Assembly: GCF_003402535.2 (NCBI RefSeq)
Contig: NZ_AP025170.1
Span: 930,001-994,000, forward strand
Source of the DNA: Cupriavidus sp. P-10
GTDB taxonomy: Bacteria; Pseudomonadota; Gammaproteobacteria; Burkholderiales; Burkholderiaceae
DNA length: 64,000 bases
Direction of reading: 5' to 3'
The number at the start of each line of letters is the position of its first letter. The stretch's first letter is position 1. The position numbers were made by a program, and so were the translations under genes. A model generated the notes under the pieces. It had not been told where the DNA came from. It worked only from the letters and a program-made list of their open reading frames with translations, and searched no databases. Positions 1 to 64,000 of this stretch are shown piece by piece.

Positions 1-71
1 TCGAGGTCAAGCGCCGCTACGATCCGGACAACCTGTTCCGCCACAACCACAACATCAATCCGGCGGCATAG
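1..71 (+). CDS. C-terminal end of a FAD-linked (berberine-bridge-like) oxidoreductase, partial
   Basis: The window opens inside a gene. Reading from base 3 gives 22 residues ending in YDPDNLFRHNHNINP and then AA before a TAG stop at 69-71. The pattern YDP-x-N-(L)F-(R)-x-N-x-NI-P is the usual C-terminal signature of the BBE domain of FAD-dependent oxidases of the berberine-bridge/6-hydroxynicotine oxidase type. Only the tail is present, so substrate and start cannot be judged. The stop is 79 bp upstream of the polyphosphate kinase start, on the same strand, so co-transcription is possible. Confidence 0.6.
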   Translation, partial: EVKRRYDPDNLFRHNHNINPAA

Positions 72-150
72 CGCGCGGAGGCGTTCACGCGGCTGCAACA
101 CTGGCGTGCCAGCATCGGCGCGACCGCGATGTATCCGACAGGAGGAGCAG

Positions 151-1068
151 ATGAGACCGGGCGAGGCACAGCTGGTACGGCGCATCCACAACGAAGTTGC
201 CGACTACTACGACGAAGAGATCGAACTGGAGCTGGACGACCGCGAAGCCAGCGAAGCCTTCGGCGACCCGGTACACCTGCCTGACGGGGCCGAGCAGGAC
301 AGCCGCCGCCACTATTTCCGCGAACTGTTCCGCCTGCAGGGCGAGCTGGTGCGGCTGCAGAGCTGGGTCGCGGCCACCGGCCACAAGCTGGTGATCCTCT
401 TCGAAGGGCGCGACGCCGCCGGCAAGGGCGGCGTGATCAAGCGCATCACGCAGCGGCTGAACCCGCGCGTATGCCGCGTGGCCGCGCTGCCCGCGCCCAA
501 CGACCGCGAGCGCACGCAGTGGTACTTCCAGCGCTACGCGGCGCACCTGCCCGCGGCAGGCGAGATCGTGCTGTTCGACCGGAGCTGGTACAACCGCGCC
601 GGCGTCGAGCGCGTGATGGGCTTCTGCAACGACGACCAGTACGAAGAATTCTTCCGCTCAGTGCCCGAGTTCGAGAAGATGCTGGTCCGCTCCGGCATCC
701 AGGTCGTCAAGTACTGGTTCTCGATCACGCACGACGAACAGCGCCTGCGCTTCCTCAGCCGCATCCACGATCCGCTCAAGCAATGGAAGCTCAGCCCGAT
801 GGACCTGGAGTCACAGCGGCGCTGGGAGGACTACACCAAGGCCAAGGAGATCATGCTCGAGCGCACCCACATCGCCGAGGCGCCATGGTGGGTGGTGCAG
901 GCCGACGACAAGAAGCGCGCGCGGCTGAACTGCATCCACCACCTGCTCAGCCTGGTGCCTTACCAGGACGTGGACGCACCCACGATCGTGCTGCCGGCGC
1001 GCGAGCGGCATGAGGACTACGTGCGGCATCCCGTACCGCAAGAAATGTTTGTGCCGGGAGTGTACTGA
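151..1068 (+). CDS. ppk2: Polyphosphate kinase 2 family protein (PPK2)
   Basis: Polyphosphate:nucleotide phosphotransferase of the PPK2 family, which moves phosphate between inorganic polyphosphate and nucleoside di- or triphosphates in the cytoplasm. The 305-residue protein shows the Walker A-type loop EGRDAAGKGG at about 85-94 and the lid/Walker B segment DRSWYNRAG at about 143-151, both diagnostic. The length fits a single-domain class I PPK2. I chose the ATG at 151 because a strong ribosome binding site (aggagg) lies just upstream; an in-frame start at 106 would add 15 residues unlike the family. Cupriavidus genomes carry several PPK2 paralogues, and which one this is, and whether it prefers ADP or GDP, cannot be told from sequence alone. 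Confidence 0.93.
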   Translation: MRPGEAQLVRRIHNEVADYYDEEIELELDDREASEAFGDPVHLPDGAEQDSRRHYFRELFRLQGELVRLQSWVAATGHKLVILFEGRDAAGKGGVIKRITQRLNPRVCRVAALPAPNDRERTQWYFQRYAAHLPAAGEIVLFDRSWYNRAGVERVMGFCNDDQYEEFFRSVPEFEKMLVRSGIQVVKYWFSITHDEQRLRFLSRIHDPLKQWKLSPMDLESQRRWEDYTKAKEIMLERTHIAEAPWWVVQADDKKRARLNCIHHLLSLVPYQDVDAPTIVLPARERHEDYVRHPVPQEMFVPGVY

Positions 1069-1138
1069 CGCACCCTGCGTTAGGGTAAGTGCGGGGTGCG
1101 GTATCGGCCCCGCAGCGGCAGCGCTCCCTATAATGAAA

Positions 1139-1167
1139 ACGGCCACCTGGCAAACAAGGGTGGCCGT
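1139..1167. repeat. 9-bp perfect inverted repeat downstream of ppk2
   Basis: ACGGCCACC at 1139-1147 pairs perfectly with GGTGGCCGT at 1159-1167 across an 11-base loop. There is no T-run directly behind it, so it is not a standard intrinsic terminator, though it could stabilise the 3' end of the ppk2 transcript. A TATAAT hexamer lies just before it at 1129-1134 without a convincing -35 box. Confidence 0.55.
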
Positions 1168-1172
1168 GCATC

Positions 1173-1313
1173 GTGGAACTGCTTGTTTTTTGGGCGACCA
1201 TGCTTGTCGCCTTCCTCCTCATGAAGCACGCTGGCTGCTTCAGCCAGCCTGTGCTCTATCCCGACTTCGACCATCCGTTCCGGTATTGGTGGGCACGGCG
1301 GTTGGGGCGGTAG
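1173..1313 (+). CDS. Possible small membrane protein, 46 aa
   Basis: This is a GTG-started frame of 46 codons. It begins with a hydrophobic stretch (ELLVFWATMLVAFLLM) and ends in an aromatic/basic tail (FRYWWARRLGR), the look of a single-span inner-membrane protein. An internal ATG at 1199 would give 37 residues. The ribosome binding site is weak (ggtgg within the preceding hairpin), and a TATAAT lies about 40 bp upstream. No family is recognised. It is the only plausible gene in the 469 bases between ppk2 and the tRNA-Thr gene; the rest of that gap (1314-1478) shows nothing I can identify. Chance occurrence is quite possible. Confidence 0.3.
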   Translation: MELLVFWATMLVAFLLMKHAGCFSQPVLYPDFDHPFRYWWARRLGR

Positions 1314-1478
1314 CCTGCCTCACCCCGTTCGCTGGAACGCCATGGCCGACGCGTCGGCGGCGGCGTCATGCGCGCCGCATCCCCGCTGACGCACGAGACG
1401 CCGCGAGGGTGGGAGCCTATCGAGACGCTAGAGGATCCACTTGCGCTGGCCTGAGCCGAGTTTCAGAAAGCAGGCAAC

Positions 1479-1512
1479 AAAAAACCCGGAGAGCGTGACG
1501 CTGTCCGGGTTT
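1479..1512 (-). terminator. Intrinsic terminator of tRNA-Thr
   Basis: On the minus strand AACCCGGA pairs with TCCGGGTT, an inner AGCG/CGCT stem closes a TGA loop, and a run of six T follows. It lies 26 bp downstream of the CCA end of tRNA-Thr and fits a Rho-independent terminator. Confidence 0.85.
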
Positions 1513-1537
1513 GCGTGGGCGATGCCCTGAATTCTTT

Positions 1538-1613
1538 TGGTGCCGAAGAGAGGAATCGAACCCCCGACCTTCTCATTACGAATGAGCTGCTCTACCGACT
1601 GAGCTACTTCGGC
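1538..1613 (-). tRNA. tRNA-Thr (anticodon CGU)
   Basis: The minus strand reads GCCGAAG (acceptor), TAGCTCAGTCGGTAGAGCA (D arm), an anticodon loop TTCGTAA with anticodon CGT, GGTTCGATTCC (T arm), CTTCGGC (acceptor) and A-CCA. All four arms pair, and the CCA end is encoded at 1538-1540. The anticodon arm matches the well-known CGU threonine isoacceptor. It is a single tRNA gene with its own promoter and terminator. Confidence 0.97.
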
Positions 1614-1644
1614 AACAAGTTCCGGTGAACTGGAACAGCCCGCA

Positions 1645-1673
1645 ATAGTAGCAGTGTTTTCTGGCCTTGTGAA
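1645..1673 (-). promoter_or_regulatory. Sigma70 promoter of tRNA-Thr
   Basis: On the minus strand a -35 box TTCACA (1668-1673) is followed by exactly 17 bases and a -10 box TACTAT (1645-1650). The predicted start is about 25 bases before the tRNA 5' end. Confidence 0.7.
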
Positions 1674-1710
1674 GCCCTTTTGTGTCGCCCATGCCATCCG
1701 GCCGGGCCCA

Positions 1711-1740
1711 AAGAAAACAGGGCGCCCACCGGGCGCCCTG
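1711..1740 (-). terminator. Intrinsic terminator of fbp
   Basis: A 10-bp perfect stem (CAGGGCGCCC / GGGCGCCCTG) with a three-base loop, followed on the minus strand by TTTTCTT. It begins 22 bp downstream of the fbp stop codon. Confidence 0.9.
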
Positions 1741-1761
1741 TCTCAATGCCGTGTGCCGGAC

Positions 1762-2778
1762 TCAGGCCTTGCCTTCGGCTTCGAGGTGGTAGCGCGTGAC
1801 GCGCTCCACTTCGTTCTTGGAGCCCAGGATCACGGAGACGCGCTGGTGCAGCTTTTCGGGCTGCACGTCCATGATGCGGTGGTGGCCGTTGGTGGCGGCA
1901 CCGCCGGCCTGTTCGACCAGCATGGCCATCGGGTTGGCTTCGTACATCAGGCGCAGCTTGCCGGGTTTTTCCGGCTCGCGCTTGTCCCACGGGTACATGA
2001 AGACGCCGCCGCGGGTCAGGATGCGGTGCACGTCGGCGACCATCGAGGCGACCCAGCGCATGTTGAAGTTCTTGCCGCGCGGGCCTTCTTCGCCGGCCAG
2101 GCATTCGTCGATATAGCGGCGCACGGGCGGGGCCCAGTGGCGCATGTTCGACATGTTGATGGCGAATTCCTTGGTGTCGTCCGGGATCGTCACGTTGGAG
2201 TGCGTCAGCACGAAGCTGCCGGCCTCGCGGTCCAGCGTGAACATGTGCACGCCGTTGCCGACGGTCAGCACCAGGGTGGTCTGCGGGCCGTAGACGGCGT
2301 AGCCGGCGGCGACCTGGTGGGTGCCGGGCTGCATGAAGTCGGCCTCGGTCACGGTCTGGCCCGGCTTGGGCATGTGCAGCACCGAGAAGATGGTGCCGAT
2401 CGAGACGTTGACGTCAATGTTCGACGAGCCGTCCAGCGGGTCGAACATCAGCAGGTATTCGCCCTTCGGGTAGCGGTTGGGAATCTCGTAGAACGATTCC
2501 ATTTCTTCCGACGCCATGGCGGCGAGGTGGCCGCCCCATTCGTTGGCGTCGAGCAGCACTTCATTGGCGATCACGTCCAGCTTCTGCTGGGTTTCGCCCT
2601 GGACGTTGCCGGTGCCTGCCGAGCCCAGCACGCCGGCGAGGGCGCCCTTGCTGACGGCGTTGGAAATGGCCTTGCAGGCGCGCGCGACCACTTCGATCAG
2701 CAGCCGCAGTTCGGGCTGGATCGTGTTGTGCTTGCGCTGCTCCTCGACCAGGTAGCGGGTGAGGCTGATGCGAGTCAT
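1762..2778 (-). CDS. fbp: Fructose-1,6-bisphosphatase class 1
   Basis: Hydrolyses fructose 1,6-bisphosphate to fructose 6-phosphate and phosphate in gluconeogenesis (and in the Calvin cycle where present), in the cytosol with Mg2+. The 338-residue length is typical of class 1 enzymes. The metal-binding signature [10 protein letters not shown] is at about 113-122 after the EEME segment at about 91-94, and RGGVFMYP lies in the C-terminal half. A good AAGGAG ribosome binding site precedes the ATG. It is monocistronic with its own terminator; pepN lies 95 bp upstream on the same strand. Cupriavidus carries further fbp copies in cbb operons, and this one has no cbb neighbours, so it is probably the housekeeping copy. 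Confidence 0.97.
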
Positions 2779-2873
2779 GGTTGGTTCTCCTTGGATGGCC
2801 GCAATTCTACATGCCCGGCCGGCCCTGGCCGGGCAAAGGGGGCGTTGCGGGGCCTCCCTGACGTACTCATTGT

Positions 2874-5597
2874 TCAGGCGGCCAGCGCCTTGCCGACGAT
2901 CTCCCTGACGTCGCGCGACAGCGAGGTGCTGGCGGCCACGCGTTCCAGTTCGGCGCGCATGCGGTCGCGCAGCGTCAGCTCATATTTTTGCCAGCGGTCC
3001 ATCACCCGCGCCAGGCGCGCGGCCACCTGCGGGTTGATGGCGTCGAGCGCCAGCACCTGGTCGGCCCAGAAGCGGTAGCCCGAGCCGTCTTCGGCATGGA
3101 ACTGCGCCGGGTTGCCGGAGCAGAAGCTGAAGATCAGCGAGCGCGCGCGGTTGGGGTTGCGCAGGTTGAAGGCCGGGTGCTCCATCAGCCTGAGCACGGT
3201 GTCGATGGTGCGCTTGCCGGCGTGCGGACCACCCGGTTGTGTCCCCACGCTGCCGCGTTGCATGCCTTGCAGCGAGAACCACTTGTCGATCACCAGCGGG
3301 TCGTCCTCGAAGCGCTCATAGAAATCAGCGAGTGCATGCTCGCGCCCGGGCGCGAAGCTGTTCACCAGCGCCGACAGCGCGGCGAAGCGGTCGGTCATGT
3401 TGTCGGCGGCATGGTACTGCTTGTCGGCCAGCGCGTGCATGTCGGCTTCGCCGCTGTCGGCCAGGTAGCCGAGCGCCAGGTTGCGCAGTGCGCGCCTGGC
3501 GGAGGAAGTGGCATCCGGCGAGTAAAGGCCGGGCGTGGCGTTGGCCTTGTAGGCGGCCAGCCAGTCAGCCTTGAGCGCGCGGGCCAGGCCTTCGCGCATG
3601 AACTGGCGGGCGCGGTGGATGGCGGCGGGATCGGCCACGCCCATGCGCTCGGCCAGGTAGGCTTCGGCGGGCAGCACCAGCGCCTGCTCGCGGAAGGCGG
3701 GGTTGAGCGTGTCGTCGGTCAGCACTGCGCGCATGGCCTGCACCAGCGCCGGGTCGAGCTTGAGTTCGCGGCCGGCCTGCACGTCGGCGACCAGCTGCAG
3801 CAGCGCGCGCGTGGCCAGGCGCTGGCCGGCTTCCCAGCGGTTGAAGGCGTCGCTGTCGTGCGCCAGCAGGAAGGTCAGCTGCGCGTCGGTGTACTCGGCA
3901 TCGACGATCACCGGCGCGGAGAAATTGCGCAGCAGCGACGGCAGCGGCGCCTCGGTGCCGCGCGGCAGGTTGATGAAGCGGAAGGTCTGCTCGGCCTGCG
4001 TGAGGTCGAGCACGCGCGTGGTCGCGCCGGGCGCGCCGGGCGCGCTCTCGCCTTCGAGTTGCAGCGGCAGGTCCTTGCCGTCGGCGCCGAGCAGGCCGAG
4101 CGCGAACGGGATGTGGAAGGGCTGCTTCTCGGGCGTGCCGGCGCGGGTCTCGATGCCGACCTTGGGGCAGCGCTGCGTCAGCGTCAGCGTCAGGCTGCCG
4201 TCGTCGCCGTTCCAGGCGGTGCGCGCGGTTACCACCGGCGTGCCGGCCTGGCTGTACCACAGGCCGAACTGTGTCAGGTCGCGGCCGTTGGCGTCGGCCA
4301 TCGCCGCGCGGAAATCGTCGCAGGTGACAGCGTGGCCGTCATGGCGCTGGAAGTACAGGTCCATGCCCTTGCGGAAGCCGTCGCGGCCCAGCAGGGTCTG
4401 GTACATGCGCACGACCTCGGCGCCTTTCTCGTACACCGTGACGGTGTAGAAATTGTTGATCTCTTCGTAGCTGTCCGGGCGCACCGGGTGCGCCATCGGG
4501 CCGGCGTCCTCGGGGAACTGCACCTGGCGCAGCACGCGCACGTCTTCGATGCGCTTGACCGCGCGGCCGGATTCCGAGCCCATCATGTCGGCGGAGAATT
4601 CCTGGTCGCGGAATACCGTCAGGCCTTCCTTGAGCGACAGCTGGAACCAGTCGCGGCAGGTCACGCGGTTGCCGGTCCAGTTGTGGAAGTACTCGTGGCC
4701 GACCACTGCCTCGATATTGGCGAAGTCCGTGTCGGTGGCGGTCTCCGCATTGGCCAGCACATACTTGGTGTTGAAGATGTTCAGGCCCTTGTTCTCCATC
4801 GCGCCCATGTTGAAGTCGCCGACGGCGACGATCATGAAGCGGTCGAGATCCAGCTCCAGCCCGAAGCGCTTTTCATCCCAGCGGATCGAGTGGACCAGCG
4901 AATCCATCGCGTGGCGGGTCTTGTCCAGGTCGCGCGCCTCGACCCAGACCTGCAGCAGCTTGTCCTTGCCGGAGGCGGACTGGATCCGTTCCTCGATGCA
5001 TTCCAGCTTGCCGGCCACCAGCGCGAACAGGTACGACGGCTTGCGGAACGGGTCTTCCCATACGGCCTCATGGCGGCCGTCGGGCAGGTCCTGCTCGCTC
5101 ACCAGGTTGCCGTTGGACAGCAGCACCGGATAGGCGTCGCGATTGGCGCGCAGCGTGACGCGGAACGTCGCCATCACGTCCGGGCGGTCGAGGAAGTAGG
5201 TAATGCGGCGGAAGCCTTCGGCCTCGCACTGCGTGAAAAAGTTGCCGTTGGACACGTACAGGCCCGACAGCGTTGTATTGGCCGCGGGCTGGCACGCGGT
5301 GGTGATCTCCAGCGTGCCCTGCGCGGGCAGCCCGGGAACGGTCAGCGTGCCGGCGTCCTGGGTGGCGCTGGCCACCGGCTTGCCATCCAGGCTGACGCCG
5401 ACCAGTTCGAGTTCGTCGCCGCACAGCACCAGCGGCGCTTCGGCGGCGGCGCCGGGCTGGCGTGCGAAGCGCAGCGTGCTGGTAACGACGGTGCGCTGGG
5501 GATCGAGGTCGAGCACCAGGTCGGCATGGTCGATGGCGAACGGGGGCGCGGTATAGTCCTTGCGATAGACGGTAACGGGCGTGTCGGTGCGCAGCAT
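2874..5597 (-). CDS. pepN: Aminopeptidase N (M1 family, E. coli PepN type)
   Basis: Cytoplasmic zinc aminopeptidase that removes N-terminal residues from peptides and serves protein turnover. From the chosen start the protein has 907 residues. It shows the substrate-anchoring GAMEN motif at about 265-269 and the zinc site HEYFH at about 301-305 with the second-helix glutamate in LKEGLT at about 324. Length and the DUF3458-like C-terminal half fit the monomeric bacterial PepN subgroup. I placed the start at [15 protein letters not shown], which fits where the family begins; the frame extends 29 residues further upstream (to 5684), and those residues look like non-coding leader. Upstream is the divergent lipoprotein gene, 203 bp away. 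Confidence 0.96.
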
Positions 5598-5800
5598 GGA
5601 GAGATCCTGTCTTCGGAAGACCGTTGGGGAGGGTGCCATGCGCGCGCGGGCGAAGCATGGCGCCGAAGTCCTCATTGTAGCCAAGGGGGTGGCGGGGCAT
5701 AGTCAGCCGGAACACCCGGGGCGGTGGGAATTCCGCCGGTGCCGCGTGGTCTCAGCGACACGCAGGACGATTTCGAGAGTGTGGAAAGCGAGGTAGCACT

Positions 5801-6508
5801 ATGTGGCAGCGCGCAGGCGGTGTCGGCAATGAAATAAAAAGAAGCGCTGGGGTCATGGGGTTCTCAGGGCTCTGGGGCACGATGGCGCTGCTGGCGGCGC
5901 TGCTGCTGTCTGGCTGCGCCAGCACCGTGGTGACCGATGTCACCGCGTTCCGGCAGCCCGGCTGGCAGAACGAGGCGCCGCGCACCTACAGCTTCGAGCG
6001 TACCCCGGAGCAGGCGGGGCAGCTGGACCGCCAGACCTACGAGCAATGGCTGGCCGAGGCGCTGTACGACGTCGGCTACGAGCAGGTGCCGGAGAAGCAG
6101 GCGCGCTACCGCATCAGCATGGACTACGACGCCGCGCCCGGCATCGTGCGCGTGGCCGAGACGGTCTATCCCGACCCCTGGTACGGCCCGTGGGGGCCCT
6201 ATTGGGGGCCGTACTGGGGTCCCGGATATTACCGGCCTTGGGGTCCGTGGGGTCCGTGGGGACCGGGCTACTGGCCGCCGCAGACGGTGGTGCGCGACGT
6301 ACCGGTGCTGTTCTCGAACCTGCGGGTCTATTTCAAGGACGCTGCCAGTGGCAAGCGGGTCTACCAGGTCACGGCGCAGAACCAGACCGAGAACGGCAGC
6401 CTGCCCGCGACGATGCCGTACCTGATCCGCAGCGCCCTAACGGACTTCCCGGGGGACAGCGGACGGCCGCGGCGGGTCAAGCTGGAAGTCGAAAAGCCGC
6501 AGAAATAG
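5801..6508 (+). CDS. DUF4136-type outer-membrane lipoprotein with W/G/P/Y-rich tract
   Basis: Predicted lipoprotein: a hydrophobic stretch ends in the lipobox LLLSGC, so the mature protein would start at Cys and be anchored to a membrane facing the periplasm. The remainder fits the DUF4136 family, whose function is unknown. About residues 125-155 form a striking low-complexity tract built of PWYGPWGP / YWGPYWGP-like units. The start at 5801 has a GAGGT ribosome binding site, but the resulting N-terminus is long (about 38 residues before the Cys); the in-frame ATG at 5855 gives a more normal signal peptide. It diverges from pepN and has no obvious operon partner. Confidence 0.75.
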   Translation: MWQRAGGVGNEIKRSAGVMGFSGLWGTMALLAALLLSGCASTVVTDVTAFRQPGWQNEAPRTYSFERTPEQAGQLDRQTYEQWLAEALYDVGYEQVPEKQARYRISMDYDAAPGIVRVAETVYPDPWYGPWGPYWGPYWGPGYYRPWGPWGPWGPGYWPPQTVVRDVPVLFSNLRVYFKDAASGKRVYQVTAQNQTENGSLPATMPYLIRSALTDFPGDSGRPRRVKLEVEKPQK

Positions 6509-6523
6509 AACTGCGTGCAAATG

Positions 6524-6547
6524 CGTGCAGAGGCATGCTTCTGCACG
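6524..6547. repeat. Hairpin after the DUF4136 gene
   Basis: CGTGCAGA (6524-6531) pairs with TCTGCACG (6540-6547) 16 bp after the stop codon. No T-run follows. The remaining bases up to the maeB start (6548-6806) hold a second loose inverted repeat (ACGGCTTC ... GAAGCCGT) but no promoter I can defend. Confidence 0.45.
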
Positions 6548-6806
6548 TTCATTGCATACCCATTGGTAAAAGCTGTTTTACTGGAACATTCCGAGCAAAA
6601 AACGGCTTCCCGACTGGCTTTGGTGGCACTTTGCACGAAGCCGTGGGCTAGAATAACTGCTCGATTTTTCCGGCCTTGTGGTCGGGATCGTCAGTTTCAC
6701 TGCCAGATGTTTTTCTTCGCTTCCGGTCCCTCTCCCGATTGCGGCCGACGCGAACCCTGGCGGGAGAGGGGCGCTTCCGGCACCGGGCCATTATCCGGAC
6801 GAGCCA

Positions 6807-9128
6807 ATGAGCAGCCAGAACAGCGGTGATGCACCGCAACATGCCCCGAACAGTCCTGAAGCGCAATTGCGCCTCGCTGCACTGGAATACCACCGCAGTC
6901 CCACCAAGGGAAAAATCCAGGTAACCGCGACCAAGGCGCTGTCCAACCAGCGCGACCTGTCGCTGGCCTACTCGCCGGGCGTCGCGTACGCCTGCGAGGA
7001 AATCGCCAAGGATCCCGCCACCGCCGCTGAATACACCTCGCGTGCCAACCTGGTGGCCGTGGTGACCAACGGCACCGCCGTGCTGGGCCTGGGCGACATC
7101 GGTCCGCTGGCCGGCAAGCCGGTGATGGAGGGCAAGGGCTGCCTGTTCAAGAAGTTCGCCGGCATCGACGTGTTCGACATCGAGCTCGACGCGCGCGACC
7201 CGGACAAGATCGTCGAGATCGTTGCTGCGCTGGAGCCCACGCTGGGCGGCGTGAACCTGGAAGACATCAAGGCGCCGGAATGCTTCTACATCGAGCAGAA
7301 GCTGCGCGAGCGCATGAACATCCCCGTCTTCCACGACGACCAGCACGGCACCGCCATTATCTCGGCGGCGGCGCTGCTGAACGGCCTGAAGGTGGTCGGC
7401 AAGGATATCGCCAAGGTCAAGATGGCGGTGTCGGGCGCCGGTGCCGCGGCGATTGCCTGCCTGGACACCATGGTGAGCCTGGGCGTGAAGCGCGAGAACG
7501 TCTCGGTGGTGGACTCCAAGGGCGTGATCTACGTTGGCCGCGATGCCAACATGGAAGCCAACAAGGCCCGCTACGCGCAGGACACGTCGGCGCGCACGCT
7601 GGCTGACATCGTCAAGGGCGCGGACGTGTTCCTGGGCTGCTCGACCGCCGGCGTGCTGACCGGCGACATGGTCAAGACCATGGCCGACAAGCCCATCATC
7701 CTGGCGCTGGCCAACCCCGAGCCGGAAATCCGCCCGGAAGTGGCCAAGGCCGCGCGCCCGGACTGCATCATCGCGACCGGCCGTTCGGACTACCCGAACC
7801 AGGTCAACAACGTGCTGTGCTTCCCGTACATCTTCCGCGGCGCACTCGATTGCGGCGCGACCAAGATCACGGAAGCGATGAAGCTGGCCTGCGTGAAGGC
7901 GATCGCCGAGCTGGCCGAAGCCGAGCTGAACGATGCCGTTGCTGCTGCCTACGGTGGCCGCGAACTGAAGTTCGGCCCCGACTACATCATCCCGACGCCG
8001 TTCGACCAGCGCCTGATCGAGAAGATCGCGCCGGCGGTGGCCAAGGCCGCTGAAGAATCCGGCGTGGCGACGCGCCCGATCCAGGACCTGGAAGCGTATC
8101 GCCAGCAGCTGACGACCTACGTCTACCACACCGGCCTGATCATGAAGCCGGTGTTCTCGGCCGCCAAGGCCGCGCCCAAGCGCGTGGCCTATGCCGAGGG
8201 CGAGGAAGAGCGCGTGCTGCGCGCGGTGCAGGGCGTGGTCGACGAAGGCCTGGCCCGCCCGATCCTGATCGGCCGCCCGCACGTGATCCAGATGCGCATC
8301 GAGAAGGCCGGCCTGCGCCTGAAACCTAGCGTGGACTTCGAGCTGATCAACCCCGAGGACGATCCGCGCTACCGCGCCTACCACGAGGCATACCACAACC
8401 TGCGCGGCCGCGACGGCGTCACGCCGGACATGGCCAAGGTGGCGCTGCGCCGCTCGAACACGCTGATCGGCACCATGCTGATGCACATGGGCGACGCCGA
8501 CGCGCTGCTGTGCGGCACCGTGGGCCGCTTCGAGGCGCACCTGGAGCATGTGCGCGACGTGATCGGCCTGGCGCCGGGTGCCAAGGTGTTCGCCGCGATG
8601 AACGCGCTGATGCTGGAAAAGCACACGCTGTTCATCACCGACACCTTCGTCAATGACGATCCCACCGCGGAAGAACTGGCCGCGATCGCGCAGCTGGCCG
8701 CCGAGGAGATCGCGCGCTTCGGCCTGCATCCCAAGGCCGCGCTGATGTCGCACTCGATGTTCGGTTCTTCGACCCGTCCGTCGGCGCGCAAGATGCGCGA
8801 GGCTGCCGCGATCCTGGCCAAGGCGGCACCGCACCTGGAAGTGGAGGGCGAAATGCAGGGCGATGCCGCCCTGGACGAAGACGTGCGCCGCCACTTCCTG
8901 CCGTCGACCAAGCTGGCCGGCAGTGCCAACCTGCTGGTGATGCCGACGCTGGACGCCGCCAACATTGCCTTCAACCTGCTCAAGATCACGGGCGGACAAG
9001 GCGTGACCGTGGGCCCGATCCTGCTGGGCGCGGCCAAGCCGGTGCATATCCTGAACCCGCAGGCGACCACGCGCCGCATCGTCAACATGACGGCGGTGGC
9101 GGTAGCGGAGTGCAATGCCATCCGCTGA
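6807..9128 (+). CDS. maeB: NADP-dependent malic enzyme, malic-phosphotransacetylase hybrid
   Basis: Oxidatively decarboxylates malate to pyruvate with reduction of NADP+, supplying NADPH and pyruvate from TCA-cycle carbon. The 773 residues fit the long MaeB class: an N-terminal malic domain ([24 protein letters not shown]), an NAD-binding middle part with GAGAAA, and a C-terminal half from about residue 440 related to phosphotransacetylase. That domain usually is not catalytic but binds effectors such as acetyl-CoA (family knowledge). The chosen start MSSQNSGD has only a weak ribosome binding site; an in-frame upstream start at 6678 would add 43 non-conserved residues. The gene ends in a strong terminator and stands alone. 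Confidence 0.96.
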
Positions 9129-9165
9129 GCGGTGAGAGGGGTGTTATCTGGCCTTGCGCCAGGAT

Positions 9166-9198
9166 GCAAAAAGCCGGGTCGCTGACCCGGCTTTTTGC
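9166..9198 (+). terminator. Intrinsic terminator of maeB
   Basis: A 15-bp perfect stem (GCAAAAAGCCGGGTC / GACCCGGCTTTTTGC) with a three-base loop lies 37 bp after the maeB stop. The A- and T-runs are part of the stem, so it can act in both directions and may also end the small minus-strand gene at 9249. Confidence 0.92.
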
Positions 9199-9248
9199 TT
9201 GATGCTGCCTTGCCGCACAACACGTGCGGCAGGCATTCGGTGCGGTGG

Positions 9249-9494
9249 CTATTGCAGCACGTTGTACTGCTCACGCATGACCACGATAATTGATTTAGCC
9301 GCAGCCAGCTGGGTGTCGAGGTTTTCCACGTATTCCTGTCGAAAATCGACCTCGGCGCTCCAGTTGCATCCGGTGTGGTCAGGCTGGTGCGTTCGCACCG
9401 CGTGCAGCTCGCATTCGCCGCACTCGGGGTTGTTGTCGAGGCACTGGTTCAGGATGGCCATCAGTTCGGATCGCGTCTTCGCATATCGCCGCAT
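9249..9494 (-). CDS. Small conserved-looking Cys/His-containing hypothetical protein, 81 aa
   Basis: An 81-residue soluble protein with no signal peptide or membrane segment. It has four cysteines at about 18, 25, 28 and 43 and histidines at 31, 36 and 40, so the spacing C-x6-C-x2-C could hold a metal. An AGAGGTG ribosome binding site sits six bases before the ATG, and codon use matches its neighbours, which argues that it is real. I do not recognise the family. It stands alone between the convergent maeB terminator and the porin terminator. No function is assigned. Confidence 0.65.
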   Translation of the reverse strand: MRRYAKTRSELMAILNQCLDNNPECGECELHAVRTHQPDHTGCNWSAEVDFRQEYVENLDTQLAAAKSIIVVMREQYNVLQ

Positions 9495-9677
9495 GAGTCA
9501 CCTCTCTAGGATCGAGTTTTGAGGCCTGGAACACCAATCTAGGTAGCGCAAGGAGGGGCTTCCAATTGAATCCCGCTATGGAGCGAAGGTTTCCGATCCG
9601 GCGATGGGCCTGGCATCTAATGGCGCAGCGCAGCATTCCTTGATGTTTTTTTGCTGCAAGTGATGGATGCAGGTGCA

Positions 9678-9703
9678 ATAAAAAGCCCGCCGAAAAGGCG
9701 GGC
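9678..9703 (-). terminator. Intrinsic terminator of the porin gene
   Basis: GCCCGCC / GGCGGGC with loop GAAAA, followed on the minus strand by TTTTTATT, 31 bp downstream of the porin stop. Confidence 0.88.
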
Positions 9704-9734
9704 ATCAGGACTGCCGGGTGTGGCGGTTAAGCCA

Positions 9735-10802
9735 TCAGAACTTGTGGCGCACACCTACGCCGAAGGTATCGCCGTGCTCGATGCCGGTGATCTTGTCGTA
9801 GTAGTAGGCGGCGTAGACATCGGTACGCTTGGACAGGTTGTAGTCGTAGGCGACGGCGAAGGTGTTGCGCTTGAAGTCGCCCAGCGAGTTGTCGACCTTG
9901 CCGTAGGCGTACGAAGCCAGCAGGCTGCCGGCGCCGATGGGCACCGAGGCACCGAACTGGCCGTCGATGTGCTTGGTGTCGCCCGACGGTGCGGTGGTGG
10001 CGCGGGTCTTGATGTACTGGCCCTGCGCGAACAGCTTGACCACCTTGAAGTCATAGGACAGGCCGACCTGGGCGGCGTCCTGGCGCGACAGGCCGGCGTC
10101 GGTCATGTCGGTCGGCACGTTGTTGAAGCGCACCTGCTGGTAGGCAACGGTGGCCGCGAACGGGCCGCTGAAGTACATCAGGTTGCCGCCCCACTTGTTC
10201 TTGCCGGCGGCGCCGGCCTGTTCGCCGAACGAGTAGATGAAGTTGGCGGTCAGGCCGCCGAAGTTCGGCGTGGAGTACAGCACCGAGTTGTTCCAGCCCG
10301 AATCGCCGATGATGCCCGGATCCACCACCGCGCCGCTGGTCGCGCCGAAGTAGGTGTGGAAGATCGTCGGCGAGAACACGTACGAGTCGATCAGCGGGTT
10401 GAACAGGATGGTCGAGACGAAGTACGGCGTGGTGTTGCGGCCCAGCTTGATCGTGCCAGCCTTGTCGTTCTGCAGGCCGACGTAGGCATTGCGGCTGAAC
10501 ATCGAGTCGCCGGTGAAGCGGCCGCTGTTGCCGCTGTCGGTACGGAAGAAGCCGTTCAGGTCGAAGATGGCCTTGGTGCCGCTGCCCAGGTCTTCAGTGC
10601 CCTTGATACCCCAGTACGACGTCTGCATCCCGCCCGAATTGGCGACCCATGCGCGCTCGCCCACACCCGGGCTCTTGACCGCACCGACGAACATGTCGGC
10701 CTGGCCGTACAGCGTCACGCTGGACTGGGCCATGGCCGTGCCGGAAAGAAGGGTAGCCGCTACCGCCGCCAGCTTCATTGCCGGCTTGTACTGCTTCTGC
10801 AT
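9735..10802 (-). CDS. Outer-membrane trimeric porin (Burkholderiales OmpC-like, Gram-negative porin family)
   Basis: General diffusion porin of the outer membrane. The 355-residue precursor has a clear Sec signal peptide (MKLAAVAATLLSGTAMA, cleavage before QSSVTLYG) and the usual start of the first beta strand, SSVTLYGQADMF. Repeated strand/turn patterns follow, and the C-terminus is GVGVRHKF, the terminal Phe required for BAM-dependent insertion. A strong GGAGGT ribosome binding site precedes the ATG. Betaproteobacteria carry many paralogues of this family, so no selectivity can be inferred. The 184 bp upstream, shared with uraD's 3' end, is AT-richer than average and probably carries the promoter, but I cannot pick the boxes. 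Confidence 0.93.
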   Translation of the reverse strand: MQKQYKPAMKLAAVAATLLSGTAMAQSSVTLYGQADMFVGAVKSPGVGERAWVANSGGMQTSYWGIKGTEDLGSGTKAIFDLNGFFRTDSGNSGRFTGDSMFSRNAYVGLQNDKAGTIKLGRNTTPYFVSTILFNPLIDSYVFSPTIFHTYFGATSGAVVDPGIIGDSGWNNSVLYSTPNFGGLTANFIYSFGEQAGAAGKNKWGGNLMYFSGPFAATVAYQQVRFNNVPTDMTDAGLSRQDAAQVGLSYDFKVVKLFAQGQYIKTRATTAPSGDTKHIDGQFGASVPIGAGSLLASYAYGKVDNSLGDFKRNTFAVAYDYNLSKRTDVYAAYYYDKITGIEHGDTFGVGVRHKF

Positions 10803-10986
10803 GTTTAGACCTCCGTGGTTTTGAATCCTGCTTGGAACGTTGTGTACTGGGTCCCTGTCGGGTTCTTTTAATGTCTTTGTGCTTTTATTCGTGCCGCCTG
10901 GCGTTGGCTCGGTGTGGTGTGGTGTTGCTTGGGTGCCGGCGGCATCGGGTACAGCGTTTTTTGTTATACAGGTGACGCTTTTTTTC

Positions 10987-11505
10987 TCAGGCGGATACTA
11001 AGTCGTCAAGACGGAACTGCGCAATGCGATGGATCTGCCCGATGCAGGTTTGCAACTCTTCCTTCGGCGAGTTTTCTACGCGGCGCGCGAACTCCGCGAT
11101 GATCCCGTGGCGGTCGTAGCCTCGCACGGCGAGGATGAACGGGAAGCCGAACTTCTGGTTGTACGCGGCGTTGAGCGCCTGCAGGCGATCGAATTCCTCC
11201 GGCGTGCACAGGTTCAGGCCGGCGCCGCTTTGCTCGCGCGTGGACTCGGCGGTCAGCTCGCCGCGCACCGCGGCCTTGCCGGCCAGCTCCGGGTGGGCGC
11301 GCACCAGCTTCAGCTGCGCGGCTTCGCCCGCTTCATCGACGGCCTTGCGCAGTGCTTGCGTCAGTGCGGCGACGTCGGCGAAGGGGCGTTGCGTGGCAGC
11401 GGCTTCGGCAAACCACGGTGAATGTTCATAGATGCCGCCCAGCACCTGCACGAATTCCGCGACAGGCATGGTGTTGAGTTGGGCGAGGGTGTAGGTCTGG
11501 CTCAT
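10987..11505 (-). CDS. uraD: 2-oxo-4-hydroxy-4-carboxy-5-ureidoimidazoline (OHCU) decarboxylase
   Basis: Third enzyme of urate breakdown: decarboxylates OHCU to S-allantoin. The 172-residue protein carries the family hallmark HPELAGK (His about 71, the catalytic histidine) and the C-terminal FPFILAVRGYDRHGI and RIAQFRLDDLV segments. It starts 12 bp after the stop of puuE and is the last gene of the minus-strand urate operon (gntR, permease, puuE, uraD). The partner enzyme 5-hydroxyisourate hydrolase is encoded on the opposite side of the regulator. Confidence 0.94.
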   Translation of the reverse strand: MSQTYTLAQLNTMPVAEFVQVLGGIYEHSPWFAEAAATQRPFADVAALTQALRKAVDEAGEAAQLKLVRAHPELAGKAAVRGELTAESTREQSGAGLNLCTPEEFDRLQALNAAYNQKFGFPFILAVRGYDRHGIIAEFARRVENSPKEELQTCIGQIHRIAQFRLDDLVSA

Positions 11506-11517
11506 GCTGAATCCGGG

Positions 11518-12462
11518 TTACCTGGCGGGCGTGTAGGGATGGGTCTCGGCCCAGTGGCGGGCGATGTCGACACGGCGGCAGATCCACACCTTGTCATGGC
11601 CCTGCACGTAGTCGAGAAAGCGCTGCAGCGCGCGGAAGCGGCCGGGACGGCCGAGCAGCCGGCAGTGCATGCCGATCGACAGCATCTTGGGGCTGTCCTG
11701 TCCGCCGGGGTCGCCTTCTTCATACAGCACGTCGAACGCATCCTTCAAATACTGGAAGAATTGCTCGCCGGTGTTGAAGCCTTGCGGCGTGGCAAAGCGC
11801 ATGTCGTTCGAGTCCAGCGTGTACGGCACCACCAGGTGCGGCTTCTTTTCGCCGCCGGTGACTTCGACTTCAGTCCAGAAGGGCAGGTCGTCGCCGTAGT
11901 AGTCCGAGTCGTACAGCAAGCCGCCGTGCTCGACGACGAGGCGGCGCGTGTTGGGGCTGTCGCGGCCGGTGTACCAGCCCAGCGGCAGCTCGCCGGTCAG
12001 CTCCTTGATGATCTGCATGCCGATGCGCATGTGCTCGCGCTCGGTGGCTTCGTCCATGTTCTGGTAGTGGATCCAGCGCCAGCCGTGGCAGGCGATCTCG
12101 TGGCCCAGTTCGACGAAGGCGCGCGTCAGATCCGGATGGCGCTGCAGCGCCATCGACACGCCGAAGATGGTCAGCGGCAGGCCGCGCTTTTCGAACTCGC
12201 GCAGGATGCGCCAGGCACCCGCGCGCGAGCCGTATTCATAGATGCCCTCCATGCTCATGTGGCGGTCGGGGTAGGCCGCCGCGCCGACGATCTCGGAGAG
12301 GAACTGCTCGGAGGCGGCGTCGCCGTGCAGCACGCAGTTCTCCCCGCCTTCTTCATAGTTGAGGACGAACTGCACGGCGATGCGCGCGCCGCCCGGCCAG
12401 CGGGCGTGCGGCGGCTTGGCGCCGTAACCGATGAGATCGCGTGGATAGTTCTCTGTTGTCAT
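11518..12462 (-). CDS. puuE: Allantoinase, PuuE type (polysaccharide-deacetylase fold)
   Basis: Cofactor-independent allantoinase that opens the hydantoin ring of allantoin to allantoate. It belongs to the NodB/polysaccharide deacetylase superfamily, not to the metal-dependent cyclic amidohydrolases. The 314-residue protein shows family segments YPRDLIGYG, EGGENC near the N-terminus, HEIACHGWRW in the middle and the C-terminal RRVDIARHW. I start at MTTENYPRD (12462) because upstream in-frame residues are basic, non-conserved leader. It sits 12 bp before uraD and 111 bp after the permease. Neither allantoicase nor ureidoglycolate genes are present in the window, so allantoate is used elsewhere. 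Confidence 0.93.
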   Translation of the reverse strand: MTTENYPRDLIGYGAKPPHARWPGGARIAVQFVLNYEEGGENCVLHGDAASEQFLSEIVGAAAYPDRHMSMEGIYEYGSRAGAWRILREFEKRGLPLTIFGVSMALQRHPDLTRAFVELGHEIACHGWRWIHYQNMDEATEREHMRIGMQIIKELTGELPLGWYTGRDSPNTRRLVVEHGGLLYDSDYYGDDLPFWTEVEVTGGEKKPHLVVPYTLDSNDMRFATPQGFNTGEQFFQYLKDAFDVLYEEGDPGGQDSPKMLSIGMHCRLLGRPGRFRALQRFLDYVQGHDKVWICRRVDIARHWAETHPYTPAR

Positions 12463-12573
12463 GGTCGTTGCTTGCTTCAGGGGGAACCGTCCGGGCCGCG
12501 GCGCCCGCAAGCGCCGTTGACTGTGCAATGAGCGTGCCAGTCGCTGGCCCGGCGGCGTACTTCGGGATAACCG

Positions 12574-13980
12574 TTACTCGGTGCCGTGCGAGTTGGCGGC
12601 AGCGTTGCGCATTGCTTCCTCGCGCGACTGGATGCCGTTGTAGAACAGGTTCAGCGCCACGGCCACGATCGTGCCGAGCACGATGCCGCTATGGGTGAAG
12701 GGGTCGGTCCACTTGGGCAGGTACTGGAAGAACGTCGGTGCCAGCGTCGGGATCATGCCGAAGCCGATCGAGATGGCGACGATGAACAGGTTGTGGCGGT
12801 TGCGGTTGAAATCGCACGAGCCCAGGATGCGGATGCCGGTGGCGGCCACCATGCCGAACATCACGATGCCGGCGCCGCCCAGCACGAACTGCGGCACCGA
12901 GGCGACCACGTGGGCCATCTTGGGGAACAAGCCGAACGCGATCAGGATCAGGCCACCCGCTGCAGCCACGTAGCGCGAGCGCACGCCGGTCACGGTGACC
13001 AGGCCCACGTTCTGCGAGAAAGAGGTGTACGGGAAGGTGTTGAAGATGCCGCCGATCACGGTGCCCAGGCCATCGGCGCGCAGGCCGCGGGTCAGGTCGT
13101 CGTTGCTCAGCTTCTTGCCGGTGATGTCCGACAGCGCCAGGAACATGCCGGTCGATTCCACCAGCGTGATCAGCATGACGATGCACATCGACAGGATCGC
13201 GGTCACCTCGAAAGTCGGCATGCCGAAGTGCAGCGGCGTGATGACGGCGACGAAGCTGGCTTCGTCCAGGCCTTCGAACGAGACCTTGCCCATGGCCATC
13301 GCCGCCAGCGTGCCGATGATGATGCCCAGCAGCACCGCGCAATTGGCCACCAGGCCGCGACCGTATTTGGTCAGCAGCAGGATGGTCAGCAGCGTCAGCC
13401 CCGCAATGCCGAGGTTGGTCAGGTCACCGTAGGCGAGATTGGGCACTTCCTTGGCCACGCCGTCGATCACCGCGCGCGTGGTGGGCTGGCCGCCGGCCGC
13501 CCAGTTGATGCCCACGCGCATCAGCGACACGCCGATCAGCGTGATCACCGTGCCGGTCACCACCGGCGGGAACAATCCAAGCATGCGCCCCATCATCGGC
13601 GAAATCAGGATGCCGAAGATCCCTGACGCGATCACCGCGCCGTAGATGCCGAGCAGGCCGACGTTGGGATCGGTGCCGATGGCGATCATCGGCGCCACCG
13701 AGGCAAAGGTTACGCCCATCATCACCGGCAGGCGGATGCCGAACTTCCAGAACCCGATCGCCTGGATCAGCGTGGCCAGGCCCGCGGCGAAGAGATCGGC
13801 GTTGATGAGGAAAGCCAGCTGGTCCTTGGGCAGCTTCAGCGCACCGCCAACGATCAGGGGAACGGCTACCGTGCCGGCATACATCACCAGAACGTGCTGC
13901 AAACCAAGCGCGAGCAGGCGCCCTGAAGGCAAACGCTCGTTGGTGAGGTCCGTGGGGACCGTGGTGCTTGCGGAATTCAT
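12574..13980 (-). CDS. NCS2-family purine permease (urate/xanthine:H+ symporter)
   Basis: A nucleobase:cation symporter-2 (uracil/xanthine permease) protein of 468 residues with about a dozen hydrophobic spans. Family motifs seen are LQHVLVMYAGTVAVPLIVGGAL near the start, QNVGLVTVTGVRSRYV (the NCS2 signature region with the substrate-contacting Gln-Asn) and the FPKMA/VLGGAGIVMFG segment. A strong AAGGAGAGGAG ribosome binding site decides the start at 13980. Its place between the GntR regulator and puuE makes urate or xanthine the likely substrate; that is inference from context. Confidence 0.92.
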   Translation of the reverse strand: MNSASTTVPTDLTNERLPSGRLLALGLQHVLVMYAGTVAVPLIVGGALKLPKDQLAFLINADLFAAGLATLIQAIGFWKFGIRLPVMMGVTFASVAPMIAIGTDPNVGLLGIYGAVIASGIFGILISPMMGRMLGLFPPVVTGTVITLIGVSLMRVGINWAAGGQPTTRAVIDGVAKEVPNLAYGDLTNLGIAGLTLLTILLLTKYGRGLVANCAVLLGIIIGTLAAMAMGKVSFEGLDEASFVAVITPLHFGMPTFEVTAILSMCIVMLITLVESTGMFLALSDITGKKLSNDDLTRGLRADGLGTVIGGIFNTFPYTSFSQNVGLVTVTGVRSRYVAAAGGLILIAFGLFPKMAHVVASVPQFVLGGAGIVMFGMVAATGIRILGSCDFNRNRHNLFIVAISIGFGMIPTLAPTFFQYLPKWTDPFTHSGIVLGTIVAVALNLFYNGIQSREEAMRNAAANSHGTE

Positions 13981-14175
13981 TGGTGCGTCTCCTCTCCTTT
14001 GGTTTGATGGGAACGCCACGCCCGTGCCTGTTGTGTTGCCGGCAATGCGTGTTGCCGGCGTTGTTATTGTTGTTTTCGGCCTGCCGTCGCTGCGCTCTCG
14101 TTTGCGCTGCCTGGGCGCGGTGCGGTCGGCGGGCGTTCGGCCTTCTTCTTGCGGGGGCGTGGCGGGAACACCGTA

Positions 14176-14961
14176 CTAGGTGGAGCGGCCTAGTACGCTG
14201 CGAAGATCGAAGTTGCCCGGCTCGTCCGGCTGCACGCGGTCGGCGCAGGCGCCGAGGTGGTGCGCCATGCGCGACTGGGCCAGCGCGGCATCGCCCTGTT
14301 CCAGGGCGTCGAGGATTTCCTCGTGTTCGTCGAACGAGCAGGCGTTGTTGCCCGGGGCTTCCACGCTGGCGATCATCAGCGTGGTGCGCGACACCAGCCG
14401 GCGCATCATGTTGACCAGCAGGGCGTTGCCCGACAGCTCCGCCAGTGCCGTGTGGAATTCGGCGGACAGGCGGATCCATTTGGGGCGGTCGTGCGTCAGG
14501 AAGGCCTGGCGCTCGCTGGTGACCATCTTGCGCAGCGGCGCGATCACGGTCTTCACGTCCGGCATGCCGGCGAGCTTTTCCAGCACCGCGCGCTCCAGCA
14601 TCTGGCGCAGCTCGAACATGTCGTGCGCTTCGTCGGTGGAGGGGCTGGCGATAAAGGCACCGCGGTTGGGTTCGAGGTCGACCATGCCGTCGGCGGCCAG
14701 GTGCGACAGCACCTTGCGCACCGTGTGACGCGCGGTGGCATAGATCTCGCAAAGCGAATGCTCGGTGAGCTTGGTGCGCGGCGGCAGCCGGTGCTCCATG
14801 ATCGCGTCGTAGATCTCGTGGTACATGCGCTCTTCGACCGAGCCCTTGCGTGCGGGCTTTTCCGGCCTGGCGGGCAGGGACCCGGTCGGCTCGGCATCGG
14901 AAACGCCGGTGACACCGGCAATCAGCTTCAGGCTCTTGGACATCTTGGCACCAGCAGTCAT
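14176..14961 (-). CDS. GntR-family (FadR/FCD type) regulator of urate catabolism
   Basis: A transcription factor with an N-terminal winged helix (about residues 50-115; EHSLCEIYATARHTVRKVL is the recognition region) and a C-terminal all-helical FCD effector domain (DEAHDMFELRQMLE, EFHTALAELSGN). The 261-residue form starts at ATG 14961; starts at 14943 (ATG) or 15030 (TTG) cannot be excluded, and ribosome binding sites are weak. It heads the minus-strand permease-puuE-uraD genes and faces hiuH-puuD across a 293-bp region with several TTGT-NN-ACAA operators, so it very likely regulates both arms and itself. The effector is unknown; a urate-pathway intermediate is expected. Confidence 0.9.
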   Translation of the reverse strand: MTAGAKMSKSLKLIAGVTGVSDAEPTGSLPARPEKPARKGSVEERMYHEIYDAIMEHRLPPRTKLTEHSLCEIYATARHTVRKVLSHLAADGMVDLEPNRGAFIASPSTDEAHDMFELRQMLERAVLEKLAGMPDVKTVIAPLRKMVTSERQAFLTHDRPKWIRLSAEFHTALAELSGNALLVNMMRRLVSRTTLMIASVEAPGNNACSFDEHEEILDALEQGDAALAQSRMAHHLGACADRVQPDEPGNFDLRSVLGRST

Positions 14962-15020
14962 GCAATCAGGTCGGTCCGGACCGCCGTAATCCCCTGTATC
15001 AGGGTCCGGTGATCCGAAAA

Positions 15021-15062
15021 TTGTTGACAATTATTTGGCTGTGGCTTCAATATTGTCAACAA
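15021..15062. promoter_or_regulatory. Paired GntR operators inside overlapping divergent promoters
   Basis: Two copies of a TTGT-NN-ACAA palindrome face each other: TTGTTGACAA at 15021-15030 and TTGTCAACAA at 15053-15062, the outer ends of an 11-bp inverted repeat. Each contains a perfect TTGACA -35 hexamer. On the minus strand TTGACA (15054-15059) is followed after 18 bases by AATAAT (15030-15035), a good -10 box for the gntR operon. On the plus strand TTGACA (15024-15029) is followed after 18 bases by the poorer CAATAT (15048-15053). A regulator bound here would block both promoters. Confidence 0.7.
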
Positions 15063-15074
15063 AACCAACTCAGG

Positions 15075-15084
15075 TTTTCGACAA
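15075..15084. promoter_or_regulatory. Third, degenerate GntR half-operator
   Basis: TTTTCGACAA matches TTGT-NN-ACAA at seven of the eight fixed positions and lies 12 bp past the second operator, on the hiuH side. An unrelated 14-bp palindrome (CAGGGAAATCCCTG) follows at 15087-15100. Confidence 0.4.
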
Positions 15085-15254
15085 CTCAGGGAAATCCCTG
15101 AATTGCCAACCGGGTCGGGCAGGCGCATTGTCGCCACGCACCAACCCAGCGCCGGGATGCGTTACCAGACGTACCGAGCGGGCACCATTCCCACAAATGG
15201 TGCTAGTGAAGGCAGCGGCGCCCCTCACAACCCAATCGCAAAAGGACAAATACG

Positions 15255-15608
15255 ATGGGACGCTTGACCACCCATGTTCTTGACACCGCTGCCGGCACGC
15301 CCGGACAAGGGATGTCGATTACTCTCCATAAAATTGTCGACAATCGCCGCGAAACCCTGAAGACCGTGGTCACCAACCACGACGGCCGCTGCGACCAGCC
15401 GCTGCTGGAAGGCGCCGACCTGGTCGCCGGCGTGTACGAGCTGGAATTTGCCGCGGGAGACTATTTCCGCACACAGGGCACGAAGCTGCCCGAGCCGGCT
15501 TTCCTGGACGTGGTGCCGCTGCGCTTCGGCATTGCCGACGTCAACGCGCACTACCACGTGCCGCTCCTGGTTTCGCCCTGGTCGTACTCGACCTACCGTG
15601 GCAGCTGA
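15255..15608 (+). CDS. hiuH: 5-hydroxyisourate hydrolase (transthyretin-like)
   Basis: Hydrolyses 5-hydroxyisourate, the unstable product of urate oxidation, to OHCU. The 117-residue protein has the family N-terminus LTTHVLD (catalytic His about 7), the central PLLEG / YELEF segments, the NAHYHVPLLVSPWSYSTY stretch and the diagnostic C-terminal tetrapeptide YRGS. No signal peptide is present, so it is cytoplasmic. A clear AAAGGA ribosome binding site precedes the ATG. It is the first gene of the plus-strand arm and lies 31 bp before puuD. Confidence 0.96.
   Translation: MGRLTTHVLDTAAGTPGQGMSITLHKIVDNRRETLKTVVTNHDGRCDQPLLEGADLVAGVYELEFAAGDYFRTQGTKLPEPAFLDVVPLRFGIADVNAHYHVPLLVSPWSYSTYRGS
15333..15344. 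promoter_or_regulatory. Perfect ATTGTCGACAAT palindrome inside hiuH
   Basis: Twelve bases of perfect dyad symmetry containing TTGT-CG-ACAA, the same 8 fixed positions as the intergenic GntR operators, 79 bp inside the hiuH coding region (codons for Lys-Ile-Val-Asp-Asn). It could be an auxiliary operator or roadblock site; it could also be chance. Confidence 0.4.
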
Positions 15609-15639
15609 CGCGGTGGCATAGGGAAACAGGAGACAAGAC

Positions 15640-16845
15640 ATGGAAGGCTATATCCTCGACTGGGCCAATATGCTGCTGCGGTGGGTGCACGTCATCACCG
15701 CCATCGCATGGATCGGCTCTTCGTTCTATTTCGTGTGGCTGGACAACAGCCTGACCAAGCCCACCGCACCTGACCTGAAGGAGAAGGGCGTCGACGGCGA
15801 GTTGTGGGCCGTGCACGGCGGTGGCTTCTACAACCCGCAGAAGTACCTGACCGCACCCAAGTCGTTGCCGGAGAACCTGCACTGGTTCTACTGGGAGTCG
15901 TATTCGACCTGGATGAGCGGTTTCGCGCTGCTGGTGGTGCTGTACCTGTTCAACGCAAGCACGTTCCTGATCGACAAGAATGTGTTCGATATGTCGCCTG
16001 GCGCGGCGGTCGGCTTTGCGGTGTCGTACCTGCTGATCGGCTGGATCGTCTATGACAGCATCTGCCGCCTGTTCAACAAGAATGACCGCCTGGTCGGCAT
16101 CCTGGTGGCGCTCTATATCGCCGCCGCAGCCTTCGTGGCGTGCCATGTCTTCTCCGGCCGCGCGGCGTTCCTGCTGACCGGCGCGATGGTGGCCACGATC
16201 ATGAGCGCCAACGTGCTGGCGTGGATCATCCCGGGCCAGCGCAAGGTGGTGGCGGCACTGAAGGCCGGCCAGCCGGTGGACCCGATCCACGGCAAGCGCG
16301 GCAAGCAGCGTAGCGTGCACAACACCTACTTCACGCTGCCGGTGCTGTTCGCGATGCTGTCGAACCACTACAGCATGACGTACGCGTCCAAGTACAACTG
16401 GGTGGTGCTGATCCTGATCATGCTGTCGGGCGTGCTGATCCGCCAGTTCTTCATCCTGAAGCACAAGGGCAAGATCAACGTGCTGTGGCCCGCCGCCGGT
16501 GTTGCAGCGCTGGGCGTGGTGGCAGTGATGATCGCGCCGCAGCCGCGCCCGGCCGTGGCCAAGGGTGGCGAGGCAGCCGCTGCGACCGTCAGCTTTGCCA
16601 AGGTCCAGGAAGTGATGAACGCACGCTGCGTGCAGTGCCACGCCGAGCAGCCGAAGATGATGCCGACCGCGGCCAAGGGGATCAAGCTGGAGACGCCGGA
16701 AGACATCAAGGCCCACGCCCAGCTGATCTACCAGCAGGCCGTGCAGCAGAAGGCGATGCCGCTGGGCAACGTGACGCAGATTACCGACGACGAACGCGCG
16801 CTGCTGGGGCAGTGGTTCGAAGGCGGTGCCAAGACCACCAACTGA
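15640..16845 (+). CDS. puuD: Urate hydroxylase PuuD, membrane protein with cytochrome c domain
   Basis: Oxidises urate to 5-hydroxyisourate, passing electrons to the respiratory chain instead of O2 as the soluble uricases do. The 401-residue protein has about eight transmembrane spans (urate oxidase N-terminal/DUF989 family; WVHVITAIAWIGSSFYF at the start). A C-terminal class I cytochrome c domain carries the heme-binding CVQCH at about 330-334 and a likely axial Met in KAMPLGN at about 373. A good AGGAGA ribosome binding site is present, 31 bp after hiuH. It completes the pathway with hiuH, uraD and puuE. Confidence 0.95.
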   Translation: MEGYILDWANMLLRWVHVITAIAWIGSSFYFVWLDNSLTKPTAPDLKEKGVDGELWAVHGGGFYNPQKYLTAPKSLPENLHWFYWESYSTWMSGFALLVVLYLFNASTFLIDKNVFDMSPGAAVGFAVSYLLIGWIVYDSICRLFNKNDRLVGILVALYIAAAAFVACHVFSGRAAFLLTGAMVATIMSANVLAWIIPGQRKVVAALKAGQPVDPIHGKRGKQRSVHNTYFTLPVLFAMLSNHYSMTYASKYNWVVLILIMLSGVLIRQFFILKHKGKINVLWPAAGVAALGVVAVMIAPQPRPAVAKGGEAAAATVSFAKVQEVMNARCVQCHAEQPKMMPTAAKGIKLETPEDIKAHAQLIYQQAVQQKAMPLGNVTQITDDERALLGQWFEGGAKTTN

Positions 16846-16869
16846 TGGTGGCCTGAGCTGAAAGAGTTG

Positions 16870-16894
16870 GGGCCGGCTTCTGACGAGCCGGCCC
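16870..16894 (+). repeat. Hairpin just after puuD
   Basis: GGGCCGGCT pairs with AGCCGGCCC across a seven-base loop 24 bp after the puuD stop; no T-run. It probably protects the mRNA end ahead of the real terminator further on. Confidence 0.5.
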
Positions 16895-16974
16895 GCGAAA
16901 TCCGAGCATCGGTGATCGACGGTCCGGAGGGCTGAGCAGCTGGCAGCCATCAGTACCGGACCGGCGAGGGTTTG

Positions 16975-17001
16975 AACGGGGCCTTGTGCCCCGTTTTTTT
17001 T
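16975..17001 (+). terminator. Intrinsic terminator of the hiuH-puuD operon
   Basis: ACGGGGC / GCCCCGT with a five-base loop, followed by a run of eight T. It lies 130 bp after puuD. Between it and the convergent HD-GYP gene, bases 17016-17075 carry short direct repeats of the type CCCTCACGCCA that have no evident role. Confidence 0.88.
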
Positions 17002-17063
17002 ATGGCGTGCGCGCCGCCCTTATGCCGCCCTTATGCCACCCTCACGCCGCCCTCACGCCACCC

Positions 17064-20009
17064 TCACGCCACCGCCTTGCCGTGCCGCGCGCCGTCGCCC
17101 ACGTACTGCGCGATGTCGACGGCATCGATCTGGTCAGGCCGCATGAAGCGCTCGGCGTAGCGCAGGTAGACGCCCGAGGTCAGGAACAACTCGAACAGCT
17201 GTGGGTCGATATGTTGCTGCGCCGCCGCCGTGGCCATGATGCGCACCGATTCCGACAGGCTCTTGGCCTTCTTGTACGGGCGATCGGCGGCGGTCAGCGC
17301 CTCGAAGATATCGGCAATTGCCATCATCCGGGCCAATGGGCTCATCGCGCTGCCATGCAGCTTGCGCGGGTAGCCCGTGCCGTCCATCTTCTCGTGATGG
17401 CTGCCGGCGATTTCCGGTACCTGGCGCAGGTGGCGGGGGAATGGCAGGCGCGACAGCATGACCTGCGTCTGCACGATATGCTCCTCGATCTTGAAGCGCT
17501 CCTCCTCCGACAGCGTGCCGCGGCTGACCAGCAGGTTGTGCAGTTCGCCGCGGTCGTAGAGGTGCGTGGGCGTATTCAGCCGGAAGCCCCATGGATTGTC
17601 GGCCGGGAAGATGTCGCGCGTGCCGCGCGCGATCGCATGTTCGGGCTTGTCGGCCAGCAGCGGTTCCACGGCCGGTAGCGGTGCCGCGGGGCGGTGTGCC
17701 TTGCGCGCCAGTTCCTCCTGCGAGATGCCGAGGCGGTCATCCAGCGTGCGCAACCAGGTGCGCTCCGCAATGCGCATCAGCCGTTCCTGCTGCGGTGCAT
17801 CCATGAACTCGCCGCCCTGGTTGCAGGCGGCGACAAAGGCAAAGTCGTCGTCCAGCGCCATGAGTTCGGCATCGCATCGCTGCCGCGCCGCGCTTGCATC
17901 CTCGCCGGCGGCGATGGCGCGCAGGCAGGCGATCTCGGCATCGCGCTTGAGCACCTCGAAGCGCATCCGTACCTCATGGATGCGGTCGCACAGCGTTTCC
18001 AGCTTGGTGGCCTTGTCGATGATGTATTCGGGGGTCGTGACCTTGCCGCAGTCGTGCAGCCACGCGGCAACGTGCAGGGCTTCCCACTGCGCGTCGGTCA
18101 TCTGGAACGTGCGGTAGGGGCCGTCGGTGGCATCGCAGGCGGCGCGGGCCAGCAGCCTGGCGAGTTCCGGCACGCGTTCGCAGTGGCCGCCGGTGTGCGG
18201 GCTCTTGGCATCGATGGCGCCCGCCATCATCCGGATAAAGGCATCGAAGAGATTGCGCTGGGCTTGCGTCAGCGCGCGCACTTCCAGCGCGCCGGCGCAC
18301 AGGCTGGCCAGGGTGCCGACGAAGGCGAGCCGGGCCGGATCGATCGGCGTGTCGCGCAAGACCAGGAGCAGGCCCTGCAATTCCTGCTGCCGCGTCGCGA
18401 GCGGAATCGCGGCGGCGTAGCATGGTGCGTCCGATGCCAGCAGTTCCAGCTTCGCCGCGCGAATGTCGTCGGGCGTCAGCGGGCCCGTCTGCGGCGCGAG
18501 CACGGCGGCAGCCGCACGCACCAGCGGCAGCGATTGCCGGATCGGGCTTGGTGGCATCGCCTGCGATACGCTGGCGCCGTCGCGATCGAATGCCGCGGCC
18601 ACGCTCAGCGCCTCGCCGTCCGCCAGGTACAACGCACCCGCGCTGCCCCCCGCGGCGTCGAGCATTTTCCTCAGCAGCACCGGCAGCAGTTGCTCCAGGC
18701 GGCTTTCGGCGGAGACGGCCTGGACAATGACCACAAAGCGCTGGACGGTCTGCCGCATGTCTTCCGTGGCGCCGGCAAGGGCATTCACCTCGCTGATGCG
18801 CGACCGCACCGCGATCGGCTGGCGGAAGTCGAACCGGCGCAGGGCTTCGACGCTGCCGGCCAGGTCATGCAGCGGCCGGGAAAGATAGCGGGCCACCAGC
18901 CAGATCAGCGGCAGCGACAGCAGCACGACCGCGACCGTGGCGCCCATGCCCAGCCAGGCGCGCTGCCTTGCTGTCTTGAGCAGTTCCTCCTGCGGAATGG
19001 CCGCGAGCAGGTACAGCGGCTTGCCGCCCGTGGGCGTCAACAGGTCGATGGTGGTGTACCAGGCCTCGTCGCCGGCGTGCATCAGTTCCTGCCGGCCGGA
19101 AGGGGCGCCGCGCGCGCCGATGCGTGCCGCGAGCCGGGTCAGGATGGGAATGCCGAAATCGCCTGGCATGACGAGCAATTCCGTGCGGATGGTGTCGGGG
19201 GCGGAGGCGGAATCCGGAAATTTGCGATCGATCGCGACGATGCGTCCGCTGCTATCGAGCAAGGCCAGCAACGAGCGCGGCATGGTCGTCTTGCGCGCCA
19301 GCATGCTGCCCAGCGAGTCCAGGCGGAAGTCGCCGCCCACCACGGCATCGCGGCGGGGGGTGGGAATGGCCACCGTGGCCCCGGAATCGTTGTCGGAAAA
19401 GAACAGGTAGGGTTCGGTCCTGACCAGGCCGCCGCTGGACATGGCGTCCTGGTACCAGGGCCGCCGGCGCGGGTCGAATTTGCTGGCGAAATCGTGATCG
19501 TCGACGCTGCGCAGGATGCCGAGACCAGCATCGAGGAAGTCGAGCCGGCCACGGCTTTGTGCGTTGCCGCCCCGCTCGACACTGCGCAAGACATAGGCGG
19601 CCTGCCCGGGTGCCTTGAACAGCGCCCGGTCGGCGTCGCCGCGCAGTGCCCGGATATAGAAAAAGCTGCCGTCGGCATAGCCGAGAAAAAGCGACTGCAG
19701 CACCGGCGAGGTGTCCAGCGCGTCACGCAGCAAGGCCAGCCGCGCCAGCCGCGCGTCGACCGTGGAGGCCTCGGCCAGCGAACTGTGGCTGACCAGCTTG
19801 ATGGCCATCTGCGCCGGCACGATCAGCTCGTTCACTTCGTCGAGCGTTTCCCGGCTGATGCGGTGGATGGCGTCGGAGGCAGCGGACTCCAGTGCCGTCT
19901 TGGTCATGAAGAAGTTGATGCCGCAAGTCAGCGCACCAACTGCCAGGACCAGCGACCCGAACAGCAGCCACAGGTGGACGTGAAGCGGGAAACTCTTGCG
20001 CGCTTGCAT
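17064..20009 (-). CDS. Membrane sensor with dCache, HAMP, GAF-like and split HD-GYP domains
   Basis: Probable cyclic-di-GMP phosphodiesterase responding to an external signal. The 981-residue protein has a first membrane span at about 14-34 and a periplasmic double-Cache-type sensor to about 345 (with the RRPWYQDA motif). A second span follows at about 355-375, then a HAMP linker, a GAF-like region at about 440-580 and an HD-GYP domain. The HD motif HDCGK (about 652-656) and HHEKMDGTGYP (about 871-881) are both present but are separated by about 160 extra residues compared with ordinary HD-GYP domains. The ATG at 20009 has a GGAGGTG ribosome binding site. It lies convergent to puuD, with no operon partner. 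Confidence 0.88.
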   Translation of the reverse strand: MQARKSFPLHVHLWLLFGSLVLAVGALTCGINFFMTKTALESAASDAIHRISRETLDEVNELIVPAQMAIKLVSHSSLAEASTVDARLARLALLRDALDTSPVLQSLFLGYADGSFFYIRALRGDADRALFKAPGQAAYVLRSVERGGNAQSRGRLDFLDAGLGILRSVDDHDFASKFDPRRRPWYQDAMSSGGLVRTEPYLFFSDNDSGATVAIPTPRRDAVVGGDFRLDSLGSMLARKTTMPRSLLALLDSSGRIVAIDRKFPDSASAPDTIRTELLVMPGDFGIPILTRLAARIGARGAPSGRQELMHAGDEAWYTTIDLLTPTGGKPLYLLAAIPQEELLKTARQRAWLGMGATVAVVLLSLPLIWLVARYLSRPLHDLAGSVEALRRFDFRQPIAVRSRISEVNALAGATEDMRQTVQRFVVIVQAVSAESRLEQLLPVLLRKMLDAAGGSAGALYLADGEALSVAAAFDRDGASVSQAMPPSPIRQSLPLVRAAAAVLAPQTGPLTPDDIRAAKLELLASDAPCYAAAIPLATRQQELQGLLLVLRDTPIDPARLAFVGTLASLCAGALEVRALTQAQRNLFDAFIRMMAGAIDAKSPHTGGHCERVPELARLLARAACDATDGPYRTFQMTDAQWEALHVAAWLHDCGKVTTPEYIIDKATKLETLCDRIHEVRMRFEVLKRDAEIACLRAIAAGEDASAARQRCDAELMALDDDFAFVAACNQGGEFMDAPQQERLMRIAERTWLRTLDDRLGISQEELARKAHRPAAPLPAVEPLLADKPEHAIARGTRDIFPADNPWGFRLNTPTHLYDRGELHNLLVSRGTLSEEERFKIEEHIVQTQVMLSRLPFPRHLRQVPEIAGSHHEKMDGTGYPRKLHGSAMSPLARMMAIADIFEALTAADRPYKKAKSLSESVRIMATAAAQQHIDPQLFELFLTSGVYLRYAERFMRPDQIDAVDIAQYVGDGARHGKAVA

Positions 20010-20159
20010 AGGCACCTCCCTCGGCAGGGTGTTGCACGGCGCGTAGCGGCGGCCGCCGCGTTACCTTGGCGGCCGTCCTGCGTGTAGCCCAACGTCCAGT
20101 TTCGAATGCGCGAGGGTGATCGTCAAGGCGCGCCTGGGGCGGCGCGGCGGCGCGGGGGA

Positions 20160-20735
20160 TCAGCCGCCGATATTCAGCAGTGCCAGCACGCCAAGCACCA
20201 CGAAGATCGCCGCGGCGATCTTGTGCACCAGCGCGATCGGCATCTTGTTGGCAAACTTGTCGCCCAGCAGCACGGCCGGCGCATTGGCGATCATCATGCC
20301 GAAGGTCGTGCCGGCCACCACCGCGACCACCGCATCGCTGAAGCGCGCTGCCAGCGCCACCGTGGCGATCTGCGTCTTGTCGCCCATCTCGGCGAAGAAG
20401 AAGGCAACGATGGTGGTGGCCAGGATGCCTAGCGCTCCCTTGACCGGCTTGGCCTGTTCGGCCTCGTCGAGCTTGTCGGGAATCAGCATCCATGCACCCA
20501 TTGCGATAAAGCCCAGGCCCAGGATCCAGCGCAGCAGGCTTTCGCCGACCACATGCGTGATCCAGCCGCCGAGCGCGCCGGCAAAGCCGTGGTTGACGAG
20601 CGTGGCGATCAGGATGCCAAGGATGATGGGAAGGGGCTTGCGATAGCGCGCGGCCAGCACCAGCGACAGCAGTTGCGTCTTGTCGCCCATTTCAGCGAGC
20701 GCGACGATGCCTGTGGAGACGAGGAAGGCTTCCAT
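20160..20735 (-). CDS. GDT1/TMEM165 (UPF0016) family manganese exporter
   Basis: Inner-membrane cation exporter of 191 residues with six hydrophobic segments in two homologous halves. Each half carries the family signature EMGDKTQ (about 15-21 and 116-122), whose acidic residues bind the metal. Family members export Mn2+ (known for several bacterial homologues, e.g. MneA in Vibrio). The start MEAFLVS is chosen because the aptamer and leader lie upstream of it; the longer frame to 20789 would run into that leader. A yybP-ykoY manganese riboswitch in the 5' leader supports manganese as substrate and regulator. Confidence 0.93.
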   Translation of the reverse strand: MEAFLVSTGIVALAEMGDKTQLLSLVLAARYRKPLPIILGILIATLVNHGFAGALGGWITHVVGESLLRWILGLGFIAMGAWMLIPDKLDEAEQAKPVKGALGILATTIVAFFFAEMGDKTQIATVALAARFSDAVVAVVAGTTFGMMIANAPAVLLGDKFANKMPIALVHKIAAAIFVVLGVLALLNIGG

Positions 20736-20820
20736 GTTTTTTTGTGGGATAACCGGGCCGCAATGCATCGCGAGATGCCAATGACGCACACCTTTCCCGG
20801 CCCGGCCAGAAAGGTATGGT

Positions 20821-20984
20821 CATCGGTCTCGCCAGGCATGGACGCTGCCTGGGCCAGTCTGGCCAGGCGGGTCCGGAGCTGCGCACGCCATAACCGCAAG
20901 CGGTCAAGTCTGTTGACGTACGCCCCTGTCCCCCGGAGTCCGCATTGCGCGGCGCGGTGAGAGCAGGGCGGCTACTCCCCAATG
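20821..20984 (-). promoter_or_regulatory. yybP-ykoY manganese riboswitch
   Basis: The minus-strand leader of the GDT1 gene holds every conserved block of the yybP-ykoY aptamer in order. Closing helix P1 is CATTGG (20979-20984) with CCGATG (20821-20826). The GGGGAGTAGC block follows directly, then CGTCAACAGACTTG in the middle and GGCGAGACC just before the 3' side of P1. This class senses Mn2+ (established). The 85 bases between aptamer and ATG form further hairpins (CCTTTC/GAAAGG; GCATC/GATGC) and no clear Shine-Dalgarno, so control is probably translational, as in E. coli alx and mntP; that last point is inference. Confidence 0.9.
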
Positions 20985-20993
20985 GAAGCGCTA

Positions 20994-21023
20994 ATTATAA
21001 CTGTGGCGGCGGTGGGTCGTCCA
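20994..21023 (-). promoter_or_regulatory. Promoter of the riboswitch-GDT1 transcript
   Basis: A consensus -10 box TATAAT (20994-20999, minus strand) lies 18 bases after TGGACG (21018-21023). The predicted start is at about 20987, a few bases before the aptamer's first helix. Confidence 0.65.
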
Positions 21024-21033
21024 CCGCCGCCAC
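21003..21033 (-). terminator. Strong hairpin downstream of the desaturase gene
   Basis: A 13-bp perfect stem (GTGGCGGCGGTGG / CCACCGCCGCCAC) with a five-base loop starts 13 bp after the desaturase stop. The minus strand continues AGTTATAATT with no proper T-run, so termination efficiency is uncertain. It overlaps the -35 region of the next promoter. Confidence 0.55.
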
Positions 21034-21046
21034 GCGGGTGTGGCGC

Positions 21047-22216
21047 TCAGGCCGGTACCGGCGCGTTGTCGCTGGTCTGGCGGCCGCGGAAGTCGGTCCA
21101 GCACAGTGCCTTGAAGTCGTACAGCTTGCAGCGGCGCGCGGTGTCGAAATACCAGCGCCAGGAGAAGTTCTCGACGATGATGCGGCCCGGCAGTGCATGC
21201 TCCAGCAGCGCCTGGGCGCGCTTGAGGCGGTACAGCGGCACGCTCATGTCAACGTGGTGCGCGGTGTGCTCCATGATGTGGTGCAGCGCGGAGCCAATGC
21301 CATGGCGGAAGCGCAGGTGCACGGTGGTCGAGACGAACGGCTGCGCCTTGGCCCACATGGTCTTGGTGTCGTACCACGCCACGCTGGCATGGGTATGGTG
21401 CACGTACAGCACAAAGCCCACGGTCACATTCCACACCAGGAAGGGCAGCACGAAGCCGGCGCCGACCAGCATCCAGGCCGACTGGCCCGTAGCAAGGGCC
21501 ACTGCCACCAGCCCGCCGATCCAGGCCACGCCGAAGGCCGCCACCAGCAGGCAATCGCGAACGAAGACCGGGCGGCGCGTTGCCATTTGCCGCTTGCTGG
21601 GGAAAAACAGCTTGCTCCACCAGATCTCGACCAGGTAGTACAGGCCCGGGCCGAAGCCAGTGCGGTAGATGCGCTCCATCGCACGGCGCCAGCGCGGCAG
21701 CGCGTTGAATTCTTCCAGCGAATAGGGCGCCCAGACGAAGTCGAAGCCCTTCAGGTTGGTGTAGCCGTGGTGGACCACGTTATGGCCGACTTCCCACAGG
21801 CTGTAGGGCGTCAGTGACGGCAGGAAGGTCAGCCGGCCCAGCCATTTGTTCAGGCCGCGGCGCGGCGTCAGGCTCTGGTGGCAGGCATCGTGGCCGATGA
21901 TGAACAGGCGCGCGATCACCAGCCCGGCCAGCACGCCCAACGCCAGCTTGGCGGCCCAGTGCGGGGCCAGCACCACGCCGGCCAGCACGGCGGCGAACAG
22001 CAGGTAGTCGAAGGCGAACAGCGCCAGCGCGCGCGGCGTGCTGCGCGCGCCCAACGGGATCAGCCAGCCGCGGATGATCTTGCGCGACGGAAAATGCGCA
22101 TCCGGGGCGATCGGCTCTGGCAACGGCAGCCGGCCCGGCTTGGCGGACTGCCGGGCATGCGGGGCATGCTCGGGATGCGCTGCGGGCGCTGAGGGCGCTG
22201 ATGGGATTGCGGTCAT
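21047..22216 (-). CDS. Membrane fatty acid desaturase
   Basis: An integral-membrane acyl-lipid or acyl-CoA desaturase of 389 residues with the three histidine boxes that bind the di-iron centre: HDACH (about 109-113), HNVVHH (about 145-150) and HTAHH (about 317-321). Hydrophobic spans flank them. Box spacing fits the front-end/omega class of fatty acid desaturases rather than carotene hydroxylases; regiospecificity cannot be read. The N-terminal 40 residues are a Pro/Ala/His-rich cytoplasmic tail. An AGAAGG ribosome binding site precedes the ATG. It lies 203 bp downstream of guaD on the same strand, separated by a hairpin. Confidence 0.9.
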   Translation of the reverse strand: MTAIPSAPSAPAAHPEHAPHARQSAKPGRLPLPEPIAPDAHFPSRKIIRGWLIPLGARSTPRALALFAFDYLLFAAVLAGVVLAPHWAAKLALGVLAGLVIARLFIIGHDACHQSLTPRRGLNKWLGRLTFLPSLTPYSLWEVGHNVVHHGYTNLKGFDFVWAPYSLEEFNALPRWRRAMERIYRTGFGPGLYYLVEIWWSKLFFPSKRQMATRRPVFVRDCLLVAAFGVAWIGGLVAVALATGQSAWMLVGAGFVLPFLVWNVTVGFVLYVHHTHASVAWYDTKTMWAKAQPFVSTTVHLRFRHGIGSALHHIMEHTAHHVDMSVPLYRLKRAQALLEHALPGRIIVENFSWRWYFDTARRCKLYDFKALCWTDFRGRQTSDNAPVPA

Positions 22217-22360
22217 GCGGAACCTTCTGGTTTTGCGGTCGGATGGTGTCAGCCGTGCGGCGACGCATGCCGGCCATGGCGAAACCGTAAGGTTAGAAGG
22301 CTTTGCCGGTGGGGTTCTTGACGGGCGTCAATCCGGAGGGATGCGCTAAGCGGTAGAAGC

Positions 22361-22385
22361 GCGCCCGCCGCGCAGGGGCGGGCGC
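22361..22385 (-). repeat. Hairpin after guaD
   Basis: GCGCCCGCC pairs with GGCGGGCGC over a seven-base loop, 34 bp downstream of the guaD stop. There is no T-run on either strand. It probably marks the 3' end of the xdh-guaD transcript; the 144 bp between it and the desaturase start show nothing else. Confidence 0.45.
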
Positions 22386-22419
22386 CATGATGTGGGATGT
22401 AATGGCAATATGTGACGGA

Positions 22420-23739
22420 TCAGGCAGCGGCGCGCGCCGGCTCACCCATGATGTAGACGCTGTCGATCACGCGGTCGTCGCCCAGCATGGCAAAGGCGAA
22501 CAGCTCTTCTTCCAGCGTCTCGGAGCGGTTGCTGCGGCGGGCGATCAGCGGCGTGGCCTTGGGATCGAGCACGACGAAGTCAGCCTCGCAGCCTTCGCTG
22601 AAGCTGCCGACGCGGGCGGTCCAGCCCAGCGCCTCGGCGGCGGCGCGCGTGGCCAGGTAGAACATGCGCAGCGCGGTCAGGTAGTAGCCGCCCATGCGTG
22701 CGACCTTGTGCGCGGCGTTCATGGTGCGGAACATCGAGAACGAGGTGCCGCCGCCGACGTCGGTCGCCAGCGTCACGTTCAGGCGGTTGGCGTCGGACTG
22801 GTGGAAGTCATAGAAGCCGCTGCCCAGGAACAGGTTGGAGGTGGGGCAGTGCGCCACCGCGGCGCCGCTGTCGGCCAGCCGGCGGCGGTCGTCCTGGTCC
22901 AGGTAGATGGCGTGGCCGTACATCGCGCCGGGGCGCAGCAGGCCGTAGCGGTCGTAGACGTCCAGGTAGCTGCGGGAATCCGGGAACAGCTCGGCGACCC
23001 ATTTCACTTCGTCGCGGTTCTCGGCCACGTGGGTCTGGATAAAGGCGTCGGGATAGGCGCGCGCCAGTTCGCCGCAGGCGGCCAGCTGCGCTTCAGTCGA
23101 GGTCGGCGCGAAACGCGGCGTGATGGCGTACGACAGGCGGCCCTTGTTATGCCAGCGCGACAGCAGGTCGGCCGAGTCCTTCGCGCCGGTTTCGGCGGTA
23201 TCGCGCAGGAATTCGGGGCAGTTGCGGTCCATCATCACCTTGCCGGTGACCATGCGCAGGTTGCGCGCCTCGCTTTCGGCAAAGAGCGCGTCGGCCGAAG
23301 CCTTGTGCACCGTGCTCCAGACCACCGCGCTTGTGGTGCCGTTGCGCAGCAGTTCTTCGGTAAAGAAGCCGGCCACGCCGCGCGCGTATTCGGGATCGGC
23401 GAAGCGGCGCTCTTCCGGGAAGGTGTAGGTGTCGAGCCAGTGCAGCAGGCCCGGCGACGGCGACGCGATCATGTCGGTCTGCGGGTAGTGCACGTGGGTG
23501 TCGATAAAGCCAGGCACGATCAGCTTGCCGCGGTGGTCGACGATCTCGGCGCCGGCCGGGATGCGTTCAACGAGCTTCGCATACTCGCCGGCCGCGGCGA
23601 TGCGGCCGTCGGTGACGATCAGCACCCCATCGTCCCAATACTGGTACGCATCCTCATGGAACTGCGGGTCGCGCAGGAAATGCAGCACGCGGCCGCGGAT
23701 GGCACGGGTGGTGGATTCAGTCGTGGGGGTGGTCGTCAT
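22420..23739 (-). CDS. guaD: Guanine deaminase
   Basis: Converts guanine to xanthine and ammonia, feeding xanthine dehydrogenase. It is a 439-residue amidohydrolase-superfamily enzyme: the metal motif DTHVH at about 80-84 in FIDTHVHYPQTDM (typical of guanine deaminase), the QTHVAEN segment, GHAIYLD and the DVGGGTSFSMF stretch with the metal Asp. It lies last in the xdhABC-adenine deaminase-guaD cluster, 64 bp after the adenine deaminase gene, on the same strand. Together these provide entry of both purine bases into the pathway. Confidence 0.95.
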   Translation of the reverse strand: MTTTPTTESTTRAIRGRVLHFLRDPQFHEDAYQYWDDGVLIVTDGRIAAAGEYAKLVERIPAGAEIVDHRGKLIVPGFIDTHVHYPQTDMIASPSPGLLHWLDTYTFPEERRFADPEYARGVAGFFTEELLRNGTTSAVVWSTVHKASADALFAESEARNLRMVTGKVMMDRNCPEFLRDTAETGAKDSADLLSRWHNKGRLSYAITPRFAPTSTEAQLAACGELARAYPDAFIQTHVAENRDEVKWVAELFPDSRSYLDVYDRYGLLRPGAMYGHAIYLDQDDRRRLADSGAAVAHCPTSNLFLGSGFYDFHQSDANRLNVTLATDVGGGTSFSMFRTMNAAHKVARMGGYYLTALRMFYLATRAAAEALGWTARVGSFSEGCEADFVVLDPKATPLIARRSNRSETLEEELFAFAMLGDDRVIDSVYIMGEPARAAA

Positions 23740-23803
23740 CGTTTGTCTCTTGTCGCCGGCCCGCGCGTGAATACGCGGCGGGTCGGGCTATTGCATGCGC
23801 CGT

Positions 23804-24859
23804 TCAGGCCGTGGGGGCCGTCGCGGGCGGGGATTTGGGCCTGGCCGACCAGAAGTGGTCGACTTCGGCCAGGAACTCGGCCTTCTGCTGGTCGGACAGG
23901 AAGGCCGCTTCAAAGCTGTTGCGCGCCAGCTTGTGTGCGTCGGACTCGTCCAGCGGCAGCGCGTCGAAGGTGGCTTCCCAGTTGGCGTTCATGTAGCCGC
24001 CAAAGTAGGCCGGATCGTCCGAATGCAGCGTGATCGCCACGCCCGCATCCAGCATGCGCTTGAGCGGGTGGTCGCGCAGGTCGGGGTAGACCTTGAGCTT
24101 GACGTTGGACAGCGGGCATACCGTCAGCGCCACGCGCTCGCGCGCCAGGCGCTGGATCAGCGCGGCATCGTCGATGGCACGCACGCCGTGGTCGATGCGC
24201 TCGACGTTGAGGATGTCGAGTGCGTCGGTGACATATTGCGCCGGACCTTCCTCGCCAGCGTGTGCGACCAGGTGCAGGCCCAGCTCCTTCGCCCGCGCGA
24301 ACACGCGTGCGAACTTCTCCGGGGGGTTGCCTTTCTCGGAGGAATCCAGCCCCACGCCGACGAAGCGATCGCGGTAGGACAGCGCGGCTTCCAGCGTGGC
24401 AAAGGCGTCTTCTTCCGACAGGTGGCGCAGGAAGCACAGGATCAGGCTGCTGGAGAAGTCATACTCCGTGCGTGCCTGGGCCAGCGCGTCGGCAATGCCG
24501 TCGATCACCACGCCGATCGGCACGCCGCGCGCGGTATGGGTCTGCGGATCGAAGAAGATCTCGGCGTGGCGGACATTGTCGGCGACGGCGCGCTTGACGT
24601 AGTCCATGGTCATGTCGAAGAAATCTTCCTCGGTCAGCAGCACGCTGGCGCCGGCGTAGTAGATGTCCAGGAACGACTGCAGGTCGGTAAAGGCATAGGC
24701 GGCGCGCAGCGCCTCCACGCTGGGGTAGGGCAGCGCCACCTGGTTGCGCTGGGCGAGCCGGAAGATCAGTTCCGGCTCAAGCGTGCCTTCGATATGCACA
24801 TGCAGTTCGGCCTTTGGGGTACGGCGGATTTTGTCCGCCAGTGCGGCATCGATGGTCAT
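23804..24859 (-). CDS. Adenine deaminase (adenosine-deaminase-fold, type 2)
   Basis: The 351-residue protein belongs to the adenosine/adenine deaminase family: HVHIEGTLEPEL with metal His about 20 and 22, HAGEEG, and HSDDPAYFGG with the metal Asp. The combination EGTLEPEL, FFDPQTHTARG and DDPAYFGGY matches the bacterial group shown to use adenine rather than adenosine (Pseudomonas aeruginosa PA0148 type), giving hypoxanthine. I therefore call adenine deaminase, though annotation as adenosine deaminase (add) is common. The start MTIDAAL follows non-conserved leader residues. It lies 51 bp after xdhC; its product would be oxidised by XdhAB. Confidence 0.87.
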   Translation of the reverse strand: MTIDAALADKIRRTPKAELHVHIEGTLEPELIFRLAQRNQVALPYPSVEALRAAYAFTDLQSFLDIYYAGASVLLTEEDFFDMTMDYVKRAVADNVRHAEIFFDPQTHTARGVPIGVVIDGIADALAQARTEYDFSSSLILCFLRHLSEEDAFATLEAALSYRDRFVGVGLDSSEKGNPPEKFARVFARAKELGLHLVAHAGEEGPAQYVTDALDILNVERIDHGVRAIDDAALIQRLARERVALTVCPLSNVKLKVYPDLRDHPLKRMLDAGVAITLHSDDPAYFGGYMNANWEATFDALPLDESDAHKLARNSFEAAFLSDQQKAEFLAEVDHFWSARPKSPPATAPTA

Positions 24860-24910
24860 GGGGGCCTCGTGTTCTCTATGCCCGCCGGCCAGGGCCGGCG
24901 GCACGGGTTC

Positions 24911-25900
24911 TCAGGGATGCACCGCCTCCGCCAGGCCCGCACGCAGCGCGGCTAAGCGCTGCTCGCGAACCTGGAGCAGCTGGGCGACGATGGCTACCGC
25001 AATCATAGCCGGAGCCTTGTCGGTAATCCCGGGAACCCCCATGGGGCATGTCATTTCCGCAAACCTGGCCGGGTCGATGCCGTGCTCGGCCATGCGGTGT
25101 TCAAAGCGTGCGCGCTTGGTCTTGGAGCCGATCAGGCCGAAGTAGGCAAAATCGGTGCGCTTCAGGATTTCTTCGCACAGGGTCTGGTCAAGCGCATGGC
25201 TGTGCGTCATCACCAGGAAATAGCTGCCCGCCGGGGCCTGCGCGACCACGGCCTCGGGCGTGTCGCTGGCCTCGGCCTCGACGTTGTCGGGCAGGCCGCC
25301 GGGGAACAGCGTGTCGCGCTCGTCGACCCAGTGGACGCGGCACGGCAGCGTCGCCAGGACCTTGACCAGCGCATGGCCGACGTGGCCGGCGCCGAACAGC
25401 ACCACGTGCATGGCATCGGGCACCAGCGTGTCGGTCCAGCTGCCATCCTGCTGCAGGTCGACGGTGGGCAGGACGGCGCGGCTGTCGGCAAAGGTCACTG
25501 CGCCAGTGGCGGGCACGTGCCGCTGCAGCGAGCGCTGCGCGGCGAAGTTGCGTTCGACCGCGTCGAGCCACGCCAGGTCGGCTTCGCCGAGCACCTCGAA
25601 TGCCAGCTGCACCACGCCGCCGCAGCACTGGCCCAGCGCCGGGCCCAGCGGGATGCGCTCGATGCGGCGCTGCTCATGCCGCACCAGCATCTCCCGCGCG
25701 ATATCCATGCCGCGCCACTCCAGGTGGCCGCCGCCAATGGTGCCGACCAGATCGTTGGGGCTGACCAGCATGCGGATGCCGGGCTCGCGCGGGGCCGAGC
25801 CCTTGACCTCGACGATGGTCACCATCGCCACCGGCACGCCAGTGCGCACCATGCGGGCGGCGTCGGCGAAGCGGAAGGGTTTGAGCGGTGCGTCCTGCAT
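24911..25900 (-). CDS. xdhC: Xanthine dehydrogenase accessory protein XdhC
   Basis: Binds molybdenum cofactor, promotes its sulfuration and inserts it into XdhB (family function). The 329-residue protein has the N-terminal XdhC/CoxI domain (VKGSAPREPG, GTIGGGHLEW, GQCCGG) and a C-terminal Rossmann-like XdhC domain (LFGAGHVGHALVKVL, GLIGSKTKRARF). Its position directly downstream of xdhB is the standard order. A 156-bp gap with a stable hairpin separates it from xdhB, suggesting differential expression of catalytic and accessory parts. Confidence 0.95.
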   Translation of the reverse strand: MQDAPLKPFRFADAARMVRTGVPVAMVTIVEVKGSAPREPGIRMLVSPNDLVGTIGGGHLEWRGMDIAREMLVRHEQRRIERIPLGPALGQCCGGVVQLAFEVLGEADLAWLDAVERNFAAQRSLQRHVPATGAVTFADSRAVLPTVDLQQDGSWTDTLVPDAMHVVLFGAGHVGHALVKVLATLPCRVHWVDERDTLFPGGLPDNVEAEASDTPEAVVAQAPAGSYFLVMTHSHALDQTLCEEILKRTDFAYFGLIGSKTKRARFEHRMAEHGIDPARFAEMTCPMGVPGITDKAPAMIAVAIVAQLLQVREQRLAALRAGLAEAVHP

Positions 25901-25971
25901 GTCGGGGGCCTTGTTCGAATACTGGGTCTTGCTTGGGGGCAGGGTTGGCGCGCGCCTGCTTCTTCCGCCGG

Positions 25972-25999
25972 CCCCGTGCCTGTCAAGGCAGGCACGGGG
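25972..25999 (-). repeat. Intercistronic hairpin between xdhB and xdhC
   Basis: An 11-bp perfect stem CCCCGTGCCTG / CAGGCACGGGG with a six-base loop. No T-run. It may stabilise the xdhAB part of the transcript or attenuate read-through into xdhC. Confidence 0.5.
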
Positions 26000-26056
26000 G
26001 GAAAGTCCGGGGCGCCCGCGGGCGCGCGCTTCCTTGCGATCGCTTCGTTGCTGCGC

Positions 26057-28411
26057 TCAGGCAGCCTGGGCTGCCGCGTCGCGCACCGCTTCCACGGCGT
26101 CGAGGATCGCCTCGCTGGTGGCGGGCGCCTTCAGCGGCGGGTTGATGCGGTAGTCGCCCACCGCCGCGATCGCGTCGCGGATCGCGAAGAACACCGAGAA
26201 CGGCAGCAGCAGCGGCGGCTCGCCCACAGCCTTGGAGCGGTGGATGCTGTCCTCGACGTTCTGGTTCTGGAACAGGCGTACGTTGAATTCCTCCGGGCAG
26301 TCATTGACGGTCGGGATCTTGTACGTGGACGGGGCGTGCGTCATCAGCTTGCCGTCCTTGTTCCACCACAGTTCCTCGGTGGTCAGCCAGCCCATGCCCT
26401 GGATGAACGCGCCCTCGACCTGGCCGATATCCAGCGCCGGGTTCAGCGAGCGGCCGGCGTCGTGCAGCGCATCGGCGCGCAGCAGCTTCCATTCGCCGGT
26501 GAGCGTGTCGACCAGCACCTCGGAGCAGGCGGCGCCGTAGGCGTAGTAGTAGAACGGGCGGCCATGCAGCTTGCTCTGGTCCCAGTGCAGCTTGGGCGTG
26601 GTGTAGAAGCCGTCGGACCACAGCTGCACGCGCGCCACGTAGGCCTCGCGCGCCAGGTCGCCGAAGGACACGCGCAGTTCACCGGCGCTGACGAGGTCAT
26701 CGTTGAAGCGCACTTCGGAAGGCTCGACGCCTGCCTTGCGCGCGGCAAACGCGGCCAGGCGCTCGCGGATCTGGCGGGCGGCATCCTGCGCGGCCTTGCC
26801 GTTCAGGTCGGCACCGGTCGATGCTGCGGTCGCCGAAGTGTTGGCCACCTTGCTGGTATCGGTCGCGGTCACGCGCACGCGTTCCATGCGGATGCCCAGC
26901 TCATGCGCCACCACCATCGCCACCTTGGTGTTGAGGCCCTGGCCCATCTCGGTGCCGCCGTGGTTCACCAGCACCGAACCGTCGTTGTAGACGTGCACCA
27001 GCGCGCCGGCCTGGTTGAAGTGGGCCACGTTGAACGAGATGCCGAACTTCACCGGAGTGATGGCGATACCCTTCTTCAGGATCGGGCTCTGCGCGTTGAA
27101 CGCGCGGGTGGCCTCGCGGCGGGCGCGGTATGCGCTGGTCGCGACCAGTTCGTCGATCAGCTCATGGATGACGTTGTCTTCCACGGTCTGGCCGTAGGGC
27201 GTGACGTTGTTCTCGGTCTTGCCGTAGAAGTTGGCGCGGCGCACGTCCAGCGAATCCTTGCCGACGTTGCGGGCCACGTTGTCCAGGATGTACTCGATCG
27301 CGAACGCGCCCTGCGGGCCGCCGAAGCCGCGGAAGGCGGTGTTGCTCTGCGTATTGGTCTTGCCGCAGTAGCCGTCGATCTGCACGTTCGGCAGCCAGTA
27401 GGCGTTGTCGAAGTGGCAGATGGCGCGGGTCATCACCGGGCCCGACAGGTCGGCGGAAAAGCCGGCGCGCGACACCATTTCGACCTTGACGCCCTCGATG
27501 CGGCCGTCGTCATCGTGGCCGACCTCGAAGTCGAACACGAAATCATGGCGCTTGCCGGTGATCATCATGTCGTCGTCGCGGTCCGGACGCAGCTTGACCG
27601 GGCACATCAGCTTCCACGCGGCGAGCGCTGCGCAGCAGGCGAACAGCGCCGACTGCGACTCCTTGCCGCCGAAGCCGCCGCCCATGCGGCGACACTCGAC
27701 CAGCACCTGGTGCGCCTGCCAGCCCAGCATATGGCAAACGGCGTGCTGCATCTCGGTCGGGTGCTGGGTTGAGCACCACACGTGCATGCCATCGTTTTCA
27801 CGCGGGGCGGCGTAGGAGATCTGGCCTTCGAGGTAGAACTGTTCCTGTCCGCCCAGGCGGATATTGCCGCCGTCCTTGTGGGCAGCGCCGGCGATATGGC
27901 TGGCGGCCTCGCCGCGCTTCAGGTGCATCGGCGGCAGCACGTAGCTGCCGGCTTCGTGCGCGGCCTCCGGCGACAGCACCGGCGGCAGGTCTTCATACTC
28001 GATCACGCCCAGGCGTGCGGCGCGGCGGGCGGCGTCGTGCGAGGTCGCCACCACGATAAAGACCGGCTGGCCGATGAACTGCACCACGTCGCGCGCCAGG
28101 ATCGGGTCGTCGTGGATGATCGGGCCGCAGTCGTTGGTGCCGGGGATGTCGTCAACCGTCAGCACCGACACCACGCCGGGCGCGGCGCGGACCTTGTCGA
28201 GCGAGATCGACTTGATGCGTGCGTGGGCGCGGCTGCTCATGCCAAGCGCGGCGTGCAGCGTGCCGGCCAGCTCGGGGATGTCGTCCGTGTAGGTGGCGGT
28301 ACCGGCCACGTGCAGGTGGGCGGATTCATGCGGACGCGAGATGCCGACCTGCGGCACTGCCTCGGCGGCAATGGTGGCGTCGAGCAGGAAGGGTTCGGTT
28401 TGCTTGTTCAT
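26057..28411 (-). CDS. xdhB: Xanthine dehydrogenase, molybdopterin-binding subunit
   Basis: Large catalytic subunit that hydroxylates hypoxanthine to xanthine and xanthine to urate at the molybdenum centre. It has 784 residues, usual for XdhB. Features seen are GQEQFYLEGQ, the Moco loop GGGFGGKE, AFRGFGGPQG and, near the C-terminus, KAVGEPPLLL with the catalytic glutamate. The ATG at 28411 has an AAAGGA ribosome binding site; the longer reading frame upstream runs into the end of xdhA. It starts 19 bp after xdhA. Works as an (alpha-beta) heterotetramer with XdhA. Confidence 0.97.
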   Translation of the reverse strand: MNKQTEPFLLDATIAAEAVPQVGISRPHESAHLHVAGTATYTDDIPELAGTLHAALGMSSRAHARIKSISLDKVRAAPGVVSVLTVDDIPGTNDCGPIIHDDPILARDVVQFIGQPVFIVVATSHDAARRAARLGVIEYEDLPPVLSPEAAHEAGSYVLPPMHLKRGEAASHIAGAAHKDGGNIRLGGQEQFYLEGQISYAAPRENDGMHVWCSTQHPTEMQHAVCHMLGWQAHQVLVECRRMGGGFGGKESQSALFACCAALAAWKLMCPVKLRPDRDDDMMITGKRHDFVFDFEVGHDDDGRIEGVKVEMVSRAGFSADLSGPVMTRAICHFDNAYWLPNVQIDGYCGKTNTQSNTAFRGFGGPQGAFAIEYILDNVARNVGKDSLDVRRANFYGKTENNVTPYGQTVEDNVIHELIDELVATSAYRARREATRAFNAQSPILKKGIAITPVKFGISFNVAHFNQAGALVHVYNDGSVLVNHGGTEMGQGLNTKVAMVVAHELGIRMERVRVTATDTSKVANTSATAASTGADLNGKAAQDAARQIRERLAAFAARKAGVEPSEVRFNDDLVSAGELRVSFGDLAREAYVARVQLWSDGFYTTPKLHWDQSKLHGRPFYYYAYGAACSEVLVDTLTGEWKLLRADALHDAGRSLNPALDIGQVEGAFIQGMGWLTTEELWWNKDGKLMTHAPSTYKIPTVNDCPEEFNVRLFQNQNVEDSIHRSKAVGEPPLLLPFSVFFAIRDAIAAVGDYRINPPLKAPATSEAILDAVEAVRDAAAQAA

Positions 28412-28430
28412 GCCGATTTTCCTTTTTCTC

Positions 28431-29933
<1,503 letters not shown>

Positions 29934-29958
29934 GGTCTTCTCTCTCTTGGGGATGGCG

Positions 29959-29981
29959 GAAACATAGCATCGCTACGTTTC
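29959..29981. promoter_or_regulatory. Palindromic operator candidate upstream of xdhA
   Basis: GAAAC-A-TAGC-ATC-GCTA-C-GTTTC: nine base pairs of dyad symmetry with one mismatch on each side, between xdhA and the divergent LysR gene and 26 bp from the xdhA start codon. The position suits control of the xdh operon. It is not a textbook T-N11-A LysR box, so the binding protein is uncertain. Confidence 0.5.
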
Positions 29982-30153
29982 ATGCAATATTCGACCCAGG
30001 TGATATGCGCCATCAGCGGGCACGCCCGTCGGTGCCCGGCCGCACTGAGCGGTATGCCGATTTGACCGATTGTGGGGTGCGTGTCATACACTATGCGCCG
30101 TTCCCATCCCCCACGCCACCCATCTGGCCCCCGCCGGAGGGCTGCCCATCGCC

Positions 30154-31101
30154 ATGCACGGACGCGACCATCTCGATACTTATTTGCTGCGGGTGCTGCA
30201 CACCCTGCTGACCGAGCAGAGCGTGACCCGTACCGCCGTGCGCCTTGGCCAGTCGCAGCCCGCCATCAGCAACACGCTGAAGCGCCTGCGCGAGATCACC
30301 GGCGACGCCATTTTGGTGCGGGGCAAAAACGGCATGGTGCCGACCGAGCGCGGCCGCGAACTGCTCGCGCTGGCCGAGCAAAGCCTGGCGGCGATGGACC
30401 GCATCGCCCGCCCGCCGCAGCAGTTCGACCCGGCCACCACCACGCGTACCTTCCACCTGGGCGCGCCGGACTACCTGGACGCGTTCTTCCTGCCCAATAT
30501 CGTCGAGCGCGTGCGCCGGCTGGCGCCGGGCGCCAAGCTGTTCGTGCATCCGATGACGTCGTCGTCGGACTTCCTTGACGACCTGGAGCAGGGGCAGCTG
30601 GATATCGTGGTCGGCAACTGGCTGTCGCCGCCGGAGCACCTGCATATTTCGCCGCTGTTCGACGATGAAGTGGTCTGCATGCTGGGCGCCCAGCATCCGC
30701 TGGCACGCAAGGGGCTGACGCTGAAGCACTATCTGGAAATGCCGCACCTGGCGCCTGCGCCATATGCATCGATGCAGCGCAGCATGATCGACCAGGCGCT
30801 GGCCGAGCAGGGCTACAAGCGCAATATCCAGGTGACGCTGCCGTATTTCGGGCTGGTGCCGTATGTGCTGATGAAGACCGACATGGTCTTCACCACCGGC
30901 CGCCAGTTCGCGGCGCACTATGCGCAATACCTGCCGATCCGGATGGTGCCGTCGCCGGTGTCGTTCCCGCGCATGCGCTTCTACCAGCTGTGGCACGAGC
31001 GCTGCCATGCGGCGCCGGACATCATGTGGATCCGGCGGATGATCGCAGAGGTGGCAGCGGACCTGCCGCAATTGCCGCGGCTGGAGGCGGAGGCGGGGTG
31101 A
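30154..31101 (+). CDS. LysR-type regulator, probable regulator of xdh
   Basis: The N-terminal winged-helix HTH at about residues 8-65 (LLTEQSVTRTAVRLGQSQPAISNTLKRL) and a substrate-binding-like effector domain, 315 residues in all, are standard for the family. I use the ATG at 30154; the longer frame from 30070 adds residues unlike any LysR N-terminus. Divergent orientation next to xdhA with an operator-like palindrome between them is the classic arrangement for a LysR activator of its neighbour. The inducer is unknown; a purine is expected. An alternative target is tupA, convergent downstream. Confidence 0.92.
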   Translation: MHGRDHLDTYLLRVLHTLLTEQSVTRTAVRLGQSQPAISNTLKRLREITGDAILVRGKNGMVPTERGRELLALAEQSLAAMDRIARPPQQFDPATTTRTFHLGAPDYLDAFFLPNIVERVRRLAPGAKLFVHPMTSSSDFLDDLEQGQLDIVVGNWLSPPEHLHISPLFDDEVVCMLGAQHPLARKGLTLKHYLEMPHLAPAPYASMQRSMIDQALAEQGYKRNIQVTLPYFGLVPYVLMKTDMVFTTGRQFAAHYAQYLPIRMVPSPVSFPRMRFYQLWHERCHAAPDIMWIRRMIAEVAADLPQLPRLEAEAG

Positions 31102-31127
31102 GGCGGGGTGTGGTCCCCCCCGGCGCC

Positions 31128-31973
31128 TTATTTCTGCGCGGTCTGCGCCTTGTAGCTCGGGAAGAACAGCTGTTCCCCCTCCACCTTGTACCCGGCGATC
31201 GCCTCCTGCCCTTCCTTCGACGTGATCCACTCCACCAGCTTCATCGCATCCGCATAGTTGGTGCCCGAGTGCCTGGCCGGATTGACCGCGATGATCCCGT
31301 ACGGATTGAACATCTTCGGGTCGCCCTCGATGGCAATGGCCAGCCCCGTCTTGGCGCGGTAGGCGCCGTAGGTGGCGCGGTCTGACAGCGTGTAGCCCGG
31401 CATCTGCGCGGCCATGGTCAAGACCTCGCCCATGCCCAGCCCCGCGCTGACGTACCACGGCTTGCCCTTGGGCTCGATGCCGATCTCTTTCCAGTAATCC
31501 TTTTCCATCACGTCGGTGCCGGAGTTGTCGCCGCGCGAGATGAATTTGCTGCCGCTGCCGGAGAGCTTGCGGAAGCCTGCCAGCACGTCCTTGCCGCCCT
31601 TGACGCCGGCAGGGTCGCTGGCCGGGCCGACCACGATGAAGTCGTTGTACATCACGTCGCGCCGGTTGACGCCGTAGCCGGCGGCGACGAATTCGTCTTC
31701 CATCTTGCGGGCGTGGACCAGCAGCACGTCGACATCGCCCATCTCGCCCATTTTCATCGCCTTGCCGGAGCCGACGGCGATCACCTTGACGCTGACGCCG
31801 GACTTCTGCTCGAAGCGGGGCAGCAGGTATTTCAACAGGCCGGAGTTCTCGGTGCTGGTGGTGGTGGCGAGTTTCAGTTGCCCGGCATGCGCGGCCGACA
31901 TCATGACCAGGCAGGCGACGGCGGTGGCACGGCGCAGATGGCGGAGCGGGCTGGAGGTGTAGCGCGGCTGCAT
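31128..31973 (-). CDS. tupA: Tungstate-binding periplasmic protein (TupA-like)
   Basis: A solute-binding protein of 281 residues with a Sec signal peptide (cleavage after SAAHA, about residue 30). The N-terminal motif TTTSTENSGLL is diagnostic of the TupA group, which binds tungstate (and some members molybdate). AMKMGEMGDVDVLLVHA and SRGDNSGTDVMEK are further family segments. No tupB (permease) or tupC (ATPase) is adjacent, which is unusual because tupABC normally form an operon. The gene diverges from a regulator with a ModE-like HTH, and a palindrome lies 18 bp upstream of its start. Supplying oxyanion for Moco enzymes such as the neighbouring xanthine dehydrogenase is a plausible but unproven link. 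Confidence 0.88.
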   Translation of the reverse strand: MQPRYTSSPLRHLRRATAVACLVMMSAAHAGQLKLATTTSTENSGLLKYLLPRFEQKSGVSVKVIAVGSGKAMKMGEMGDVDVLLVHARKMEDEFVAAGYGVNRRDVMYNDFIVVGPASDPAGVKGGKDVLAGFRKLSGSGSKFISRGDNSGTDVMEKDYWKEIGIEPKGKPWYVSAGLGMGEVLTMAAQMPGYTLSDRATYGAYRAKTGLAIAIEGDPKMFNPYGIIAVNPARHSGTNYADAMKLVEWITSKEGQEAIAGYKVEGEQLFFPSYKAQTAQK

Positions 31974-31990
31974 GCTGGGATCCCTTTAGT

Positions 31991-32008
31991 TATGTTCTAA
32001 CGGACATA
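31991..32008. promoter_or_regulatory. 18-bp palindrome upstream of tupA
   Basis: TATGTTC-TAAC-GGACATA, embedded in TTATGT...ACATAA. It sits 18 bp upstream of the tupA start codon. The same arrangement (TATG-N3-N4-N-N-ACATA, 18 bp) recurs at 32102-32119 in front of the divergent regulator, which makes a shared operator likely. Confidence 0.6.
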
Positions 32009-32101
32009 ATTGCCTTTCGCTATAGCTCTCAGGGAGAATGCAACGAAAGACAAAGAAACATGGGGGTGTTCATTGTGGTCCAGCAAGATTTCCCAAGTAA
32101 A

Positions 32102-32119
32102 TATGAGACGGAGAACATA
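32102..32119. promoter_or_regulatory. 18-bp palindrome overlapping the regulator's ribosome binding site
   Basis: TATGAGA-CGGA-GAACATA. Its right half GAACATA is the exact complement of the left half TATGTTC of the tupA-side palindrome. It covers the Shine-Dalgarno (GGAG) and touches the first base of the ATG of the regulator gene, a position suited to negative autoregulation. Confidence 0.55.
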
Positions 32120-33216
32120 TGAGCTTTCGCTTTGACTTGTTCCCCGTCATCGCGCCCGACGACAATCCGCGCGCCAACGACAAGGTGTTCCAGCTGCTCA
32201 AGGCGGTGCGCGAGACTGGCTCGCTGCACCGCGCCGCGCGCGAGATCGGCTTGTCGTACCGCCATGCCTGGGGCGTGATGCGAACGTGGGAAGAGATGCT
32301 GGGGCGCACCATGCTCGACATGGAGCGCGGCCGCGGCGCCTCGCTGACGCGCTTTGGAGAGCGGCTGCTGCGTGCCGAGCTGCGCTTGCGCGAGTCGGTC
32401 GAGCCGGTGGTGCAGAAGGCCATGGCGGAGTTCATCGCCGAGCTGGACGATGCGCAGCAGCCACAATCCAGCGTGCATTTCACCGGCAGCCATGATCCGG
32501 CGGTGGAACTGCTGGCCGCAGCGCTGGGGGAGGCGACTACACCGTTGAAGCTCGATACCGTGTTCTGCGGCAGCGTGGAAGGGCTGGTCTGCCTGCAGGA
32601 GCGGCAGTCGGAGCTGGCGGGCTTCTACGTCTCGCCGGTACAGACGGCGGGGTCGGTGGCGCATGTGACCTTGCGCAAATGGCTGCGGCCGGCGTCGGTA
32701 CGGCTGCTGCGGCTGGCGTGGCGCGAGCAGGGGCTGATTGTGGCGCCGGAAGTGGCGCGCGAGATCCGCGACCTGCGCGACCTGGTGCGCACCCAGGCGC
32801 GCTTCATCAACCGCCAGCGCAGCTCGGGCACGCGCATGCTGTTCGACCAGCTGCTGGCGGCGCAGGGCCTGTATCCGGACCAGATCGCCGGCTACGAGGA
32901 TACCGAGTTCAGCAACGAGAAAGTGGGCGAGGCGGTGCATGGCGGCCGTGCCCAGGTCGGCTTCGGGCTGCGCATGAACGCGGAAAGCCTCGGCCTGGCC
33001 TTCGTGCCGCTGACGCGCGAGGCCTATTACCTGGCGTTGCGCAAGAACGACCAGACCGCCGGCTGGCTGGCGGCGCTGATGGCCCTGCTGGCCGATCCGG
33101 CGTTTGCCAGACGCATTGAAGCGCTGCCGGGATACGCCATGGCGGAGCCGGCCGGGGTGCTGACGCCGCAGGAGGCGCTGCCCTGGTTCGGGCCGGACGG
33201 CAAGGAAGGCAACTGA
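32119..33216 (+). CDS. ModE/LysR-like winged-helix regulator fused to a PBP-like ligand domain
   Basis: A 365-residue transcription factor. Residues about 20-85 form a ModE-type winged helix (VFQLLKAVRETGSLHRAAREIGLSYRHAW, then GGRGASLTRFGERLL-type wing). Instead of the molybdate-binding TOBE/MOP domains of ModE it carries a periplasmic-binding-protein-like domain (PBP_like family; FINRQRSSGTRMLFDQLL, EDTEFSNEKVGEAVHGGRAQVGFGLR). Such proteins are often found with molybdate/tungstate or molybdopterin genes. It diverges from tupA and has its own palindrome over the start site, so it most likely senses an oxyanion or cofactor precursor and controls tupA and itself. Confidence 0.88.
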   Translation: MSFRFDLFPVIAPDDNPRANDKVFQLLKAVRETGSLHRAAREIGLSYRHAWGVMRTWEEMLGRTMLDMERGRGASLTRFGERLLRAELRLRESVEPVVQKAMAEFIAELDDAQQPQSSVHFTGSHDPAVELLAAALGEATTPLKLDTVFCGSVEGLVCLQERQSELAGFYVSPVQTAGSVAHVTLRKWLRPASVRLLRLAWREQGLIVAPEVAREIRDLRDLVRTQARFINRQRSSGTRMLFDQLLAAQGLYPDQIAGYEDTEFSNEKVGEAVHGGRAQVGFGLRMNAESLGLAFVPLTREAYYLALRKNDQTAGWLAALMALLADPAFARRIEALPGYAMAEPAGVLTPQEALPWFGPDGKEGN

Positions 33217-33333
33217 GCGGCGGGCCGGGCGGCCTGCCGTTGGCATGACGGGCCGCGCTGCCCGTCCGCCCCGGTCGTATTACACTCCTTGCCAGGGCGT
33301 GCCCCGCGCGCGCCCGGCCTTGCAAGGAGCACC

Positions 33334-33942
33334 ATGCTGGAAACCGCCGCGCTGGCCGCGGGCATGTCCTGGGCCAGCGGTTTTCGCCTTTACCTCGCCG
33401 TGCTCGCCGCCGGCGTGATGGCACGCCTGGGCTGGCTGGAGCTGCCGCCCGGGCTGCAGCCGCTGGAATCGTGGTGGGTGATCGGCATCGCCGCGGTGCT
33501 GGCCGTGGCCGAGTTCGTTGCCGACAAGGTGCCGGGCTTCGATACGGTCTGGGACGGCATCCATACCTTCGTGCGCATCCCCGCCGGTGCGATCCTGGCG
33601 GCTGCCGCATTTGGCCAGCTCGACCCGCAGTGGGTGGTGGCGGCCGGCCTGATTGGCGGCACGCTGGCCGGCACCGCGCATGCGGCCAAGGCTGGCACGC
33701 GGGCGCTGATCAACGTTTCGCCGGAACCGTTTTCCAACTGGGCAGCCTCATTCACCGAGGACCTGACCGCAACCGGCAGCCTGATGCTGGCGTTTTTCCT
33801 GCCGGTGGTGTTCCTGGTGGTGCTGGTACTGTTCCTGGTGGCCGCCATCTGGCTGCTGCCCAAGCTGTGGCGCGGCGTGCGCCGGCTGCATGCCGGCCTG
33901 CGCGGCGGCAGCGCGCGGTCGGGGCGGCCGGGACCGCCCTAG
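33334..33942 (+). CDS. DUF4126 family membrane protein
   Basis: A 202-residue protein with about five hydrophobic segments and the DUF4126 pattern (GMSWASGFRLYLAVLAAGVMARLG at the N-terminus; VAEFVADKVPGFDTVWDGIHTFVRIPAGA; GGTLAGTAHAAKAGTRALINVSPEPFSNW). Function of the family is unknown. The N-terminal segment lacks a cleavable signal, so it is an inner-membrane protein. An AAGGAG ribosome binding site decides the ATG at 33334. The next gene, a large permease, starts 91 bp later on the same strand. Confidence 0.85.
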   Translation: MLETAALAAGMSWASGFRLYLAVLAAGVMARLGWLELPPGLQPLESWWVIGIAAVLAVAEFVADKVPGFDTVWDGIHTFVRIPAGAILAAAAFGQLDPQWVVAAGLIGGTLAGTAHAAKAGTRALINVSPEPFSNWAASFTEDLTATGSLMLAFFLPVVFLVVLVLFLVAAIWLLPKLWRGVRRLHAGLRGGSARSGRPGPP

Positions 33943-34033
33943 CTTTTGCCGTCCACGCCGGATCCGTATTCCTTGTTTCCGGCTTTCCGACTGACCCGAG
34001 GCGCACCGGCGCCACGCAAGAACCGAACCACCG

Positions 34034-36655
34034 ATGCCCCCCGAGTCCGCCATCGACGCCCCGACCACCAACGCCAGTCCCGCTGCCGGCGCGCTCAATG
34101 CGCAAGCTGGCAGGTTTTCCGCGTGGCGCCAGGCGCTGCGCATGGCGCGCCGCGACTGGCTCGCCGGCGAGCTTTACCTGCTGCTGTTCGCGCTGGTGCT
34201 GGCGGTGGCGGCGCTGTCCAGCGTCGGCTTCATGGCTGACCGCATGCGGCTGGGGCTGGAGCGCGATGCGCGGCAGATGATCGCCGCGGACGTGCTGCTG
34301 GTCTCGGACCATCCCTTCGACGCCGCCTTCGCGCAGCGCGCCAGGGAACAGGGGCTGGCGGTCGCGCAGACGGTAACCTTCCCGAGCATGGCCACGGCCA
34401 GCGGCAAGCCGCGCGCCGCCGGCGCCGAGGCGCCCAGCCAGCTGGCCGCGCTCAAGGCCGTGACCGACGGCTATCCGCTGCGCGGCAGGCTCAGGGTGAC
34501 CAACACGCCGGGCACGCCGGATGCGCCCGCCGAAGGCATCCCCGCGCCGGGCACGGTATGGGTCGACGAAGCGCTGATGGGCGCGCTCGGCGTCGGCGTG
34601 GGCGATGCGCTGCAGCTCGGCAGCCGCACCTTCCGCATCGACCGCATCATCACGCAGGAGATGGACCGCGGCACGGGCTTCATGAACTTCGCGCCGCGCG
34701 TGCTGATGCCGCTGTCGGACCTGGAAGCCACCGGCCTGATCGGCTGGGGCAGCCGCGTGACCTACCGGCTGCTGGTGGCCGGTACGGATGCGGCCGGCGC
34801 CGCGTACCAGAAGTGGGCCCGGGATGAGATTGGCCGCCGCAAGCTGCGCAACACCCGGATCGAGTCGCTCGAATCCGGCCAGCCGCAGATGCGTGCCACG
34901 CTCGACCGGGCCGAGCGCTTTTTGTCGCTGGTGGCGGTGCTGTCATCGATGATCGCGGCGGTGGCGATCGCGATGTCGGCGCGCCGCTACATGCAGCGCC
35001 ATACCGACGCCTGCGCGGTCTACAAATGCCTGGGGCTGTCGCGCGGACAGATCCTGCGCGCGTTCGGGCTGGAATTCCTGCTGATCGGCGCGGGCGGTGC
35101 GCTGGCCGGCGTGCTGATCGGCTACGTGGCGCACTACGGGCTGCTGCTGTCGCTGGGCGGGCTGCTCAAGGTGTCGCTGCCGCAGCCTTCGGCGTTGCCG
35201 GCGCTGGTGGGCGTGCTGGCCGGGCTGGTGCTGCTGGCCGGGTTTGCGCTGCCGCCGCTGCTGGCGCTGACGCGCGTGGCGCCGCTGCGGGTGCTGCGGC
35301 GTGATATCGGGCCGCCGCCGGTGTCGGCGTGGGTCGCGTATGCGCTGGGCCTGGGCGCCTTTGTCGCGCTGCTGCTGGTGGCGGCGCGCGACCTGCGGCT
35401 CGGGTTGACCACGGCCGGCGGCTTTGTCGCCGCCGGCGTGGTGTTCGGCGTGCTGGCGCTGGGCCTGCTGACGCTGCTGTCGCGCGTGCTGCGCGGCCGC
35501 CTGCGCGGCGCCGCGTCGATGGGCTGGCGCTTTGCCCTGGCGGTGCTGGAGCGCCGCCGCGGCGTCACCGTGCTGCAGACCGTGGCGCTGGCGGTGGGGC
35601 TGATGGCACTGCTGCTGCTCGGCATGACCCGCAACGACCTGGTCGATTCGTGGCGCAGCGCCACGCCGGCCGATGCGCCCAACCGCTTCATCATCAATAT
35701 CCAGCCCGACCAGCGCGAGCCGCTGCGCATGATGCTAGCCGGCGCGGGCATCAAAGACCTGCTTTATCCGATGGTGCGCGGGCGCCTGACCCATATCGGC
35801 GAGCGTGCGATCCAGGCCGGCAGCTTCGAGGAAGGTCGCGCGCGCAACCTGGTCGAGCGCGAATTCAACCTGTCCTATACCGATGTGCTGCCGGAGGGCA
35901 ACCGCGTGATCGCCGGGCGGTGGTCCGACGGCAGCGCCGGCACCGACGCGGGCGCCTCGGTGGAGGAGGGCATTGCCAAGACGCTGGGAATCCACCTCGG
36001 CGACACGCTGCGCTTCGACGTGGCCGGCCAGGCGGTGCAGGCACGCGTGACCTCGCTGCGCAAGCTCGACTGGGGCTCGATGCGGGTCAACTTCTTCGTG
36101 ATCCTGCCGCCGTCGGCGATGCAGGGCATGCCCGAGACCTACATCACCTCGTTCCACCTGCCGGCTGCCAGCACGGCGCTGGGCAACCGGCTGATCGCGG
36201 CCTTCCCCAACATCACGGTGGTCAACACCGACATGATCCTGCGCCAGATCCAGGACATCCTGGACCAGGTGATCGCGGCGGTGGAGTTCCTGTTTGTCTT
36301 CACGCTCGCCGCCGGGGTCACGGTGCTGTACGCGGCGCTGTCCGGGGCGCGCGACGAGCGCATGCGCGACGCCGGCCTGCTCAAGGCGCTGGGGGCGTCG
36401 GCGGCACTGGTGCGGCAGACCCAATACGCTGAATTTTTGGTCGTGGGCGGCCTGGCTGGCTTCCTGGCGAGCCTGGGCGCGATCGCGGTAGGGTGGGGGC
36501 TGTCGCAGTTCGTGTTCGACTTCCCGTACCGCTTCAATGTGTGGATCGTGCCGGTCGGCGTGGTTTCTGGCATGCTGTGCGCTTTTGCCGGCGGCTGGCT
36601 GGGCCTGCGCGAAGTGCTGCGCCAGCCGGCGCTGGCGACCTTGCGTGACGCCTGA
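34034..36655 (+). CDS. FtsX-like ABC transporter permease (YbbP type), large
   Basis: An 873-residue membrane protein with the layout of YbbP-type permeases. There is an N-terminal span at about 48-70 and an extracytoplasmic MacB-like domain. A first FtsX block of three spans follows around 300-420 (SMIAAVAIAMSARRYMQRHTDACAVYKCLGLSRGQILRAFG), then further spans, a second periplasmic domain and a C-terminal FtsX block (LYAALSGARDERMRDAGLLKALGAS). Such permeases need an ATPase of the LolD/YbbA type, and none is next to it. The substrate may be a lipid or lipoprotein; unknown. The ribosome binding site is weak. Truncated hemoglobin follows 24 bp later. Confidence 0.87.
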   Translation: MPPESAIDAPTTNASPAAGALNAQAGRFSAWRQALRMARRDWLAGELYLLLFALVLAVAALSSVGFMADRMRLGLERDARQMIAADVLLVSDHPFDAAFAQRAREQGLAVAQTVTFPSMATASGKPRAAGAEAPSQLAALKAVTDGYPLRGRLRVTNTPGTPDAPAEGIPAPGTVWVDEALMGALGVGVGDALQLGSRTFRIDRIITQEMDRGTGFMNFAPRVLMPLSDLEATGLIGWGSRVTYRLLVAGTDAAGAAYQKWARDEIGRRKLRNTRIESLESGQPQMRATLDRAERFLSLVAVLSSMIAAVAIAMSARRYMQRHTDACAVYKCLGLSRGQILRAFGLEFLLIGAGGALAGVLIGYVAHYGLLLSLGGLLKVSLPQPSALPALVGVLAGLVLLAGFALPPLLALTRVAPLRVLRRDIGPPPVSAWVAYALGLGAFVALLLVAARDLRLGLTTAGGFVAAGVVFGVLALGLLTLLSRVLRGRLRGAASMGWRFALAVLERRRGVTVLQTVALAVGLMALLLLGMTRNDLVDSWRSATPADAPNRFIINIQPDQREPLRMMLAGAGIKDLLYPMVRGRLTHIGERAIQAGSFEEGRARNLVEREFNLSYTDVLPEGNRVIAGRWSDGSAGTDAGASVEEGIAKTLGIHLGDTLRFDVAGQAVQARVTSLRKLDWGSMRVNFFVILPPSAMQGMPETYITSFHLPAASTALGNRLIAAFPNITVVNTDMILRQIQDILDQVIAAVEFLFVFTLAAGVTVLYAALSGARDERMRDAGLLKALGASAALVRQTQYAEFLVVGGLAGFLASLGAIAVGWGLSQFVFDFPYRFNVWIVPVGVVSGMLCAFAGGWLGLREVLRQPALATLRDA

Positions 36656-36679
36656 GCGGCACCGCGCCCCGAGTGTGTG

Positions 36680-37129
36680 ATGAGTACTGAATCCAATCAA
36701 AAATCCGACAGCGCCGGCAGCGCCGGCAGCACCCCTGAAGGGCAGACCGAAGTGACGGCGTTCGACCTGGTCGGCGGCGAGGCGCGCGTGCGCGAGCTGG
36801 TCGACCGCTTCTACGACCTGATGGACCTGGAAACCCAGTTTGCCGGGCTGCGCGCGATCCATCCGCCTTCGCTGGAAGGCTCGCGCGACAAGCTGTTCTG
36901 GTTCCTGTGCGGCTGGCTGGGCGGCCCCAACCACTTTATCGAGCGTTTCGGCCATCCGCGCCTGCGCGCGCGCCACATGCCGTTCGAGATCGGCGTCAGC
37001 GAGCGCGACCAGTGGATGCGCTGCATGGCATTGGCGATGCAGGACGTCGGCCTGCCCGAGGACCTGCAGCTGCGCCTGATGCAGGCGTTCTTCCAGACCG
37101 CCGACTGGATGCGCAACGTCGCGCGCTGA
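36680..37129 (+). CDS. Group 2 truncated hemoglobin
   Basis: A small heme protein of 149 residues of the trHb2/GlbO class, binding O2 or NO; in bacteria usually tied to NO or oxygen handling. The globin part starts at about residue 24 (FDLVGGEARVRELVDRFYDLMD), with LFWFLCGWLGGP, the proximal-His region GHPRLRARHMPFEIG and the C-terminal WMRCMALAMQDVGL. The extra N-terminal Ser/Gly/Gln-rich tail of about 20 residues is not part of the fold. An in-frame GTG three bases earlier is an alternative start. It lies directly downstream of the permease and 53 bp before the DUF924 gene. Confidence 0.92.
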   Translation: MSTESNQKSDSAGSAGSTPEGQTEVTAFDLVGGEARVRELVDRFYDLMDLETQFAGLRAIHPPSLEGSRDKLFWFLCGWLGGPNHFIERFGHPRLRARHMPFEIGVSERDQWMRCMALAMQDVGLPEDLQLRLMQAFFQTADWMRNVAR

Positions 37130-37182
37130 AGCCACGCTGAAGCGCCTACCTTCCCCTTTTCATCGCGAAAGAATCTCCGCTT

Positions 37183-37779
37183 ATGTCCGTGCAACTGCCT
37201 GAAGGTGCCTGCCGCGTGCTCGATTTCTGGTTCGACCAGCCTGGTTCAGCGGCCTGGAATACCTCGCGCCCCGCATGGTTCATCAAGTCGGATGACTTCG
37301 ATGCCCAGATCCGCACGCACTTCCTGTCTGACTGGCAGGTTGCCAGCGAGGGCGCGGCGGACGACTGGTCGGTCACGCCCGCAGGCGCCTGCGCGCGCGT
37401 GGTGCTGCTGGACCAGTTCCCGCGCAACATCTTCCGCAACGACCCGCGCAGCTTCGGCACCGATGCGCAGGCGCTGGCGCTGGCCAGGCGCATCGTCGCC
37501 ACCGGCATGGACCGGGCGCTGCCGACGGACTACCACCGCATGTTCTGCTACATGCCATTCGAGCATTCGGAAGCGCTGGAGGACCAGGACGAGGCGGTGC
37601 GGCTGATGACGCAGCTGCGCGAGTCCAGTGGCGGCAAGGTGGATGTGGTGGAGTGGGCCGACAAGCACCGCGAGATCATCGTGCGCTTTGGCCGCTTCCC
37701 GCACCGCAATGCGGTGCTGGGCAGGCCGAGCACGGCCGGGGAACAGGCGTTCCTGCAGCAGCCGGGCTCGTCGTTCTAG
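37183..37779 (+). CDS. DUF924 family protein
   Basis: A 198-residue soluble protein with the DUF924 signatures VLDFWF near the start, VVLLDQFPRNIFR in the middle, and YHRMFCYMPFEHSE followed by FGRFPHRNAVLGR at the end. The family is all-helical with a TPR-like fold and is widespread in proteobacteria; its function is unknown. It follows the truncated hemoglobin on the same strand and ends 24 bp from the convergent LOG-family gene. Confidence 0.9.
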   Translation: MSVQLPEGACRVLDFWFDQPGSAAWNTSRPAWFIKSDDFDAQIRTHFLSDWQVASEGAADDWSVTPAGACARVVLLDQFPRNIFRNDPRSFGTDAQALALARRIVATGMDRALPTDYHRMFCYMPFEHSEALEDQDEAVRLMTQLRESSGGKVDVVEWADKHREIIVRFGRFPHRNAVLGRPSTAGEQAFLQQPGSSF

Positions 37780-37803
37780 GCGCGGCAGGCGCCGCGCCGG
37801 GCA

Positions 37804-38388
37804 TCAGGTCTTGTCGCGGGCCTGCTGCCACTTGTCCACGCGCACGCGCGGCGCGGCGGCCAGCTGGTCGAGCAGCGTGCCAGGCAGGTCGGCCACATGC
37901 AGCAGGTCGGCATGCACCTGCTTCAGGAAACCTTCCTGCACGGCATGGTTGAGGAAACCCAGCATGCCGTCATAGAAGCCGCTGACGTTGAGCAGGCCCA
38001 CCGGCTTGTCGTGGTAGCCCAGCTGCAGCCAGGTGAAGGTCTCGAACAGCTCTTCGAAGGTGCCTACGCCGCCGGGCATGGCGATGAAGGCATCGGAGCG
38101 GTCGGCCATCATCTGCTTGCGCTCGTGCATGTTGCGCACCACGTGCAGCTCGGTCAGGCCGCGGTGGCCAACTTCCTTCTGCATCAGCGCGTCCGGGATG
38201 ATGCCGATGACGGTGCCGCCGTGTTCCAGCACCGCGTCGGCCACGGTGCCCATCAGGCCGACCTTGCCGCCGCCATAGACCAGCGCCAGGCCGCGCTCGG
38301 CCAGCGTGCGGCCGAGCAGGCGCGCGCCCTCGGCATATTCGGGGCGGTTGCCGGGGCTGGAGCCGCAATAGACACAGACAGATTTCAC
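37804..38388 (-). CDS. LOG-family nucleoside 5'-monophosphate phosphoribohydrolase
   Basis: The 194-residue protein has the LOG (lonely guy/TIGR00730) motifs [21 protein letters not shown] and the catalytic [13 protein letters not shown]. The family cleaves cytokinin nucleotides in plants; bacterial members hydrolyse AMP/GMP or similar to base and ribose 5-phosphate. The start is GTG at 38388, preceded by AAAGGAAAAGAA, and overlaps the TetR stop codon in a GTGA tetranucleotide, so translation is coupled. The reading frame continues upstream without a stop for 350 codons, but that part is out-of-frame TetR coding sequence. Confidence 0.92.
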
Positions 38389-39086
38389 TTCTTTTCCTTT
38401 GCCGCCTCGGTGGCTGCCCTGGATGCCGCGTAATCGCGGGCCAGCTGGTCGAAGGCCTCGCGCGCGCGGCCGCGCAGGTAGGGCGCGAGGATCGAGAAGA
38501 TGTGGTAGCTGGAGCCGTGCAGGTAGCCGCGGATCTGCTCGGGATCGTTGTACTGGCGCGGATGCTGCACGAACTGGAACGACAGCCAGTAGGTGGCGAT
38601 GACCACCATGTTGGTGCAGATCGCCTCGACCTGCTCGGGCGTGGCTTCCATCTCGCCGTCTTCCAGGAACTGCCGGCAGATCTCGTGCGCGAAGCGCTGC
38701 TTCTGCTCGACGATGCGCTTGAAGTTGGTCTCCAGCATCCGGTTGCGCGCCAGCAGGTCGTTGATGTCGCGATACAGGAAGCGGTAGTTCCACAGGAACT
38801 CGGACATGTACTGCAGGTAGCCCCAGCTCTCGTCCAGGGTCGCCTTGTGGTCGTCCGGCATCTTCAGCCGGCGCTCCATCTCCTGCTCGAAGCGCACGAA
38901 GATGGAGTTGATGATGTCGTCCTTGTTGCGGAAGTGGTAGTAGAGATTGCCGGGGCTGATCTCCATCGCTTCCGCGATCGTCGTGGTGGTGACGTTCGGT
39001 TCGCCGACTTCGTTGAACAGGCGCAGCGAGACGTCGAGGATGCGGTCCCTGGTACGGCGGGGGCCGGTTTGCGGTTTCGGTTCCAT
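38385..39086 (-). CDS. TetR-family transcriptional regulator
   Basis: A 233-residue regulator with an N-terminal TetR HTH ([47 protein letters not shown], about residues 10-57) and a large helical ligand domain. The start is ATG 39086. The C-terminal domain resembles the betaproteobacterial group with a conserved NYRFLYRD / DLLARN segment. It is translationally coupled to the LOG gene (GTGA overlap). The ligand and targets are unknown; the 108-bp gap to dgkA upstream carries no palindrome I can single out. Confidence 0.9.
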
Positions 39087-39194
39087 GGGCGTCCGGGCGA
39101 TGGGTCGATCGGTGAATCGTGGCAGGGTAGCGATTATAAGCAATCGGCCCGGCCCAAGGCCCGGCGGGCCCTGGCTGGTTCCCCGCCCCGGAGG

Positions 39195-39677
39195 TCAGCC
39201 GGCCAGTGCCCGTGCCCAGTGCACCACGTGGGGCCCGGCAATGGCAAGCCAGGTGCCCCCGCACAGCACCAGCGCCAGCAACACCGCTGCGCTGCCGAAA
39301 TCCTTGGCGCGCTTGGACAGGCTGTGGCGTTCCAGCGAGATCCGGTCGATTGCCGCCTCGACGCTGGAGTTGAGCAGTTCCACGATCAGCACGACCAGGA
39401 GCGTGCCGAGCAGCAGGATGCGTTCGACCACCCCCACCGGCAGCAGGAAGGCGCATGGCGCCAGGATCGCCACCAGCGTCAGTTCCTGGCGGAACGCGCT
39501 TTCCTCCAGCACCGCGTAGCGCAGGCCGGACAGCGAGTTGATCGCGGCACGCCAGGCGCGTGCCAGGCCGCGGTTGCCTTTGTGGGGGTTCTGCTCGATC
39601 GTGTAGTCAGCGCTCTGGGCTGCCGGCGGCCTCTGCAGGGGCGGGTCGGACGGCAGTTCCGGATGGGGTTTCGGCAT
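39195..39677 (-). CDS. dgkA: Diacylglycerol kinase, prokaryotic DgkA type
   Basis: Phosphorylates diacylglycerol to phosphatidate at the inner membrane. The 160-residue protein has the three-span DgkA core with [10 protein letters not shown], the signature [20 protein letters not shown]3[11 protein letters not shown] in the middle and a final span; the N-terminal 40 residues are a Pro-rich extension. Its ATG lies inside the end of the glycosyltransferase gene (71-bp overlap), so the two are made from one transcript. In this operon it would return the diacylglycerol made by the phosphoesterase to the phospholipid pool. Confidence 0.93.
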
Positions 39678-40719
39678 GGGTTTGCGATGCGGGTTGGGCC
39701 GCTGCGCCGACCGGCTTGCCGGCGGCGAACGGCCGCAAGTGGGCCAGGAACTGCTCGGAGGCGGCGCGCCATGAAAACCTCTCGGCATGGCCTCGGGCCG
39801 TGGCGCGGTCGATGCGCAGCGCTTCCAGGCAGGCTTCGCGCAGGTCTTCGTGCATCACGCCCGCGGGGCTGTCGCCCAGCACGTCGATCGGGCCGGTGAC
39901 CGGGTACGCCGCCACCGGCAGGCCGCTGGCCAGCGCTTCCAGCAGCACCAGCCCGAAGGTGTCGGTGCGGCTCGGGAACACGAAGACATCAGCCGAAGCA
40001 TACACCCGGGCCAGTTCCGGCTGGCTCAGCACGCCCAGGTAGTTGGCGCCGGGATAGCGCGTACGCAGCGAGGGCAGTGCGGGGCCGTCGCCGACCACCC
40101 ACTTGGAGCCGGGCAGGTCCAGCGCCAGGAAGGCCTCGACGTTCTTCTCCACCGCCACGCGGCCCACGTACAGGAAGATCGGGTGCGCCGTGTTGAGCAC
40201 GTTGGCGCGCTGTGGCGTGAACACGTCCAGGTCGACGCCGCGCGTCCACAGCACGCCATGGTCGATGCCGTGCTGGTGCAGGTCGTCTAGCACCACCGGC
40301 GTCGGCGCCATCACCGACTGCGCCGGGCCGTGGAACCAGCGCAGGAAGCGGTAGGTCCAGGCCAGCGGGATCCCGAAGCGCGCCTGCACGTACTCCGGAA
40401 ATCGCGTGTGGTAGGCCGTGGTGAAGGGCAGTCGCCGGCGCAGCGCATGGCGCCGCGCGGCCAGGCCCAGCGGGCCTTCGGTGGCGATATGCAGGGCATC
40501 GGGGCCGAACGCTTCGATGCGCCGCCGCACCCGCGCCGACGGCAGCAGCGACAGCCGGATCTCGGGGTAGGTCGGGCACGGCACCGTGCGGAATTCCAGC
40601 GGCGTGATCATGTCGACCGTGTGGCCCAGTGCCTCCAGCTCGCGGCGCGTGGATTTGAGCGTGCGCACCACGCCGTTGACTTGCGGTTCCCAGGCATCGG
40701 TGACGATCAGGATCTTCAT
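39607..40719 (-). CDS. GT4-family glycosyltransferase, probable diacylglycerol glycosyltransferase (Agt-like)
   Basis: A 370-residue GT-B fold enzyme: N-terminal acceptor domain starting KILIVTDAWEPQVNGVVRTL, donor domain with FLYVGRVAVEKN and FPSRTDTFGLVLLEALASGLPVAAY (the E-x7-E type donor site). The group includes mannosyl- and glucosyltransferases that act on lipids. An ideal GGAGG ribosome binding site precedes ATG 40719. It stands between a PlcP-like phosphoesterase and diacylglycerol kinase under a Pho box, the same context as Agt enzymes that make mono-glycosyl-diacylglycerol during phosphate limitation. That specific role is inferred from context. Confidence 0.87.
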   Translation of the reverse strand: MKILIVTDAWEPQVNGVVRTLKSTRRELEALGHTVDMITPLEFRTVPCPTYPEIRLSLLPSARVRRRIEAFGPDALHIATEGPLGLAARRHALRRRLPFTTAYHTRFPEYVQARFGIPLAWTYRFLRWFHGPAQSVMAPTPVVLDDLHQHGIDHGVLWTRGVDLDVFTPQRANVLNTAHPIFLYVGRVAVEKNVEAFLALDLPGSKWVVGDGPALPSLRTRYPGANYLGVLSQPELARVYASADVFVFPSRTDTFGLVLLEALASGLPVAAYPVTGPIDVLGDSPAGVMHEDLREACLEALRIDRATARGHAERFSWRAASEQFLAHLRPFAAGKPVGAAAQPASQTHAETPSGTAVRPAPAEAAGSPER

Positions 40720-40776
40720 GCAGCCTCCTCGGGGGCGTTGGCAGGGCAAGGCGGAATCAGGGTTGCCGGGGCAGGA

Positions 40777-41757
40777 TCAGCCCGCCACCGCGGCACGGCG
40801 CCGGCGGCGCGTGGCCGGTTCGGGCGGATCCAGCAGTGTGGTCCAGTAGACGATCTTCAGTTCGCCTTCCATGGTCTCGACCAGCGCCGACAGGCTCTCG
40901 ACCCAGTCGCCGTCATTGCAGTAGAGCTGGCCGTTGACCTCGCGGATCTCGGCCTTGTGGATGTGGCCGCAGACCACGCCGTCGCAGCCGCGCCGGCGCG
41001 CTTCGTCGACCATCGCGGTCTCGAAGGCGCTGATGTAGTTGACCGCGTTCTTGACCTGGTGCTTCAGGAACTGCGACAGCGACCAGTACGGGAAGCCCAG
41101 TCGCGCACGTAGCCGGTTGAAGTGCCGGTTCAGCGCCAGGATCATCGTGTACAGCGAATCGCCCAGGTAGGCGAGCCAGCGCGCGTGCTGCACCACGCCG
41201 TCGAACAGGTCGCCGTGCACCACCCACAGCCGGCGTCCGGTGGCGGTGACATGCACCGCCTCTTCGCGCACGGTGATGTCGCCGAACGCCATGCCGTCGA
41301 ACTGGCGCGCGGCTTCGTCGTGGTTGCCGGGCACGTAGATCACCTCGGTGCCCTTGCGCGCCTTGCGCAGCAGCTTCTGCACCACATCGTTGTGGCTTTG
41401 CGGCCAGTACCAGCCGCGGCGCAGCTGCCAGCCGTCGATGATGTCGCCGACCAGGTAGAGCTGGTCGGATTCGTTGTGCTTGAGGAAGTCGAGCAGGTAG
41501 GTGGCCTGGCAGCCAGGCGTGCCCAGGTGGATGTCGGACAGCCAGATGGCGCGGTAACGGTGGACCGGGTGCGGCTCCGGCGGATAGGTGTCCGGCTGCT
41601 CGCGCAGCGGCGCGAGTGCGGCGCCGTCAAGGCCTGGCGGCAGGAAGGCGGTGAGCGGCGCGGCTTCCCAGCCGGTGTCGGCACCGCGGCGCAGCCGTTG
41701 CTTCAGTTGCGCGGCCTTCGACAGGTATCCGCGGGCGGATCGGAGTGCTTGCACCAT
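40777..41757 (-). CDS. Calcineurin-like metallophosphoesterase, PlcP-type phospholipase C candidate
   Basis: A 326-residue cytoplasmic metallophosphoesterase with all metal motifs: SDIHLG (74-79), GDIIDGW (104-110), GNHD (144-147), HGDLFD (181-186) and GHIH (264-267). Databases often call this family UDP-2,3-diacylglucosamine diphosphatase (LpxH-like). Here the Pho-box promoter and the following glycosyltransferase and dgkA point instead to PlcP, which releases diacylglycerol from phospholipids so that phosphorus-free lipids can replace them (known in marine alphaproteobacteria and pseudomonads). The first gene of the operon; the start is 43 bp from the Pho boxes. LpxH function is the alternative. 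Confidence 0.85.
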   Translation of the reverse strand: MVQALRSARGYLSKAAQLKQRLRRGADTGWEAAPLTAFLPPGLDGAALAPLREQPDTYPPEPHPVHRYRAIWLSDIHLGTPGCQATYLLDFLKHNESDQLYLVGDIIDGWQLRRGWYWPQSHNDVVQKLLRKARKGTEVIYVPGNHDEAARQFDGMAFGDITVREEAVHVTATGRRLWVVHGDLFDGVVQHARWLAYLGDSLYTMILALNRHFNRLRARLGFPYWSLSQFLKHQVKNAVNYISAFETAMVDEARRRGCDGVVCGHIHKAEIREVNGQLYCNDGDWVESLSALVETMEGELKIVYWTTLLDPPEPATRRRRRAAVAG

Positions 41758-41800
41758 GGCAGTCCCGGTAGCGGCGATGGCTGCATTCAGCCAGCGCGCG

Positions 41801-41840
41801 ATGACGGCGCCGTGACGGAAACATGACTGACTTGTGAAGC
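41801..41840 (-). promoter_or_regulatory. Tandem Pho box (PhoB binding site), four heptamers
   Basis: Read on the minus strand, heptamers resembling CTGTCAT recur with exact 4-base spacers: GCTTCAC (41834-41840, weak), CAGTCAT (41823-41829), CCGTCAC (41812-41818) and CCGTCAT (41801-41807). The 11-bp period is the hallmark of PhoB sites. A -10-like CTGAAT follows ten bases after the last repeat, where PhoB-dependent promoters place it, and the metallophosphoesterase ATG is 43 bp downstream. Confidence 0.78.
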
Positions 41841-41889
41841 GTGGGAAACCGTGGCGTAGGCGGGACAGCAGCGATGCCGTCGGTGTCGG

Positions 41890-42870
41890 CTAGCGTCCGC
41901 GTGCCGACAGCTCCTGCAGTGCATCCAGCACCGCCTGGATCGCCGCCGGATGCCGCAGCAGCGAGACATGGCCGATGCCTGACAGCGCGATATGTCCCGC
42001 GCCGTCGAGCCAGCCGGTGCAGGGCGGCCCGGCGATCGAGTCGTGCCAGCTGAACACCGAGACCATGCGCGCGCGCAGGCGCGGGCTTTCCGCGCCGGCA
42101 AGCGCGCGCAGCCAGGGGCTGCCGCAGCGCATCTGCCTGGCGTTATGCCCGCCGCCGAAGCGCGCCAGCGCGCTGCCATGGTGCGGAGTGCCGAGGGTCA
42201 CGATGCCGGCGCAGGCGTCCTCGTCGCCAGCCAGCTGCAGCGCCGCGCGCGCCACCAGTCCGCCCATGCTGTGGCACACCAGCAGCGGCGCCCGGCCGTA
42301 TGCCGCGGCCATGCGCCGCATCGCGGCGAGCAGCGCGTGGGAGTAGTCGTCGATATCGCCGAAGACCGGCAGCAGGTCGATGCCTTCGCAGCGGTAGCCT
42401 GCCGCCGCCAGCGCCGGCTGCAGGTCGAGCCAGATCGCCTGCCCGCAGGCGTACCCGTGGACCAGCAGCACCGGCGGTGCGTCGCGGCCGGGCAGGGCGT
42501 CAGCGGGCGGGGCAAAGGGGGCGCGGGCGCGGAACGGCTGCAGCCAGTCGAACATGCGCAGCACGGCGCGGATCTCGTTCAGGTAGCACCGCAACGCTTC
42601 AGGCACGCGCAAGGGACGGCGCGTCGCGACCAGTTCCTGTGGCGGTGCGGGCGGGCGCTGGCCCGCCGCCACCCATAGTCCGCGCTCGGTAAAGGCAAAG
42701 GCGATGGCGATGCTGGCTGCGAAGGCGCCGAGGATCACCGCCACGCCGGCGGCGATCGCGCCCGGCCACGGCCATCCCGCCAGCCGTACCAGCGCGGCGC
42801 CGGTGCCCAGCGCCGCGGCCGCCTGCGCGGTCACCGCCAGGCGGCGGATGCCGGCGGCGTTGAGCGTCAT
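41890..42870 (-). CDS. Lipase/esterase-like alpha/beta hydrolase with N-terminal membrane segments
   Basis: A 326-residue protein with two hydrophobic N-terminal segments (about 12-60) and an alpha/beta-hydrolase domain from about 130: VLLVHGYACGQAIW (oxyanion loop), CHSMGG with nucleophile Ser about 201, TLGTPHHGS, and a late HVSLLRHP with the probable catalytic His. The nucleophile elbow reads C-x-S-x-G rather than G-x-S-x-G. Probably membrane-anchored and active on lipids or esters. Its ATG overlaps the stop of the RDD gene in ATGA, so it is coupled to the operon headed by the sigma factor. Confidence 0.82.
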   Translation of the reverse strand: MTLNAAGIRRLAVTAQAAAALGTGAALVRLAGWPWPGAIAAGVAVILGAFAASIAIAFAFTERGLWVAAGQRPPAPPQELVATRRPLRVPEALRCYLNEIRAVLRMFDWLQPFRARAPFAPPADALPGRDAPPVLLVHGYACGQAIWLDLQPALAAAGYRCEGIDLLPVFGDIDDYSHALLAAMRRMAAAYGRAPLLVCHSMGGLVARAALQLAGDEDACAGIVTLGTPHHGSALARFGGGHNARQMRCGSPWLRALAGAESPRLRARMVSVFSWHDSIAGPPCTGWLDGAGHIALSGIGHVSLLRHPAAIQAVLDALQELSARGR

Positions 42871-43406
42871 GCCTTGGGCGTGCGCAAATCCGCGAGCCGT
42901 GTACCGGCGAGGCGGTCGTGCAGGAACTGGCGGCGCGGGTCGAGCCAGGCCAGCAGGATCCAGATCAGCAGGCCGGCGCACAGCACGCCGACGAACGGGC
43001 CCTTGACCAGTCCCAGCAGATGCCCGACCGCCGCCGACGGCGGCAGCCACAGCCACGCCAGCACGTAGCGCAGCGCTGCCTGCGGCCAGCGCGGTGGCAC
43101 GCCGGCGGCGTTCTCGACACGGATGCGCCAGGTCTGCATGGCCAGGGTCTGGCCGTTGCGCTGCCAGAACCAGGTGAAATACAGGCCCATCACCACGAAG
43201 CTCCATAGCTGGATCGTCAGCGGACCGTCCAGGCCGAGACGCTGCAGCAGCGGCCGCAGCAGCAGGAAGAGGGCAGTAGAAGCGCTCAGCACGCCGAACA
43301 GCAGGACGCCTTCGTACAGCATGCAGGCAAAGCGGCGGCGCAGAGGCGGGGCCACCGGTGCGGGAGCTGCGGCGGGCTTTGGGTCGAGGGTGGTGGCAGC
43401 GGGCAT
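42867..43406 (-). CDS. RDD family membrane protein
   Basis: A 179-residue integral membrane protein with the RDD domain: RRRFACMLYEGVLLFGVL (first span with the conserved Arg), GQTLAMQTWRIRV in the middle and DPRRQFLHDRLAGTRL at the end, the conserved Asp-Asp-type C-terminal motif. The family's function is not settled (some members behave as Na+/H+ antiporters or accessory membrane proteins). In-frame ATGs at 43463 and 43487 would extend it; none has a strong ribosome binding site. It lies between the DUF3106 gene (96 bp upstream) and the lipase (ATGA overlap). Confidence 0.85.
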   Translation of the reverse strand: MPAATTLDPKPAAAPAPVAPPLRRRFACMLYEGVLLFGVLSASTALFLLLRPLLQRLGLDGPLTIQLWSFVVMGLYFTWFWQRNGQTLAMQTWRIRVENAAGVPPRWPQAALRYVLAWLWLPPSAAVGHLLGLVKGPFVGVLCAGLLIWILLAWLDPRRQFLHDRLAGTRLADLRTPKA

Positions 43407-43502
43407 GTCAGGCGAAAGAGGGCGGCGCAAGCAAGCGAAACGCAACGCGAGCAAGACAGCCATTATGCCAAAGGGCATGGCGGCCACCCGTCCAACAGGC
43501 GA

Positions 43503-44300
43503 CTACTGGCGCGCCGTGCCTTCGGAGGCCGCCGCGGCCTCGGTGGCAGGTTCCGGAGCGGCCGGGGCAGTGCTGGTGGCCGCCGGTGGCGTGGCTGCGG
43601 GTGTCGTCGCGGGTGTGGGCACGGTGGCGGACACTGCGGCCGGCGCGGATGACGCTGCCGCCGTGGCCGGCGCTACTGCTGCCGACGCGGCCTGGACTTC
43701 GCTGGCCGGCTTGCCGGCGGCGCCACCGGCGCCACCGGCTTTGGGCTCGTGCCGGACCGCGTGGCTGGTGCTGCCCGGCAGGCGCTTGGTGCTCGGCAGC
43801 GCGCTGACGGCACCGGGCCGGCTGGGCACGCGCTCGGCGGCGGCCAGCTTCTTCTTCTGCTCTTCCGGGAGGGCCTGGTACTTGTCCCACGCCTCGGCCT
43901 TTTTCTCGGCCGGCAGCGCGCGGGTGATCTGGTAGTTCTCGCGCGCCAGCCGCCGCTGCTGCGGCGTCATCTTGACCCATTCGTCCATGCGCGTCTGCAG
44001 CCGGGCCTGTTCCGCCGGCGAGAACTTCGGGTAGCGCTCGGCAATGCGCAGCCACTTGCGGCGATTCAGTTCGGGCAGGGTGTCCCAGAGTGGCTGCAGC
44101 GGCGCCAGGATGCGCTGGTTGACCGGGCTCAGCTCGGACCACGCAGGGCGTGCGCTTGCTGCCGCGCTGGCGCCGGAGGCGGCTTGCGCGTGCGCGGCGG
44201 CCGGCAGCAGGCACCAGCCAGTGGCGGCGCCGGACATGGCCAGCAGCAGCGCGGCCAGCCGGCGGCGCAGGGCGTCGGGGCGGGACAGTGCAGGCGCCAT
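43503..44300 (-). CDS. DUF3106 domain protein, exported, with Ala/Pro/Thr-rich tail
   Basis: A 265-residue exported protein: signal peptide ending in LPAAAHAQA (about residue 39), a DUF3106 helical domain (about 50-155: WSELSPVNQRILAPLQPLWDTLPELNRRKWLRIAERYPKF in two stretches, then MTPQQRRLARENY) and a low-complexity tail of about 100 residues made of Ala, Pro, Thr and Ser. DUF3106 repeats resemble periplasmic helical proteins such as Spy/CpxP-like sensors, but the function is unknown. It starts one base after the DUF3619 stop codon, so it belongs to the sigma-factor operon, a common Burkholderiales arrangement. Confidence 0.85.
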   Translation of the reverse strand: MAPALSRPDALRRRLAALLLAMSGAATGWCLLPAAAHAQAASGASAAASARPAWSELSPVNQRILAPLQPLWDTLPELNRRKWLRIAERYPKFSPAEQARLQTRMDEWVKMTPQQRRLARENYQITRALPAEKKAEAWDKYQALPEEQKKKLAAAERVPSRPGAVSALPSTKRLPGSTSHAVRHEPKAGGAGGAAGKPASEVQAASAAVAPATAAASSAPAAVSATVPTPATTPAATPPAATSTAPAAPEPATEAAAASEGTARQ

Positions 44301-44301
44301 G

Positions 44302-44733
44302 CTATTGCCCGCGTTTCAGGAAGACGTGGAAGCCCTCGTCGGCGTAGGCCGTGGGCGGCAGGTCGTCGAGCAGCATGGCCGCATCGACATCGGCCAGTTC
44401 TTCCACGCGCTTCTGTTGCTGCCAGTGGTAGATACCCATCAGGCCGGCGGCCAGCGCCACCAGCGTCCAGATCAGGCCCAGGCGGCGCAGCCAGGCACCA
44501 GCGCGGTGCAGCGGCGAGGTCTCGTCATCGAATATCGGGACATGCGGTCCCGGCATGGCGAATTGCGGCACCGGCACGGTTGCTTCAGCCTTCTTGCGCG
44601 CGAGCGCAATCCGGCGCGCGGCGGCGAGCCGTTCGGTGATGTCGGCCGGCAATGCCTCCGCACTGGCATCCAGTGCCGTGCGGATCTCATGGGTGAACCG
44701 GCGTTCGCGGATATCTCTCTCGTTTATGCTCAT
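44302..44733 (-). CDS. DUF3619 single-span membrane protein, candidate anti-sigma factor
   Basis: A 143-residue protein: a soluble basic/helical N-terminal half (RFTHEIRTALDASAEALPADITERLAAARRIALARKK), one membrane span at about 85-103 (LGLIWTLVALAAGLMGIYHW) and a short C-terminal part of about 40 residues outside. It matches DUF3619, unstudied as far as I know. Its ATG overlaps the sigma factor stop in ATGA, the usual coupling of an ECF sigma factor with its anti-sigma factor, and the N-in, one-span topology is that of an anti-sigma factor. No zinc-binding HxxxCxxC motif is present. The anti-sigma role is inference. Confidence 0.8.
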   Translation of the reverse strand: MSINERDIRERRFTHEIRTALDASAEALPADITERLAAARRIALARKKAEATVPVPQFAMPGPHVPIFDDETSPLHRAGAWLRRLGLIWTLVALAAGLMGIYHWQQQKRVEELADVDAAMLLDDLPPTAYADEGFHVFLKRGQ

Positions 44734-45299
44734 AGTCGAACCCCCCGTGCGCGCAGGGCTTGCGCCAGAGTATGCGTGGCACGGGAACAGTGCGTCTTGA
44801 CGCTGCCCTCGGAGCAACCCATCACGGCTGCGGTTTCGGCAACGTCCATATCTTCCCAGTAACGCATCAGGAATGCCTCGCGTTGACGCGCCGGCAGGCG
44901 CTGGATCTCCTGCTCGATGATGTGCATCACCTGAGCGCGTTCGACCTGGTCGGCACTGCTTTCCGCCGATGCCGAGCCGGCCTGCGCCTCCAGCGTTTCC
45001 AGCAAGTCGTTGTCGTCGCCCCCGTCGCGGTCGTCGCGCAGGCTGGAAAACAGCGTCACCCACGTGTTGCGCACCTTCTGGCGGCGGAACCAGTCGTGGA
45101 TGGTGTTCTGCAGGATGCGCTGGAACAGCGGCGGGAGTTCGCCGGCACCTTTGTCGCCATATTTCTCGGCCAGCTTGATCATGGCGTCCTGCACGATATC
45201 CAGCGCCGCCTCGTCGTCGCGGACCGCGAACACGGCCTGCTTGAAGGCGCGGCGTTCGACGCTGGCAAGAAAATCGGTCAGTTCCTGGTCGGTGGCCAT
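44730..45299 (-). CDS. ECF-type RNA polymerase sigma factor
   Basis: A 189-residue sigma factor with region 2 (FKQAVFAVRDDEAALDIVQDAMIKLAEKY, then LFQRILQNTIHDWFRRQKVRN) and region 4 (QEIQRLPARQREAFLMRYWEDMDVAETAAVMGCSEGSVKTHCSRATHTL) joined by an acidic linker (RDDRDGGDDNDLLETLE). It is the first gene of a tightly packed operon: sigma, DUF3619, DUF3106, RDD, lipase. Like other ECF sigma factors it probably controls its own operon, but no repeated promoter motif is available in this window to test that. It diverges from ilvB across a 415-bp gap. Confidence 0.93.
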   Translation of the reverse strand: MATDQELTDFLASVERRAFKQAVFAVRDDEAALDIVQDAMIKLAEKYGDKGAGELPPLFQRILQNTIHDWFRRQKVRNTWVTLFSSLRDDRDGGDDNDLLETLEAQAGSASAESSADQVERAQVMHIIEQEIQRLPARQREAFLMRYWEDMDVAETAAVMGCSEGSVKTHCSRATHTLAQALRARGVRL

Positions 45300-45714
45300 T
45301 CAGGCGGAGTGCGGCTTGGTGTGCGGCTTGCTGTGGAGCCTGTTGCGTCGATCGATTGCCCGGTCCTTGCGAATGTGCTGCGTACGACCCGTGGCACACG
45401 CAAGGTGCTGCGATGCTAGCAAAAAAACCCGCGGATGTACCATTTTGTATTGAGGGAAATACATTGGCTGACTGCTAAAGCGCCTGCTAAAGCAGCCAGC
45501 GGCCCGGTAAAACCCTGAGCGGCGCGGGGTGAAACAACCATAGACCGCGCTGGTGCATTGCAGTATCATCGAAGGTTCACACGACATCAGTGGTTGTCTC
45601 ATCCGGCCGCTTATGAGGCGGTCTTCCATGCAGACGCGCACCGCTTGAACCCGAGCCACAAGTTCGGCAGAGAGCATCCAAACAATTTTTTGCCGAAAAT
45701 TGCAAAGGACTGAA
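45300..45714. other. 415-bp divergent intergenic region between the sigma operon and ilvB
   Basis: The region must hold the promoter of each side. It contains a perfect palindrome at 45446-45463 (TGTATT-GAGGGA-AATACA) in an AT-rich patch and several weak hairpins (e.g. CGGCA/TGCCG at about 45665-45695). A 27-codon frame at 45435-45518 has Val, Leu, Ile and Leu close together. I see no Rho-independent attenuator and no clear -35/-10 pair, so the mode of ilv regulation is open. Confidence 0.5.
45446..45463. promoter_or_regulatory. 18-bp palindrome in the ilvB upstream region
   Basis: TGTATT and AATACA are perfect complements around a six-base centre. It lies about 150 bp from the sigma gene start and 252 bp from ilvB, in the most AT-rich part of the gap. 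Operator candidate only. Confidence 0.4.
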
Positions 45715-47478
45715 ATGAACATGCCCAGCGCGGAATTCTCCCACGCAGACAGCAATTCATCTGCCGCACCCGAAATGATCGGGGCGGAAATTCTCGTTCA
45801 CGCACTTGCCGAAGAAGGCGTCGAGTACGTCTGGGGCTATCCCGGCGGCGCAGTGCTGTATATCTACGACGAGCTCCACAAGCAAACCAAGTTCGAGCAC
45901 ATCCTGGTGCGCCACGAGCAGGCCGCGGTTCATGCCGCAGACGGCTACGCACGCGCAACGGGCAAGGTGGGTGTCGCCCTGGTGACCTCTGGTCCCGGCG
46001 TGACCAATGCTGTCACCGGCATTGCCACCGCGTACCTCGACTCGATCCCGATGGTAGTGATCACCGGCAACGTGCCGACCCACGCCATTGGCCAGGACGC
46101 CTTCCAGGAGTGCGACACCGTCGGCATCACCCGCCCGATCGTCAAGCACAACTTCCTGGTGAAGGACGTGCGCGACCTCGCCGCGACCATCAAGAAGGCG
46201 TTCTTCATCGCCTCGACCGGCCGTCCGGGCCCGGTGGTGGTGGACATTCCCAAGGATGTTTCCCGCAATTCCTGCAAGTACGAGTACCCCAAGTCGATCG
46301 ACATGCGCTCGTACAACCCGGTGAACAAGGGACACTCGGGCCAGATCCGCAAGGCGGTGGCGCTGCTGCAGGGCGCCGAGCGCCCGTACATCTACTCCGG
46401 CGGCGGCGTGGTGCTGGCCAATGCCAGCGACGAGTTGCGCCAGCTGGCCGCGATGACCGGCCACCCGGTGACCAACACGCTGATGGGCCTGGGCGCGTTC
46501 CCCGGCACCAGCAAGCAGTTCGTCGGCATGCTCGGCATGCACGGCACGTATGAAGCCAACATGGCCATGCAGAACTGCGACGTGCTGATCGCCATCGGCG
46601 CCCGCTTCGACGACCGCGTGATCGGCAACCCGTCGCACTTCACCTCGCAGGCGCGCAAGATTATCCATATCGATATCGACCCGTCGTCGATCTCGAAGCG
46701 CGTCAAGGTGGACATCCCCATCGTCGGCAACGTCAAGGACGTGCTGCAGGAACTGATCGCCCAGCTCAAGGCCAGCGACGTCAAGCCCAAGCGCGAGGCC
46801 CTGGCCAAGTGGTGGGAGCAGATCGAGCAATGGCGCTCGGTCGACTGCCTGAAGTACGACCGCAGCTCCGAGATCATCAAGCCGCAGTACGTGGTGGAAA
46901 AGATCTGGGAACTGACCCACGGCGATGCCTTCATCTGCTCCGATGTCGGCCAGCACCAGATGTGGGCCGCGCAGTTCTACAAGTTCAACGAGCCGCGCCG
47001 CTGGATCAACTCGGGTGGCCTGGGCACGATGGGCGTGGGGCTGCCGTACGCGATGGGCATCAAGAAGGCATTCCCGGAGAAGGAAGTCGTCACCATCACC
47101 GGTGAAGGCTCGATCCAGATGTGCATCCAGGAACTGTCGACCTGCCTGCAGTACGACACCCCGGTGAAGATCTGCTCGCTCAACAACGGCTACCTCGGCA
47201 TGGTGCGCCAGTGGCAGGAGATCGAGTACGACAACCGCTACTCGCACTCCTACATGGACGCGCTGCCCGACTTCGTCAAGCTGGCCGAGGCCTACGGGCA
47301 TATCGGCATGCGCGTCGAGAAGACGTCCGACGTCGAGCCGGCGCTGCGCGAGGCGTTCCGCCTGAAGGACCGTACCGTGTTCCTGGACTTCCAGACCGAT
47401 CCCACCGAAAACGTCTGGCCGATGGTCCAGGCGGGCAAGGGCATTTCCGAAATGCTGCTCGGCGCGGAGGACCTGTAA
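45715..47478 (+). CDS. ilvB: Acetolactate synthase (acetohydroxyacid synthase) large subunit
   Basis: Thiamine-diphosphate enzyme that makes 2-acetolactate or 2-aceto-2-hydroxybutyrate, the first common step of valine, leucine and isoleucine synthesis. The 587-residue protein shows the N-terminal ThDP domain with EGVEYVWGYPGGAVLYIYD and the activating Glu in RHEQAA, the middle FAD-binding domain and the C-terminal ThDP motif TGEGSIQMCIQELSTC...NNGYLGMVRQWQ. The start at 45715 has AAAGGA five bases upstream; a second ATG two codons later is possible. It overlaps ilvN by one base. Often named ilvI in related genomes. Confidence 0.97.
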   Translation: MNMPSAEFSHADSNSSAAPEMIGAEILVHALAEEGVEYVWGYPGGAVLYIYDELHKQTKFEHILVRHEQAAVHAADGYARATGKVGVALVTSGPGVTNAVTGIATAYLDSIPMVVITGNVPTHAIGQDAFQECDTVGITRPIVKHNFLVKDVRDLAATIKKAFFIASTGRPGPVVVDIPKDVSRNSCKYEYPKSIDMRSYNPVNKGHSGQIRKAVALLQGAERPYIYSGGGVVLANASDELRQLAAMTGHPVTNTLMGLGAFPGTSKQFVGMLGMHGTYEANMAMQNCDVLIAIGARFDDRVIGNPSHFTSQARKIIHIDIDPSSISKRVKVDIPIVGNVKDVLQELIAQLKASDVKPKREALAKWWEQIEQWRSVDCLKYDRSSEIIKPQYVVEKIWELTHGDAFICSDVGQHQMWAAQFYKFNEPRRWINSGGLGTMGVGLPYAMGIKKAFPEKEVVTITGEGSIQMCIQELSTCLQYDTPVKICSLNNGYLGMVRQWQEIEYDNRYSHSYMDALPDFVKLAEAYGHIGMRVEKTSDVEPALREAFRLKDRTVFLDFQTDPTENVWPMVQAGKGISEMLLGAEDL

Positions 47479-47969
47479 TGCGACACATCATTTCGGTCCT
47501 GCTGGAAAACGAAGCCGGTGCGCTGTCGCGCGTGGTGGGCCTGTTCTCGGCCCGCGGCTACAACATCGAGACGCTGACTGTGGCGCCGACGGAGGATTCC
47601 TCGCTGTCGCGCATGACCATCGTCACCACCGGCTCGGATGACGTGATCGAGCAGATCACCAAGCACCTGAACCGCCTGGTCGAAGTGGTCAAGGTGGTCG
47701 ACCTGACCGAAGGCGCGCACATCGAGCGCGAGCTCATGCTCGTCAAGGTGCGCGCGGTCGGCAAGGAGCGCGAAGAAATGAAGCGCACCGCCGACATCTT
47801 CCGCGGCCGCATCATCGATGTCACCGAGAAGACCTACACCATCGAGCTGACCGGCAACGGCGTCAAGCTCGATGCGTTCCTGGACGCGATCGACCGCACC
47901 GCCATCCTGGAGACCGTCCGTACCGGCGGCTCGGGCATTGGCCGCGGCGAGCGCATCCTGAAGGTCTGA
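47478..47969 (+). CDS. ilvN: Acetolactate synthase small (regulatory) subunit
   Basis: Binds valine and confers feedback inhibition while activating the large subunit. The 163-residue protein has an N-terminal ACT domain (RHIISVLLENEAGALSRVVGLFSARGYNI) and a second C-terminal ACT-like part (ELMLVKVRA, IFRGRIIDVTEKTYTIELTG). The ATG shares its A with the TAA stop of ilvB (TAATG), so translation is coupled. Named ilvH or ilvN in relatives. Confidence 0.97.
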   Translation: MRHIISVLLENEAGALSRVVGLFSARGYNIETLTVAPTEDSSLSRMTIVTTGSDDVIEQITKHLNRLVEVVKVVDLTEGAHIERELMLVKVRAVGKEREEMKRTADIFRGRIIDVTEKTYTIELTGNGVKLDAFLDAIDRTAILETVRTGGSGIGRGERILKV

Positions 47970-48074
47970 TCCAACGCCGCTCGCACAGCCAGTCGCACAG
48001 GTTCAAGCAGTATCCCCGGGCGGCGCGATCCGTGCGCACACAATGCACACGAGGATGCCGCCCCCCTCATATAA

Positions 48075-49115
<1,041 letters not shown>

Positions 49116-49159
49116 TCTGTAGCGCTGCCTGATGGCCCGCGCCGCACGGCGGCGGGCCG

Positions 49160-49233
49160 AAGCCGTTCAGCGTTCCGTGCCATGCCCTTCTATCATCGGA
49201 AGGGGATTGCCGGGACCTGAACGGCTTTTTGTT
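49160..49233 (+). terminator. Intrinsic terminator after ilvC
   Basis: An 11-bp perfect stem AAGCCGTTCAG (49160-49170) / CTGAACGGCTT (49217-49227), followed by TTTGTT. The 46-base loop contains its own hairpin (CCCTT/AAGGG). A further GC-rich hairpin (GGCCCGC / GCGGGCC) sits just before it. Confidence 0.75.
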
Positions 49234-49371
49234 ATCCTTGTCGAACTTTTTCGGGCAAGGCGTGCGCCTGATGCTGCTCCGCAACATGGGCCGGCAAGCG
49301 CCGCTGCAGCGGATATCGCCGCCGCCGCACCGCCTCCGCCCTGGTTTTGACTCCACCGAAACTCGTACTGC

Positions 49372-50022
49372 ATGAACTATCCTCATCCGCTGATCGCCCG
49401 TGAAGGCTGGCCGTTCCTGGCCGGCGCCTTTGTCATTTCACTGCTGGTGCACGCCAGCGCGGGCTTCTGGTGGGCGCTGCCGCTGTGGATCATCACGGTG
49501 TTCGTGCTGCAGTTCTTCCGCGATCCGCCGCGCCCGATCCCGTCGGCGCCCAACGCGGTGCTGGCACCGGCCGACGGCCGCATCGTCGTGGTCGAAAAGG
49601 CCATGGATCCGTACGCTAACCGCGAGGCGCTGAAGATCAGCGTCTTCATGAACGTCTTCAACGTGCACTCGAACCGCGTGTCGGTCGATGGCGCGGTTGA
49701 AAAGGTCGAATATTTCCCGGGCAAGTTCGTCAACGCCGACCTGGACAAGGCCTCGACCGAGAACGAGCGCAATGCCGTGATCATCCGCCGTGCAACCGAC
49801 GGCCAGGTGGTCACGCTGGTGCAGGTGGCCGGCCTGGTGGCGCGACGTATCCTGTGCTACACCAAGGTGGGCGACAAGCTCTCGCGAGGCCAGCGCTACG
49901 GCTTTATCCGCTTTGGCTCCCGCGTCGATGTCTACCTGCCGCTCGACGCGCGTCCGCGCGTGACCATTGGCGAGAAGGTGTCGGCGTCGTCGACCATCCT
50001 CGCCGAACTCGACGTGAAGTGA
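49372..50022 (+). CDS. psd: Phosphatidylserine decarboxylase proenzyme (short PSD-A type)
   Basis: Decarboxylates phosphatidylserine to phosphatidylethanolamine at the inner membrane. The 216-residue protein begins with two hydrophobic segments and has the short PSD-A pattern: [33 protein letters not shown] and the self-cleavage site in [11 protein letters not shown], where Gly182-Ser183 is cut and Ser183 becomes the pyruvoyl group. The ribosome binding site is weak. It lies 42 bp before pssA, whose product makes its substrate. Confidence 0.96.
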
Positions 50023-50064
50023 GCGAAGGCCTGACCAGGACCACAGGACGACAGGAGGACTGCG

Positions 50065-50979
50065 ATGGTTGCCTTCAATCGACGTAACAAGCGGGTCAGC
50101 AGCGGCAACGTGACGCATCTGCGCCCGTTCCGCCATAACCAGTTGCGCGGTGCCGAGGACTATGACGACGATGCCGCGGACGACCACGACATCGCCTACG
50201 AGCGCCAGCGGCCGCGCCGCCGCGGCATCTACCTGCTGCCCAACGCGTTCACCACCGCGGCGCTGTTCGCCGGCTTCTTCGCCATCGTGCAGGCGATGAA
50301 CATGCGCTTCGACGTGGCCGCCATCGCGATCTTCGCGGCCATGGTGCTCGATGGCATGGACGGCCGCGTGGCGCGCATCACCAATACGCAGAGCGCGTTC
50401 GGCGAGCAGTATGACTCGCTGTCGGACATGACCTCGTTCGGCGTCGCGCCGGCGCTGGTGATGTACGAATGGATCCTGCATGACCTCGGCAAGTGGGGCT
50501 GGATCGCGGCCTTTGTCTACTGCACCTGCGCGGCGCTGCGGCTGGCACGCTTCAACGCCAATATCGGCGTGGTCGACAAGCGTTTCTTCCAGGGCCTGCC
50601 CAGCCCGGCCGCCGCAGCGCTGGTGGCGGGCTTTGTCTGGCTGGTGATCGACAACAAGCTGCCGGTCAAGGAGCTGTGGATGCCGTGGGTGGCGTTCGGC
50701 ATCACGCTGTACGCGGGGCTGTCGATGGTGTCCAACGCGCCGTTCTACAGCGGCAAGGCGCTGGACGTGCGTTACCGCGTGCCGTTCGGCATGATGGTGC
50801 TGGTCCTGGTGCTGTTCGTGGTGGTGTCGACCGATCCGCCGGTGGCGCTGTTCGGGCTGTTCGTTGCCTACGCGATCTCGGGTTACGTGCTGTGGGGCTG
50901 GCGTGCCATCCATGGGCAGCCCGGCGGAATCCGCAAGGTGCGCGAAAGCGGCAATGGCGGAAACGGCGGCAACGATTGA
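50065..50979 (+). CDS. pssA: CDP-diacylglycerol-serine O-phosphatidyltransferase
   Basis: Makes phosphatidylserine from CDP-diacylglycerol and serine; type II membrane enzyme. The 304-residue protein has a charged N-terminal tail of about 55 residues and then some seven spans. The CDP-alcohol phosphatidyltransferase motif DGMDGRVAR...GEQYDSLSD is at about 96-121, with the D-G-x2-A-R-x8-G-x3-D-x3-D spacing. An AGGAGG ribosome binding site precedes the ATG. Together with psd it forms the phosphatidylethanolamine route. Confidence 0.96.
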   Translation: MVAFNRRNKRVSSGNVTHLRPFRHNQLRGAEDYDDDAADDHDIAYERQRPRRRGIYLLPNAFTTAALFAGFFAIVQAMNMRFDVAAIAIFAAMVLDGMDGRVARITNTQSAFGEQYDSLSDMTSFGVAPALVMYEWILHDLGKWGWIAAFVYCTCAALRLARFNANIGVVDKRFFQGLPSPAAAALVAGFVWLVIDNKLPVKELWMPWVAFGITLYAGLSMVSNAPFYSGKALDVRYRVPFGMMVLVLVLFVVVSTDPPVALFGLFVAYAISGYVLWGWRAIHGQPGGIRKVRESGNGGNGGND

Positions 50980-50993
50980 GTGTTGCGGGCAGG

Positions 50994-51015
50994 GAAGGGC
51001 GCTACGGCGCCCTTC
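50994..51015 (+). terminator. Likely terminator after pssA
   Basis: GAAGGGCGC pairs with GCGCCCTTC over a four-base loop, 15 bp after the stop, followed by GTGCTTT. The T-run is short. Confidence 0.6.
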
Positions 51016-51104
51016 GTGCTTTCCCGGTTTCACAATTGTTTTTACGCCGCGGCCACTGGCCGTGGCACTCTGCAGTGTTTTCCACTTACCGTCAGGAGGA
51101 TGTC

Positions 51105-51608
51105 ATGGGCATGTTCGACTTCATCAAGGAAGCGGGGGAAAAGCTGTTCGGCACCGGCGAGGCCAAGGCGGCGCAGCAGGCCGCGGCGGCAGATGCATCG
51201 GCCGAAAAGGTAGATGCCGCCAACCGTGCCGCGGGCGATGCGATCGAGGCATACATCAAGAAGATGGGACTGGATGCCACCGGGCTGATGGTGCAGGTGG
51301 ATGGCTCGCAGGGGCTGGTGACGGTGTTCGGCGTGGCGCCCGACCAGGCCACGCGCGAGAAGATCATCCTGTGCGCAGGCAACGTCGAAGGGGTGGACAA
51401 GGTTGAGGACAAGATGTCGGTCAACGTCGAGTCGTCCGAATCGCAGTGGCATACCGTGGTGAAGGGCGACACGCTGTGGGCAATCGCTCAGGCCGCCTAC
51501 GGCAACGGCGCCGAGTACAACAAGATCTTCGAGGCCAACAAGCCGATGCTGTCGCATCCCGACAAGATCTACCCGGGCCAGAAGCTGCGCATCCCGCCCA
51601 AGGGCTGA
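51105..51608 (+). CDS. kbp: BON and LysM domain protein (Kbp/YgaU-like)
   Basis: A 167-residue protein with an amphipathic N-terminus (FDFIKEAGEKLFG), a BON domain at about 55-105 (IEAYIKKMG...VQVDGSQGLVTVFGVAPDQATREKII) and a LysM domain at about 112-165 (WHTVVKGDTLWAIAQAAYGNGAEYNKIFEANKPML...PGQKLRIP). The same two-domain layout and length are those of E. coli Kbp (YgaU), a cytoplasmic potassium-binding protein. No signal peptide is seen, in line with that. A strong AGGAGG ribosome binding site decides the start. It stands alone between pssA and the leu leader. Confidence 0.9.
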   Translation: MGMFDFIKEAGEKLFGTGEAKAAQQAAAADASAEKVDAANRAAGDAIEAYIKKMGLDATGLMVQVDGSQGLVTVFGVAPDQATREKIILCAGNVEGVDKVEDKMSVNVESSESQWHTVVKGDTLWAIAQAAYGNGAEYNKIFEANKPMLSHPDKIYPGQKLRIPPKG

Positions 51609-51650
51609 TGCCCGCGGCAACGCGAAGGCGCGTTCGGCAAAAACCCTGTA

Positions 51651-51679
51651 TTGCACGGGCGCGCCAAACCGGCTATAGT
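51651..51679 (+). promoter_or_regulatory. Sigma70 promoter of the leu leader-leuA transcript
   Basis: TTGCAC (51651-51656), a 17-base spacer, TATAGT (51674-51679). The ATG of the leader peptide lies only seven bases after the -10 box, so the transcript is expected to start at or within one or two bases of that ATG. Confidence 0.8.
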
Positions 51680-51686
51680 CGGTCCC

Positions 51687-51767
51687 ATGATTTCGCGCCA
51701 AGTCCTAATCGCCCGCACCACCCTAGGTGGCCTACTAGGCCATCAGGTCGGGACGCGCGCGCGCTGA
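51687..51767 (+). CDS. leuL: leuA leader peptide, 26 aa, with four CTA leucine codons
   Basis: A 26-codon frame starting at ATG 51687 and ending TGA. Its four leucines (positions 7, 13, 16 and 17) are all CTA, by far the rarest leucine codon in such G+C-rich genomes and hardly seen in the neighbouring genes. It sits just behind a good promoter and is followed by a Rho-independent hairpin and leuA. This is the arrangement of transcription attenuation by leucine supply: ribosomes stall at CTA when charged tRNA-Leu is low and prevent terminator formation. Because the promoter's start is at the ATG, the peptide seems to be translated from a leaderless or near-leaderless mRNA. Confidence 0.82.
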   Translation: MISRQVLIARTTLGGLLGHQVGTRAR

Positions 51768-51807
51768 GGACAACGCAACCCTTAGCACGGAATCCGTAAG
51801 GAACACC

Positions 51808-51843
51808 AACGCCCCGGCCTGCTTGTGCACGCCGGGGCGTTTT
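51808..51843 (+). terminator. leu attenuator (Rho-independent)
   Basis: An 11-bp stem AACGCCCCGGC / GCCGGGGCGTT with a 12-base loop, then TTT. It lies 40 bp after the leader peptide stop and 95 bp before leuA. Upstream alternatives such as GGCC-TACTA-GGCC over the CTA codons and CCTTA/TAAGG could form the competing antiterminator or pause structures. Confidence 0.85.
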
Positions 51844-51938
51844 GCATTCCACAGCCGTGGAGCGCGGAACAGGCGGTAAGCCCCGGACACAGCATGCCGG
51901 GGACAGCACACCAGAAAGCTACACAGGAGCTCCACAAA

Positions 51939-53480
51939 ATGTCTGACAAACTCATCATTTTCGACACCACCTTGCGTGACGGCGAGCAGTCGCCCGGCGC
52001 TTCCATGACCCGCGAGGAAAAGATCCGCATCGCGCGCCAGCTGGAACGCCTGAGGGTCGATGTGATCGAGGCCGGCTTTGCGGCCAGCTCCAACGGTGAC
52101 TTCGAAGCGATCCGCTCGATCGCCCAGGTGGTCAAGGACTCGACCATCTGCTCGCTGGCCCGCGCCAACGACAAGGACATCGCCCGCGCTGCCGAGGCGC
52201 TCAAGCCTGCGAATTCGTTCCGCATCCACACCTTTATCGCGACGTCCGCGCTGCACATGGAGAAGAAGCTGCGCATGACGCCTGACCAGGTGTACGAGCA
52301 GGCGCGCCTGGCGGTGCGCTTTGCGCGCCAGTTCACCGACGATATCGAGTTCTCGCCCGAAGACGGCAGCCGCTCGGACATGGACTTCCTGTGCCGCGTG
52401 CTCGAAGGCGTGATCGCCGAGGGCGCGACCACCATCAACCTGCCGGACACCGTGGGCTATGCCGTGCCCGAGGGCTACGCTGAGCTGATCCGCTCGGTGC
52501 GCGAGCGCATCCCCAACTCGGACAAGGCGATCTGGTCGGTGCACTGCCATAACGACCTCGGCATGGCCGTGGCCAACTCGCTGGCAGCGGTCAAGCTGGG
52601 CGGTGCGCGCCAGGTGGAGTGCACCATCAACGGCCTTGGCGAACGCGCCGGCAATACCAGCCTGGAAGAGGTAGTGATGGCGGTGAAGACCCGTCGCGAC
52701 TACTTCGACATGGACGTCGGCGTGGATACCACGCAGATCGTGCCGGCCTCCAAGCTGGTGTCGCAGATCACCGGTTTCGTGGTGCAGCCGAACAAGGCCG
52801 TGGTCGGCGCCAATGCCTTCGCGCATGCGTCGGGCATCCACCAGGATGGCGTGCTCAAGGCGCGCGACACCTACGAGATCATGCGAGCGGAGGACGTGGG
52901 CTGGTCCGCCAACAAGATCGTGCTGGGCAAGCTGTCGGGCCGCAACGCCTTCAAGCAGCGCCTGCAGGAACTCGGCATCGAGCTGGACAGCGAGAGCGAA
53001 GTCAACGCCGCCTTCACGCGCTTCAAGGAGCTGGCCGACCAGAAGGCCGAGATCTTTGATGAAGACATCATGGCGATCGTCTCGAACGAGGCCCAGCACG
53101 ACGCCAACGAGCACTTCCGCTTCATCTCGCTGTCGCAGCGCTCCGAGACCGGCGAGCGCCCGCATGCGCGCGTGGTGTTCAGCATGGATGGCAAGGAGCA
53201 GAGTGGCGAAGGCGAGGGCAACGGCCCGGTGGATGCCACGCTGCATGCGATCGAGTCGCGCGTGTCCAGCGGCGCCGAGATGGTGCTGTATTCGGTGAAC
53301 GCGATCACCGGCGGTACCGAGGCCCAGGGCGAAGTGACCGTGCGCCTGTCCAAGGCCGGCCGCATCGTCAACGGCGTGGGTACCGACCCGGATATCGTCG
53401 CCGCTTCGGCCAAGGCCTACCTGGCCGCGCTGAACAAGCTGCACGACAAGGCCGTGCAAAAGATCAATCCGCAGATCTGA
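51939..53480 (+). CDS. leuA: 2-isopropylmalate synthase
   Basis: First committed step of leucine synthesis: condenses 2-oxoisovalerate with acetyl-CoA. The 513-residue enzyme has the HMGL-like TIM barrel with [16 protein letters not shown] near the start, the metal motif [15 protein letters not shown] and [14 protein letters not shown]. The C-terminal LeuA allosteric domain (about 390-510) binds leucine for feedback inhibition. The ATG at 51939 follows an AGGAGCT-type ribosome binding site; the longer frame upstream overlaps the attenuator and is leader. It is monocistronic here, ending at a bidirectional terminator. Confidence 0.97.
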
Positions 53481-53534
53481 CCAAGGCTTCTGCGTTAGAC
53501 GGCGGACGGCTTACCCGGCCTGAGCGTACGGACC

Positions 53535-53572
53535 AAGCCCGCCATTCCCGACCCGGGGATGGCGGGCTTTTT
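53535..53572. terminator. Bidirectional terminator between leuA and the convergent lipoprotein gene
   Basis: AAGCCCGCCAT / ATGGCGGGCTT form an 11-bp stem (plus inner CCC/GGG pairs) with T-runs reading out on both strands. It serves leuA and, in the other direction, the gene ending at 53582. Confidence 0.9.
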
Positions 53573-53581
53573 CCTGAGCGT

Positions 53582-54115
53582 CTACCATCGGCGGAATCTT
53601 TCATCGGGGTCGTAGAGCGGGTCGGGCGTGATCTGCGTGCGGCGCAGCACGCCGGCATCGTCGAAATAGAAGTGGAACAGCGACGGCCATACGTCTTCAT
53701 GGCGGAAGCGGTAGGACCAGACCTCATTGCGCATCCGCGGAAAATACTCGACCGGCAGGCGGGTCACGCCGAAATGCTCGGCGACGTCCTCGCGGGTCCA
53801 GGTGCCGACCTGCGCCTTGTACAGCTCCAGCGTCGACAGCATGTTGCGGAAGCTGGTCAGGTTGCCGTTGCGGTCGAACTCGGCGCCATAGGCGTACTGG
53901 CCCATTGGCTGCTGGGAATAGATCCAGCGCGAAGTGCCGTCGGGCAGGTTGTAGATATCGGTGGGCGGCCCGAACATCGCCTGGACCGCCGCCTTGGGCT
54001 GGCCGACCAGCTTGGTGCCTTCCTGGACCGGCATCAGTGTGCTGCACGCGCAGAGCAGGGCGGCAGCAAGCGCCAGGGAGAGCCGGCGGGCGCTGCCGGC
54101 GATTGCAGGGTTCAT
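53582..54115 (-). CDS. Putative lipoprotein, SmpA/OmlA-like
   Basis: A 177-residue protein with a signal peptide ending in the lipobox LLCAC (Cys about 24), so a predicted lipoprotein. The body (GTKLVGQPKAAVQAMFGPPTDIYNLPDGTSRWIYSQQPMGQYAYGAEF split by turns) resembles small BamE/SmpA/OmlA-type outer-membrane lipoproteins, where a variable-length helix pair packs on a beta sheet carrying G-x-P. It is not bamE itself as far as I can tell. The start at MNPAIAGSARR gives a normal signal peptide; the frame extends to 54211. Next upstream is the divergent binding-protein gene. Confidence 0.75.
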   Translation of the reverse strand: MNPAIAGSARRLSLALAAALLCACSTLMPVQEGTKLVGQPKAAVQAMFGPPTDIYNLPDGTSRWIYSQQPMGQYAYGAEFDRNGNLTSFRNMLSTLELYKAQVGTWTREDVAEHFGVTRLPVEYFPRMRNEVWSYRFRHEDVWPSLFHFYFDDAGVLRRTQITPDPLYDPDERFRRW

Positions 54116-54315
54116 GACGGCCTCGGTCAATGCTTTGTTGATATCGAAAGTGTAGTCCCGCGCCTGCCCTTGGGTGCCCTTGGCGCTGCTTTCTGCCGCT
54201 ACTTCGCCCAATGTGACGGGATCCGCGCCAAATCCCGGCGAATGCTGCGCAGGCGGCCGTCATTTGCGCCCGACCGGCGTGCTGCCGTACCATCCACCGC
54301 TTTCCGGGAGAGACT

Positions 54316-55584
54316 ATGCAGGGTATGGCGCGGTGGCGGAGTTGGCTGGGCGGCGTGTTGCTGGTGGTGGCGGCGGGTGCGTCGGCAGGTGCGTCCGCTC
54401 AGGAGCCGATCCGGCTGGGGATGATCGACGGCCTTTCCGGCCCGTTTGCCAACGCGGGCGAGGCAGTGGCGCGCAACCTGCGCCTGGCGATCGAGCGCGT
54501 CAATGCCCGCGGCGGCGTCAAGACTGCCGACGGCGCGCGGCCCTTCGAGCTGGTGACGTTCGACAGCAAGGGCAACGTCGACGAAAGCCTGATCCAGTTG
54601 CGCGCCCTGACTGACCGGCGTATTCCGTTCGTCCTGCAGGGCAACAGTTCGGCCGTGGCCGGGGCACTGATCTCGGCCATCAACCGCCACAATGCGCGCC
54701 AGCCCGATGCGCGCGTGCTGTTCCTGAACTATTCGGCGGTCGATCCTAGCCTGACCAACGAGAACTGCAGCTTCTGGCATTTCCGCTTCGACGCCAGCGC
54801 CGACATGCGCATGCAGGCGCTGACAGAGGTGATCCGGCAGGACCAGTCCGTGCGCAAGGTCTACCTGATCGACCAGGACTACAGCTTCGGCCACCAGGTG
54901 GCGCGTTCGGCACGCGAGATGCTGGCCGCGCGTCGCCCCGACGTCCAGATCGTTGGCGACGAGTTCCATCCGATCGGCAAGATCAAGGATTTTGCCCCCT
55001 ATATCGCCAAGATCAAGGCGAGTGGCGCGGACGCCGTCATCACTGGCAACTGGGGCAACGACCTGACGCTGATGGTCAAGGCTGCGCGCGAGGGTGGGTT
55101 GCAGGCCAAGTTCTACACCTTCTACGGCAATGGCCTGGGCGCGCCCGCGGCAATGGGTGATGCCGGCGTCGGCCGTGTGCTGGCCGTGGCCGAATGGCAC
55201 CCGAACGTGGGCGGCGCTGCCTCGGACGCGTTTTACCAGCAGTTCCGCGCGCGTTACCCGGAGCCGAAGGATGATTACGTGCATCTGCGCATGCAGATGA
55301 TGGTGGAAATGCTGGCACGCGCGATCGAGAAGGCGGGCTCAACCGACGCGGTGAAGGTGGCGCGGGCGCTGGAGAACATGCGGTACGTCAACGACTTCCA
55401 CGAGGCCACCATCCGCGCCGAGGACCACCAGGTACTGCAGCCGCTCTATGTTTCGGTGATGGAAAAGCAGGGCGGTGCGGTGCGGTTCGACAACGAGGGC
55501 TCGGGCTACGGCTTCCGCACGGTGCGCAAGCTGAAGACGGCGCAAACCACGTTGCCGACCACGTGCCGGATGGAGCGCCCCTGA
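54316..55584 (+). CDS. Branched-chain-amino-acid-type ABC transporter substrate-binding protein (orphan)
   Basis: A 422-residue periplasmic binding protein of the Leu/Ile/Val-binding (type I PBP) family: signal peptide ending in SAGASAQ, then PIRLGMIDGLSGPFANAG, NARGGVKTADGARPFELVTFDSKGN, QGNSSAVAGALI and YIAKIKASGADAVITGNWGNDLTLM. Such proteins in betaproteobacteria bind many ligands (amino acids, aromatic acids, amides), and no ligand can be assigned. No permease or ATPase gene is next to it. rpsO follows after 163 bp behind its own promoter. Confidence 0.87.
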   Translation: MQGMARWRSWLGGVLLVVAAGASAGASAQEPIRLGMIDGLSGPFANAGEAVARNLRLAIERVNARGGVKTADGARPFELVTFDSKGNVDESLIQLRALTDRRIPFVLQGNSSAVAGALISAINRHNARQPDARVLFLNYSAVDPSLTNENCSFWHFRFDASADMRMQALTEVIRQDQSVRKVYLIDQDYSFGHQVARSAREMLAARRPDVQIVGDEFHPIGKIKDFAPYIAKIKASGADAVITGNWGNDLTLMVKAAREGGLQAKFYTFYGNGLGAPAAMGDAGVGRVLAVAEWHPNVGGAASDAFYQQFRARYPEPKDDYVHLRMQMMVEMLARAIEKAGSTDAVKVARALENMRYVNDFHEATIRAEDHQVLQPLYVSVMEKQGGAVRFDNEGSGYGFRTVRKLKTAQTTLPTTCRMERP

Positions 55585-55612
55585 GCGCAGGAGCGCCGCG
55601 AAGGCGCCGCGG

Positions 55613-55641
55613 TTCTCCCTGCGGCCCTTTTCGGCTATAAT
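55613..55641 (+). promoter_or_regulatory. Promoter of rpsO
   Basis: A consensus TATAAT at 55636-55641, 17 bases after a weak TTCTCC. The start would give a leader of about 100 bases to rpsO, long enough for the usual S15 autoregulatory structure, which I did not identify. Confidence 0.55.
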
Positions 55642-55747
55642 GTGCGGCTGTCGTCGATCGGCCTCGCGCCGTATCGCGGCAATCCCCGTGACACGACGCA
55701 AGCGGCGCATCCCGCGCTGTAGCGTTCGCAAGTGAAAGGAAATCATC

Positions 55748-56017
55748 ATGGCAGTCGCCGATATCAACAAGTCCGAAGTCATCAAGCAGTTCGCCCGTGG
55801 CGCCAACGACACCGGCAGCCCCGAAGTGCAAGTGGCCCTGCTGACCACCCGCATCAACGAACTGACCCCGCACTTCAAGGCCAACATGAAGGATCACCAC
55901 AGCCGCCGCGGCCTGCTGCGCATGGTGAGCCGCCGCCGCCGCCTGCTGGACTACCTCAAGTCCAACGACGCCGACCGCTACCGCGCCCTGATCGAAAAGC
56001 TGGGCCTGCGCAAGTAA
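55748..56017 (+). CDS. rpsO: 30S ribosomal protein S15
   Basis: Primary 16S rRNA-binding protein of the platform of the small subunit. The 89 residues are the standard length, with the family signature [15 protein letters not shown] and [33 protein letters not shown]. The ribosome binding site is AAAGGAAA. It is followed by a terminator and then pnp, the conserved rpsO-pnp order. Confidence 0.99.
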
Positions 56018-56086
56018 GCTTGCGCAAGAGGTTGCGTACGATGGCAGCGCGATTCCTGGGTTTGCACGGTTTCGCGTGAGGCCTGG

Positions 56087-56121
56087 ATGCCTGCTTCAGC
56101 ATTGCTGGGGCAGGCATTTTG
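56087..56121 (+). terminator. Terminator after rpsO
   Basis: ATGCCTGC / GCAGGCAT with an inner CAGC-ATT-GCTG stem, followed by TTTTGC, 70 bp after the stop. As in E. coli some read-through into pnp is possible. Confidence 0.75.
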
Positions 56122-56192
56122 CATTTCTGGTCGGGTGATTACGCCCCTGCCGGCAATGCAGCAGGTTGATGGAGTGATTTTCGCTTCACTGC

Positions 56193-56246
56193 TTCCGGCG
56201 AGGACTCCGATTCGCCGGAACCCCGTTGCGGCAAGGCGCGCAACGG
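56193..56246 (+). repeat. Two tandem hairpins in the rpsO-pnp gap
   Basis: TTCCGGCGA / TCGCCGGAA (56193-56201 with 56212-56220, 9 bp) and CCGTTGCG / CGCAACGG (56223-56230 with 56239-56246, 8 bp) stand side by side and are followed by an eleven-base stretch and a run of ten T with one C. They may be a second terminator or part of a folded pnp leader. Confidence 0.5.
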
Positions 56247-56308
56247 AGTAAGTTGTTCTTTTTTTTGGGTTTAGTATCCGGACCGGCCAAGGAAACAGGG
56301 CTTTGTGT

Positions 56309-56348
56309 CATTCCAGCGCGGCATCGGCAACAGTGCCGCGCTGGAATG
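56309..56348 (+). repeat. 15-bp perfect hairpin in the pnp leader
   Basis: CATTCCAGCGCGGCA (56309-56323) pairs without mismatch with TGCCGCGCTGGAATG (56334-56348) around a ten-base loop, 113 bp upstream of the pnp start. A long perfect RNA duplex here resembles the RNase III-cleaved stem in the E. coli pnp leader that allows PNPase to repress itself. Confidence 0.65.
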
Positions 56349-56461
56349 GCATAGCACTTCCCTGCGACTGCAGCTGTCTCCGGCAGTTAGCCTGCGGCTG
56401 AGAACGCAGGCGTGGCACGCTGCGCAATGATTGCGGCGTGCCCGCAAGACAAGGAATGCAC

Positions 56462-58636
<2,175 letters not shown>

Positions 58637-58687
58637 GCGGGGCAGTACTGTCCCATAGGTGCCGCCGCAAGGCGGCGCCGCGAAGAA

Positions 58688-58717
58688 ACGGCCGGGCAAT
58701 GCCCGGCCGTTTTTTTG
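58688..58717 (+). terminator. Intrinsic terminator of pnp
   Basis: ACGGCCGGGC / GCCCGGCCGT, ten perfect pairs with an AAT loop and a run of eight T. Confidence 0.95.
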
Positions 58718-58780
58718 TTTACACTGCGGCAACCCATCGAGCGAAGGCTCACACCGAGCAAAGACAAGGAGCAGAGAAGC

Positions 58781-59785
58781 ATGCAAGCCATCGAGATCCG
58801 CGAATACGGCGCCCCCGAAGTCCTCCAGCTGACCGAGCGGCCCGATCCGGTGCCCGCCGCGGGCGAGGTGCTGATCCGCGTGGCAGCCGCCGGCGTGAAC
58901 CGCCCGGACGTGTTCCAGCGCACCGGCAACTATCCGGTGCCGCCCGGTGCGTCGGACCTGCCCGGCCTGGAAGTGGCGGGCGTGGTGGTCGGCGGTGACC
59001 TGTCTCATGCGGACAACCGCTTCGGCCTCAAGGTGGGCGATCGCGTTTGCGCGCTGGTGCAGGGCGGTGGCTACGCGCAGCTGTGCACCGCGCCGCTGGC
59101 GCAGGTATTGCCAGCCCCTGATGGCCTCAGCGATATCGAAGCCGCCGCGCTGCCGGAAACCTTCTTTACGGTGTGGAGCAATGTATTCGACCGCGGCTAC
59201 CTGGGCCAGGGCCCGCGTGGCAAGGACGAAACGCTGCTGATCCAGGGCGGCTCCAGCGGCATCGGCACCACCGCGATCCAGATCGCCAAGGCGCTGGGCT
59301 TCAAGGTGTTCGTCACCGCCGGCACCGATGAAAAGTGCAAGGCGTGCGAGGACCTGGGCGCCGATCGCGCGATCAACTACAAGACGCAGGACTTCGTTGC
59401 CGAGGTGGCGGCGCTGACCGGCGGCAAGGGCGCCGACGTGATCCTCGACATGGTCGCCGGTCCGTACCTGGCACGCGAGTTGAAGTGCATCGCCGACGAC
59501 GGCCGTATCGTCATCATCGCGCTGCTCGGTGGTGCCAAGGCCGAGATCCCGCTCGGCGATATCCTGCGCCGCCGCATCACCGTGACCGGCTCGACGCTGC
59601 GGCCGCGTCCGGCATCGTTCAAGGGCAAGATCGCAGCCGCGCTGCATGAGCAGGTGTGGCCGCTGCTGGCCGCCGGCAAGATCAAGCCGGTGATCCACCA
59701 GGTGTTCCCGGCCGCGCAGGCCGCCGACGCGCACCGCCTGATGGAGTCGAGCGAGCACATTGGCAAGATCGTGCTGACCTGGTGA
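58781..59785 (+). CDS. NAD(P)H quinone oxidoreductase (zinc-free MDR family)
   Basis: A 334-residue medium-chain dehydrogenase/reductase of the quinone oxidoreductase (PIG3/QOR) group: EVLIRVAAAGVNRPDVFQR in the catalytic domain, LPGLEVAGVVV, the NADPH loop LIQGGSSGIGTTAIQIAKALG and LLGGAKAEIPLGDILRRRITVTGSTLRPR. The zinc-binding cysteines of alcohol dehydrogenases are missing, as usual for this group. It most likely reduces quinones or enones with NADPH. AAGGAG lies upstream of the ATG at 58781. It follows the pnp terminator and precedes tpiA by 128 bp. Confidence 0.92.
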   Translation: MQAIEIREYGAPEVLQLTERPDPVPAAGEVLIRVAAAGVNRPDVFQRTGNYPVPPGASDLPGLEVAGVVVGGDLSHADNRFGLKVGDRVCALVQGGGYAQLCTAPLAQVLPAPDGLSDIEAAALPETFFTVWSNVFDRGYLGQGPRGKDETLLIQGGSSGIGTTAIQIAKALGFKVFVTAGTDEKCKACEDLGADRAINYKTQDFVAEVAALTGGKGADVILDMVAGPYLARELKCIADDGRIVIIALLGGAKAEIPLGDILRRRITVTGSTLRPRPASFKGKIAAALHEQVWPLLAAGKIKPVIHQVFPAAQAADAHRLMESSEHIGKIVLTW

Positions 59786-59913
59786 GGCCGCGCGCCGTGC
59801 GCTGGCGCTGAAACCACGCAACGAAATGCCGCCGCCCGCCGTTGTCGGGCGGCGGTAGCGTCCCGCCCCTGCCACACGCTACAATAGCGGGTTTGATTTT
59901 GGAGGGGCACTTC

Positions 59914-60651
59914 GTGAGACAAAAGCTCGTCATCGGCAATTGGAAGATGCATGGCAGCCTGGCTGCGAACGCGGCGCTGCTGGAGGGAATCAAGGCCGGC
60001 GTGGCGCGTGCGTCGCTGGCGGTGTGCGCACCGTTCCCCTATCTTGCACAATGCCAGGCGGTGCTGAACGGCTCGCAAGTGACCTGGGGTGCGCAAGACG
60101 TCTCGGCGGAGGCGCGCGGTGCCTTCACGGGCGAAGTGGCCGCCTCCATGCTGGGTGAGTTTGGCTGCACTTATGCATTGGTTGGCCACTCGGAGCGCCG
60201 CACCTACCATGGCGAGACCGACCAGGTCGTCGCCGCCAAGGCGCTGCGCGCACTGGAGTTCGGTATCGTCCCGGTGGTCTGCGTCGGCGAAACGCTGGCC
60301 GAGCGCGAGGCCGGTCAGACCGAGGCCGTCGTTGGCCGCCAGCTGCAGGCAGTGCTGGACGCGCTGTCGGTGGAGCAGTTGAGCCGCGTGGTGCTGGCCT
60401 ATGAGCCGGTTTGGGCGATCGGCACCGGCAAGACCGCGACCAACGCACAGGCGCAGGCCGTGCATGCCTTCCTGCGCGGCAAGGTGGCGGCGCGCGACGC
60501 GGGCGTGGCCGAGCGCATGGCCATCCTCTACGGCGGCAGCGTCAAGCCGGACAATGCGGCCGAATTGTTTTCCATGGCCGATATCGACGGGGGCCTGATT
60601 GGCGGCGCCTCGCTGAAATCGGAAGATTTTCTCGCGATCGGCAACGCCTGA
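59914..60651 (+). CDS. tpiA: Triosephosphate isomerase
   Basis: Interconverts dihydroxyacetone phosphate and glyceraldehyde 3-phosphate. The 245-residue TIM barrel has the catalytic Lys in GNWKMHG (about 8-14), His in VGHSERR, Glu in [12 protein letters not shown] and the phosphate loop [10 protein letters not shown] with GGASL. The start is GTG at 59914, preceded by a strong GGAGGGG; the longer ATG-started frame at 59842 reaches into the upstream promoter region (TACAAT at 59879-59884). secG follows 73 bp later. Confidence 0.97.
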
Positions 60652-60724
60652 ATGCCGGCCGTTCCGATCGTTCCCATCGTTCCGGTCGGGCAGTAACCAG
60701 GCAAGTAACGCTTATTTAAATCAA

Positions 60725-61099
60725 ATGGCAATCTTCAAGACTTTGTTGGTGGTGTTGCAGGTGCTGTCGGCCCTGGGCGTGATTGGCCTGGTGCTGATCC
60801 AGCATGGCAAGGGCGCCGATGTGGGCGCGGCATTCGGCTCGGGCGCCTCGGGCAGCCTGTTCGGTGCCACCGGCTCGGCAAACTTCCTGTCGCGTACCAC
60901 CGCCGTGCTGGCCACGCTGTTCTTCGTGTCCACGCTGGCGCTGACGTTGCTGGGCAACTACAAGCCCGCTGCATCGCTGGGCGTGATGGGCGCCGCCCCG
61001 GCTTCGGCACCGGCCACGGCAGGCGCATCGGCTCCGGCCGCTGCCCCGGCCGCCGCTGCTGGCGCTTCGGCGCCCGCAGGTCCCGCTGTACCGAAATAA
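60725..61099 (+). CDS. secG: Protein-export membrane protein SecG
   Basis: Accessory subunit of the SecYEG translocon. The 124-residue protein has two transmembrane helices (about 4-24 and 52-76) flanking the conserved cytoplasmic loop LIQHGKGADVGAAFGSGASGSLFG. An Ala/Pro-rich C-terminal tail of about 45 residues is typical of Burkholderiales. The order tpiA-secG-tRNA-Leu-nuoA is conserved in the group and resembles that of many other proteobacteria. Confidence 0.96.
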   Translation: MAIFKTLLVVLQVLSALGVIGLVLIQHGKGADVGAAFGSGASGSLFGATGSANFLSRTTAVLATLFFVSTLALTLLGNYKPAASLGVMGAAPASAPATAGASAPAAAPAAAAGASAPAGPAVPK

Positions 61100-61134
61100 T
61101 CCGATTGCCTTGCGGCGGATTCCTGAGTTTTTTT
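61098..61134 (+). terminator. Probable terminator after secG
   Basis: AATCCG (61098-61103) pairs with CGGATT (61116-61121), and a run of eight T follows at 61127-61134 after five other bases. Its first bases overlap the secG stop codon. Confidence 0.5.
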
Positions 61135-61145
61135 GCAGTTGTGCG

Positions 61146-61175
61146 TTGAACAAAGCAAGAAATTTAGGTTAGAAT
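61146..61175 (+). promoter_or_regulatory. Promoter of tRNA-Leu (and possibly nuo)
   Basis: TTGAAC (61146-61151), an 18-base spacer and TAGAAT (61170-61175). The predicted start at about 61182 leaves a 106-base precursor before the tRNA. Confidence 0.65.
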
Positions 61176-61287
61176 GCAAGGCTTGAAACGATTCCCCAGC
61201 GATGGGGCTTGAGCGAAGGCGAAACGCCCCAGCGAGAGTCCTGAAGGGCCTGAAAACCCGGCGCCAGGCAATATTGTTTCTCCCCCA

Positions 61288-61372
61288 GCCGACGTGGTGA
61301 AATTGGTAGACACGCTATCTTGAGGGGGTAGTGGCGAAAGCTGTGCGAGTTCGAGTCTCGCCGTCGGCACCA
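61288..61372 (+). tRNA. tRNA-Leu (anticodon GAG)
   Basis: GCCGACG acceptor strand, a D arm with GGTGAAATTGGTAGACAC, anticodon loop CTTGAGG with anticodon GAG, a long variable arm (a class II tRNA, as expected for leucine), GTTCGAGTC T arm, CGTCGGC and A-CCA. All stems pair. It lies between secG and nuoA on the same strand. Confidence 0.97.
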
Positions 61373-61383
61373 AACAACTTGAT

Positions 61384-61425
61384 CGGAGTCCCTGGCCGGG
61401 CAATGCACCCGAGCGTGGGACTCCG
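61384..61425 (+). repeat. Inverted repeat between tRNA-Leu and nuoA
   Basis: CGGAGTCCC (61384-61392) and GGGACTCCG (61417-61425) are perfect complements around 24 bases. No T-run follows, so tRNA transcription may run on into nuo. The remaining bases to nuoA show no convincing promoter. Confidence 0.5.
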
Positions 61426-61538
61426 GCAGTCCGCAAGGCGGCGCGCCATGATTCTCGTGGCTTAGCGCCTGGGGTGGGCAACAGGACGCCGCTTCAGCTG
61501 GTGCTGTTGACAACATTCCAGATAAGGCTGGCCGTACC

Positions 61539-61898
61539 TTGAATCTCGAAGCCTACTTCCCCGTTCTCATCTTCATCATCTTCGGTGTCGTGCTCGGCGT
61601 GGCACTGATGTCGATTGGTCGGATCCTCGGTCCGAACAAGCCCGATCCCGCGAAGCTGTCGCCGTACGAGTGCGGCTTCGAAGCGTTCGAGGATGCGCGC
61701 ATGAAGTTCGACGTGCGCTACTACCTCATCGCCATCCTTTTTATCCTGTTCGATCTCGAAACCGCCTTCCTGTTTCCGTGGGGTGTTGCCCTGAGGGATA
61801 TCGGCTGGCCGGGATTCATCGCCATGGGCGTGTTTCTGCTGGAATTCATCGTGGGCTTCGTCTACATCTGGAAAAAGGGCGCGCTCGATTGGGAGTGA
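61539..61898 (+). CDS. nuoA: NADH-quinone oxidoreductase subunit A
   Basis: Small membrane subunit of respiratory complex I. The 119 residues hold three transmembrane helices, with the conserved loop [35 protein letters not shown] between the first and second. The start codon is TTG at 61539, giving [12 protein letters not shown], which fits the family N-terminus; there is no ATG in reach, and an AAGG lies about 12 bases upstream. First gene of the nuo operon. Confidence 0.96.
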
Positions 61899-61904
61899 TG
61901 TGAA

Positions 61905-62387
61905 ATGGCAATCGAAGGCGTTCTCAACGAAGGCTTTGTCACGACTACTGCTGACAAGCTGATCAATTGGACCCGCACCGGGTCGCTGTGGCCGATGACT
62001 TTCGGCCTGGCCTGCTGTGCCGTGGAAATGATGCATGCCGGCGCGGCGCGCTATGACCTGGACCGCTTCGGCGTGGTGTTCCGCCCGTCGCCGCGCCAGT
62101 CGGACGTGATGATCGTGGCCGGCACGCTGTGCAACAAGATGGCCCCCGCGCTGCGCAAGGTCTACGACCAGATGGCGGAACCGCGCTGGGTGATCTCGAT
62201 GGGCTCGTGCGCCAACGGCGGCGGCTACTACCACTATTCGTACTCGGTGGTGCGTGGTTGCGACCGGATCGTGCCGGTGGATATCTACGTGCCGGGCTGC
62301 CCGCCGACGGCCGAAGCGCTGATCTACGGCGTGATCCAGCTGCAGAACAAGATCAAGCGTACCAACACCATCGCGCGCAAGGGCTGA
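61905..62387 (+). CDS. nuoB: NADH-quinone oxidoreductase subunit B
   Basis: Peripheral-arm subunit carrying the terminal 4Fe-4S cluster N2 next to the quinone site. The 160-residue protein has the cluster cysteines in [10 protein letters not shown] (37 and 38), GSCANGGG (102) and [11 protein letters not shown] (132). It begins six bases after the nuoA stop. Confidence 0.98.
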
Positions 62388-62388
62388 A

Positions 62389-62988
62389 ATGGCGAAGCTC
62401 GACATCCTGAAGGCCGCGCTCGAGAAGGCTCTCGGCAAGCGCGTGCAGAAACTGATCGAGGCGACCGGCGAACTGACGCTGATCGTCAAGGCCGACGACT
62501 ACCTGGAAGCCGCCCGCATCCTGCGCGACGATCCCTCGCTGCGCTTCGAGCAGCTGATCGACCTGTGCGGCGTGGACTATTCCGACTTCGGCGACGGCGC
62601 CTGGGACGGCCCGCGCTTTGCCGCCGTGTCGCACCTGCTGTCGGTGACCCACAACTGGCGCGTGCGCCTGCGCGTGTTCGCCCCGGAGGACGATTTCCCG
62701 GTGGTGGCCAGCCTGATCGACGTCTGGAACTCGGTGAACTGGTTCGAGCGCGAAGCGTTCGATTTCTACGGCATCGTGTTCGACGGCCACCCGGACCTGC
62801 GCCGCATCCTGACCGACTACGGTTTCGTCGGCCATCCGTTCCGCAAGGATTTCCCGGTCTCCGGCTACGTCGAGATGCGCTACGACCCCGAACAGAAGCG
62901 GGTCATCTACCAGCCGGTCACGATCGAGCCGCGCGAAGTCACGCCGCGCGTGATCCGCGAGGACAAGTACGGCGGTTTGGAGCACTGA
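62389..62988 (+). CDS. nuoC: NADH-quinone oxidoreductase subunit C
   Basis: Peripheral-arm subunit (30 kDa type) without cofactor. The 199 residues include [12 protein letters not shown] and the family signature [37 protein letters not shown]. It starts one base after the nuoB stop and is a separate gene, not fused to nuoD as in E. coli. Confidence 0.98.
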
Positions 62989-62997
62989 GAACGCGCC

Positions 62998-64000
62998 ATG
63001 GCAGATATCAAGAATTACACCCTGAACTTCGGCCCGCAGCACCCGGCCGCGCACGGCGTGCTGCGCCTGGTGCTCGAGCTGGACGGCGAAGTCATCCAAC
63101 GCGCCGACCCGCATATCGGCCTGCTGCACCGTGCCACCGAAAAGCTGGCTGAACAGAAGTCCTGGATCCAGAACGTGCCCTACATGGACCGTCTCGACTA
63201 CGTGTCGATGATGTCCAACGAGCACGCCTACGTGATGGCGATCGAGCGCCTGCTGGGCCTGGAAGTGCCGGTCCGCGCGCAGTACATCCGCGTGATGTTC
63301 GACGAAATCACCCGCATCATGAACCACTTGATGTGGATCGGTGCGCACGCACTCGACGTGGGCGCGATGGCGGTGTTCCTGTACGCCTTCCGCGAGCGCG
63401 AAGACCTGTTCGACATGTACGAGGCGGTGTCGGGCGCGCGCATGCACGCGGCCTACTATCGGCCGGGCGGCGTCTACCGCGACCTGCCTGACACGATGCC
63501 GCAATATCGTGCCTCGAAGATCCACAACGAGCGTGCCATCAAGGTGATGAACGAAGCGCGTTCGGGCTCGCTGCTGGACTTCATCGAGGATTTCACCAAC
63601 CGTTTCCCGAAGTACGTCGACGAGTACGAGACGCTGCTGACCGACAACCGGATCTGGAAGCAGCGCCTCGTGGACATCGGCGTGGTCAGTCCGGAACGTG
63701 CGCTGCAGATGGGCTTTACCGGCCCGATGTTGCGTGGCTCGGGCATCGAGTGGGACCTGCGCAAGAAGCAGCCGTACGAGGTGTACGACAAGATGGACTT
63801 CGACGTGCCGGTGGGTGTGGGTGGCGACTGCTACGCGCGCTACCTGGTGCGCGTGGAAGAGATGCGCCAGTCCAACCGCATCATCAAGCAGTGCATCGAA
63901 TGGCTGCGCCGCAACCCGGGCCCGGTGATCACCGATAACCACAAGGTGGCGCCGCCCTCGCGCGTGGACATGAAGTCCAACATGGAAGAACTGATCCACC
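62998..64000 (+). CDS. nuoD: NADH-quinone oxidoreductase subunit D, 3' end outside the window
   Basis: Peripheral-arm subunit (49 kDa type) forming the quinone-binding pocket with NuoB. The 334 codons present begin [24 protein letters not shown] (the quinone-site His loop), followed by [30 protein letters not shown] and [14 protein letters not shown]; about 80 residues of the usual 417 are missing beyond the window edge. It starts 9 bp after nuoC. Confidence 0.98.

What the first reader, a model, noticed from the sequence alone, without database searches (positions are those of the whole stretch)
39195..41840. Pho-box-driven operon of a PlcP-like phosphoesterase, GT4 glycosyltransferase and diacylglycerol kinase: a candidate lipid-remodelling cassette
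Seen: three genes in tight order (57-bp gap, then a 71-bp overlap) behind four CTGTCAT-like heptamers with exact 11-bp period, ending 43 bp from the first ATG. Known: PlcP plus an Agt glycosyltransferase replaces phospholipids by glycolipids under phosphate limitation in marine alphaproteobacteria and pseudomonads. Inference: this betaproteobacterium does the same, and the overlapping dgkA adds a return route from diacylglycerol to phosphatidate, which would make the cassette reversible. Routine annotation (LpxH-like, generic glycosyltransferase, DgkA) would hide the link.
Basis: partly seen in the sequence, partly recalled or inferred. Interest (0 to 1): 0.78.

Follow-up and report, generated by a model that had tools for sequence, protein, structure and literature searches.

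The report
Phosphate-starvation lipid-swap operon in Cupriavidus
This soil bacterium and many of its relatives carry a three-gene set, apparently switched on by phosphate shortage, that probably strips phosphate from membrane lipids and puts sugar in its place; the first two genes belong to a pathway already known in other bacteria, and the third is a plausible but unproven extra.

Summary
On the minus strand lie a 326-aa phosphoesterase, a 370-aa GT4 glycosyltransferase 57 bp on, and a 160-aa DgkA overlapping it by 71 bp. Upstream are 11-bp-spaced CTGTCAT-like heptamers (three good, one weak) ending 43 bp before the first ATG: the best tandem Pho-box score in the window, and conserved (pairs in 71, triples in 73, of 78 testable related loci). 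The phosphoesterase groups with the P. aeruginosa and S. meliloti PlcP homologues, apart from 29 LpxH-family proteins; the genome has a separate LpxH. The glycosyltransferase is 54% identical to the P. aeruginosa Agt1 homologue. So this is very probably a PlcP-Agt glycolipid-remodelling operon, a new member of a known kind, hidden mostly under the LpxH name. A DgkA gene lies downstream of plcP in 112 of 124 plcP-bearing genomes sampled from the family. The 'reversible cassette' idea is untested: this is the only PF01219 kinase found in the genome, which also has EptA-type and glucan genes whose work should leave DAG, so housekeeping recycling is at least as likely. A 2016 paper already counts DagK with PlcP among Pho-dependent proteins of P. 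putida. Activities, products and expression are inferred.

The parts
41801..41840 (-). Pho-box array: GCTTCAC-CAGTCAT-CCGTCAC-CCGTCAT, 11-bp period; putative PhoB-binding site
   Evidence: 0 of 1000 shuffles; top of the window; 71 of 78 related loci for pairs, 73 of 78 for triples, at empirical p<=0.05; upstream alignment of the window and six Cupriavidus loci
40777..41757 (-). plcP-like gene, 326-aa metallophosphoesterase (predicted intracellular phospholipase C)
   Evidence: 56% to the P. aeruginosa homologue, 51% to the S. meliloti homologue, one branch (100/100) apart from 29 LpxH-family proteins
39607..40719 (-). agt-like gene, 370-aa GT4 glycosyltransferase (predicted UDP-glucose:DAG glucosyltransferase)
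   Evidence: 53.5% over 327 residues to the glycosyltransferase next to the P. aeruginosa plcP homologue; a homologue starts within 600 bp downstream of plcP in 77 of 80 related loci
39195..39677 (-). dgkA, 160-aa prokaryotic diacylglycerol kinase, overlapping agt by 71 bp
   Evidence: PF01219, 104 bits; aligned to solved chains named diacylglycerol kinase, e.g. 3ze4; [13 protein letters not shown] and [10 protein letters not shown] blocks kept; only PF01219 match in the genome

Best explanation
It is a PhoB-controlled membrane-lipid remodelling operon. When phosphate is short, phosphorylated PhoB binds the 11-bp repeats and drives transcription of plcP-agt-dgkA. PlcP, a cytoplasmic metallophosphoesterase, hydrolyses phospholipids to diacylglycerol (DAG) and a phosphorylated head group, which frees phosphorus. 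Agt adds a sugar, most likely glucose from UDP-glucose, to DAG and gives a phosphorus-free glycolipid (MGDG). DgkA phosphorylates DAG to phosphatidate; I think it most likely limits free DAG and serves general DAG recycling, and it could also serve as the return path. Shown here: gene content, family membership of PlcP, closeness of Agt to Agt1, the conserved Pho-box array, conserved gene order. Inferred: PhoB binding, co-transcription, enzyme activities, the sugar, and DgkA's part. The confidence given is for the plcP-agt core under Pho control, not for DgkA's part.
For: PlcP-like rows, with the P. aeruginosa and S. meliloti homologues, on one branch with 100/100 support and in 100% of 200 bootstrap trees, against 29 LpxH-family rows. 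Only 38 bits to the LpxH model (cut-off 134), while a separate gene scores 295. Blocks GDIIDGW, GNHDE and GHIHKAE resemble the two PlcP homologues, not the GNRDF and GHTHRP of the two LpxH rows printed. Agt 53.5% identical to the PA3218-like protein; PA3218 makes MGDG in vitro and in E. coli (PMC8528852, section 17 read). Pho-box array: 71 of 78 (pairs) and 73 of 78 (triples) related loci at p<=0.05; best pair scores at least 14 upstream of plcP in 62 of 78 loci, against 0 of 78, 0 of 64 and 0 of 49 upstream of agt, dgkA and tetR in the same set of loci. The array stands out in the upstream alignment of the window and six Cupriavidus loci (L017 was left out because its match starts at residue 58). 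The genome's two pstS loci carry similar pairs, the second on the strand opposite to pstS. agt follows plcP in 77 of 80 loci, with a computed 4-bp overlap in 18. A DAGK match lies downstream of plcP in 112 of 124 genomes. No promoter-like site anywhere, and no terminator-like site on the coding strand inside the three genes (weak, as shuffles give 0.2 and 1.2 such sites).
Against: No expression, lipid or enzyme data. The genome-wide triple pattern gives 6 matches against 3 for the control pattern, and three of its five sites are not obvious phosphate genes. 7 of 78 (pairs) and 5 of 78 (triples) related loci did not pass p<=0.05. With the same scan 4 of 9 plasmid-borne relatives (L098-L101) score below 10, and some own loci with no known phosphate link hold pairs of 12 to 15. 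No DAGK match downstream in 12 of 124 genomes (at least one of these, G286, is cut by its contig end), in 8 of the 70 loci that have agt and enough sequence, and none annotated beside the P. aeruginosa genes. A kinase that rebuilds phosphatidate under phosphate starvation seems to work against remodelling.
Confidence: 0.86

Rival explanations
1. The phosphoesterase is a second LpxH-type lipid A enzyme, as its annotation says, and the operon belongs to envelope (LPS) synthesis.
For: Most of the named relatives listed carry that name; weak similarity to LpxH models and solved LpxH chains.
Against: Score far below both LpxH cut-offs (38.2 of 134 and 31.4 of 190 bits); a true LpxH elsewhere in the genome (295 bits); separate branch at 100/100; GNHDE in place of GNRDF; Pho boxes; DAG glycosyltransferase and DAG kinase as neighbours.
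Confidence: 0.04
2. The plcP-agt remodelling pair is real, but dgkA is a housekeeping gene that merely lies there: it recycles DAG left by glucan and LPS head-group transfer and has no special part in remodelling.
For: Only PF01219 match found in the genome, together with one EptA_B_N gene and two MdoG genes; 88 of the 112 adjacent genomes have a single such match; 8 of 70 testable plcP-agt loci lack dgkA.
Against: A DAGK match keeps its side and strand in 112 of 124 genomes; in all seven Cupriavidus loci (L013-L019) the nearest ATG of dgkA overlaps agt by 68 to 80 bp; a DagK is counted with PlcP among Pho-dependent proteins of P. putida (PMC5082522, passages; but DagK is not in the passage that lists the proteins absent in the phoBR mutant).
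Confidence: 0.45
3. The glycosyltransferase uses UDP-glucuronate or another sugar, or an acceptor other than DAG, so the product is GADG or something else.
For: GT4 specificity is hard to read from sequence; P. aeruginosa Agt2 and the SAR11 Agt give GADG, the latter with MGDG (PMC8528852 section 17; PMC4796936 section 13). The best NCBIfam match, far below cut-off, is a glycolipid synthase of another acceptor (86 of 480 bits).
Against: The closest characterised relative examined here is Agt1 (UDP-glucose only) at 53.5%; Agt2 was not compared.
Confidence: 0.25

Closest known systems
PlcP-Agt1 operon of Pseudomonas aeruginosa (PA3219-PA3218; PMC8528852)
   Same: Gene order plcP-agt, Pho box upstream, 56% and 54% protein identity to the homologues on locus L094.
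   Different: No dgkA annotated next to it; P. aeruginosa has a second, separate Agt2. The Cupriavidus protein has a longer N-terminus (the match begins at residue 67).
Marine plcP-agt loci, 'type 2' (SAR11, Erythrobacter; PMC4796936)
   Same: An agt homologue downstream of plcP; putative Pho boxes found in plcP clusters (section 13).
   Different: Other lineages; the words 'diacylglycerol kinase' do not occur in the main text.
Sinorhizobium meliloti PlcP (SMc00171; name recalled)
   Same: 51% identity, same branch, Pho-like pair upstream.
   Different: Annotated neighbours are an AHL synthase, a LuxR gene and an MFS transporter, not agt.
Pho-dependent PlcP, DagK and OlsAB of Pseudomonas putida BIRD-1 (PMC5082522)
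   Same: DagK listed with PlcP as lipid-remodelling proteins said to be Pho-dependent (passages).
   Different: The passages do not say that the genes form one operon, nor which DagK family is meant; DagK is missing from the passage that lists proteins absent in the phoBR mutant.
LpxH (UDP-2,3-diacylglucosamine diphosphatase)
   Same: Metallophosphoesterase superfamily.
   Different: Separate branch; model score far below cut-off; own genome has its own LpxH.

Membership tests
PlcP (Pho-regulated intracellular phospholipase C) | Groups with characterised PlcP proteins and not with LpxH | tested here: met
   22 PlcP-like against 29 LpxH-family rows, one branch, 100/100. The P. aeruginosa and S. 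meliloti rows are taken for PA3219 and SMc00171 from their neighbours (locus order recalled); their mutual identity, 46.6%, fits the 46% published.
PlcP (Pho-regulated intracellular phospholipase C) | Calcineurin-like metal-binding motifs | tested here: met
   PF12850 and PF00149 above cut-off; SDIHLG, GDIIDGW, GNHDE, VHGD, GHIHKAE in the sequence.
PlcP (Pho-regulated intracellular phospholipase C) | Pho box in the promoter | tested here: met
   (sequence only; PhoB binding not tested)
PlcP (Pho-regulated intracellular phospholipase C) | Hydrolyses phospholipids to DAG under phosphate limitation | not testable with these tools
   needs enzyme and lipid assays
Agt (DAG glycosyltransferase of lipid remodelling) | GT4 protein close to a characterised Agt, beside plcP | tested here: met
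   53.5% over 327 residues, 333 bits, to the PA3218-like protein; the other own-genome GT4 hits reach at most 48 bits
Agt (DAG glycosyltransferase of lipid remodelling) | Makes MGDG or GADG from DAG | not testable with these tools
   needs expression and lipid MS
DgkA (prokaryotic DAG kinase) | PF01219 domain with the conserved catalytic blocks | tested here: met
   104 bits, cut-off 22.3; alignment to solved chains named diacylglycerol kinase; which residues are catalytic is recalled. No NCBIfam model matched at 0.001.
LpxH | Reaches the curated LpxH model cut-off | tested here: not met
   38.2 of 134 bits and 31.4 of 190 bits

The most novel reading that the evidence does not exclude
In Burkholderiaceae dgkA is a built-in third part of the phosphate-starvation operon: a DAG valve made together with PlcP and Agt, which caps free DAG during remodelling and turns DAG released by PlcP straight back into phospholipid when phosphate returns, so that one regulator sets the glycolipid to phospholipid ratio in both directions.
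Probability: 0.3. Interest if true: 0.5.

Novelty: new member of a known kind. Interest (0 to 1): 0.4.

Why it matters
It extends PlcP-Agt lipid remodelling, which the papers seen here describe in marine bacteria and P. aeruginosa (with Agt also in Agrobacterium), to Burkholderiaceae, where 124 of 150 sampled genomes have a plcP match, two of them broken or partial (G172, G243). The gene is mostly filed under LpxH there, so lipid, membrane-charge and phosphorus-budget studies of Cupriavidus, Ralstonia, Burkholderia and Polynucleobacter could miss it. The conserved dgkA gives a concrete, testable idea about how DAG is handled during remodelling.

Tried and rejected
LpxH membership: tested by model score, own-genome search and tree, and rejected.

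Chance origin of the heptamers: rejected by shuffles, by conservation and by the controls upstream of the neighbouring genes.

Genome-wide specificity of the triple GTCAY pattern: only twofold over the control pattern. Of its five sites, one is plcP and one lies upstream of the OlsB-like gene; one lies before an ORF that by eye looks like an EAL-domain protein, one in a gap before an ABC-permease-like ORF, and one is a short perfect repeat where no convincing gene follows (the last three read by eye). I therefore rest the Pho-box claim on conservation, not on this scan.

Operon end: a terminator-like hairpin at 39161-39146 follows dgkA, but the shuffles give 1.2 such sites on average, and a TATAAT just downstream looks like a tetR promoter (by eye); not used as evidence.

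Literature: (PlcP with Cupriavidus) found 0 papers. Searches listed no title or start of abstract that describes this operon in betaproteobacteria; these are capped lists of open-licence papers (for instance 25 of 15,167). Passages of PMC13086504 name plcP in Alpha- and Gammaproteobacteria, Actinobacteria, Cyanobacteria and Verrucomicrobia and do not name it in Betaproteobacteria. One search found none of the searched terms in PMC9239053; one search showed passages of PMC9804370 on P. aeruginosa only. One search, a search for the S. meliloti locus name, listed nothing useful. The B. cenocepacia phosphorus-stress proteome paper (doi 10.1111/1462-2920.15451) and the S. meliloti PlcP paper (PMC2806695) are not held. 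So I cannot say that this is not in print.

Rows dropped: L032 and L072 from the Pho-box test for lack of upstream sequence; L017 from the Cupriavidus upstream alignment; L115 from the LpxH set, whose match has a stop inside. In one search the single-DAGK count printed 90; G182 and G233 have a second match in the per-genome table that was not among the listed rows, hence 88.
Full report
What is there. The window lies in a 9.08-Mb, five-contig genome whose closest named relatives in these searches are Cupriavidus (90% identity to C. necator for the phosphoesterase). Upstream stand heptamers GCTTCAC, CAGTCAT, CCGTCAC and CCGTCAT at exact 11-bp spacing (41840-41801), ending 43 bp before the ATG. 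The first is weak (3 of 7).

Is the Pho-box array real? With a soft matrix of my own made from the consensus CTGTCATNNNNCTGTCAT printed in PMC8528852 (passage), the site is the best of both strands of the 64-kb window for two, three and four repeats, and none of 1000 shuffles of the 200-bp upstream region reached it. Of 80 related loci, 78 had enough upstream sequence; 71 of 78 (pairs) and 73 of 78 (triples) scored at p<=0.05 against 200 random windows of the same locus (these windows are probably mostly coding, so the control is not ideal). A better control is the neighbours: the best pair scores 14 or more upstream of plcP in 62 of 78 loci, upstream of agt in 0 of 78, of dgkA in 0 of 64, of tetR in 0 of 49. 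In the upstream alignment of the window and six Cupriavidus loci the array stands out. Other phosphate-linked genes show similar sites with the same scan: the P. aeruginosa plcP homologue (pair 14.9, triple 21.9) and the S. meliloti one (pair 12.4), and the two pstS loci of this genome (pairs 20.2 and 18.3, the second on the strand opposite to pstS). The LpxH locus of this genome does not (best pair 7.6). Against this: some own loci with no known phosphate link also hold pairs of 12 to 15, four of nine plasmid-borne relatives (L098-L101) score below 10, and the triple pattern genome-wide is only twofold over its control.

What is the phosphoesterase? It scores far below both curated LpxH cut-offs, and the genome holds a separate LpxH at 295 bits. 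In a tree of 51 rows the 22 PlcP-like rows, with the P. aeruginosa and S. meliloti homologues, lie on one side of a branch with 100/100 support and in 100% of 200 bootstrap trees; the 29 LpxH-family rows lie on the other (many inner forks are open and some branches are long). Identities are 56% (P. aeruginosa) and 51% (S. meliloti) against 26% for the best-scoring LpxH-family row. The P. aeruginosa segment (L094) is carried on a plasmid; I take it for PA3219-PA3218 because its neighbours match what I recall of PAO1 and because its 46.6% identity to the S. meliloti protein matches the published 46%. In the 120 homologues listed, the names given are LpxH or UDP-2,3-diacylglucosamine hydrolase/diphosphatase names, or generic ones (metallophosphoesterase, calcineurin-like phosphoesterase, Ser/Thr protein phosphatase family, hypothetical protein); many rows have no name.

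The glycosyltransferase. It is 53.5% identical over 327 residues to the protein encoded next to that P. aeruginosa gene. PA3218 (Agt1) makes MGDG from DAG and UDP-glucose; PA0842 (Agt2) makes GADG (PMC8528852, section 17 read in full). I did not compare Agt2. A homologue starts within 600 bp downstream of plcP in 77 of 80 related loci, with a computed 4-bp overlap in 18 of them (one, L060, and several at contig ends are fragments). Other own-genome GT4 hits are remote (at most 48 bits).

The kinase. PF01219 matches at 104 bits, aligned to solved chains named diacylglycerol kinase. It is the only PF01219 match in this genome; PF00781-type kinases were not searched. Among 150 genomes drawn from the family, 128 have a DAGK_prokar match and 124 have a plcP match; in 112 of the 124 a listed DAGK match lies downstream on the same strand within 4 kb (median 1284 bp between the matches; agt was not searched in this set). 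Of those 112, 88 have no second match. Some of the 12 others are assembly breaks (G286 is cut by its contig end). In the named set 63 of 80 loci have dgkA after agt; 8 have agt and enough sequence but no dgkA there, 6 are cut short, 3 lack agt. So dgkA is a conserved third gene in Burkholderiaceae but not part of every plcP-agt locus. The genome also has one EptA_B_N gene and two MdoG genes; from general knowledge of these pathways, head-group transfer from phospholipids to LPS or glucans leaves DAG, so a lone DgkA has other work. That DagK belongs with PlcP among Pho-dependent proteins is already said for P. putida BIRD-1 (PMC5082522, passages), although the passage listing the proteins absent in the phoBR mutant does not name DagK.

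How it most likely works. Low phosphate, then PhoB on the repeats, then PlcP releases DAG from phospholipids, Agt caps it with glucose, and DgkA takes the surplus. The first two enzyme steps rest on close homology to proteins tested elsewhere; PhoB binding, transcription across the three genes, the sugar and the role of DgkA are inference.

Verdict. The finding is sound and its main interpretation probable: a PlcP-Agt operon, hidden mostly under the LpxH name, widespread in Burkholderiaceae. As a kind it is known. The new points are the lineage (as far as the searches here show), the depth of conservation of the Pho array, and the conserved dgkA.

Noticed in passing
L193:1238-1277 (G000 C1, about 2326.6 kb): An OlsB-like gene (PF13444 130 bits; NCBIfam OlsB 94.5 bits of a 350 cut-off, but only a 101-aa piece was submitted) has its own tandem Pho-like array about 50 bp before its likely ATG, which suggests a second phosphorus-free lipid route, ornithine lipid, under the same control.
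   Followed up: partly
L088:4977-8415: In a Burkholderiaceae MAG plcP overlaps by 4 bp the first gene of a phosphonate transporter set (PhnC-like just under its cut-off, PhnD and PhnE over theirs), with a different GT4 just upstream: another phosphorus-starvation context for plcP.
   Followed up: partly
L097:4019-8802: On a Mitsuaria plasmid a plcP-like gene with no agt annotated beside it stands next to ppk1 and a Ppx/GppA gene.
   Followed up: no
L094; hits H5-H7: Three P. aeruginosa plasmid records carry the plcP homologue; in the one opened it lies with agt in what looks like a piece of chromosome (by recall of the PAO1 order).
   Followed up: no
L093 (CP090106.1): A 3.7-Mb S. meliloti record titled pSymB carries the AHL synthase, LuxR and plcP region; by size it looks like a mislabelled chromosome (by recall).
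   Followed up: no
window:38385-39086: A TetR-family gene (PF13972) follows dgkA and has a match in 49 of the 80 related loci, on the other strand in two Cupriavidus loci, L014 and L016; it seems to have its own TATAAT (by eye). Any link to lipid metabolism is unknown.
   Followed up: no
L201:1501-1527 (G000 C2:1268781): An exact triple GTCAY array lies just before an ORF that by eye resembles an EAL-domain c-di-GMP phosphodiesterase.
   Followed up: no
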